Assembly (NCBI GenBank): GCA_029881495.1
Contig: JAOUMJ010000030.1
Span: forward strand, 1-34,618
DNA: 34,618 nucleotides
Direction: 5' to 3'
Origin: Nitrospinota bacterium
Lineage (GTDB): Bacteria; Nitrospinota_A; UBA7883; JACRGQ01
A program made the position numbers and the translations under genes. A model generated the notes under the pieces. The model had not been told where the DNA came from and did not search any database. It was given only the letters and a program-made list of their open reading frames with translations. This document shows, in pieces, positions 1-34,618 of this stretch. Each line of letters starts with the position of its first letter. Position 1 is the stretch's first letter.

Positions 1-31
1 ACAGGGTAATAAGATAAATGAGGGCGAAGAG

Positions 32-1183
32 ATGACGTATTCGGAATTTTCGTTTCCAAACGACATTCATATTATCTGGTCGCTCATGATCGTTACATAC
101 CCGTTCATCACCGGCCTGGTGGCTGGGGCCTTCATGGTCTCGGCGCTGTACTACGTCTTCGACAGGAAAGAGCTGGAGCCGATACACAGGTTCGCGCTTC
201 TGGTATCTCTCTCGTTCATGGTATGCGCCACGCTCCCGCTCCTTTTTCACCTCGGACACCCCGAAAGATCATACCGGATCATGATAACGCCGAACTTCAC
301 CTCCGCTATCGCCGGATTCGGCCTTATATACAGCTTTTACCTTGTCGTGCTCCTTCTTGAAATATGGATAGCCTACAGAAAGGAGATAGTGGAAAACCAT
401 AAAAACAGCAGCGGCATCAAACGCCTTTTCTGGGGCGCGCTGGCACTTGGCGTGTATGAGATAGACAAAGAGTCGGCCAAAGTCGACAGGAGCTTCATAT
501 TCACGCTCTCTGTGGTGGGCATACCGGCCGCTTTCACGCTTCACGGATATGTAGGCTTTCTTTTCGGCTCGCTCAAATCGAATCCTTGGTGGTCCACCCC
601 GCTCATGCCGCAGATATTCCTCCTTTCTGCCGTGCAGTCGGGTATAGCGCTTATCATCCTGCTCTACATTTTCCTCGGGTATAAAGGGTATCTTGAAAAA
701 TCGCTTCAATGCGTGAAATCGCTGGTCTTCTTCCTCTGGTTCTCCATAATCCTCGTGCTCGTATCGGAGGGGCTGGAACTCCTCTTCCTCTATTATGAAG
801 CGACCGACGCGTGGAAAGTCGTGGGAGAACTTCTGGAAACAAAGCTCTTCACGTCATTCGTTGTTCTTCAGCAGGGTCTCGGGATGGGGGGTTCCTTTAT
901 CATCCTTACCGTGCTGATATTCGCGAAAATCGAGAAAAACTATACTCCGCTAGTTGTCATCGCCTCAGGGCTTGCGCTGTTCGAGGTATGGATAATGCGC
1001 TGGAACGTTGTTGTCGGCGGGCAGATGTTCTCAAAAAGCTTTATCGGATTCAGGCACTACACCCCGCTCTGGTTTGAGAAGGAAGGGATATTCACTTCGA
1101 TATTCCTTACGCTTTTGCCGTTCCTGATACTGCTGATATTGACGAAGTTCCTCCCGATAAGGCCGCACGATAGAGAAGAGTAA
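32..1183 (+). CDS. NrfD/PsrC-family integral membrane subunit of a respiratory oxidoreductase
   Basis: Polytopic membrane protein of 383 residues with about ten hydrophobic segments. The N-terminal part carries the family pattern of a membrane segment ending in FHLGHPER (around residues 72-79). NrfD/PsrC/DsrP-type proteins bind quinone in the cytoplasmic membrane and pass electrons between the quinone pool and Fe-S or haem subunits. The ATG at 32 is preceded by GAGGGCGAAGAG. A stop codon at 7-9 in another frame suggests an upstream gene, probably the Fe-S partner, ends just outside the window. The next gene downstream is convergent and looks foreign, so this is the last gene of its operon as seen here. 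The exact complex (polysulfide, sulfite, nitrite or alternative complex III type) cannot be told without the upstream genes. Confidence 0.85.
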   Translation: MTYSEFSFPNDIHIIWSLMIVTYPFITGLVAGAFMVSALYYVFDRKELEPIHRFALLVSLSFMVCATLPLLFHLGHPERSYRIMITPNFTSAIAGFGLIYSFYLVVLLLEIWIAYRKEIVENHKNSSGIKRLFWGALALGVYEIDKESAKVDRSFIFTLSVVGIPAAFTLHGYVGFLFGSLKSNPWWSTPLMPQIFLLSAVQSGIALIILLYIFLGYKGYLEKSLQCVKSLVFFLWFSIILVLVSEGLELLFLYYEATDAWKVVGELLETKLFTSFVVLQQGLGMGGSFIILTVLIFAKIEKNYTPLVVIASGLALFEVWIMRWNVVVGGQMFSKSFIGFRHYTPLWFEKEGIFTSIFLTLLPFLILLILTKFLPIRPHDREE

Positions 1184-1281
1184 ACCTTTAACCGATGACA
1201 GATTGTTTTTGCCGCTCTTTATCCTGCCGAAATTTATTCCATCCAACTCTACAAACAAATAAAGCCTTACTGAATTCATTA

Positions 1282-2193
1282 CTACACGTAGCGCTTTATG
1301 TTATTTTCCGAGCTTGCGTATATCTGGCTGTGAGATTGGTCTTTAATTGAAAGATTATACCTTTCCGCATCGTCATCAGATATGTTTTTTTCTTTAATGA
1401 ATTTATATTCATCTTTTCCGGAAATTAATATCGCCAAGACAGGTGAGATTGGATAGTAAAATTCAAGCTCGTTAACGCTGTCACCTTGCTTCCCAATCGC
1501 ATAGGTATTTATTACTGGTTGATCACCGGCAATAAGAGGAATTTTCGATTTATTATTAAGAAGTACTATCCTGTATTTTTCATTATCTTCAGCAAGTCCA
1601 AAAGCCATATTAGTTGTAAATATATGGGCCATAACATTCCATACATTATTAAAATTTACGCCCATAACCATGTTATTCGTTAAACTCCCAAGCACACTCT
1701 CCCGCATCCTATTGGTTCTTAAATACTGAGCACATAAAAAATAAAAAAAATTCAAGCGCCCTTTATCAGAACAATAAAAACTAATGTCGTGTCTTTTTAT
1801 GGAATCTAGATATTTAATGGCAGTACTTTCTATTACCCCATGATAATCTTCTTCAAAATTGTTAACAGCTACACCTATAACCTTTTCAACCTCTTGGCTA
1901 TTGATTCCTTTCGCTTGGAGTTCCGCCTTGAATTCAAATATAAAATTAAAAAATTTGATCCAATCCTCATTTATTTTACGCTGCTCTCCTTCGTATGGTT
2001 CCACTAGAAATCTTCTTACGAAAGTAATGTCTTGAAGAGTTAATTCTTTAAGTTTGTAAAAATCACGTATTTGAGCAATTCCTTTTAAGTTTGAATGAAA
2101 CACTTCGCCTTCTCGATAACACCAAATAAGGTCATTAGAAGCCCAAGCCCGGAGATATTCCCTCCAAACATAATGATGCCGTCTTTTTTTCAT
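1282..2193 (-). CDS. DUF4238 domain-containing protein
   Basis: Protein of 303 residues starting KKRRHHYVWREYLRAWA, the N-terminal HHYVxxxYLxxF-type signature of DUF4238. No signal peptide or membrane segment is visible. The function of the family is unknown. The gene is visibly AT-richer than its neighbours: sampled lines are about 30 percent G+C against roughly half elsewhere. It is convergent with the NrfD-like gene and lies beside a BrnT toxin gene, so recent acquisition is likely. A GGAG sits about 15 bases upstream of the ATG at 2193, which is far for a ribosome binding site. A defence role is sometimes suspected for such genes, but nothing in this sequence demonstrates it. Confidence 0.75.
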   Translation of the reverse strand: MKKRRHHYVWREYLRAWASNDLIWCYREGEVFHSNLKGIAQIRDFYKLKELTLQDITFVRRFLVEPYEGEQRKINEDWIKFFNFIFEFKAELQAKGINSQEVEKVIGVAVNNFEEDYHGVIESTAIKYLDSIKRHDISFYCSDKGRLNFFYFLCAQYLRTNRMRESVLGSLTNNMVMGVNFNNVWNVMAHIFTTNMAFGLAEDNEKYRIVLLNNKSKIPLIAGDQPVINTYAIGKQGDSVNELEFYYPISPVLAILISGKDEYKFIKEKNISDDDAERYNLSIKDQSHSQIYASSENNIKRYV

Positions 2194-2267
2194 TATTGTT
2201 ATTGCCGACTCCTTTGGAAAATTTCTGGTAACTTGGCAAAATTTACCTAATATCGCTGATCGTTAAT

Positions 2268-2522
2268 CTAACTGGTGTGCGCCTTTTTACGACGTGCGGC
2301 TGGGGACTTTTTCCGACCAACAGATTTCTTCGCCAAATCGATCAGGGATCGTAAAGCGCCATTCACAGCATCTTCCGTGGGGAACGCCTTGGCCACGTCA
2401 GGACTTAGAAGAACAAGATTCGTCCCTTTTTGGTACGCTTCAAAATACCCACCCCTGACTCCCTTGCCAAGATCTGTACGCAGGTACTCAGCGCGCAAAT
2501 CCTGAGATTTAGCCTTCTTCAT
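2268..2522 (-). CDS. Small basic-tailed protein, putative antitoxin partner of BrnT
   Basis: Protein of 84 residues with a conserved-looking core (GVRGGYFEAYQKGTNLVLL, then PDVAKAFPTEDAVNGALRSL) and a strongly basic C-terminal tail. The start overlaps the end of the BrnT toxin gene by 14 bases, and AAGGAG inside brnT precedes the ATG by five bases, so the two are translationally coupled. Position, size and coupling say antitoxin. The sequence does not look like BrnA, the usual ribbon-helix-helix partner. The PTEDAVNGALRSLIDLA segment could be the dimerising, DNA-binding part of a small regulator, but I do not recognise the fold. The antitoxin role is inferred from context. Confidence 0.7.
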   Translation of the reverse strand: MKKAKSQDLRAEYLRTDLGKGVRGGYFEAYQKGTNLVLLSPDVAKAFPTEDAVNGALRSLIDLAKKSVGRKKSPAARRKKAHTS

Positions 2523-2781
2523 AAATTCTCCTTTCCTTGCGGCTCATAAGCCGTGCGCTGATAATCCTGATCCCGTTTTCCCTGTCTGAATGCGAAACCA
2601 CAAGCGTACGTTTTTGCCATGATAGTCCAAAAGTTATAAACCGCAACTCATCCATGGAATGATCAGGATCTGAGAAGGTAATTGCCAGTCTGTCACCAAA
2701 TACCGTTGAGGCTTCCTGAAATGTGACCCCATGCTTTCGTTCATTTGCTTTGGCTTTTTTCAGATCCCATTCAAATTCCAT
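2509..2781 (-). CDS. brnT: BrnT-family (DUF497) ribonuclease toxin
   Basis: Protein of 90 residues, full length for the family. It begins FEWDLKKAKANERKHGVTF, continues EASTVFGDRLAITFSDPDH and ends with the IRIISARLMSRKERRIYEE block, the three conserved BrnT/DUF497 blocks in order. BrnT toxins are RelE-fold ribonucleases that arrest translation and are neutralised by a downstream-encoded antitoxin that represses the operon. Here the downstream gene overlaps by 14 bases but does not look like BrnA. The pair lies between an AT-rich DUF4238 gene and a cytochrome gene, consistent with a small inserted module. Confidence 0.88.
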   Translation of the reverse strand: MEFEWDLKKAKANERKHGVTFQEASTVFGDRLAITFSDPDHSMDELRFITFGLSWQKRTLVVSHSDRENGIRIISARLMSRKERRIYEEG

Positions 2782-2851
2782 TGCCCCTGTCCGCTACTTA
2801 ATCCAGGAAGCCGGATAAATATTTCATCAAACCCAAAAATGGAGGTCGCTA

Positions 2852-3958
2852 CTACGGTTTTACTTCCCATTCGTCGCCAGAAAGCTGTATCCTCATCTCG
2901 TTCTTCTCGGCGATAACCGGATTGTAGAAGAAAAACACTTCGGCGGACAGATCCTTCACATCCCCTATTCGCGTCTCAAAGAAGAATGTCTCGGTTCTCG
3001 ATTCACCCGATTTAAGGCGATTATCGCCGACTATCTTCGAGCCAAAGAGGAATACGTCGCCATCTGTTTCAATCTCTATCCCCTTGGAATCGACAATCGT
3101 CTTTCCGTACTCCTTGCGCTTGGTTTCAATGACCTTCCCTTCGCCGTCCCTGGTGCTCACTTCCAGCACAAGGCGCCGCGCGGGGGTTCCGGTCGGGATG
3201 GAATGTCCTATGCCGCTGTTCGTTAGGCTTACCTTGGCAACAAGGTTTTTTGAACCCCGTTTCATCTCCACCATTTTCAGCTTTACCACGCTCAGCATCG
3301 ATCCGACATTGTGGGTAAGCGAATGGTCGTGGATTTTCTCCCGCCCCCCCTCATGGGCGGTCTTCCCCGCTATTTCGGGCATATGGCAGTTTTGGCACTG
3401 TTTCCCCTCTTTCGCGAAAGCAGAATCTTTCCATTCGCTGTAGGTGACACCTACATGCACGCCGTTTCGGTTCTTGAAATCATGGCAGCCCGCGCAGAGC
3501 TTTGACGATGCAAAATCGTCCGAACGTACTGTTTCATGGTATGGGGATGAGGCCCCGTCGAGCACCGACCGTTTCACCTTCCCCGGCTTTACGGTAAACG
3601 GATCCGGTTTTTCAAGATCGACGCTGGAGATAGAGTGACAAAAGTCGCAGGTGATACCCTCTCTGGTGATGGCATCATCGGCGTCGAAGTCCCCCGTCAC
3701 CCGCACGGTAGGGGCATGGCAGTTTAGGCAATACTTCCTCGCCTCCCCTTTTGTATCCGTATACGCCTTTCTGTAGGCTGTCTGGAAGATCGGGTTTGAA
3801 TAGGAGAGCGCGTGTAGCGATTTTCGCCAGTTGCGGTAAATGTCGCGGTGGCAATCTTTGCATACTTGGGAGCTTTCAAAGGAATCCTTTGCCGAAGCCT
3901 CGTTGCCAACAACGGCAAGAAACAGAATCGCTAATACAACAACAAATTTATTCAGCAT
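2852..3958 (-). CDS. Periplasmic pentahaem cytochrome c (cytochrome c554-like)
   Basis: Protein of 368 residues with a signal peptide (residues 1-23, cleavage after EASA). Five CxxCH haem-attachment motifs lie at about residues 33-37, 77-81, 104-108, 155-159 and 188-192, with extra histidines (H49, H141, H210, H212) suited to distal ligation. After residue 215 there is a haem-free beta-rich domain with GHSIPTG near residue 252, a motif common in the C-terminal part of c554-type multihaem proteins. It probably carries electrons in the periplasm. The nearby NrfD-like gene is on the opposite strand beyond the BrnT/DUF4238 patch, so they are not one operon as seen. The substrate cannot be named. 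The ATG at 3958 has GCAGGGT upstream. Confidence 0.88.
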   Translation of the reverse strand: MLNKFVVVLAILFLAVVGNEASAKDSFESSQVCKDCHRDIYRNWRKSLHALSYSNPIFQTAYRKAYTDTKGEARKYCLNCHAPTVRVTGDFDADDAITREGITCDFCHSISSVDLEKPDPFTVKPGKVKRSVLDGASSPYHETVRSDDFASSKLCAGCHDFKNRNGVHVGVTYSEWKDSAFAKEGKQCQNCHMPEIAGKTAHEGGREKIHDHSLTHNVGSMLSVVKLKMVEMKRGSKNLVAKVSLTNSGIGHSIPTGTPARRLVLEVSTRDGEGKVIETKRKEYGKTIVDSKGIEIETDGDVFLFGSKIVGDNRLKSGESRTETFFFETRIGDVKDLSAEVFFFYNPVIAEKNEMRIQLSGDEWEVKP

Positions 3959-4051
3959 TTATCTACCCTGCAAAATGTTAATTTGCATACAGTATCATCC
4001 ATTATCAAGGCTACTTCAAGCGTTTGTCTTTTGCCTGTCTGCGCCTCTCCT

Positions 4052-5242
4052 CTATATGTCCATCGGCGGGACAGGGGCATTGTTTCCCCATGTGGGGGAG
4101 GAATCCCGCAGATTCTGGATAATGCCGGGGAGCATATCCATGACAATATCTACCTCACCCATCGTATTCAGCTTGCTGAATGAAAACCTTATCGAACTGT
4201 TCATCAAGCCGGGAGACACCCCCATTTCGAGAAGTACGTGGGATGGTTCCCTGGAGCCGGACGAGCAGGCGGAACCGGTCGATACCGATATGCCGTTGAG
4301 ATCGCACTGGATCTGAAGCATCTCCCCTTCCGTCCCCTCGAAGCTGACATTCAGCGTATTGGGAAGTCTTCTCTCCATATGGCCGTTCAATATCGCATGA
4401 GGAATGGTGGTGAATATCCTCTTTTCCAGCTCATCGCGGAGTGAGGCGATGTAACCGGCGCTTTTCGCCAGGTCCGCCACAGCCAATTCACACGCCTTCC
4501 CGAACCCGACTATTCCCGCCACGTTTTCGGTTCCCGACCTCTTCCCGCGCTCATGTCCTCCGCCTGAAAGGAGCGGCTCTATCTCGGTACCCTTCCTCAC
4601 ATAAAGTGCGCCGACCCCTTTGGGGCCATGCAGTTTGTGCGCGGAGATGGAAAGGAGATCAACATCCAATTCGTCAACATCAAGCGATACCTTTCCCGCC
4701 GACTGAACGGCATCCGTATGGAACAGTATCCCCTGCCCCCTTGCCATCGTCGCCGCCTCCTTTATCGGCTGAATGGTGCCGGTCTCATTGTTCGAATGCA
4801 TCACCGACACAATCAGTGTCTTCTCATCCAGAGCGGCCTTGAGCTCTTCCAGCATTATTACCCCGTCCAGATCAACGGAGACCGTCTGATGTTTGTAGCC
4901 GTTCAGCGGGAGAAATTCAGCGCTCTTCAGGATGGAACTGTGTTCGATGGTGCTTGTGATCGCCTTCCACTTTCCATCAGCGGGCTTTGTCCATGAGGCC
5001 CCTTTCAGCGCCATGTTGTTGGCTTCGCTCCCCCCTGAGCAGAGAATGATCTCCGTAGGGTCGGCTCCTATCAGAAAAGCCACCTTTTCCCTTGCCTCCT
5101 CGATCGCGTTTCTGGCAATGCGTCCAAGAGTGTGCGTGCTGGATGGATTGCCAAAATTCTCCTTGAGGAAAGGGATCATCGCTTCAAAAACCTCAGGAAC
5201 TATCGGGGTGGTTGCGTTATTATCAAAATAGACTTTATTCAT
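4052..5242 (-). CDS. nifS: Cysteine desulfurase, NifS/IscS group
   Basis: PLP enzyme that takes sulfur from cysteine as an enzyme persulfide, giving alanine. The N-terminus VYFDNNATTPIVPEVFEAM, the PLP-lysine segment SISAHKLHGPKGVGALYVRK and the active-site cysteine loop STGSACSSG are all present. The frame is open upstream to 5266, but the ATG at 5242 is preferred: AGGAG lies eight bases upstream, and it gives the family start MNKVYFDNNATT. At 396 residues it is a normal length. The gene lies 102 bases downstream of the PP-loop tRNA-thiolation enzyme on the same strand, so it is likely to be that enzyme's sulfur donor. It could also supply Fe-S assembly, but no scaffold gene is adjacent. Confidence 0.92.
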   Translation of the reverse strand: MNKVYFDNNATTPIVPEVFEAMIPFLKENFGNPSSTHTLGRIARNAIEEAREKVAFLIGADPTEIILCSGGSEANNMALKGASWTKPADGKWKAITSTIEHSSILKSAEFLPLNGYKHQTVSVDLDGVIMLEELKAALDEKTLIVSVMHSNNETGTIQPIKEAATMARGQGILFHTDAVQSAGKVSLDVDELDVDLLSISAHKLHGPKGVGALYVRKGTEIEPLLSGGGHERGKRSGTENVAGIVGFGKACELAVADLAKSAGYIASLRDELEKRIFTTIPHAILNGHMERRLPNTLNVSFEGTEGEMLQIQCDLNGISVSTGSACSSGSREPSHVLLEMGVSPGLMNSSIRFSFSKLNTMGEVDIVMDMLPGIIQNLRDSSPTWGNNAPVPPMDI

Positions 5243-5344
5243 TTGCCTATCTCCTGACTCTGCCAATAATTAAAGCAGGGCGCTTGCGGCAAGACCATCC
5301 AATTTTCCATAATCCAATACCCCATTGGAACCGGGATCACTCGA

Positions 5345-6376
5345 TCAAATCCGGTACTTTTCAACTTCCTCATCGGGAAGCGGGCGAACCGTCATTATTG
5401 ATGTCGCGTTGGTAGACATATCGGTAAACTCGCATTCAACCTCGGCGGTTTTGGGCGCGGTGGCGTATCTTGCGGCAATACGGGCAGCAATTTCGTTCAC
5501 GCCGTTCTCAGGCCTCCCGGTGATTATCACAAATGGTCCGGTGAAATTTTTTATCGTGATAACAGTATCCTTTTCGCCGGCCATTTTCTCAAGTTTTTCA
5601 TTATCAGCCATGTTCCGGCCCACGATCACCTTCACGCTTTCATTCAGCCTGAAATGCCTCCCTACCTGGAGAAGCCTTGCATCCTTTACGTTGGTGCTTT
5701 CGGTATGCCCTATCAAGTCCTTCATCTTCAGTGAAAATTGCCTGTCTGTGAGGAGGCACCCGCCGGAGGAGCAGAGATTTTCTTCCGGGATACCCATCTC
5801 GCGGCCAACCTCCATCTGCACCTTTCTCGATTTGCCGGAGATGGCAAGCATCTCGTTCCTGTTTATCCACCCCTCCTTTTCGGGAATGGTAGGCTCCAGC
5901 AGCGCGGCCGACAGCGGTCTTACGATAAGGCCTTCCAGCCCTGTTTCTTTTTCTATCCTCATGAGCCTCTCTTTCATCTGGGACATCGGCCTCTGGCTCA
6001 ATACCTCGCCGGTGAAGATGAATTTCGCCCCTATCTCATTCATCGCCTCTTTTGCCTGGGTGAACATTAGTATCCTGCAGTCAAGACAAGGATTTACGCC
6101 GGAGCCGTATCCGAATTTCGGATTCCTTACGATTTCGAGGTATTCATCACCCATGAAAGCTGTCTTGATACTTATCCCCTCCTCCGCCGCTATCTTGTGC
6201 GCCGCGCTTTTGCATGAATCGCTCTTTTTTGTGCAGTTGCAAAACGGGCTCATGAAATTCATCACGGTCACGTCGTAACCTAGCTTTACCATCAGTTTCG
6301 TGGCGATGTGGCTGTCGAGCCCCCCCGAAAGAAGGCCAAGCACCTTTATTCCGTTAGCGGCTATTTTCTCGTCCAT
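5345..6376 (-). CDS. PP-loop tRNA thiolation enzyme (MnmA/ThiI-like) with C-terminal DUF814-like domain
   Basis: Protein of 343 residues. LGLLSGGLDSHIATKL near residues 13-28 is the ATP-binding PP-loop of adenylating tRNA thiolases. Cysteines follow in CNCTKKSDSC, in GVNPCLDCR and in SSGGC, candidates for the catalytic disulfide or persulfide pair or a metal site. The C-terminal third (KVIVGRNMADNEKLEKMA onward) resembles the DUF814/NFACT-R module. The arrangement differs from classical MnmA, so the target base (2-thio or 4-thiouridine) is not certain. The start overlaps the end of the SurA-like gene by 16 bases, and a cysteine desulfurase gene follows, fitting sulfur transfer to tRNA. Confidence 0.8.
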   Translation of the reverse strand: MDEKIAANGIKVLGLLSGGLDSHIATKLMVKLGYDVTVMNFMSPFCNCTKKSDSCKSAAHKIAAEEGISIKTAFMGDEYLEIVRNPKFGYGSGVNPCLDCRILMFTQAKEAMNEIGAKFIFTGEVLSQRPMSQMKERLMRIEKETGLEGLIVRPLSAALLEPTIPEKEGWINRNEMLAISGKSRKVQMEVGREMGIPEENLCSSGGCLLTDRQFSLKMKDLIGHTESTNVKDARLLQVGRHFRLNESVKVIVGRNMADNEKLEKMAGEKDTVITIKNFTGPFVIITGRPENGVNEIAARIAARYATAPKTAEVECEFTDMSTNATSIMTVRPLPDEEVEKYRI

Positions 6377-7374
6377 TTTTCCTTCTTCTTGATATCAATA
6401 AATGATTCCTTCTTGAGCCGCTTCAGCCACTCTTCCCTGACCTGAGACATCAGCTCCTGATAAATGTAGTTCTTTACCTCTACCTTGATCTTGCTGTAAG
6501 GGGGTAGCTGAGGTTCGTCTCTTTTTTCAACAAGAATGAGATGGTAACCAAACTGGGTTCGTACCGGCTGGCTCACCTCCCCCGGTTTTAGCGCGAAGGC
6601 CGCTTTTTCAAAAGATTCCACCATTTCCCCCGGATGTATCTCTCCCAGGTCTCCCCCCTTTGGGGCCGACGGTCCCTGCGACATCTCTTTTGCAGCCTCG
6701 GCGAAAGAGAGACCGCCTATGATCTTTTTCCTGATATCCCTGATCCTGGCCAGCACCTTTTTTTCCTCTTCAGAAGGGGCATCCTCAGCCAATGTCAGTA
6801 TGATATGTCTCGCGCGCAGGGTTACCGGCTTGCGAAATTTTTCAGGATATTCATTGTAATATTCGAGCGCCTCTTCATCCGTAACTTCGGCCTGTGAGCG
6901 GATCTCCATCGAAACAACCTTCCCTGCGAGGATCTGATCGCTCACCATTTTTCGGTAACCTTCAAGCGTCAGCCCTTCGCGGGCCAGCACCATCTCGAAA
7001 TCCTTCATGGAAGCTCCCATTCTTCTTCTTGCATCGTCTATCCTCGATTGTATTTCGCGGTCGGGAACTTTTATCTCCTTCTCCTTGCCATACTGGATGA
7101 TCAGTTTTTCATCTATCATCATGTCGAGAATTTGATTTGTTGCCCTGGTCTCGTCAGGATCAAGCGGCTGACCAGCGGTCTTGAACTGGAAAAGCCTCTC
7201 GCTGACTTCGCTTTGCAGTATGATCTCGCCGTTCACCTCGGCCACAATACGATCCACAACCTCTGCCCAGGCAAAGGCGGAAAAAAAACAGGATAGTATT
7301 ATTACGGCTTGAGCACGTACAAACGGTCGGAAAATATCACGATCTCCGACTGATCCTTTGCATCCTTCATCCAT
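6361..7374 (-). CDS. SurA-like periplasmic peptidyl-prolyl isomerase
   Basis: Protein of 337 residues. A hydrophobic segment AVIILSCFFSAFAWA (about 23-37) with arginines before it is a signal peptide with a long n-region. Then comes a SurA N-terminal chaperone domain (DRIVAEVNGEIILQSEV) and one parvulin domain (about 185-290: RARHIILTL, GGDLGEIHPGEM, FGYHLILVEKR). Such proteins help outer membrane proteins fold. The start at 7374 overlaps the upstream foldase gene by 73 bases. I found no later ATG, GTG or TTG codon before the signal peptide core, so the long overlap seems real. The lipoprotein foldase upstream and the tRNA-thiolation gene downstream are in the same transcription unit. Confidence 0.85.
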   Translation of the reverse strand: MDEGCKGSVGDRDIFRPFVRAQAVIILSCFFSAFAWAEVVDRIVAEVNGEIILQSEVSERLFQFKTAGQPLDPDETRATNQILDMMIDEKLIIQYGKEKEIKVPDREIQSRIDDARRRMGASMKDFEMVLAREGLTLEGYRKMVSDQILAGKVVSMEIRSQAEVTDEEALEYYNEYPEKFRKPVTLRARHIILTLAEDAPSEEEKKVLARIRDIRKKIIGGLSFAEAAKEMSQGPSAPKGGDLGEIHPGEMVESFEKAAFALKPGEVSQPVRTQFGYHLILVEKRDEPQLPPYSKIKVEVKNYIYQELMSQVREEWLKRLKKESFIDIKKKEKWTRK

Positions 7375-8273
7375 TTGCTAAATAAATCCTCCAGCCGCTG
7401 ATAAAACATTCTTTCATATATAATACCTCTCGCTTCCTCGAATTTCATGGCGGTCGGCTTATACTTTTTAACTACCTTGAATATATGATACCCGTAGGGA
7501 GATTCAATAACCCTGCTTATTTCGTTAAGTTGCAGATCGAAAAGAATGGAATCAAATTCAGCCGGCATCTGTCCCCTGGAAAAGACTCCGAGGTCCCCTC
7601 CCTTCTTGCCGTCTGGACTTACAGAGTATTTTATAGCTATCTCCTCGAAATCGCCTCCGAAAACTATTTCGTTTCGTATCTCGTCCGCCTCGGAGAGCGA
7701 AGGCAAAACAATGTGAAAGGCATGCACCCTTTCGCCTACGGAAAACTCCTCCTTGTGCTCGTTGTAGTAGCTTTTCAATTCCTTATCCTGAATCTCGACC
7801 AGAGGAGCGATCTTTTTTTGTATCAATCCTTCAATTACCAGGTTTCTCCTGACCTGATCCTTCCAGATGCCGAGATCAGATTTGTTTTTTTCAAGGATCA
7901 ACTGGAGCCTGGCCGGCGAAAATCCGCCGAGAATATCCTCCACAAGGGAGTCGCTGTCGCTTTTGCTGACAGACACGCCTGCTTTTCTTGCCTCCTGGAG
8001 CAGAATTTCCGAGTCAATGATCTTGTCGATCACTCCGTCGCGCAATCTTTTTTCCACTTTCTCATCCAGCTTTTCCGCAAGCCTCAGCCTGGTTTTCATC
8101 GCGGTATATTCCTTGAGGAAATGGTTCCCCATAATGTTCTGCCCGTTTACGGTAGCGACCGTTATTGTTCTCGGTTCGGGCTCTTGGGGCTCCTTCGTGC
8201 ACCCTTGAAAAAGGAGCATAGCGACCAACGCCAATACCGGCAAACCATATTCTTTGAATTTCATCATAACCAT
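7302..8273 (-). CDS. PpiC-type peptidyl-prolyl isomerase lipoprotein
   Basis: Protein of 323 residues. The N-terminus has a lipoprotein signal peptide with lipobox LFQGC (cysteine near residue 25). A SurA-like N-terminal helical region follows (about 38-175), then a parvulin domain (about 180-275: VHAFHIVLPS, GGDLGVFSRGQMPAEFD, SPYGYHIFKVVKKYKP). It is probably anchored to the periplasmic face of a membrane and assists folding of exported proteins, together with the SurA-like protein encoded immediately downstream. The start may be the ATG at 8273 or at 8264; neither has a strong ribosome binding site. It is divergent from the PAP2 phosphatase gene across 73 bases. Confidence 0.85.
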   Translation of the reverse strand: MVMMKFKEYGLPVLALVAMLLFQGCTKEPQEPEPRTITVATVNGQNIMGNHFLKEYTAMKTRLRLAEKLDEKVEKRLRDGVIDKIIDSEILLQEARKAGVSVSKSDSDSLVEDILGGFSPARLQLILEKNKSDLGIWKDQVRRNLVIEGLIQKKIAPLVEIQDKELKSYYNEHKEEFSVGERVHAFHIVLPSLSEADEIRNEIVFGGDFEEIAIKYSVSPDGKKGGDLGVFSRGQMPAEFDSILFDLQLNEISRVIESPYGYHIFKVVKKYKPTAMKFEEARGIIYERMFYQRLEDLFSKWMKDAKDQSEIVIFSDRLYVLKP

Positions 8274-8311
8274 ATGAGTTTAAGGAAAGATCGACCCCGA
8301 TACAACTACTC

Positions 8312-8340
8312 TTGCAAGAAAATATATATGATGTCAAAAT
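8312..8340 (+). promoter_or_regulatory. Possible sigma70-type promoter of the PAP2 gene, leaderless
   Basis: TTGCAA at 8312-8317 and CAAAAT at 8335-8340 are separated by 17 bases. The expected transcription start, about seven bases after the -10, falls on the ATG at 8347. No Shine-Dalgarno sequence is seen before that ATG. Confidence 0.35.
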
Positions 8341-8346
8341 CCCCTG

Positions 8347-8880
8347 ATGGACAGGACACTTTTCTTTGCGATAAACAGGGGGATGGAGAACAGCTTTCTT
8401 GATTTCATCATGCCTCTTATAACATCGTACAACACCTGGATACCGGTGGGGATTATCCTGTTCGGCTACCTGATATGGGAAAACCCCAAGCGCGGACTGT
8501 TTATTTTTTTTGTCGTACTGCTAGCCGTTGCACTCAGCGACCTGATAAACCACCGCATATTAAAAGCCATGTTCGCGCGAGTTCGCCCATGCAACGCATT
8601 GCCAGACGTGCATCTGCTTACGGGGTGTAGCGGCTCGTTCAGCTTCCCTTCTTCCCACGCAGTGAACTCATTCTGCCTTGCCTCAACTCTATGGTTTTTT
8701 GAAAGAAAACTCCTTCTTTTCGGAGTTGTCGCCGCCTCACTTGTGGCATTCTCGCGCGTTTACGTCGGGGTTCATTATCCGTTTGATGTCACCGTCGGCG
8801 CGTTGACCGGCATAGCGATAGGGTACGCGGCATACCGCATAGGCGATCCTGTCGCTCAAAAATGGGCGCCAAAGAAATAG
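8347..8880 (+). CDS. PAP2-family membrane phosphatase
   Basis: Membrane protein of 177 residues with several hydrophobic segments. The three phosphatase motifs are present in order: KAMFARVRP (about residues 74-82), FPSSHAVN (about 99-106) and SRVYVGVHYPFDV (about 137-149). The second motif has serine in place of the more usual glycine in PSGH. Family members remove phosphate from lipid phosphates such as undecaprenyl diphosphate, phosphatidic acid or phosphatidylglycerol phosphate at the membrane surface; the substrate here is unknown. There is no visible ribosome binding site, and a promoter-like pair ends seven bases before the start. It is convergent with mfnB, with 16 bases between the two stop codons. 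Confidence 0.87.
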   Translation: MDRTLFFAINRGMENSFLDFIMPLITSYNTWIPVGIILFGYLIWENPKRGLFIFFVVLLAVALSDLINHRILKAMFARVRPCNALPDVHLLTGCSGSFSFPSSHAVNSFCLASTLWFFERKLLLFGVVAASLVAFSRVYVGVHYPFDVTVGALTGIAIGYAAYRIGDPVAQKWAPKK

Positions 8881-8896
8881 GGACGCGAGAAGTGAT

Positions 8897-9622
8897 CTAG
8901 CTCGAAACGGCCGCCTTCAAGGTGTCAAATGTCCCGTAAAGGATCTTCAGCTTCTCCGCATCAATGCCGATGTTCCCCCGCCCGTCCCCTGCCACGGCAG
9001 ACCGGAATCCGGCAATATCAATGCCCGCATCGGCCAGCCGACCGGCATCCCTATTGCCAAGCCCTCCCGCCAAGACCGATAATATCCCCGCCTCCCGGCA
9101 GTGTCTGGCAAAATCCGATATCTCTCTGGAGGAGAGGAAATCTCTTACGGTACTTCCACCCTTTCCATAGGTATCGATAAGAGCGGCGTAGACTCCGCAT
9201 GAAGATACAATCACGGGAAATCTGGATATAAAACTCCGATCCGCCTTGTCGGCGTAGAGCCCGGCGACGAGGAGCGCGCTCCCAAAGCCGGAGACATCAA
9301 GAGATCTTCTTATTTCAGCAAGGAACGGTGCGGTATCGTCCGGCTCCTCGAACCCAAGAAGACCCACCTTAACGATATCCGCCCCTGCTTTCGCCGCTTC
9401 CACCGCTCTATGAGAATATTTGCCAGGAAAATTTTCAGCGTCGCCAATCGCGACAGAGAGACGAATATCGCGGGGGACAATTTCCCTCACCTTGCGGATA
9501 GTGGCAAGTGATGGGAATCCAAGCGACCCCTTGGAGGGATCCTTGATATCGATGATATCCGGGAACCCTGTTTTTGAAAAAGCGACGCATTCCGAAGCGT
9601 CGATGACGCTGACAAGAATTTT
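8897..9622 (-). CDS. mfnB: (5-formylfuran-3-yl)methyl phosphate synthase family protein (MfnB/DUF556), start codon unresolved
   Basis: MfnB makes the furan precursor of methanofuran-type C1 carriers from two glyceraldehyde 3-phosphates through Schiff-base lysines. The frame from 9622 gives KILVSVIDASE, then DIIDIKDPSKGSLG with the family catalytic lysine, and later ADIVKVGLLG and LSVLAGGLGN, about 241 residues, normal for the family. The only standard start is a GTG at 9490, which would remove the first 44 residues including that lysine. Upstream, the same frame runs back to the TGA of fabI (9637-9635) with no ATG, GTG or TTG. An ATG at 9638 overlapping that TGA reads five codons and stops at 9623-9621; a one-base shift there would join it to this frame. 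It is last in the fba-yajQ-fabI-mfnB series. The family call is firm; the start is not. Confidence 0.78.
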   Translation of the reverse strand, partial: KILVSVIDASECVAFSKTGFPDIIDIKDPSKGSLGFPSLATIRKVREIVPRDIRLSVAIGDAENFPGKYSHRAVEAAKAGADIVKVGLLGFEEPDDTAPFLAEIRRSLDVSGFGSALLVAGLYADKADRSFISRFPVIVSSCGVYAALIDTYGKGGSTVRDFLSSREISDFARHCREAGILSVLAGGLGNRDAGRLADAGIDIAGFRSAVAGDGRGNIGIDAEKLKILYGTFDTLKAAVSS

Positions 9623-9634
9623 AAGAGGTATGGG

Positions 9635-10429
9635 TCATTCCTCTTCCGATGGTGGATCGGGAGTGCCTACGATATGGTATCCGGAATCGACATGAACCAC
9701 TTCGCCCGTTACACCGCTTGAGAGGTCCGAACAGAGGTAAAGGGCCGACCTGCCTACCTCCTCCTGCGTAGTGTTCCTTTTCATCGGTGAAAGTTCGGCG
9801 TGATGCTTCAGCATCATCCTCATGTAGTTAATGCCGCTTGAAGCGAGAGTTTTTATAGGCCCGGCGGAAATGGCGTTTACCCTGATGCCGGTAGTGCCGA
9901 GGTCCGACGCGAGATAGCGAACGGATGCCTCAAGCGCCGCTTTCGCCACACCCATTACATTGTAGCTTTTTACCACCTTCTCGGCGCCATAGTAGGAAAG
10001 GGTGAGGATACTTGTCTCCCTCCCGGTCATCAGCGGAATCGCTCTTTTCGACAGCGCGACAAGGGAGTAGGCGGAAGTTTCAAGAGCCATTTTGAATCCT
10101 GCGCGGCTTGTTTCGTAGTAGGCCCCTTTCAGGTCGTTTTTGTCCGCAAACGCCACCGCGTGGACGAGGATATCAAGGTTTCCCTGTTTTTCCTGCCATG
10201 ACTTGAAGACGCGGTCGATAGCCTCGTCGTTATTTACGTCCATATCCTCAATAAAAACCGCGTTCAGGGATTTGGCAAGCGGAATAACCCTTTTGCCGAG
10301 CGCTTCTCCAGCATACGTGAAACCAAGCTCGCAACCGGCCTCGCGGAAAACTTTCGCGATCCCCCATGCAATGCTTCGGTCATTCGCTACGCCTACTATA
10401 AGCGCCTTTTTCCCTTTAAGAATTTCCAT
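9635..10429 (-). CDS. fabI: Enoyl-[acyl-carrier-protein] reductase FabI
   Basis: Protein of 264 residues that performs the last, NADH-dependent reduction in fatty acid elongation. It has the FabI-type nucleotide-binding start GKKALIVGVANDRSIAWGIA (about residues 6-25) rather than the classical TGxxxGIG. The catalytic tyrosine and lysine are in SYYGAEKVVKSYNVMGVAKAALE (Y about 146-147, K about 164), and the C-terminal segment GVTGEVVHVDSGYHIVG is typical. The length is standard. The start at 10429 is followed by MEILKGKKALIVG. The stop codon overlaps an ATG (ATGA) and leads directly into the mfnB frame. It probably shares a transcript with yajQ, 79 bases upstream. Confidence 0.95.
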   Translation of the reverse strand: MEILKGKKALIVGVANDRSIAWGIAKVFREAGCELGFTYAGEALGKRVIPLAKSLNAVFIEDMDVNNDEAIDRVFKSWQEKQGNLDILVHAVAFADKNDLKGAYYETSRAGFKMALETSAYSLVALSKRAIPLMTGRETSILTLSYYGAEKVVKSYNVMGVAKAALEASVRYLASDLGTTGIRVNAISAGPIKTLASSGINYMRMMLKHHAELSPMKRNTTQEEVGRSALYLCSDLSSGVTGEVVHVDSGYHIVGTPDPPSEEE

Positions 10430-10508
10430 TCAAATTTCCTTTCAAAAACCTATCAGACTGTACTAAAAGCTAACGGATAGCCGACGAAAGGTCAATAAAC
10501 ATAATTTT

Positions 10509-11006
10509 TTACCGATAGTTCACAAACTGCAGGTCAATTCCGAAATCCTTACCCTTCAGGATGGTAATAACATCTTGAAGTTCGTCCTTTTTCTTTCCAA
10601 CTACCCTGACCTCTTTTTCCCTTATCTGGGCCTGAACCTTCAACTTTGTATCTTTTACGGCCTTCACGATATCCTTTGCCTTGTCCTGCGCGATGCCCTG
10701 GAGGAGCTTTGCTTCCTGCCTCACCGTATTGCCTGAGGCCGATTCCACCTTGCCATAATCAATATTCTTGATAGGCACCTTTCTCTTTATCAGCTTGCTC
10801 TCAAGAACATCGATAACCGACTTCAGCTTGAACTCGTCATCCGAAATGATGACCATTTTCTCTTCCTTCTGGTTCAACTCGATACTGCTGATGCTCCCCT
10901 TGAAATCGTAACGCTGTTTTATCTCCCTCATCGACTGGTCTACGGCGTTAAGCACCTCCGGCAGATCTATCCTGGAAACAATATCGAAAGAACTTTCGTC
11001 AGCCAT
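10509..11006 (-). CDS. yajQ: YajQ-family nucleotide-binding protein
   Basis: Protein of 165 residues matching YajQ along its whole length: FDIVSRIDLPEVLNAVDQ, EIKQRYDFKGS, the repeated VRQEAKLLQGIAQDKAKDIVK segment and the end DFGIDLQFVNYR. Family members have two ferredoxin-like halves and have been reported to bind nucleotides, including c-di-GMP in some bacteria. That is of interest here because the window holds several c-di-GMP-type proteins, but no direct link is visible. The gene lies 43 bases after the aldolase and 79 before fabI, all on the same strand, and so is probably in one operon. Confidence 0.93.
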   Translation of the reverse strand: MADESSFDIVSRIDLPEVLNAVDQSMREIKQRYDFKGSISSIELNQKEEKMVIISDDEFKLKSVIDVLESKLIKRKVPIKNIDYGKVESASGNTVRQEAKLLQGIAQDKAKDIVKAVKDTKLKVQAQIREKEVRVVGKKKDELQDVITILKGKDFGIDLQFVNYR

Positions 11007-11049
11007 TTAACTCCCCTTGATAACAATATAGTTTGCGTTGATCCATAAT

Positions 11050-12447
11050 TCAAACAGATGCGGCCTCAATCTCTCTTGCCGAATCAGGTTTTACCGCAAC
11101 GAGTTTAACATGTTTTGCGACAATATCCCTGTTGTTTACCGCGCCTAGCTTTTTGAAGAGGAAATCAAATTTTGCTTCCAGATCCCCGCGTATCGAAGCG
11201 CGAACATCTTCGGGCATCGTCCATAGCTCGTTCTTGAACGGGCCAAAACCCTTCTTCCTTGTTTTGTAGATAAACTGCTCTTCAGTCTCTCCATCCTTCC
11301 GCTCCGAAGCGCAGTTATCGCGTAGCCATCCGTATATCTTCTCCTTCATCGCGGAAGGGAGCCGGCCGTCGTCGTAGATCATGTTTTGAAATCCTGTTGC
11401 GAGGTGTATCTCGGATGTTCTCGTTTCGGGGAAGCGGTGAAACAACTCGTCCGGCAGAGTGGAAGCGCCGTGCTGGACCGCGCCTGACAATTTGTACTTT
11501 TCAATCGCCCGTTTGGAGATCGCTTCGAGAGTGTCAAAATCGAGAGCGACCTTTGCGACGCTTCCGTCGGGCATCGGCACTCCGCCGTGCGACGTACCGG
11601 TCTGCACCGACATCTTGGATATCCCCTTCATACCCTTTGGAAGGAGCTTCAGGTAACCCTCCATATAGGCATCCAGCTCTTCAACGGTAGAATTCTTGTG
11701 ACCAACCTCGCCTATTTCTCCACCAACGGAGACCGTAATGCCTTTCGGCTCCAGATCGCGTATATATTTCGTAAGGTTTGCCGCCTGCGAGTAATTGTCT
11801 TCCTGCTGGGCCGGTATCCCTTTTTTGTCGAGATCTACCAGAGTGGAAGAATCGATATCTATATTGTAAAATCCCGCGTCTATCGCCTTACTGATAAGGG
11901 CCTTAACACCGTCTACCTCTTTTTCGGGATCTGCCCTGAAATTCTTGGCGTTCAGCTGGAAATGATCCCCCTGTATGAATACCGGACCTTCCCACCCCTC
12001 TTTTATAGCGGCGCTGATAATGACCGCCGCGTATTCCGCCGGCTCCTGAAACGTGTAGGCAATCTCCGATTTTGCTATCTCAAAGAGGAAGGCCCCCGAT
12101 TTATTCTTTATTGCGGTTTTAAAGATCGCCCTCGCCGTGTCGTATGTGAGAGTTCTGATATTGACCGCCGGTACGGTGAAACCCTTTACCTCTCCGCTCC
12201 CCATAGCTTCATACAGCCCCTGGATAGAGGAGGAAACGACGCCGAGCCCGATGCCGATCTCCTTAATAAGGGCGCGCGTTATTCCCCGCTGTTCGTGGCT
12301 TTCATGGAATACCGCGTTGTAGACCAGTCTGTCTATCGGCTCCCCTTTGAGACCCTCCCGGTCGATGATCTTTACGGTGCCGTCGGTGTCTACGAACGGA
12401 TGGAGATACTCCTCCATATCCTCAATGGATAAAAACCTCAATGCCAT
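11050..12447 (-). CDS. fba: Class II fructose-bisphosphate aldolase, long form
   Basis: Protein of about 465 residues in the class II (zinc) aldolase family, which interconverts fructose 1,6-bisphosphate with glyceraldehyde 3-phosphate and dihydroxyacetone phosphate. The metal and substrate segments are recognisable: GFTVPAVNIRTLTYD, FIQGDHFQLN, IDIDSSTLVDLD, VGGEIGEVG and VQTGTSHGGVPMPDG, later GAVQHGAST. It is much longer than E. coli FbaA (about 360), with an N-terminal extension of about 70 residues and a long C-terminal part. The frame is open to a TTG at 12465, but the ATG at 12447 directly after GGAGGGGTT is preferred. Its product glyceraldehyde 3-phosphate is the substrate of the MfnB family encoded in the same gene series. 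Confidence 0.9.
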   Translation of the reverse strand: MALRFLSIEDMEEYLHPFVDTDGTVKIIDREGLKGEPIDRLVYNAVFHESHEQRGITRALIKEIGIGLGVVSSSIQGLYEAMGSGEVKGFTVPAVNIRTLTYDTARAIFKTAIKNKSGAFLFEIAKSEIAYTFQEPAEYAAVIISAAIKEGWEGPVFIQGDHFQLNAKNFRADPEKEVDGVKALISKAIDAGFYNIDIDSSTLVDLDKKGIPAQQEDNYSQAANLTKYIRDLEPKGITVSVGGEIGEVGHKNSTVEELDAYMEGYLKLLPKGMKGISKMSVQTGTSHGGVPMPDGSVAKVALDFDTLEAISKRAIEKYKLSGAVQHGASTLPDELFHRFPETRTSEIHLATGFQNMIYDDGRLPSAMKEKIYGWLRDNCASERKDGETEEQFIYKTRKKGFGPFKNELWTMPEDVRASIRGDLEAKFDFLFKKLGAVNNRDIVAKHVKLVAVKPDSAREIEAASV

Positions 12448-12556
12448 AACCCCTCCAATACTCAAAAAACCAACAACCGACTGTGGCCCCGACCAGTGCC
12501 TATTAAGAATATCGCCGCAAATCAGACCGATACTACTTACCGAATTACATGTCCTG

Positions 12557-12586
12557 ATTCTAGGATGCGGTTGGCATTAGTGTCAA
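12557..12586 (-). promoter_or_regulatory. Predicted sigma70-type promoter of the fba operon
   Basis: On the minus strand TTGACA (12586-12581), an 18-base spacer and TAGAAT (12562-12557) form a near-consensus promoter. Transcription would start near 12550, leaving a leader of about 100 bases before the fba ATG at 12447. Confidence 0.6.
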
Positions 12587-12660
12587 TCTGTGACGAAAGG
12601 AATTACACCCGGTTGCGCCGGATTTTACGTCGATGAAGGATTGCGGCAAAAGGGGAGGGA

Positions 12661-13578
12661 TCAGTATCCCACCAGACGGGACGTCTTCCTGTTCAGCACC
12701 TGCCCCATTTTCATTAGAGAATAGTGGTTCGCGCCTGTATCGATGGCGAACAGGGATCTGCTGTTCCTGATGTAGTCGTGAATTATCTCTTCCCTGAAAA
12801 CCGTGCAGAGGAGCGAAAGATTCATCTTGAAATATTTTTTTGCGGTTTTTTCGACCATATTGAAATATTTTGTAGCCTCCGCCTGGTTTTCCGCCATGCT
12901 TACCACTACATACGGCTGAAAATTCTGGAGAACGGTGTTTATCTCGCGCGAAAGCTGGTTGTTACCGGAAGTAAGCTTCTCCAGAAACTCCCCTAGCGTG
13001 ATATTCGAATCGGGCCTGTTGGGAAACACAAACCTGTCAAGAAGGAGCTTTACCTTTTCATCCTTTGAAAATTTGGCGTATAAAAGGCGACCGACGCAAT
13101 ACTTCAGAAATTCGCAAAGATTCTGAAGTGAAGTAGGTTCAGGTGAAAGGACAACAACATGCTTTTTTGCCGTCAAGAAAAGGTCAAGCGTGTTGAAGGA
13201 GGCCCCAGCGCCAAGATCGATTATCACCCTGTCGGCATCGAGGTTTTTCAGGTGGCGTATCAGCTTCGCCTTAACCGTCCACTTGAGATTTGCCATCCCG
13301 AGAAAATCGCCAGCTCCGCTTATGAGCCTCACGTTCTTATCCGGAGTGTAAAGAAGTATATCTTCAAGCGATTGAACGCGCCCAAGGAGGAAATCTATGA
13401 GGCCATACTGGGGATAATTCATCCCGACGAGGGTGTGAAGATTTGCCCCCCCGAGGTCGCCATCCACCAGCACCGTTTTCTTATCCGCTAATGAAAAGGC
13501 CCGTGCAAGAAGAATGGAGGTTACAGATTTCCCTACGCCACCTTTACCTCCGGCTACCGCAAAAATCTCTGGTTTCAT
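12661..13578 (-). CDS. MinD/ParA-family ATPase (FlhG-like)
   Basis: Protein of 305 residues with the deviant Walker A motif GGKGGVGKS (about residues 10-18), VLVDGDLGGANLH (switch/Walker A-prime region, about 36-48) and DRVIIDLGAGASFNTLD (Walker B, about 115-131). These define the MinD/FlhG branch of P-loop ATPases, which position cell structures such as flagella, division sites or other machinery by ATP-dependent dimerisation. No flagellar gene or partner is next to it, so the cargo is unknown. No clear C-terminal amphipathic membrane helix as in MinD is evident. It is transcribed away from the ABC-type permease gene across a 275-base gap that holds a DnaA-box-like site. Confidence 0.85.
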   Translation of the reverse strand: MKPEIFAVAGGKGGVGKSVTSILLARAFSLADKKTVLVDGDLGGANLHTLVGMNYPQYGLIDFLLGRVQSLEDILLYTPDKNVRLISGAGDFLGMANLKWTVKAKLIRHLKNLDADRVIIDLGAGASFNTLDLFLTAKKHVVVLSPEPTSLQNLCEFLKYCVGRLLYAKFSKDEKVKLLLDRFVFPNRPDSNITLGEFLEKLTSGNNQLSREINTVLQNFQPYVVVSMAENQAEATKYFNMVEKTAKKYFKMNLSLLCTVFREEIIHDYIRNSRSLFAIDTGANHYSLMKMGQVLNRKTSRLVGY

Positions 13579-13756
13579 AGGTGCCTAAAATTCCTCTCTT
13601 TTCCAATCCATTTTCTACCAGTATAGCCAAAACCCATTATATTTCCTAAATTTTGCAAATTTTGTTGCAGAACCTGTTTCAGCAAGTCACACAAGATAAT
13701 TGTTACATTCCCTCCCACCTTTCCTGATAATGACAACTTCAGGAAAAGGCAAAGAG

Positions 13757-13765
13757 TTATCCACA
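13757..13765 (+). promoter_or_regulatory. DnaA-box-like site
   Basis: TTATCCACA matches the consensus DnaA box TTATNCACA exactly. It is a single copy in the 275-base gap between the MinD-like gene and the permease gene. No cluster of boxes or AT-rich unwinding element surrounds it, so it is not an origin on this evidence. It could be a DnaA-responsive site or chance. Confidence 0.3.
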
Positions 13766-13820
13766 GGTTCTTATCGCCTTTTTTTATCCCAGGGAAAAGG
13801 GTAAATCGGCGACATTTAAC

Positions 13821-13838
13821 CGCATTACCCAAAATGCG
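13821..13838. repeat. Inverted repeat upstream of the permease gene
   Basis: CGCATT and AATGCG arms of six bases are separated by six bases, immediately before a TAAAAT (13841-13846) and the ATG at 13854. This is a possible operator placed over the promoter. Confidence 0.3.
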
Positions 13839-13853
13839 TGTAAAATCAGCTAT

Positions 13854-15542
13854 ATGAGAGATTTTTTTATTCTGACGAACCTTAAAAGAACGTCACTTCG
13901 CAATACTTTCCGGTTTGCCGACAGGGAGGCAATTCGCGGCTGGCTCCTCCTGTCTGTGATGGGAATCCTCTTTTTTATATTCGATTACTGGTTTTTTAAA
14001 AGAATCATCGACTATATCGTCACCCTCCCGCTGAACCTTGAAGACATCATGATTCCGCAATTCCTTATGGTTATATGCCTTACTTTCTTTTCCATGCTTG
14101 TTTTCTCGAACATTATCGCCTCTATCAGCAATTTCTATCTCTCCAGCGACATAGATCTACTGATCTCCTCCCCCATTGATATCAGGGGGATTTACGCTTC
14201 CCGCTTCCTTCAGACATCCCTGAACAGCTCCCTTATTTTCTTCATATTCGGGATTCCTATATTCCTCTCCCTTGGCGGGTCTTATTCATCCGGATGGCTC
14301 TACTACATCGGGATGGTTTTCAGTTTCATTCCGTTTATCATCATCCCTGCCGGCATCGGGGTTACCTTTACTGTGCTACTTATGCGTTTTTTCCCTGCAA
14401 AAAAAACTCACCAGTTCCTGACGATAATCGGGCTTGTATTCATGGGGGGACTGGTGATGTTTTTCCGTTTCCTGCAGCCGGAAAAATTCATCGGAGAGGA
14501 GATACCGGAACACCTCATCCAGCAATACGTTGAAAACCTCAAGGTGCCGGCCTACTGGTTCCTTCCAAGCACATGGACCGCCAGGGGGATTGAAGCAGGG
14601 ATAAGGATGAATTTTGACGACATGGCGCTTTGGACTGTTGTGTCATGGCTAGCAGCAATAGCCATTACCCTTTTCAATATCACGATAGTGTCTAAAACAT
14701 ACTACAAGGGGTGGGCAATATCCCACGCAGGGAGAGGGACGCAAACCGCCAAACCGAAAAGGGAGTTCTATCGGGTACTGGAATCGTTCTTCAAATTCCT
14801 CCCATCCCCCCTCAAGGCGGTGTTGCTTAAGGACTTGAGGGTATTCTTCCGCGATCCGGCCCAGTGGTCGCAGATTTTCATGCTCTTGGCGCTTGTCATA
14901 GTCTACATATTCAATATAAGGAGCCTCCCCATGGATACGCTCTTCATAAAGAATTTTGTCTCCGTCATGAATATCGCCCTTTCAGGGGTGGTGATCGCCG
15001 CGGTCGGCGTTCGCTTTGTCTTCACCACCACCTCCGTAGAGGGGGCCTCGTTCTGGCTTTTGAAATCGGGACCTATCGATTTCGGCCAATTCCTCTGGGG
15101 AAAATTTTTCTTTTACCTCATCCCTCTACTCATCCTTTCTGAAACATTGATAGTCCTCTCCAATCTTTTTCTCGATGTCGACAGCTATCTGATGATGTTG
15201 TCCGCCGGAGGGATTTTCCTTATAACCATCGGCTTGACCGGCCTGGGTGTAGGGCTTGGCGCACTCTATCCGGTGTTCAGGTACGAAAACATAGCCGAGC
15301 TAGCCACTTCGACGGGAGCTATCTACTACATGCTTATAAGCCTCTGCTATATAGTCGCTGAGGTGATGCTCGGAGCAAGACCGATATGGGCTTATTTTTC
15401 AGAAAAGTTCCTCGCAAAGGAGGTTGGAGGGGTGGAAATATATATCTTCTTTGCTATCGCGGCCCTCCTTACGATTGCCGTCACAACGATTCCGATAAGA
15501 ATGGGGATAAGGTCGCTAAACCGGGATCAGGCCATCTTCTGA
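13854..15542 (+). CDS. ABC-2-type exporter permease-like membrane protein
   Basis: Membrane protein of 562 residues with roughly twelve hydrophobic segments in two blocks (about 30-270 and 330-555) joined by a basic soluble loop (about 285-320). The layout and segments such as DIDLLISSPIDIRGIYASRFLQ and LLKDLRVFFRDPAQWSQIFML resemble putative ABC exporter permeases. The second of these is a cytoplasmic coupling segment of the kind seen in ABC-2 permeases, where LLKKDLR-like motifs are common. No ATPase gene is next to it, so the partner must be elsewhere if it is a transporter. The substrate is unknown. The ATG at 13854 has no ribosome binding site, and a TAAAAT ends seven bases before it. 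Confidence 0.7.
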   Translation: MRDFFILTNLKRTSLRNTFRFADREAIRGWLLLSVMGILFFIFDYWFFKRIIDYIVTLPLNLEDIMIPQFLMVICLTFFSMLVFSNIIASISNFYLSSDIDLLISSPIDIRGIYASRFLQTSLNSSLIFFIFGIPIFLSLGGSYSSGWLYYIGMVFSFIPFIIIPAGIGVTFTVLLMRFFPAKKTHQFLTIIGLVFMGGLVMFFRFLQPEKFIGEEIPEHLIQQYVENLKVPAYWFLPSTWTARGIEAGIRMNFDDMALWTVVSWLAAIAITLFNITIVSKTYYKGWAISHAGRGTQTAKPKREFYRVLESFFKFLPSPLKAVLLKDLRVFFRDPAQWSQIFMLLALVIVYIFNIRSLPMDTLFIKNFVSVMNIALSGVVIAAVGVRFVFTTTSVEGASFWLLKSGPIDFGQFLWGKFFFYLIPLLILSETLIVLSNLFLDVDSYLMMLSAGGIFLITIGLTGLGVGLGALYPVFRYENIAELATSTGAIYYMLISLCYIVAEVMLGARPIWAYFSEKFLAKEVGGVEIYIFFAIAALLTIAVTTIPIRMGIRSLNRDQAIF

Positions 15543-15629
15543 TCTCTATTTTATGGGCCTTCTGTCTTGTTTTATTACATCTCTTATTACTTGTAACACT
15601 TATGTGCGCCTTTTATATTGTCATATTTA

Positions 15630-15658
15630 TTGACATTTTATTTTCCAATTGCTATATT
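15630..15658 (+). promoter_or_regulatory. Predicted sigma70 promoter of the PilZ gene
   Basis: TTGACA at 15630-15635, a 17-base spacer and TATATT at 15653-15658 form a near-perfect sigma70-type promoter in an AT-rich 190-base gap. The PilZ gene starts at 15733, giving a leader of about 68 bases. Confidence 0.7.
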
Positions 15659-15732
15659 AAAACCAAGGATAAAAAAGAGGATTAGTCGGAACTATTTTTC
15701 CAAATGTAACTGAACTTTCCGAGAGGTGAAAA

Positions 15733-16509
15733 TTGGCAATCACGAAAAATTCTGCAAGTCTCATGGAATTCGTAGCCCATTGTCTGCATAACGCCGAATC
15801 GGTCAAAATCGAACTGGATGAGAACCTGTATAGCGGCACTGTTGAAAGATGGAAAATCGGTCAATTTATAGTTTTTAAAACCAGCAATATCGACAATTCT
15901 CTGGTTGGCATACCTGCCGGATTTTCAGGGCTGAAGCTGAAGGTCATCGGCAAGAGCGGCGCCGTTCGAAACTTCACTACCAAAATATTGAAAAAGAAAC
16001 TCCCGCTGATCATGCTCAGCTTCCCAGCCAGTGAAATAGAAAAGGTAGACAGGGAATTTGAACGGGTGTATGTCCAGCTCGACACTCCGGTTATATTGAC
16101 CAAAAGAATTGGAGATATTCTCCCTGATGAAACAACGCATGTCGGCACCATCACAAACATAAGCAAGGGGGGGTGCGCAATCTCAACTCAGCTAGGACTG
16201 CATAAGGGGGATAAAATAAACTTCTTTATGGAAGTTTCCAGCACATCCGGCAAGAAGAGTCTCGACCTTTTGGGCATTGTGCGCGGAGTTCAAAAGTACG
16301 ATAACGGCACCGCCTCATATGGCATCGAATACCAAAAGCTGAACCGCGAAACTAAAAATGAAATCGACACATTCATGGACAGAAGATTGGGGATGCTTTC
16401 GCAAAACATCATCAGTTCCGAAGAAGCCGGGGTCCTGGAAAAATTGAAAGCACTGCATCAAAAGGAGCTTGAACAGATGATCGAGCCGGAATTTCATATT
16501 AGAAAATAA
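15733..16509 (+). CDS. PilZ-domain protein (YcgR-like two-domain architecture)
   Basis: Protein of 258 residues. Residues about 1-115 form an N-terminal beta-rich domain of the kind found before PilZ in YcgR-type flagellar brake proteins. The PilZ domain follows, with the c-di-GMP-binding RxxxR (REFER, about 127-131) and NxSxxG (NISKGG, about 158-163) motifs, so binding should be intact. It is a soluble cytoplasmic protein that probably changes a partner's activity when c-di-GMP rises. The start is a TTG at 15733 preceded by GAGAGGTG; no nearby ATG fits. It has its own near-consensus promoter and is followed by a histidine kinase gene with a separate promoter. Confidence 0.85.
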   Translation: MAITKNSASLMEFVAHCLHNAESVKIELDENLYSGTVERWKIGQFIVFKTSNIDNSLVGIPAGFSGLKLKVIGKSGAVRNFTTKILKKKLPLIMLSFPASEIEKVDREFERVYVQLDTPVILTKRIGDILPDETTHVGTITNISKGGCAISTQLGLHKGDKINFFMEVSSTSGKKSLDLLGIVRGVQKYDNGTASYGIEYQKLNRETKNEIDTFMDRRLGMLSQNIISSEEAGVLEKLKALHQKELEQMIEPEFHIRK

Positions 16510-16590
16510 TCTGCTCAGCGAAACATAACCACATCTTCGTTGCTGCTTCCCGCGCAACCGTGGATCAGCAACCCCTCCCACTGCGAAATG

Positions 16591-16619
16591 TTGCACTAAT
16601 TAATTTTTTCTAATACACT
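16591..16619 (+). promoter_or_regulatory. Predicted sigma70 promoter of the histidine kinase gene
   Basis: TTGCAC at 16591-16596 and TACACT at 16614-16619 are separated by 17 bases in the gap after the PilZ gene. The kinase gene starts at 16683. Confidence 0.55.
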
Positions 16620-16682
16620 TTACCCGGTTGGTTACTGCCTTGCCTGTTCCCTTTATCGAAATTACAGAAGTTGGTGGCAAAA

Positions 16683-18848
16683 ATGGGAAGAAAAACCCGC
16701 CGGTATTCACTGCCGGTTTTAGTTGGTTCGCTGTTGATAACATTCGCGATATCCCTCTTCACCCGCCACCACATTATCACCGAGGCGGCCGACAAATATG
16801 ACGCCGAAGTCAAAGAATCCCTATCATCCATAGAGGAGAGGCTGAACATATATATGGAGGTTATCCGCGGCGCACGCGCCCTATATGACGCTGACAACAG
16901 CGTAAGCAGGGGGGAATGGAACCGGTATTACAACTCGATCGAAATTTCAAAACGGTATCCGGGAATCCGGGCAATACAATTATCCAGATTCATCCGTCAC
17001 GCGGATAAGGAAAAGTTCATTCAACGGGTGAAGAGCGACAGAAGCGTGAAAGCGGAAGGGTATCCAGATTTCAAAATCGAGCCTGCCGGCGAGAGGGAAT
17101 ATTATGTCGTCGTAGACTACAACGAACCGTTTGAGCAAAACGCGCTGGCTCATGGGTTTGACGCCGCGTACGGGCAAGAAAGGAAACCGGTTATTGAAGC
17201 TGCCCGGGACACCGGCGCGATGACCCTGACTGGAAAACTTGATCTCCTTTATGGAATACCAGGTCTCGTAATGCATTTTCCAATATACAAAAATGAACTC
17301 CCCCGAAACAGCGTTTCAGAGAGAAGAGAAGCTCTTGAAGGATTTGTGTCGGGTGTTTTCAACATCTCTGATCTGATGAAAGGGATGCTTGGAAACCGTC
17401 TGGAGAGGAAGATTCACTTTCAGCTGTTCGACCTAGGCCCCGCCAATGCCAACAAAGAACAGCCTGGTGAAAGCGGCAAAATATTGCTGTACAGCAATGG
17501 GGAAGAAGCCGGATACCAAAACAGCTCCGATTTTGAAAAGCTTGTATTCACAAACACAATGGAGATCGGCGGGAGAACATGGCAATCGGTTTTCCAGCCG
17601 AAGGAAGACCTCTCCCCGAATTTCTACACAAACTCGGCCTTGCTGGTGCTTATTGGCGGGGTATTCATCAGCATGCTTCTTTACATGTTTGTCGAATCCC
17701 TTGAAAAGAAGGGGGTGGCGGAGGCGCTTTCAGTATTGTCGGAAAAGCGTTTTTATGACATCGTTGAGAACTCCAACGAAATGATATGGGAATTGGATGC
17801 GGAGGGAAAATACACATACGTCAGCCCTGTGATCGAAAAACTGCTCGGGTATAAACCGGCTGAGCTTACGGGAAATCACTACCTTAATTTTTTCGAGGGG
17901 GATACCAATTCCGGATTTAAAAAGACTGTCGAAAAGAATTTCCAAACACAAACTCCCTTCAGGTCTTTTGTAGCTCGGCATCTCAGCAAGAAAGGGCATA
18001 TCGTCTATCTTGAATTCAGCGGCGTCCCGGTGACGGATAAGCAAGGCGCATTCCTCGGCTACAGAGGCTCTGCCCGTGACGTTACCAAGATCAAAAATGC
18101 CGTGAAGGAGATGCGAAAAGCCCGTGATTCCGCGGAAGAGGCAAACAGGTTTAAATCGGAATTCCTTGCAAATATCAGCCATGAGCTCAATACGCCTCTC
18201 AACAGCATTATCGGCTTTTCAAACCTCCTCTCAAAAACTGAACTTGACGAACGCCAAAGGAAATTTTCAGACATGATAAAGGGCTCCTCCGCCAAACTCC
18301 TCTCACTTATAAACGAGATATTGGAGCTGTCGAATTCGGAATTCGGAGAATCCTACATTTCGGAAAGCGAATTCAACCTCATGGATTTAATTGATTCAAA
18401 CATTGCAGGCGTCGAAAAGGAACTGCTGAACAAAAAGATCCAGATGGAAATAAGCATAGGCGAAAACACACCAACCCTGCTAAAAGGGGACGCCGGGAAA
18501 CTAAGCCGCATTATCAAAATGATACTTTCAAACGCGGTAAAGTTCACCGAAACAGGAAGGATCGTTTTCATGGCCGAATTACACGAAAAAAACGGAAAAT
18601 CGGCAAAATATCATTTTGCCATCAAGGATTCCGGCATCGGAATTCCCGAAGATAAAAAGGATGCCATCTTCCAGGCCTTCAAGCAGGTCGATGGTTCCAT
18701 AACTAGAAAATTCGGCGGTATCGGCATAGGGCTTGCCACATCAAAAAGGCTGATAGAGATCATGGGGGGAGAAATCTGGTTCGAGAGTCAGGAAGGGATT
18801 GGCAGCACCTTCCATTTTATTTGCCCTCTGTCCATTATCAGTTCCTGA
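16683..18848 (+). CDS. Membrane sensor histidine kinase: CHASE - PAS - HisKA - HATPase
   Basis: About 721 residues from the ATG at 16683 (a TTG at 16671 is in frame; numbering below is from the TTG). There is a membrane segment at 14-30, an extracytoplasmic CHASE-type sensor at about 75-250 (YPGIRAIQLSRFI, YYVVVDYNEPFEQNALAHGFD), a second membrane segment at 323-341, PAS at about 358-472 and HisKA with H504 in FLANISHELNTPLNSIIGF. HATPase follows, with DSGIGIPEDK and FGGIGIGLATSKRLIEIMGGEIW. It should autophosphorylate in response to an unknown small ligand. The H-box has asparagine where arginine is usual (HELRTPL). No receiver domain is attached; the convergent response regulator-GGDEF gene, 26 bases beyond, is a candidate partner. 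Confidence 0.9.
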   Translation: MGRKTRRYSLPVLVGSLLITFAISLFTRHHIITEAADKYDAEVKESLSSIEERLNIYMEVIRGARALYDADNSVSRGEWNRYYNSIEISKRYPGIRAIQLSRFIRHADKEKFIQRVKSDRSVKAEGYPDFKIEPAGEREYYVVVDYNEPFEQNALAHGFDAAYGQERKPVIEAARDTGAMTLTGKLDLLYGIPGLVMHFPIYKNELPRNSVSERREALEGFVSGVFNISDLMKGMLGNRLERKIHFQLFDLGPANANKEQPGESGKILLYSNGEEAGYQNSSDFEKLVFTNTMEIGGRTWQSVFQPKEDLSPNFYTNSALLVLIGGVFISMLLYMFVESLEKKGVAEALSVLSEKRFYDIVENSNEMIWELDAEGKYTYVSPVIEKLLGYKPAELTGNHYLNFFEGDTNSGFKKTVEKNFQTQTPFRSFVARHLSKKGHIVYLEFSGVPVTDKQGAFLGYRGSARDVTKIKNAVKEMRKARDSAEEANRFKSEFLANISHELNTPLNSIIGFSNLLSKTELDERQRKFSDMIKGSSAKLLSLINEILELSNSEFGESYISESEFNLMDLIDSNIAGVEKELLNKKIQMEISIGENTPTLLKGDAGKLSRIIKMILSNAVKFTETGRIVFMAELHEKNGKSAKYHFAIKDSGIGIPEDKKDAIFQAFKQVDGSITRKFGGIGIGLATSKRLIEIMGGEIWFESQEGIGSTFHFICPLSIISS

Positions 18849-18874
18849 AAACTGCCGGAAACAGCTTACCCTCG

Positions 18875-19858
18875 CTAGGTCTTGCTACAAACTATCCTGT
18901 TCCTTCCTTCCCGTTTTGCCTTGACCAGCGCCTTGTCGGCTTCCTTGATCTGGCTATAGGAAGATACCTTTTCGCTTGGATGGTCGCTCGCGCAGCCGAT
19001 AGACACGGAAACATAACTTGATACTTTCGAAAGCTTATGCTCGATCTTCATGGCCTCAATGGCGCCATGGGCATCTTTTGCCATCTTTTCCGCGTCCTTT
19101 GGCTCTATCTCGGGAAGGATTATCGCGAATTGATCCGCGCTATATCTGGAAACCAGGTCGGCGGGCCGTTGGGCGATCTTTGCCAATCTTTGTCCAATTT
19201 TTCGAAGACATGTATCAGCTTCCTGCATTCCGTACGCATCGTTATACGCCCGGAAATAATCAATATCTATCAAAATGATCGAGAACAGTTTTTTATCCCT
19301 TGCGCATCTTTTCCACTCTCTCTCGAACAGTTCATCAAAGTGCATCCTGTTTGACAGACCTGTAAGCGAATCAATTCGCGAAAGCCTCTCAAGTTCCCTG
19401 TTGGACTGCGATAATTTCCGCGTGGCCTCTTCCAGTTCCTTTTCCCTCGCCTTGCGCAAATCCATCTCCCGCTTTAATTTCAGCACTGAATTTACCCTTG
19501 CGATAAACTCGACCTTGTTAAAAGGTTTCTCGAGAAAATCTATCGCCCCTGCATCGAACGCCGGCTGGAGAGATTCCTCCTTCCCCATAGCCGTGACAAC
19601 TACTATCGGCAGGTCCCGGAATGCGTCGATGCTTTTTATTTTTTTGCAGGCTTCAATACCGTCAACCATGGGGAGATGTATATCGAGAAGAATCAGGTCA
19701 ATATCTTTTACCACCTTGCCATTTCTGCTGATCCCTAGAATTCCGAACGCCTCTTCCGCAGAACCGGCTCTTACCAATTCGATCCCTCCGATCTTGTCGA
19801 TAATCGCTTCAAAAAGTTCCAAGTCGTGCTGCGAATCATCTACTGCTAAAATTTTCAC
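18875..19858 (-). CDS. Response regulator with degenerate GGDEF domain
   Basis: Protein of 327 residues. The receiver domain (1-125) has phosphoacceptor D59 and conserved K111. A coiled coil (about 128-160) leads to a GGDEF domain (about 160-325). The signature is SADQF (240-244) instead of GGDEF, and the upstream NDxYGHxxGD element reads NDAYGMQEAD, so cyclase activity is doubtful. The metal-binding DID (198-200) remains, and the inhibitory-site motif RxxD is intact as RPAD (231-234) at the usual five-residue spacing. It may therefore be a c-di-GMP receptor or scaffold controlled by phosphorylation rather than a diguanylate cyclase. It is convergent with the CHASE-PAS kinase gene. The start ATG at 19858 opens directly into the receiver domain. 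Confidence 0.88.
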   Translation of the reverse strand: MKILAVDDSQHDLELFEAIIDKIGGIELVRAGSAEEAFGILGISRNGKVVKDIDLILLDIHLPMVDGIEACKKIKSIDAFRDLPIVVVTAMGKEESLQPAFDAGAIDFLEKPFNKVEFIARVNSVLKLKREMDLRKAREKELEEATRKLSQSNRELERLSRIDSLTGLSNRMHFDELFEREWKRCARDKKLFSIILIDIDYFRAYNDAYGMQEADTCLRKIGQRLAKIAQRPADLVSRYSADQFAIILPEIEPKDAEKMAKDAHGAIEAMKIEHKLSKVSSYVSVSIGCASDHPSEKVSSYSQIKEADKALVKAKREGRNRIVCSKT

Positions 19859-20100
19859 ATCTTCCCCGCTATATATAGTTGCATATTCCTGCTCAAAACA
19901 TTACACAATCATTCACATTTTCCAGGCTGTATTATTACCATCCCGCATAAAGATTCTATTACAAATGAATTGGTTTTCCATTATTTTTTCATTCTGGAAT
20001 CCTGAACTACCCCCGCCCTTTCTCATAGATCTCATCACATCGGCGCGTGGTCGAAGGAATTATTAGGACCGGCAAAACATATTTATATTATGATGTCGAT

Positions 20101-21063
20101 ATGATCTGGATAAAGTTCCTGCTTGCCGCACTCGTTATTACGATATCGGGCACCATCCTGACGGTATATTCCGAAAAGATGGGGGAGAAGCTGAACATCT
20201 CAGGGGCCTTTATCGGCCTTATATTTCTTTCAATCGTAAGCTCGCTTCCCGAACTCGGCACAACCTATTCCGTCATCGCCTATCTTGGCAAACCGGATCT
20301 CGCCGCGGGGAATATTTTCGGATCCAACACCTTCAATATGCTGATACTTGCAATTCTCGATTTCCTGCTTGGAACAACATCCATCTACGCCATTTCGAAA
20401 GCGCGCCATCAGAAAAGCATATCCCTTTCCGTTACCATGACGGTTGTCAGCATGACCGCGATCGCCATGCATGGTTTCGGTGTTTACTTCGGCCTCGCGC
20501 TGGACAGCTTTCTCCTGCTTTTGATCTACGGCGTTGGAGTATTCCTCCTTTTTGCCCAGGAGAGGGAAGGAACAGCCGGAGAAAAAAAAACCAATAACAG
20601 ATCTGCCTGGGTCGAAATAGCTGTCGTTGTGGCAAGCGGAGCAGTTGTTGTCGCCTCCGGCTACTGGCTTGCGTTGATATCGGACGACATAGAAAAAGTC
20701 ACCGGGCTTGGCCAGTCGTTCATTGGATACATCTTCCTGGCAGTGACTACCAGCCTCCCCGAACTGGTCATCGCCATCGTTTCGCTCAGACTAAATGCTG
20801 TGGACATGGCGATTGGGAACACCATAGGAAGCTGTTTTTTCAATATTTTGATGTTTTCTATTGTTGATCCTTTCTACTCAAATCCGATTTTCCAGGATAT
20901 TTCGATGGCAAATCTGTATCCGGCAGGCATATCCCTGGCCATGATATTGCTGGTTTCGATATCGCTGGCGATGAGCAAGCGCGGCTTTGGGACAAATTTT
21001 TCAAAATATATCCTTTTGGCTCTTTACATTATTGGAAGCGGTTTTGTATATTTCACAGCGTAA
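20101..21063 (+). CDS. Sodium/calcium exchanger family (CaCA) membrane protein
   Basis: Membrane protein of about 320 residues with the two inverted alpha repeats of the CaCA family: GLIFLSIVSSLPELGTTY with GNIFGSNTFNM in the first half, and GYIFLAVTTSLPELVIAI with GNTIGSCFFNI in the second. The acidic residues in the SLPEL motifs bind the ion. It probably exchanges Ca2+ (or another cation) for Na+, K+ or H+ across the cytoplasmic membrane. The frame is open upstream to a GTG at 20047, but the ATG at 20101 starts just before the first membrane segment and is preferred; neither has a clear ribosome binding site. A lipoprotein gene follows 33 bases later. Confidence 0.87.
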   Translation: MIWIKFLLAALVITISGTILTVYSEKMGEKLNISGAFIGLIFLSIVSSLPELGTTYSVIAYLGKPDLAAGNIFGSNTFNMLILAILDFLLGTTSIYAISKARHQKSISLSVTMTVVSMTAIAMHGFGVYFGLALDSFLLLLIYGVGVFLLFAQEREGTAGEKKTNNRSAWVEIAVVVASGAVVVASGYWLALISDDIEKVTGLGQSFIGYIFLAVTTSLPELVIAIVSLRLNAVDMAIGNTIGSCFFNILMFSIVDPFYSNPIFQDISMANLYPAGISLAMILLVSISLAMSKRGFGTNFSKYILLALYIIGSGFVYFTA

Positions 21064-21096
21064 GCCGGTATTTTCAAAACAGGCGGGAGAGTGAGA

Positions 21097-21429
21097 ATGA
21101 GACGGATACTGTTTTCATTATTGATGTTGTGTGCTATGACCGCCATTTCCGCGTGCCCTCAAAACGGCGGCGGTGAAAAACCGGAAGGAAAGCCCGAAAT
21201 AAAGAAGGAAGAAAAACCTGTTGAACCAAAAACAGACCTGGGGAAGGAGCTTTACGACACAAACTACAACGACCCCCAGCGACTTCTGAACGCCAGACAG
21301 CTGGCGGTAAAGAACATGTACGAAACCAAGGAGAAACATGACCAGGAAGCCACTACCGAATCAGAAGAAGTTAAGCAAAAAGCGATCAGGGAAAATGCTA
21401 TTAAAAAATGGATGGAGCGGGTTGACTGA
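21097..21429 (+). CDS. Small charged lipoprotein
   Basis: Protein of 110 residues from the ATG at 21097, with GGGAGA six bases before it (a GTG at 21091 is in frame). The N-terminus RRILFSLLMLCAMTAISAC is a lipoprotein signal peptide with its lipobox. The mature part is highly charged: a Lys/Glu/Pro-rich linker (about 27-45), then a predicted helical region ending KKWMERVD. I recognise no family. The short gap to the exchanger gene suggests co-transcription. It is convergent with the CDF-like gene. Confidence 0.7.
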   Translation: MRRILFSLLMLCAMTAISACPQNGGGEKPEGKPEIKKEEKPVEPKTDLGKELYDTNYNDPQRLLNARQLAVKNMYETKEKHDQEATTESEEVKQKAIRENAIKKWMERVD

Positions 21430-21457
21430 CCATTACTGAATATAAATCCACCGGCAA

Positions 21458-22162
21458 CTACTCTGTTGCTTTTACCTCACATCCACAGCCCCCTGAAAAT
21501 TCCGGGCTTCTCGCCGCCTGAAAGGTATCCCACCCCTCCTTTCCGATAAGAAGAGACAGCACTAACCCCGCGACTGAATCCGCCCACCATAACTCCGGCA
21601 CGACCAGATACAGGAGGCTTCCGGCAAAAAGAATGACCGAAAGCTTGATGCACGCCATGGAACACGCCGCGTCCTTCATCATCGTTGCGCTGTTAAGGGC
21701 CAGTGCAACGACCCTCTTCTCGTACCATAAAAAATACATGAAACTCAAACTGAGAGAAGCGACTATGAACCCGGGTAATGTTGATATCGGATATTCCACA
21801 TTGACAAGCTTGTATATCGAGCCTGCAAAGGTCACCAACGCGAGAAGCAGGAAGAGGATTGAAATACCGGTAGTCGCTATCCTCTCCTTTTTCAGCTCAA
21901 GCACGGCAGTAGCATTCACGCCTGCAGATTCTGAACGGAACCTCCAAAGCACCAGCGTTGCCGAGCCTACTTCAATAAAACTGTCCAATCCGAAACCGGC
22001 AAGCGCGATCGACTCCTTGGAAATCCCGAAATAGACCGAAACCAGACCTTCAATAATGTTATAGCTGATGGTCAGCCACGAAAGCAGAACCGCTTTCTTT
22101 ATGAATCTGCCGGTTGCTTCACTGTTTGGGCCTGTGCTCGCGCCACTTGGGCTATCATTCAT
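21458..22162 (-). CDS. Cation diffusion facilitator-like membrane transporter
   Basis: The frame opens at 22285, but the ATG at 22162 (MNDSPSGAST) is preferred since it avoids overlap with the upstream gene; this gives 234 residues. There are six hydrophobic segments in the CDF layout. ALAGFGLDSFIEVGSATLVLW resembles the second CDF membrane segment (usually DSxxD; here DSFIE), and KDAACSMACIK and WWADSVAGLVLSLLIGKEGW match the fifth and sixth. The C-terminal cytoplasmic metal-sensing domain typical of CDF proteins is absent; instead the protein ends GGCGCEVKATE, a possible metal-binding tail. It probably moves a divalent metal out of the cytoplasm. A small membrane protein gene lies 32 bases upstream on the same strand. 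Confidence 0.75.
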   Translation of the reverse strand: MNDSPSGASTGPNSEATGRFIKKAVLLSWLTISYNIIEGLVSVYFGISKESIALAGFGLDSFIEVGSATLVLWRFRSESAGVNATAVLELKKERIATTGISILFLLLALVTFAGSIYKLVNVEYPISTLPGFIVASLSLSFMYFLWYEKRVVALALNSATMMKDAACSMACIKLSVILFAGSLLYLVVPELWWADSVAGLVLSLLIGKEGWDTFQAARSPEFSGGCGCEVKATE

Positions 22163-22194
22163 CTCTTGATTATGACAGATTTCCCGGCAAGCCC

Positions 22195-22566
22195 CTATCC
22201 AAACCAGAGAAAAAGGGAGATCAGGAGAAACGGTACCCATGAGAGGTATCTCCCGCGGATACCAAAGAGGATCAGTAAAAAACATGCAGAGAAGGTGATT
22301 CGCAAAATTTCCAAAACCTGGTCATGTATCTCAGCTCTCGGGATAGTCGCGTAATGAAAAAGTATCGCCGCGATCCCCAGCATGAATAACGTGGAAAGGT
22401 GCCAGGTAAATCTGACTATCAGCCTTGCCATCTCCCGGTTCCCCATCAGCGGGGGGAGGCCGTCTTTCAAGAAAAGCGGGATAAGTATCTTTTTTTCGCC
22501 GTAATATGAATGGGAGAATCCCATAAGGACTATCAAACTGCCGGCGCATACCAGGTAATAATTCAT
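22195..22566 (-). CDS. Small four-helix membrane protein of unknown function
   Basis: Protein of 123 residues with four hydrophobic segments (about 3-16, 54-70, 85-100, 106-121). A conserved-looking segment GFSHSYYGEKKILIPL follows the first helix, and RFTWHLSTLFMLGIAA has a histidine at the start of the second. I do not recognise a named family. The gene precedes the CDF-like transporter by 32 bases on the same strand, so it may be an accessory membrane protein, possibly binding metal through its histidines. That role is inferred from context only. Confidence 0.65.
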   Translation of the reverse strand: MNYYLVCAGSLIVLMGFSHSYYGEKKILIPLFLKDGLPPLMGNREMARLIVRFTWHLSTLFMLGIAAILFHYATIPRAEIHDQVLEILRITFSACFLLILFGIRGRYLSWVPFLLISLFLWFG

Positions 22567-22696
22567 CGAACAATCCCTAAAAGATCACAACAACCTTAAA
22601 AACTGTACACCGTCCCGATATTTCGGCGGACTGAGCGACAGCGCCGTTACACGCAACGACGTGCTTATTCACGATTTTTCCTCAAACTCCCTGCGT

Positions 22697-23002
22697 TTAA
22701 CCGTCGGGAAGTTCCACCTTCCGTTTTTCCCTGTCCGGCTGGTACCTGAAAAGAATTACCACGTTCCCTATAGAGCCGATTATTTCCGAGGAGGTCTTCC
22801 CGCTGATTATTTTTGTGAGCTCTTTTTTCTCGTCCTTGAAATCGTCGAACTTTATCTTTATAAGCTCGTGCCTTTCAAGCTCTTCGTCGACCGCCGCCAG
22901 CAGATTGTCGGTCACACCCTTTGTACCTACCTGCACAAGAGGGTCCAGATGATGGGCTAGCGCCTTAAGATGCTTCCTTTGACGGCTTGAAAGTTTTTCC
23001 AT
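22697..23002 (-). CDS. yhbY: YhbY-family CRM-domain RNA-binding protein
   Basis: Protein of 101 residues from the ATG at 23002, which has a strong GGAGGAATA before it (the frame runs back to 23056). It shows the CRM domain of YhbY: LSSRQRKHLKALAHHLDPLVQVG, then GVTDNLLAAVDEELERHELIKIKF and a C-terminal IGNVVILFRYQPDREK. Family members associate with pre-50S ribosomal particles. The length fits the stand-alone bacterial form. It is divergent from yceI. Confidence 0.93.
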   Translation of the reverse strand: MEKLSSRQRKHLKALAHHLDPLVQVGTKGVTDNLLAAVDEELERHELIKIKFDDFKDEKKELTKIISGKTSSEIIGSIGNVVILFRYQPDREKRKVELPDG

Positions 23003-23125
23003 TATTCCTCCAGCCGGTATTCTATGTATATTCAGGCAGAAAGCCAAGCTCTCCATTTAAAGAAGGCCCGGCATTGAAGCTTTTTCGAACCGGCAGAACA
23101 TCCACTCATCTCCTGAAATTTTCCT

Positions 23126-23154
23126 TTGACATTAGTCGCATAGCTTACTATTAT
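23126..23154 (+). promoter_or_regulatory. Predicted sigma70 promoter of the yceI-marR operon
   Basis: TTGACA at 23126-23131, a 17-base spacer and TATTAT at 23149-23154. YceI starts at 23199 after AGGAGGAAGCGAAC. The promoter region is a plausible site for control by the MarR-type regulator encoded second in the operon, though no clean operator palindrome stands out. Confidence 0.7.
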
Positions 23155-23198
23155 CACCCGCACATATCACCAACATTGCATAACAGGAGGAAGCGAAC

Positions 23199-23852
23199 AT
23201 GTTAAGGAAACAGCTTTTGACAATACTGGCCGCCGTGGCGGTACTTCTCCCCTTTTCGGTCAGCGATGCGGCTGAGAAGGAAATTTTCGAATCGGGCGAC
23301 CACTGCGTAGCCTACAAGGCCGGGAAAAAAATGTTCTTTTCCATGAATGTGGAGGTAATAGGGAAGAACTGCTCCGCCGACGCGGCACTTGAATGGAGCG
23401 CCAATTCAAAAAGCGCGGTTATTAAAGTAGTAATCCCGGTTGACAAATTCGACTCCAAAAGCATCGGGCCGAGGGACGAGCATGTGGCCGAAATACTCGG
23501 TGGAAAAGGGCTCACCCCGATGATCTTCACCAGCGCCTCGATAGACAGGGAAACCTTCGAAGCTCTTGCAAAAGACGGAAAGACCGATATTCAGGGGACG
23601 CTGAAAATAGACGGAAAGGATAAGGACGTAACCTTCTCTGTATGGGTTACAGGATCGGGCAATGGCAAAGTCGTACAGGCAAGCCTATCCACCTCCTTCA
23701 CCACACTTAATGTCGTTGTCCCCCCTGCCGGTCCCGGCGGCATGATGGCAAATCCTGACGACGCACTGGAACTCCACGCCCATCTCCTTCTCGAAAGGAT
23801 TTCCGGCATCGAAGCCCTCAACATGCAAACCGCGACGGGCAATGCCAGGTAA
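23199..23852 (+). CDS. yceI: YceI-family periplasmic protein
   Basis: Protein of 217 residues with a signal peptide (about 1-24, cleavage near SDAA). The body follows YceI: KSAVIKVVIPVDKFDSKSIGPRDEHVAEIL, then TPMIFTSASID, GTLKIDGKDKDVTFSVWV and a late SFTTLNVVVPPAG segment. YceI-like proteins form lipocalin-like barrels that bind polyisoprenoids or similar amphiphiles in the periplasm. It has a near-consensus promoter and a strong ribosome binding site. The last codons overlap the start of a MarR regulator gene by 11 bases, so both are made together. Confidence 0.85.
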   Translation: MLRKQLLTILAAVAVLLPFSVSDAAEKEIFESGDHCVAYKAGKKMFFSMNVEVIGKNCSADAALEWSANSKSAVIKVVIPVDKFDSKSIGPRDEHVAEILGGKGLTPMIFTSASIDRETFEALAKDGKTDIQGTLKIDGKDKDVTFSVWVTGSGNGKVVQASLSTSFTTLNVVVPPAGPGGMMANPDDALELHAHLLLERISGIEALNMQTATGNAR

Positions 23853-24294
23853 TATCCCGGGAGTACTAAACGACAAACTTCCGTTCAACGTATACCGCCT
23901 CGCCCAGCTCTTCAGGCAGGAGCTGATAAGGACACTCAAGGATCATAAAATGACGCCGGAGCAGTGGCAGATACTTGTCACTCTCTGGTCGTCGGAAAAA
24001 GAGCTGAACCAGCAGGAGATATCCCACCTTACGCTGAAGGAGAAGCAGACCGTATCCAGGATTGTCCAGAGGCTTGAGCGTGACGGATGGATAACGCGTG
24101 AGCTGGATCCAGGCGACGCGCGCTCCTTCATAATCCGCTTGACCCCGTGGGCAAGGAAACAGAAGGACGAAGTCGTAAACCTCCTCTACTCCCGTTTCTT
24201 TACCATGATAAACGAGGCAATAACGAAGCAGGAGCAGGAAACACTTCTCAGGCTCTGCAAAAAACTCCGCAGAAAATTCAACGACCCGGCTTGA
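23842..24294 (+). CDS. MarR-family transcriptional regulator
   Basis: Protein of 150 residues with the MarR winged-helix layout: MTPEQWQILVTLW (helix 2), NQQEISHLTLKEKQTVSRIVQRLERDGWITRELDPGDARSF compressed around the recognition helix and wing, and long terminal helices for dimerisation. The wing has the family DxRS pattern (GDARSFIIRLT). It overlaps yceI by 11 bases. The usual arrangement would be repression of its own operon, relieved by a small ligand; that is inferred. Its stop lies seven bases from the stop of the convergent endonuclease V gene. Confidence 0.9.
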   Translation: MPGNIPGVLNDKLPFNVYRLAQLFRQELIRTLKDHKMTPEQWQILVTLWSSEKELNQQEISHLTLKEKQTVSRIVQRLERDGWITRELDPGDARSFIIRLTPWARKQKDEVVNLLYSRFFTMINEAITKQEQETLLRLCKKLRRKFNDPA

Positions 24295-24301
24295 ACCGGG
24301 A

Positions 24302-25024
24302 TCATCTTTTTCCCTGCTTTTCCATCCTGAAGCTGTTCACATGCTGGTGGGCGAGGCGTGTCGGCTCCGGAAGCCTGTACCGCGTCAGGCATACCTCCAC
24401 AAGCCGGACGCTGGATCCAATATCCATCAAATGCCCCGGTGATACATAAAGAGGTTTTACCCCTGTGCGAGTTCGCAATACCGCTCCGGCTCCCTCCCCG
24501 TTCACTCTAAGCTCGCTCCACTCCATTCTTTCATTACCTACGGCGTCAAATTCCCCAACTAGAAGATTCTTCGCGCACCCGACGGTTGGGAGCTCCAGGA
24601 AAAGACCGAGATGTGACGCGAGTCCGAGTCCGCGCGGATGGGCGATCCCATGCCCGTCGCAAATCACAGCGTCGGGGGTGTTGTTCAATTTCTCAAATGC
24701 CTTGCACAATACGGGCACTTCCCTGAACGCTAAAAATCCCGGCAGATACGGGAACTCCGCTTTAAGCACTGCGGATCGGGACTCGATTATTTCCATTTCG
24801 GGAATTCGAAGAACTACCACCGAGGCGTATAAACGGTCGTCCCCTTTCTTCGAGGATATGTCCGCCCCGGCAACAAGCCGGATTTTTCTCTCTGGAGGAA
24901 TGAACTTCAGAGTCGCCGCGAGTTTTTTCTGGATTGCCGACGCTTCGTTGTATCCGACGTTCCATTGATGCAGGTAATTTATTTTCAAAACCGCCTTCCT
25001 TGCAGAAGCTGAAGAAGAGCGCAC
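24302..25024 (-). CDS. nfi: Endonuclease V
   Basis: Protein of 240 residues that cuts DNA (or RNA) one base 3' of deoxyinosine. The catalytic segments are present: AGADIS near residue 54 (first Asp), FPYLPGFLAFREVPV (wedge and catalytic Glu, about 91-105) and VICDGHGIAHPRGLGLASHLG (second Asp and family signature, about 119-139), then GCAKNLLVG. The start is a GTG at 25024; the N-terminal 15 residues are not conserved, so a later start is possible. It is convergent with the MarR gene and 51 bases downstream of a small secreted protein gene. Confidence 0.94.
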   Translation of the reverse strand: MRSSSASARKAVLKINYLHQWNVGYNEASAIQKKLAATLKFIPPERKIRLVAGADISSKKGDDRLYASVVVLRIPEMEIIESRSAVLKAEFPYLPGFLAFREVPVLCKAFEKLNNTPDAVICDGHGIAHPRGLGLASHLGLFLELPTVGCAKNLLVGEFDAVGNERMEWSELRVNGEGAGAVLRTRTGVKPLYVSPGHLMDIGSSVRLVEVCLTRYRLPEPTRLAHQHVNSFRMEKQGKR

Positions 25025-25075
25025 ACCTTCGACGATGCGCCAGCGTCATGGACGGACGGTTGCAGAATATACCCG

Positions 25076-25363
25076 CTACTGCGGTTTCATTGCCCTAGGG
25101 ACAGCTTCCTTGCACCTGCCATCCTTCGCGTTATCCTCAGCCGTCTTTATGGAAGCCCTCGCTTCGATATACTCTCCATGCATGATGAGCGAAGCGGCGT
25201 ACAGAAGTTTCTTCTTCACAGCTTCCTCATCTTCGGAATCACACGCCCCCTTTTTGACCGCCATTACCTGTTGCGACCACCTGTCCCGCATCTCCATATC
25301 GTCATAGGCCTGCGCCGACTGGGACAAAAGAACAACCAGCGCGCATAGAAGAAAAACTCTCAT
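25076..25363 (-). CDS. Small secreted helical protein of unknown function
   Basis: Protein of 95 residues from the ATG at 25363, chosen because AGGAG lies before it and the signal peptide MRVFLLCALVVLLSQSAQA then starts at residue 1 (the frame is open to 25387). The mature part is charged and helical with two cysteines (GACDS and DGRCK), possibly a disulfide in the periplasm. YAASLIMHGEYIEARASIKTAEDNA resembles a single TPR-like helix pair. No family is recognised. A perfect 17-base palindrome lies about 37 bases upstream. Confidence 0.7.
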   Translation of the reverse strand: MRVFLLCALVVLLSQSAQAYDDMEMRDRWSQQVMAVKKGACDSEDEEAVKKKLLYAASLIMHGEYIEARASIKTAEDNAKDGRCKEAVPRAMKPQ

Positions 25364-25399
25364 CTGTATACTCCTGTAATTTTTCACAAACCCAGTTGC

Positions 25400-25416
25400 T
25401 ACAATAAATTATTGTA
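25400..25416. promoter_or_regulatory. Perfect operator-like palindrome
   Basis: TACAATAA-A-TTATTGTA has eight-base arms around a single central base. It is upstream of the small secreted protein (start 25363, minus strand), and its TACAAT could double as a -10 element. It looks like the site of a dimeric repressor; a loose resemblance to OhrR/PerR-type operators is not enough to name the regulator. Confidence 0.45.
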
Positions 25417-25461
25417 ATCCCGCTTTCAAGCCCCGCCTTTTCCGAACGCCCCCCTCCGCTG

Positions 25462-25520
25462 TGATGCCGCTAGAGCACGAAGCCCTTTACGACCGCGAAG
25501 TGCAACGCGCTTTGGCATCA
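25462..25520. repeat. Nested inverted repeat downstream of the Cys-rich lipoprotein gene
   Basis: Outer arms TGATGCC (25462-25468) and GGCATCA (25514-25520), with inner arms GCAC (25475-25478) and GTGC (25500-25503). On the minus strand this lies just beyond the stop of the lipoprotein gene at 25526. It may be a transcript-end structure, but there is no T run. Confidence 0.3.
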
Positions 25521-25525
25521 ACGGT

Positions 25526-25990
25526 TTAAATATAGGTCCAGGTTCCGTTATTCTGCATACAGTATTCGATAGCGCCCGACAGACCCCATGGGTGGTTAGC
25601 GTAAAAATATCTCCTCACGTACTGATCGCCTGTATAGCGGCGGGCGCAATAACCTATCGGACTTGTTTGCGGACATCCAAGTCTTATCCAGTTGCCGTTC
25701 TGCTGACCGCAGTTGTCAATCAGATATTGCGCTTCGCTGTGGTAGTACCCGGCTGTGCTTGAATACTCATAACATTGGTAATCTGCCGCATGGTCGCACC
25801 CTCCAGCTATCTTCCGTCCGTCGCTGTCGAAATTGTTCGGATCAGGCGTTAGATCCTCCTCCTGCGGCTGCATCGCAATGACGGTCAATGCCTCAAGCGG
25901 CTGGCCGGGTCCGCAACCGGCGGAGCTGAATATGAAGAAGAGAAAAACAGCGGAAATAAACAACCTTCTTATCACGGCAAAAACATGCAT
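25526..25990 (-). CDS. Cysteine-rich lipoprotein of unknown function
   Basis: Protein of 154 residues from the ATG at 25990, chosen because GAGAAG precedes it and the lipoprotein signal (RRLFISAVFLFFIFSSAGC) then lies at the N-terminus; the frame is open to 26092. After the lipid-anchored cysteine there is a Pro/Asp-rich linker, then a small domain with six further cysteines. Two related stretches, IDNCGQQNGNWIRLG and IEYCMQNNGTWTYI, suggest an internal duplication. Export with paired cysteines implies disulfides. I recognise no named family. Confidence 0.7.
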   Translation of the reverse strand: MHVFAVIRRLFISAVFLFFIFSSAGCGPGQPLEALTVIAMQPQEEDLTPDPNNFDSDGRKIAGGCDHAADYQCYEYSSTAGYYHSEAQYLIDNCGQQNGNWIRLGCPQTSPIGYCARRYTGDQYVRRYFYANHPWGLSGAIEYCMQNNGTWTYI

Positions 25991-26142
25991 ATCATCTTCT
26001 CGGTAATTTCCAGAACAAACTGAACCCTGCCCGGCAATTCGATAACAGGCGGCTGGGAAAAACTCTGCGATCATTATATATAGATTCCGCATCAGGCGTA
26101 CCCTCTCTGCTTCACAAAGATGATAAATATTCCCTATTCAAG

Positions 26143-26172
26143 TTGTGCGCCTGCCAATGGTTCCAATATACT
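26143..26172 (+). promoter_or_regulatory. Possible promoter of the outer membrane protein gene
   Basis: TTGTGC at 26143-26148 and TATACT at 26167-26172 with an 18-base spacer; the coding start is at 26227. The -10 is good, the -35 moderate. Confidence 0.45.
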
Positions 26173-26226
26173 ATAGTCAGGAAGGGAGATAAGGAAAAAG
26201 ACCCCCTATCAAGGAAGTGATATCTT

Positions 26227-27009
26227 ATGGAAAGCGCCTCCATTCCTGCACGGTTTTCGCAGTTTTTTATTTTCGCTCTATTCTTGATTATCCTCGTTTT
26301 TCCTCATGCATCAATCGCAAAAGAGCCGGGAGAGCATGGATATTCAGCGTACTCCAGCCGATCAAACGCGTCCAGCATTCCATACGAAACCCCGTATTAC
26401 ATGATATCGATAGGGGCAAATCCCAAAAGCCTGATCATCTATACCGGCGACCTTGAAAAGAGGGGGGAATTCGGCACCGATAGCGGTTTCGGAATGGAGG
26501 TCGGGAGATACGGCGTCACCAGCTATTTCGGCTCCGCGTTTGGAATCCCTACCTATTCATCGATCTCGATCGTGCTTTCCTATTTCAGCACCGATACCCA
26601 GGTGCTGAAGGATGTATCCAGAAATGTTTTTAAATCCTCAAATGTAGGAACCTCCGCGGAATCGGCCGTACTTAGCTATATCCCGACCCTCTTCATACCG
26701 TGGAGGCCGGGAGGAAGCAGGGGGCCGATAATCCGGTTCGGAGCAGGCACAGGACCCGGACTGCAGTATATGAACGGGGATGCCTATGTAACGACTGAAT
26801 TTACCGAACAGACCGTTGCCAACAGTGAACGGATAAATTTCAGCGGCTTGGGAGCGGCCATTAACGTGATCGTGTATACCGAATGCCGTTTCTCCCCTCA
26901 CTCAAGCGGGGTGATCTTGCGATTATCGATCGAATCAAGCATCGGTTTCGACGCAAAATACACTTATGATGTCACCCAGTCGGCCCTCGCTATCGGTTAC
27001 GCCTTTTAA
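26227..27009 (+). CDS. Predicted outer-membrane beta-barrel protein
   Basis: Protein of 260 residues. The N-terminal signal peptide ends near HASIA (about residue 31). The mature protein is built of alternating hydrophobic and polar strands with many Gly, Tyr, Phe and Ser residues (for example YYMISIGANPKSLIIYTG and PIIRFGAGTGPGLQYM) and ends in phenylalanine (ALAIGYAF), the terminal residue that the Bam machinery recognises in outer membrane proteins. No named family is recognised. GGAAG lies before the ATG. Convergent with the DoxX gene. Confidence 0.7.
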   Translation: MESASIPARFSQFFIFALFLIILVFPHASIAKEPGEHGYSAYSSRSNASSIPYETPYYMISIGANPKSLIIYTGDLEKRGEFGTDSGFGMEVGRYGVTSYFGSAFGIPTYSSISIVLSYFSTDTQVLKDVSRNVFKSSNVGTSAESAVLSYIPTLFIPWRPGGSRGPIIRFGAGTGPGLQYMNGDAYVTTEFTEQTVANSERINFSGLGAAINVIVYTECRFSPHSSGVILRLSIESSIGFDAKYTYDVTQSALAIGYAF

Positions 27010-27104
27010 ACAATTAAAGTCGGCCTGTACCCATGATCAATACTTAGGAACGTCACTCCCCCGTTGCGCGCATTTGGCATCACGCCGAACAGCCGACTGA
27101 AACG

Positions 27105-27482
27105 TCAAATCTCAAAAATGCGGCGGTAACTGTCCCAGTAAGAGAATCCGAGGAATCCTTCAAGCGCGCCCAGGACTATGGCAATCGGCATACCGCCAGT
27201 GTCGAGGAACACATGGAACAGAATAATGTTCAGAACAATCGGCGCAAGGGCGAAAATGGCCAGGGGAACGAAGAAGCCGACCATCAAAAGCGCGCCTCCT
27301 ATAAGCTCGATAAGTTTGATGAGCGTCATCAGGTATCCGGTTGCGCCGAGGCTCATTAAAAAGGTCTTCCCTTTAAGCCCCATGGACGGCATATCAAAAA
27401 AATGAAAAAAATAATTTGAACTTGCAACCACAAAGATAAGACCGAGCACAACACGCGCCGCAATTACAAGATTCTTGAACAT
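27105..27482 (-). CDS. DoxX-like membrane protein
   Basis: Protein of 125 residues with four hydrophobic segments. It starts with the DoxX-type helix AARVVLGLIFVVASSNYFFHFF, followed by YLMTLIKLIELIGGALLMVGFFVPLA and PIVLNIILFHVFLD, typical of small DoxX/DUF-type quinone-linked or redox-associated membrane proteins. The specific role is unknown. No partner gene is adjacent. Confidence 0.8.
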   Translation of the reverse strand: MFKNLVIAARVVLGLIFVVASSNYFFHFFDMPSMGLKGKTFLMSLGATGYLMTLIKLIELIGGALLMVGFFVPLAIFALAPIVLNIILFHVFLDTGGMPIAIVLGALEGFLGFSYWDSYRRIFEI

Positions 27483-27606
27483 TTTGCTACCCCCATGAAA
27501 TGAAATTTGTAAAACCTTTTTGGATGAAGGCTTCTATAAAAAACGCCTTCACATGAAAATTATATGACACTCTCTTCGGCATTCCAAATCTACGCCGACA
27601 GTTTAA

Positions 27607-27623
27607 AAATAATGTTATTATTT
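27607..27623. repeat. AT-rich palindrome upstream of the dodecin gene
   Basis: AAATAAT and ATTATTT arms of seven bases around GTT, about 37 bases before the dodecin ATG. It could be an operator or simply low-complexity promoter DNA. Confidence 0.3.
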
Positions 27624-27659
27624 AATAGTCGATAAAACAATCTTTTCAAAGGAGGGACC

Positions 27660-27869
27660 ATGTCTGGAAGCGCATATAAAGTGATAGAGATCATAGGAAC
27701 TCATTCGGAATCGTGGGAAAAAGCCGCTAGTACCGCTATTGAAAGAGCCAGCAAAAGCCTGTCCGACCTCAGGATCGCGGAAGTGGTACAGCAGGATATA
27801 AAGATTGAAGACGGCAAACCTGTCGCGTATCGCACCCGTCTCCGTCTTTCCTTCAAATACAGGGATTAG
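27660..27869 (+). CDS. Dodecin, flavin-binding storage protein
   Basis: Protein of 69 residues matching dodecin along its length: YKVIEIIGTHSESWEKAASTAIERASKSLSDLRIAEV in segments (the SW tryptophan stacks on flavin), then EDGKPVAYRTRLRLSFKY. Twelve copies form a hollow sphere that stores riboflavin, FMN or FAD and quenches them. AAAGGAGGGACC directly before the ATG is a strong ribosome binding site. Confidence 0.95.
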   Translation: MSGSAYKVIEIIGTHSESWEKAASTAIERASKSLSDLRIAEVVQQDIKIEDGKPVAYRTRLRLSFKYRD

Positions 27870-27894
27870 GAATACGGTTTTCGGGAACTGGTTC

Positions 27895-27924
27895 TCCTGA
27901 AGGGAAAGGTAAATCCCTTCAGGA
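27895..27924. terminator. Hairpin between dodecin and DUF1848 genes
   Basis: An 11-base perfect stem, TCCTGAAGGGA pairing with TCCCTTCAGGA across an eight-base loop (27906-27913). It lies between two convergent genes, so it is likely to stop transcription from both sides, although no clear T run follows on either strand. Confidence 0.55.
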
Positions 27925-27955
27925 AGCTCTCCCCGGCAGAATGCAGAGCGCATTA

Positions 27956-28840
27956 TCAGCCGAGGTATTCCGATTCCGGATCATGGTTTCTGTACCGCTC
28001 AGTCGCGAGCGGATGGTTTTTTGTCGCATAACAGTAAGGACAGTCATGAATGCATGTATCGTTCGCCCCGATATCCCTGCTGACCGCGCATTTGCAAAAC
28101 TTCCTCTGCCCCGGATCCTTCTTTTGCGAAACATTAATATCCCACAGGCCGTTTATCAGTTCCGCATCTATGCACCGACCGGCCTTGACCCCCGCGTCTC
28201 CGTAGTCAGCCCCGGACGCGCATGAAAATATCTCCATCCCGCGCATAGAAGCCGTTTCAGCCATGGAGCGAAGGAGCGAATCCGTTTCGGCTTTGCCAGC
28301 CGCGCCCGTATCAAATTCGTATTTCCCAGGCTCCAGTTTCGCAAGGTTGCTTAAGGTCTTTCGGTAATACTCCACAAGACTTACCATCACGCGCGCCGTA
28401 CTCCCTTCAAGCTCACCGGAAAGCTCGGCAAATTTCATTCGATGATGATCCCATCCGGTCTTGCTTGAGATGATTATCGGATCATATCTCCATATGACCC
28501 GCTCCCGCCCGAGTATGCCTGAAAGTATTTTGAAGGTTTCCAGGCGAGCCTTCAAGGGGGGGATGTTCGCCTCTAGCTCTTTTGGATAGTCATTCAGCGT
28601 GAAGAGAAAATAGTACCTGTACCCTGAATCATCGAGCATGGGGAGAAACGGCATCATCGGCTCCGGATTTTTGCTCCAGAAGACAAAGACGTCCACATCC
28701 TCCGGCTTCAGCGATACCTTGTAAACCTGCGAGGGGTTATACGGATTTTTCGTAACGCAGTAGCCGCTCCTTATCCTGTTAAAGAACCATTTCGAATAAA
28801 AAGCCGGGATATCTGTCCTTCGGCTTGCGCTTATGATCAT
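27956..28840 (-). CDS. DUF1848 family protein with C-terminal cysteine cluster
   Basis: Protein of 294 residues from the ATG at 28840 (a GTG at 28846 is also in frame). It starts MIISASRRTDIPAFYSKWF, the DUF1848 signature, and keeps DVFVFWSKNPEPMMPFLPML and VIWRYDPIIIS. Near the C-terminus, FCKCAVSRDIGANDTC leads into CIHDCPYCYAT, a CxxxCxxC set that looks able to bind an Fe-S cluster. The fold suggests a relative of radical SAM/TIM-barrel enzymes, but the reaction is unknown. No obvious partner is adjacent. Confidence 0.85.
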   Translation of the reverse strand: MIISASRRTDIPAFYSKWFFNRIRSGYCVTKNPYNPSQVYKVSLKPEDVDVFVFWSKNPEPMMPFLPMLDDSGYRYYFLFTLNDYPKELEANIPPLKARLETFKILSGILGRERVIWRYDPIIISSKTGWDHHRMKFAELSGELEGSTARVMVSLVEYYRKTLSNLAKLEPGKYEFDTGAAGKAETDSLLRSMAETASMRGMEIFSCASGADYGDAGVKAGRCIDAELINGLWDINVSQKKDPGQRKFCKCAVSRDIGANDTCIHDCPYCYATKNHPLATERYRNHDPESEYLG

Positions 28841-28885
28841 CCTCACATGATATAGCGAAGTTGCCGGGAGCGATATGCAGGAAAA

Positions 28886-29287
28886 TTAATGGGAACTGTT
28901 CAATTCACTCTCGATTTTCTGCATTACGGCATGCAGTTCGGCCTTCTGTATAGGCTTGGTGAGATAATGGTTCGCCCCGCATTTCAACGCCTCCTCCATG
29001 TCCTTCTTCTCCTCGTTTCCGCTCACCATTACGATCGGAATATTCCGGAGGTAGTCCCGCTCCCTTATCTTTTTGCATACCGACAAGCCGTCTATCTTCG
29101 GCATTACCACGTCGAGCATTATTACATCTATGTCGGTCGATGTTGTCCCCTTATCCCTCATGCCGAGGATCTGGAACGCCTCCATGGCTGATTCCGCCAT
29201 GACAATATCCTTGTAACCGCCGAGGTTCAACAGACGCTCGATAAAAACCCTGATTGTGCTTGAGTCGTCCACTATGAGAATTTTCAT
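28886..29287 (-). CDS. Single-domain response regulator (CheY-like)
   Basis: Protein of 133 residues from the ATG at 29287, which has AGAGG upstream and opens directly into the receiver fold (the frame is open to 29422). Acidic pair DD at 7-8, phosphoacceptor D59, S89 and K111 are in place, with no output domain. It shares an unusual stretch with the receiver of the degenerate-GGDEF regulator at 18875-19858: the pattern SAxEAFxILG, a variable loop, then DIDxIxLDxxxP. So the two are paralogues. It is divergent from the pseudo-cyclase-PilZ gene and may act on the proteins encoded there. Confidence 0.9.
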   Translation of the reverse strand: MKILIVDDSSTIRVFIERLLNLGGYKDIVMAESAMEAFQILGMRDKGTTSTDIDVIMLDVVMPKIDGLSVCKKIRERDYLRNIPIVMVSGNEEKKDMEEALKCGANHYLTKPIQKAELHAVMQKIESELNSSH

Positions 29288-29475
29288 TTCAGCCCTCTTT
29301 GAAAAGTCGTTTATCTGCTCGCGAATGTCTTTACTGCCCAGTTTAACAAACTTTTCACGAAAAATTAATAAACCGGCTCCTACGCCCGATATGTTCACTC
29401 CATTTTGGTACGGTAATCCCACATTTGAATATCATCAGGCATCACGAGGTCATTTTGTTCTAAAATAACCCGCAT

Positions 29476-30771
29476 ATGAGCGATATATACAAATACCTGC
29501 CGAAGGAGGAACTGGCCGGACTCCTTGCCAGGTTTACCGGAATCGCCGGGATGGATTTTTCAATCCTGCCGACTGACGACGAAAATCCGATCATTGGGGC
29601 GGAAATAAACGAGAATGCAATAAATATCTACGAATCCGACATAAACGTGGAGTCTTTCAAGGTCGCAACACTGTACGCTCATTCCCCCGCAAAGCCCGAT
29701 GAAAAGCTGAAAGATGCCGCCGCTCTGCTTAAAAAACTTATCGAGGAAAAGATATCCGACAGGGTAACAATAGGGAACCTTGAGCAAAAATCCAGAATAG
29801 ACAAGATATCCTCCGGTAAGCCCGGCAAAAAGGTCATAAAACACGAAGGCTCGCGGAGCGGAGAGCTGGTGGAATGCACAATCCTTGTATCAACGATATG
29901 CGATTTCAACAGCTCGGTGACAGGACAGAAACCGGAAAACATCATAAACATACTGAGCGAATATTTTTCCGTAATGCCGGAGGTTATCTCGAAGAATGGC
30001 GGAAACGTAAACAAATTCCTCGGCGACGGCGTCATGGCGGTATTCGGAGCCCCCTCATTCATGCCGGAGAGTCACATAAACGCTATAGCCTCCGCTCTTG
30101 AGATGCACCAGGCGTTCAACAGGCTTAAAAGGATGTGGGTTGAAAAAGGCCTCCCCCCGTTCGACCACAAGGTCGGGATATGCACCGGGACGGTTATCGC
30201 GGGAAACGTAAGCTCTCCCGATATCGACGTGTATACCCTCGTGGGGGATCCGATCCAGATAAGCGTGAGAATTCTTTCGAATGCCAGTCCGAATTCCACG
30301 GTAATCTCGCACTCCACTTTTGAAAAGGTCGGGCCTCAGGTGCGCGCTCAGGCGCTTCAGCCGATAAGCATTCCCGGCATCGCGGGGATAGTAAGGCCGT
30401 ACGAGATATTCGCGCTCAAACCGCTACAGATATTCGAGAACTCGCTCCGCAAATTCGAACGGTATGAAGTAGCCCTCCCGGTTACGCTTCAGAAAACCGG
30501 CTCCGCCGGAACTTCCGAGGGGACAATGATAAACCTCAGCCTCGGCGGTGTACTCTTTACATCCGAAACCGATTTCAAATCGGACAGCAAGGTGACCATC
30601 AGCTTCCCTATCGAAGTAAAGGATCTGACCGTGACCGCTTCCGGAAAGGTGGTTTACAGAAAGGATTTCAAGGACCCGGTAGGGAACGTCTACTATCATA
30701 TCGGTATCGAGTTCGACAAGTCCGTAGATAAACATCTCAAAGCGCTTGGCGAATTCCTGGAGAAGCTCTAG
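29476..30771 (+). CDS. Class III cyclase homology domain fused to PilZ; catalytic residues replaced
   Basis: Protein of 431 residues. Residues 1-125 are a small GAF-like sensory region of uncertain identity. Residues about 131-312 are a class III cyclase homology domain. Compared with the intact cyclase encoded at 30931-33225, the first metal-binding Asp is Thr (T140 in ILVSTICDF) and the transition-state Asn is Gln (Q261 in VGDPIQISVR); the second Asp (D184 in KFLGDGVMAVFG), the base-recognising Lys (K180) and the Arg (R265) remain. Residues about 325-428 are PilZ, with RKFER (326-329 region) and NLSLGG (353-358). Catalysis is therefore doubtful, while c-di-GMP binding should be intact. No ribosome binding site precedes the ATG; TAAAAT lies at 29461-29466. 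Confidence 0.87.
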   Translation: MSDIYKYLPKEELAGLLARFTGIAGMDFSILPTDDENPIIGAEINENAINIYESDINVESFKVATLYAHSPAKPDEKLKDAAALLKKLIEEKISDRVTIGNLEQKSRIDKISSGKPGKKVIKHEGSRSGELVECTILVSTICDFNSSVTGQKPENIINILSEYFSVMPEVISKNGGNVNKFLGDGVMAVFGAPSFMPESHINAIASALEMHQAFNRLKRMWVEKGLPPFDHKVGICTGTVIAGNVSSPDIDVYTLVGDPIQISVRILSNASPNSTVISHSTFEKVGPQVRAQALQPISIPGIAGIVRPYEIFALKPLQIFENSLRKFERYEVALPVTLQKTGSAGTSEGTMINLSLGGVLFTSETDFKSDSKVTISFPIEVKDLTVTASGKVVYRKDFKDPVGNVYYHIGIEFDKSVDKHLKALGEFLEKL

Positions 30772-30789
30772 ACCACAATTTCCGGAAAA

Positions 30790-30810
30790 GGGGCAAACCA
30801 CCCATGCCCC
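30790..30810. terminator. Possible bidirectional terminator hairpin
   Basis: GGGGCA (30790-30795) pairs with TGCCCC (30805-30810) across a nine-base loop, in the gap between the two convergent cyclase genes. CTTTTCC follows on the minus strand and a short CTTTTGC on the plus strand. The stem is short. Confidence 0.35.
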
Positions 30811-30930
30811 CTGCTTTTGCGTAAAAGTGCAAGGAATGGCTGAGGAATAACTCACGGTAAACGGAAGCTTATGCAGATACCCGTGTTTGCATATCGAAGA
30901 TGAATTTTAGTTTCTGCGGAAGGCGGATTG

Positions 30931-33225
30931 CTACTTTGACGTCATCTTCCAGACGCCATCCCAGTCGGCAACATTCTCAGCCTTAAGATGTTCGCACCGC
31001 TCTATATAGGTTTCCGACAGCTTGTCGCCGGGATTCAGCGTGAGCACCTTCCGGAATTTTTCGATCGCCTTCTCCCAGTTACCCCCTTTGTAATCCTTTC
31101 TCCCCTCGTTGAAATATCCGACCACTTCCATCAGGTTGGGGAACGACTTGTCGTCGTAGTAATCGAGCACCTCGTAGATCTCGACCGGTTTGGTCTTACC
31201 TTTCACCACCACGTCGTCGATGGACCTCACCCTGTAAGTCCCTTTCAGTTTTTTATATGTGTTCTCGCTTATGATGATGCGCGCGGAGTACTGCTTGCAC
31301 GCGCTCTCGAGCCTCGCCGCGAGATTCACGCCATCCCCTATCATCGTGTAGTCCACCCTCTTCGGCGAGCCGATATTTCCCGATACGACATTGTCGGTAT
31401 TCAATCCTATCCCCATATCGATAGGCTTTTGTCCCTGGCTTATCCTTTTCTGGTTCCACTCCTGCATGTCGACTATCATCGAGATGGCGGCACGAACCCC
31501 CCTGTCCTCATCATCGTCGCGCGCAACCGGTATTCCAAACGCCGCCATGATGGCGTCACCGATAAATTTATCCAGCATCCCCCCCTGCCTTGAGATGGCG
31601 TCTACCATTATCGTGAAGTATTCGTTCAGCAGGGCTACAGTCCCCTGCGCCCCCAGCTCTTCGGTGATGGTGGTAAAGCCCCTAACGTCCGAAAAAAGAA
31701 CAGTGGCAACGGTGCTCACGCCGCCTAGGATATCCTGCCCGCCGGCCATAAGCTGATCAGCTATTCCAGGATCCATGTATCTCGACATTGTCGACTTCAT
31801 CCGCTTCTCGCTACTGATATCCTCTATCATCACCATAACGCCGAGGTATTTGTTTTCGCCGCTCATAAGCGGAAGGACCGTAATGTTCGCCGAAACAGGC
31901 TCCTCTCCGAATTTAACTTCCGCGTCCATGAAAAGCTCGGTTTCGTGCGTCTCCTTCACCTTGTTTATCTTTTCGAGCACCCATAGATTGTCACCGGAGA
32001 AAAACTCCTCCACCTGCTTTCCGATTATTTCGCCTTCGGTGACCCCGATGATCCTCAATCCGGAGGCGTTGCACGTAACTATCTTGCCGTCAGCGTTCAT
32101 CGTCACCACTCCGTTCGACATACTTTCAAGCATCGACTCGTTGTAGTTCTTCATGTTCTGCACGTCGGCAAAGAGTTTGGCGTTTTCAAGTCCTATCGAT
32201 ATCTGCGCCGTGAACGCCTTGAGACGCGCCTCGTCCTCCCCCGTAAACGGCCCACCTTTCTTGTTCAACACCTGCGTAACGCCTATTATCTTTCCGTCCT
32301 TGTTTATTACCGGCGTACAGAGTATCGATCTCGTAAAATATCCGGTCTTCTTGTCGAATGACGGGTTGAACCGCAGGTCCGCGTATGCGTAAGGTATGTT
32401 GACCGTCTCCCCCGAAGTGAAAACCGCGCCGGCGATGCCGAGGTGGTTCGGGAGGCGTATCTGAACCGACTGCAATCCTTCGCCAACCTGCGACCATAGC
32501 TCGTTTGTCTTCTCGTCGTTTAGGAAGAGTGTCGAACGGTCGGCGTTCAGCATCCGCGTCGCCTCACTCATTACCTTTTTCAGGAGGGAGTTGAGGTTTA
32601 TCTCGGAGGTCATGTCCGAGACCACATCGAGGAATTCCATCTCCTGCTTCCGCTTGAGCTCCATGTTTTCCACTATCTGCGCGCTCTGGAGGATTACTGC
32701 GGTTTGCGTCGTGATCGCTTCTATCAGCTCAAGATCTTTCCTTGTGAACCGCCCCTTTTTCTTATTGAGAAGCTGTATCACGCCTATTATCTCCCCCTTT
32801 ACCGTCTTGACTGGCGCGCAAAGTATCGTCTTCGTGTGGTACCCGGTCTCCTTGTCTATCGAATCGTCAAAATGTTCGTTCTGATAGGCGTCGTGGATGA
32901 TCTCGCTTTTACCGGAGGTGAAAACATATCCCGCCACGCCGGCATTGTTCATTATCCTTATCTCGCGCATGAACCGCCCCTGCGCGAAACGGGAGTATAG
33001 CTCCCCCGTCTTTTGGTCATTCAGGAATAGTGTTCCTCGGTCTGCCTCGACCACTTCGCTTGCTATCTCTACAAGTGCCTTTAGCATCCCGTCCAGGGTA
33101 TCGTATCCGGCAAGCACCTTGGAGGCGTCGAGCATTATCTCCAGCTGGCGCAGGCGGCCGTTGCCGTTCAATACCCCCTTGCCGGCTGATAAACCGGGTT
33201 TGCTTTTACTTTTTGCCTTTGCCAT
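30931..33225 (-). CDS. Adenylate cyclase with GAF - GAF - PAS - cyclase - TPR (CyaB1-like)
   Basis: Protein of 764 residues. GAF1 about 46-180, GAF2 about 205-350, PAS about 362-475, class III cyclase about 503-690, TPR-like region about 705-745. This is the architecture of the cyanobacterial cyclases CyaB1/CyaB2, in which cAMP binding to GAF stimulates synthesis. GAF2 has the complete NK-F-DE pattern (NKKGGPFTGEDE); GAF1 has NKKKGRFTRKDL with the last residue changed. The cyclase keeps metal Asps D513 (FSDVRGF) and D557 (KFIGDAIMAAFG), K553 and T627 consistent with ATP use, and N634 and R638 (GDGVNLAARLE). It should make cAMP in the cytoplasm. The start at 33225 has GGAAG and overlaps the coiled-coil gene by 20 bases. 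Confidence 0.92.
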   Translation of the reverse strand: MAKAKSKSKPGLSAGKGVLNGNGRLRQLEIMLDASKVLAGYDTLDGMLKALVEIASEVVEADRGTLFLNDQKTGELYSRFAQGRFMREIRIMNNAGVAGYVFTSGKSEIIHDAYQNEHFDDSIDKETGYHTKTILCAPVKTVKGEIIGVIQLLNKKKGRFTRKDLELIEAITTQTAVILQSAQIVENMELKRKQEMEFLDVVSDMTSEINLNSLLKKVMSEATRMLNADRSTLFLNDEKTNELWSQVGEGLQSVQIRLPNHLGIAGAVFTSGETVNIPYAYADLRFNPSFDKKTGYFTRSILCTPVINKDGKIIGVTQVLNKKGGPFTGEDEARLKAFTAQISIGLENAKLFADVQNMKNYNESMLESMSNGVVTMNADGKIVTCNASGLRIIGVTEGEIIGKQVEEFFSGDNLWVLEKINKVKETHETELFMDAEVKFGEEPVSANITVLPLMSGENKYLGVMVMIEDISSEKRMKSTMSRYMDPGIADQLMAGGQDILGGVSTVATVLFSDVRGFTTITEELGAQGTVALLNEYFTIMVDAISRQGGMLDKFIGDAIMAAFGIPVARDDDEDRGVRAAISMIVDMQEWNQKRISQGQKPIDMGIGLNTDNVVSGNIGSPKRVDYTMIGDGVNLAARLESACKQYSARIIISENTYKKLKGTYRVRSIDDVVVKGKTKPVEIYEVLDYYDDKSFPNLMEVVGYFNEGRKDYKGGNWEKAIEKFRKVLTLNPGDKLSETYIERCEHLKAENVADWDGVWKMTSK

Positions 33226-33652
33226 TTCGCACTTCCATTTCGTCCCTTAATCCCTGCACGGTTTCATGCAACTGCTTTATTTCATTCATATGCTCAAGCT
33301 TTGTTTTCTGTTTCTCCGAGGCATGCCTTATTTTCGTGGCGGCTATCTGATCCCTCAGCGCGCCGATCGCGTTCTTTAGCTGCAGGATCTCGTCGTTCGC
33401 TGACGATACCGCCCTCTGTACCGCGCTCTGCTTCTCCATTTGAAGCCCTTCCAGCCTCTCGCGAAGGGCGGATACGGTCTCCTTCAACTGCTCCACCTCG
33501 ATATTCACTTCAGCGACAGCTGTCTGGATTTTCTGTTTTTCGGCGAATTGGAGGGACTCCATCTTCTCGCGAAGAGCGGATACGGTCTCCATGAGATGCC
33601 TGTTCTCCTTGCGGAGTTCATGCTCCTCGGTCGTCTGAATATCCAGTTCCAT
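33206..33652 (-). CDS. Coiled-coil protein made of 36-residue repeats
   Basis: About 148 residues from the ATG at 33652, preceded by AGGGGGAGT (the frame is open to 33811; another ATG is at 33664). Almost the whole protein is helical: three successive units of exactly 36 residues, each beginning near L-x-ETVSALRE-x-x-x-x-LQ (the third diverged to LKNAIGALRDQI), and a partial fourth (LHETVQGLRDEM). It ends basic (RNGKGKK). No other domain is present. It overlaps the adenylate cyclase start by 20 bases, so the two are translationally coupled, and it is probably a scaffold or regulator of that cyclase. That role is inferred from context. Confidence 0.75.
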   Translation of the reverse strand: MELDIQTTEEHELRKENRHLMETVSALREKMESLQFAEKQKIQTAVAEVNIEVEQLKETVSALRERLEGLQMEKQSAVQRAVSSANDEILQLKNAIGALRDQIAATKIRHASEKQKTKLEHMNEIKQLHETVQGLRDEMEVRNGKGKK

Positions 33653-33900
33653 ACTCCCCCTCATGCCGGCCAGTCTTTGGTCATATTTTATACCAAGTTT
33701 ACCCCACTCGGAGGAGAAAGGGCAAAACTCCGCCCAATACAAAGGTTTTAGTAATTTGAAGTCGAAATCTAGACTGGCCTGTTTGAAAGCTATAACCATA
33801 TTTGGTAGCATTCATCTGAACAAACCAAAATCTACAGATACATCATGCTGATACATCCTCGGGTAATTGCTGTAATAAGTCCGTGGCGAGAGGAAATTTG

Positions 33901-34618
33901 ATGGGAAACTCGAATAACGCGACCGTGCTGGATCCTGAGGAGATAGATAAATATTCAGATAAGATATACCCGGAATGTGTCCGAATTCTTTACCGTGTTA
34001 GAGCCCGTACCATTCTCACCCACATCTCCATTGTCTTGGCGACCTTATACACAGGCTGGACCGAAGAAACCTGGTTTAGCAACCTGCTGCTGGTTTCGGC
34101 ATTTTTTTTATACCTTCTTTTCGACCTGTACTCAACTCGAAAGTTTAATTCCTCTGCGGTTCCCGATGAAGAGATTAAGTCGTGGGGGAGGCGCCTCTAT
34201 TATAATTTAGCCGTCGTTGGTCTTTCTTATAACATTATATACATGAACCTTGCCTTTCACGGCGTTGAGAACGCGATGGTTTACCTGATAGTGATAACTG
34301 CACTCTTTTCCATAGGGGCAGTTACTATCCACATATACCTCAAAGGACTTAGTTCCGTTTACATCATTTCCGCTATGGTGCCCCAGTCCGTTTATTATTT
34401 GGTCGCAGACGTGGAAGGGGGCGTCATATTTTCCATTTGCCTGGCGACCTTTGTTGTAGGCATGACAATTATCGGACTTCAAATAAACAATAACGCTATA
34501 CGTACGCTAGCCCTTAACCACCTGTTACAAGATGCGAAGGAAAAGGCGGAAAACGCGACTAAATTGAAAGACAAGTTCGTCTCACTGGTCTCGCACGATC
34601 TCAGGGGGCCGATCAGCT
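33901..34618 (+). CDS. Membrane sensor histidine kinase, truncated by window end
   Basis: An open frame from the ATG at 33901 (GAGAGGAAATTTG before it) runs to the end of the window with no stop, 239 residues. The N-terminal 40 residues are soluble, then about six hydrophobic segments lie between residues 45 and 195 (for example ILTHISIVLATLYTG, LLLVSAFFLYLLF, MVYLIVITALFSIGAV, VIFSICLATFVVGMTIIG). A linker helix leads to the HisKA start KDKFVSLVSHDLRGPIS with phosphoacceptor His at about 232. The rest of HisKA and the ATPase domain lie outside. It is divergent from the coiled-coil/cyclase genes, so it may belong to the same signalling group. Its ligand is unknown. Confidence 0.88.
   Translation, partial: MGNSNNATVLDPEEIDKYSDKIYPECVRILYRVRARTILTHISIVLATLYTGWTEETWFSNLLLVSAFFLYLLFDLYSTRKFNSSAVPDEEIKSWGRRLYYNLAVVGLSYNIIYMNLAFHGVENAMVYLIVITALFSIGAVTIHIYLKGLSSVYIISAMVPQSVYYLVADVEGGVIFSICLATFVVGMTIIGLQINNNAIRTLALNHLLQDAKEKAENATKLKDKFVSLVSHDLRGPIS

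Follow-up and report, generated by a model that had tools for sequence, protein, structure and literature searches.

The fusion gene of this locus joins a class III cyclase homology domain (CHD) to a PilZ domain in a single chain of 431 residues. It lies in a 34,618-nucleotide contig of a Nitrospinota bacterium; "the window" is this whole stretch, as analyzed here. Is the product a cyclase controlled by c-di-GMP, a regulator that has given up catalysis, or a gene on its way to being lost? If a class III cyclase carried a PilZ domain of its own, a single protein would unite the two messengers, cyclic mononucleotides and c-di-GMP; in a described case of crosstalk between them, XC_0250/XC_0249 (PMC3770947), separate proteins are involved, and our search of the literature, the coverage of which was incomplete, yielded no account of a fusion between such a cyclase and PilZ. 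The original prediction, made from the sequence of the window, was that the CHD is a pseudo-cyclase able to poison or tune the intact cyclase encoded next to it, with c-di-GMP setting the output of cAMP. As argued below, the protein is probably a lineage-specific pseudo-enzyme, that is, the descendant of an active cyclase with the order N-terminal domain, GAF, class III cyclase and PilZ, which now responds to c-di-GMP as a non-enzymatic protein.

Domain architecture and catalytic residues

The features of the locus and of the homologous proteins are collected in Table 1. Residues 133-301 match Guanylate_cyc (PF00211; E 4.6e-14, 52.9 bits, above the Pfam cut-off), and residues 324-428 match PilZ (E 4.7e-13, 49.8 bits vs a curated Pfam cut-off of 22.5); the N-terminal domain has no match in Pfam or NCBIfam. 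Both c-di-GMP motifs that had been read in the PilZ domain are present, RKFER (325-329) for RxxxR and NLSLGG (353-358) for (D/N)xSxxG. YcgR-type PilZ receptors of c-di-GMP carry the same two motifs; in YcgR, however, the PilZ domain is attached to the YcgR N-domain, whereas here it follows the proposed pseudo-cyclase domain. The assignment of the CHD to class III is also supported by Foldseek matches to Cya2 (2w01) and CyaC (1wc0), which resemble it in fold and sequence (28-30% identity, TM 0.8-0.9); the 431-residue protein differs from both in having T140 and Q261 for the catalytic Asp and Asn and in having a PilZ domain.

Table 1. Coordinates of the fusion gene, its domains, its neighbors and the intact homologous proteins.
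Feature	Location	Strand	Remarks
Fusion protein (proposed pseudo-cyclase with PilZ), 431 residues	29476..30771	+	Open reading frame; Pfam domains; D140 and N261 uniquely lost
N-terminal domain, residues 1-106	29476..29793	+	Predicted helix-strand-strand-strand-long helix; common only to the G003 and G006 homologs
Short linker, residues 107-128	29794..29859	+	Homologs have GAF and a conserved pre-cyclase linker here, ~180 residues more
Degenerate class III CHD, residues 129-313	29860..30414	+	T140 29893; D184 30025; Q261 30256; R265 30268
PilZ domain, residues 320-429	30433..30762	+	RxxxR 30448-30462; NxSxxG 30532-30549
GAF-GAF-PAS-class III cyclase (CyaB1-like)	30931..33225	-	Residues DKDTNR intact
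Coiled-coil protein, overlaps start of CyaB1-like gene	33206..33811	-	Homolog in the same place in 4/4 cyclase-bearing relatives
CheY-like response regulator, divergent from fusion gene	28886..29422	-	Receiver domain from ~residue 48
Intact GAF-class III cyclase-PilZ protein, G003	L036 923-2875; JAHFEI010000290.1		Nitrospinales MAG nzgw265
Intact GAF-class III cyclase-PilZ protein, G006	L037 8976-10820; JAJRYM010000131.1		MAG Dive96_bin3.303
Intact GAF-cyclase-PilZ protein, G024 (another phylum)	L038 6740-8440

The family alignment confirms the two substitutions on which the prediction had been built. T140 (codon ACG) stands in the column of the first metal-binding aspartate and Q261 (codon CAG) in that of the transition-state asparagine; thus, one member of each catalytic pair is lost, and the second metal-binding aspartate (D184) and the arginine of the Asn/Arg pair (R265) are kept, as are K180 and the base-selecting threonine (T254). 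Asp occupies column 140 in 87/88 of the remaining CHDs (the sole exception is His), and Asn occupies column 261 in 87/88; the combination of T140 and Q261 is unique among the 89 CHDs. A base-calling error was considered and excluded: the sister proteins use GAC/GAT and AAT/AAC at these positions, so the change from Asp to Thr takes three base changes and that from Asn to Gln takes two, and neither substitution is a single miscall. The degenerate CHD keeps 18 of the 26 family-conserved positions; of the eight lost (140, 145, 149, 161, 246, 260, 261 and 263), six lie near T140 (140, 145, 149) or Q261 (260, 261, 263) in the sequence.

Each catalytic site of a class III dimer is built from both chains: one supplies the metal-binding aspartates, and the other supplies the transition-state residues and those that select the base (PMC4886424, PMC12264004). 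In a homodimer of the fusion protein, both sites would lack the first metal-binding aspartate, and neither cAMP nor cGMP would be expected to be made, because each site needs that aspartate from one chain. The protein could still be an unusual cyclase, or a related nucleotide enzyme, that relies on other residues: K180, D184, T254 and R265 are retained, and the transition-state Asn is dispensable in some class III cyclases (Rv1900c has His and works; PMC4886424). However, the metal-binding aspartates are described as indispensable (PMC4886424), column 140 is occupied by Asp in all but one of the other CHDs and conserved positions close to the lost residues have changed as well, so we regard continued enzymatic activity as very improbable.

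Intact homologs and the ancestral state

The nearest homologs are encoded by G003 and G006, which represent two further genera within the family of the source organism, and share 43% identity with the fusion protein over 302-304 residues. In both, the N-terminal domain, cyclase and PilZ occur in the same order, and a profile match of the N-terminal domain unites the three proteins; however, the homologs also have a GAF domain, an RSNFQRYLSP linker and all of the catalytic residues, which are absent or altered in the 431-residue protein. Approximately 180 residues, that is, the GAF domain and the linker (RSNFQRYLSPTIVDDI), have been deleted between its N-terminal domain and CHD; in the predicted structure, the region that now connects them (100-127) has pLDDT <50.

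In a tree of 88 CHDs, the degenerate CHD nests in the G003/G006 clade (SH-aLRT 98; a quick tree in which this row is a long branch), and its end branch measures 1.29 vs 0.26 and 0.14 for its sisters, that is, it is 5-9 times longer. Relative-rate counts against the two sisters are 41:10 and 44:12 (p ~2e-5, with G024 as the outgroup), and the test gives p <0.05 in 17/18 combinations of sister and outgroup. The PilZ domain has no detectable acceleration, with counts of 10:6 and 13:9 that are not significant; the direct contrast between the two domains is suggestive only, as its Fisher p values (0.18 and 0.10) are not significant alone. Given that the proteins of G003, G006 and G024 are intact, the pseudo-enzyme state is specific to one lineage; from these sequences, the ancestor was likely an intact enzyme. 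The predicted pseudo-cyclase therefore stands as a defective CHD whose fold is probably kept; it does not stand as a property of the family, in which the usual Asp and Asn occur in G003, G006 and G024.

With the 431-residue protein alone as the query, no relative was recovered from 84,980 species genomes; a second, alignment-based scan recovered 58 loci, and PilZ was found only in the records of G003 and G006. A search of 24 genomes of the phylum gave zero matches at E <= 1e-30 beyond these two, and G004 contains a C-terminal fragment at a contig edge.

The genome context differs as well. The fusion genes of G003 and G006 come after a histidine kinase gene, and G006 has CheA- and CheY-like genes further upstream; the gene in the window is not preceded by a histidine kinase gene, and no ortholog of that kinase was found in the source genome (best match 27%). 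The gene divergent from the fusion encodes a CheY-like response regulator; with the receiver domain beginning only around residue 48, translation probably starts at about 29287.

A retained domain or a decaying gene

Loss of a sensor domain and fast evolution of the CHD are also what a dying gene would show. According to this explanation, a GAF-cyclase-PilZ gene was recently inactivated, has no function and is heading to loss; the degenerate form was seen in one genome only (the sole genome of its genus in the comparison), and the fusion was not found in 7/11 genomes of the family. Several properties of the sequence argue against it. The frame is unbroken over 431 codons, and the CHD can be aligned with its G006 counterpart for 180 residues (49% identity) with zero indels; when neutral evolution was simulated to the same identity, the CHD was free of stops in only 1.75% of the runs. 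The hydrophobic pattern is preserved at the sites that differ from the G006 CHD (p 0.0015), and the codon differences between the two are most frequent in third positions (third 110, first 69, second 52), with some of the changes on the G006 branch. The predicted CHD has pLDDT mostly 80-95 and TM 0.82-0.91 to Cya2, CyaC and CyaB; the model was built with an alignment that includes intact cyclases, so these values describe compatibility with the fold and are not proof of it. The PilZ domain, in turn, has both motifs and a rate that is not detectably raised. From the indel-free CHD, its predicted fold and the lack of detectable acceleration in the PilZ domain, we conclude that a domain that is kept and catalytically dead is most likely and fits the pattern better than gene decay, which we judge improbable.

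Two antisense open reading frames (29679-30062 and 30424-30855) were judged spurious, and a scan for promoters and terminators yielded nothing above chance level.

The neighboring cyclase and the question of a partner

As originally described, an intact CyaB1-like cyclase is encoded end to end with the fusion, with 159 bases between the two genes. The genes are convergent, tail to tail, and therefore do not form one transcript. Orthologs of the CyaB1-like cyclase (63-68% identity) occur in G006, G015, G016 and G022; in the stretches examined around them, the fusion gene is beside the ortholog in 0/4. The two genes also occur separately: the fusion family was not found at E <= 1e-30 in G015, G016 and G022, and G003 has the fusion, with no CyaB1-like ortholog found at E <= 1e-100. 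The conserved neighbor of the CyaB1-like cyclase is instead the coiled-coil gene directly upstream, which is present in 4/4 relatives. Finally, the two CHDs are 27% identical and belong to different clades of the tree. Thus, the expected conserved pairing is absent, and a dedicated link between the fusion protein and the adjacent cyclase is not supported.

Two minor observations concern these orthologs. The coiled-coil gene (33206-33811) is matched in L107-L110 at the same place, and the CyaB1-like ortholog of G006 (L110 802-3092, G006:C188) is split into two overlapping open reading frames with an in-frame TGA, a frameshift or an assembly error.

A partner could also be sought elsewhere in the genome. 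The fusion protein would then be a c-di-GMP-dependent subunit of a heterodimeric cyclase, completed by the CyaB1-like neighbor, the catalytic residues of which are intact, or by either of the two class III cyclases, likewise intact, that other contigs encode (C11, C15). Class III sites are shared across chains, and heterodimers with one degenerate chain have a natural precedent in the rhodopsin guanylyl cyclases NeoR/RGC1, in which NeoR lacks the NxxxR motif and the dimer has one active and one regulatory site (PMC12264004). NeoR and the fusion protein are alike in being class III chains whose catalytic motif has degenerated; unlike the fusion protein, however, NeoR has both metal-binding aspartates and a demonstrated partner (PMC12264004), whereas the fusion protein has lost one metal-binding aspartate as well as the Asn, so neither site of a heterodimer would be fully equipped, and its partner is hypothetical. 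In such a heterodimer, the site that depends on the fusion protein for its aspartates would lack the first of them and be dead; the other, with both aspartates of the partner and Q261/R265, might be active. Because Rv1900c is active although His replaces the Asn (PMC4886424), the heterodimer could be half active and not necessarily poisoned; the proposed poisoning would thus hold for one of the two sites and is not a necessary outcome at the other. Added to this, the linker that the active homologs keep is missing from the 431-residue protein, the genes are convergent, the CHDs are distant and each gene is found without the other. A heterodimer with either kind of partner is accordingly doubtful. 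The more specific proposal, that a c-di-GMP-gated pseudo-cyclase subunit joins an intact class III cyclase of the same cell and sets its output, and that it descends from an ancestor whose PilZ domain acted directly on the cyclase in its own chain, is unlikely.

Proposed role and signaling context

For the non-enzymatic c-di-GMP responder favored here, the likeliest role is that of a c-di-GMP-responsive scaffold in which PilZ senses the messenger and the CHD dimerizes or docks. Judging from its motifs, the PilZ domain would bind c-di-GMP, and binding would shift the CHD joined to it. This CHD would serve as a folded module for dimerization or docking, perhaps with a nucleotide still bound by K180, D184, T254 and R265, and would relay the c-di-GMP state to a putative protein target; another cyclase of the genome could be that target.

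The source genome contains 10 matches to GGDEF (c-di-GMP makers), 11 to PilZ and 13 to cNMP-binding domains; together with the further cyclases, these suggest that both messengers are probably in use.

In the fusion gene, the GAF sensor and probably also catalysis have been lost, and the PilZ motifs have stayed; it therefore offers a case in which the idea of a bacterial pseudo-cyclase can be put to the test. The GAF-cyclase-PilZ relatives that are still intact provide the clearer link from c-di-GMP to a cyclic nucleotide and, by their sequences, are candidates for direct control of cyclic nucleotide synthesis within one chain, of which they would be the more direct test.

Two other loci in the source genome are of related interest. 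Approximately 10 kb from the fusion gene, the window contains a cluster (15733-19858) that encodes a PilZ protein, a CHASE-PAS histidine kinase and a receiver-GGDEF protein. A HEAT-repeat protein (L005 1300-3351, G000:C10) carries at its C-terminus a cyclase-like domain that is very divergent (21.3 bits).
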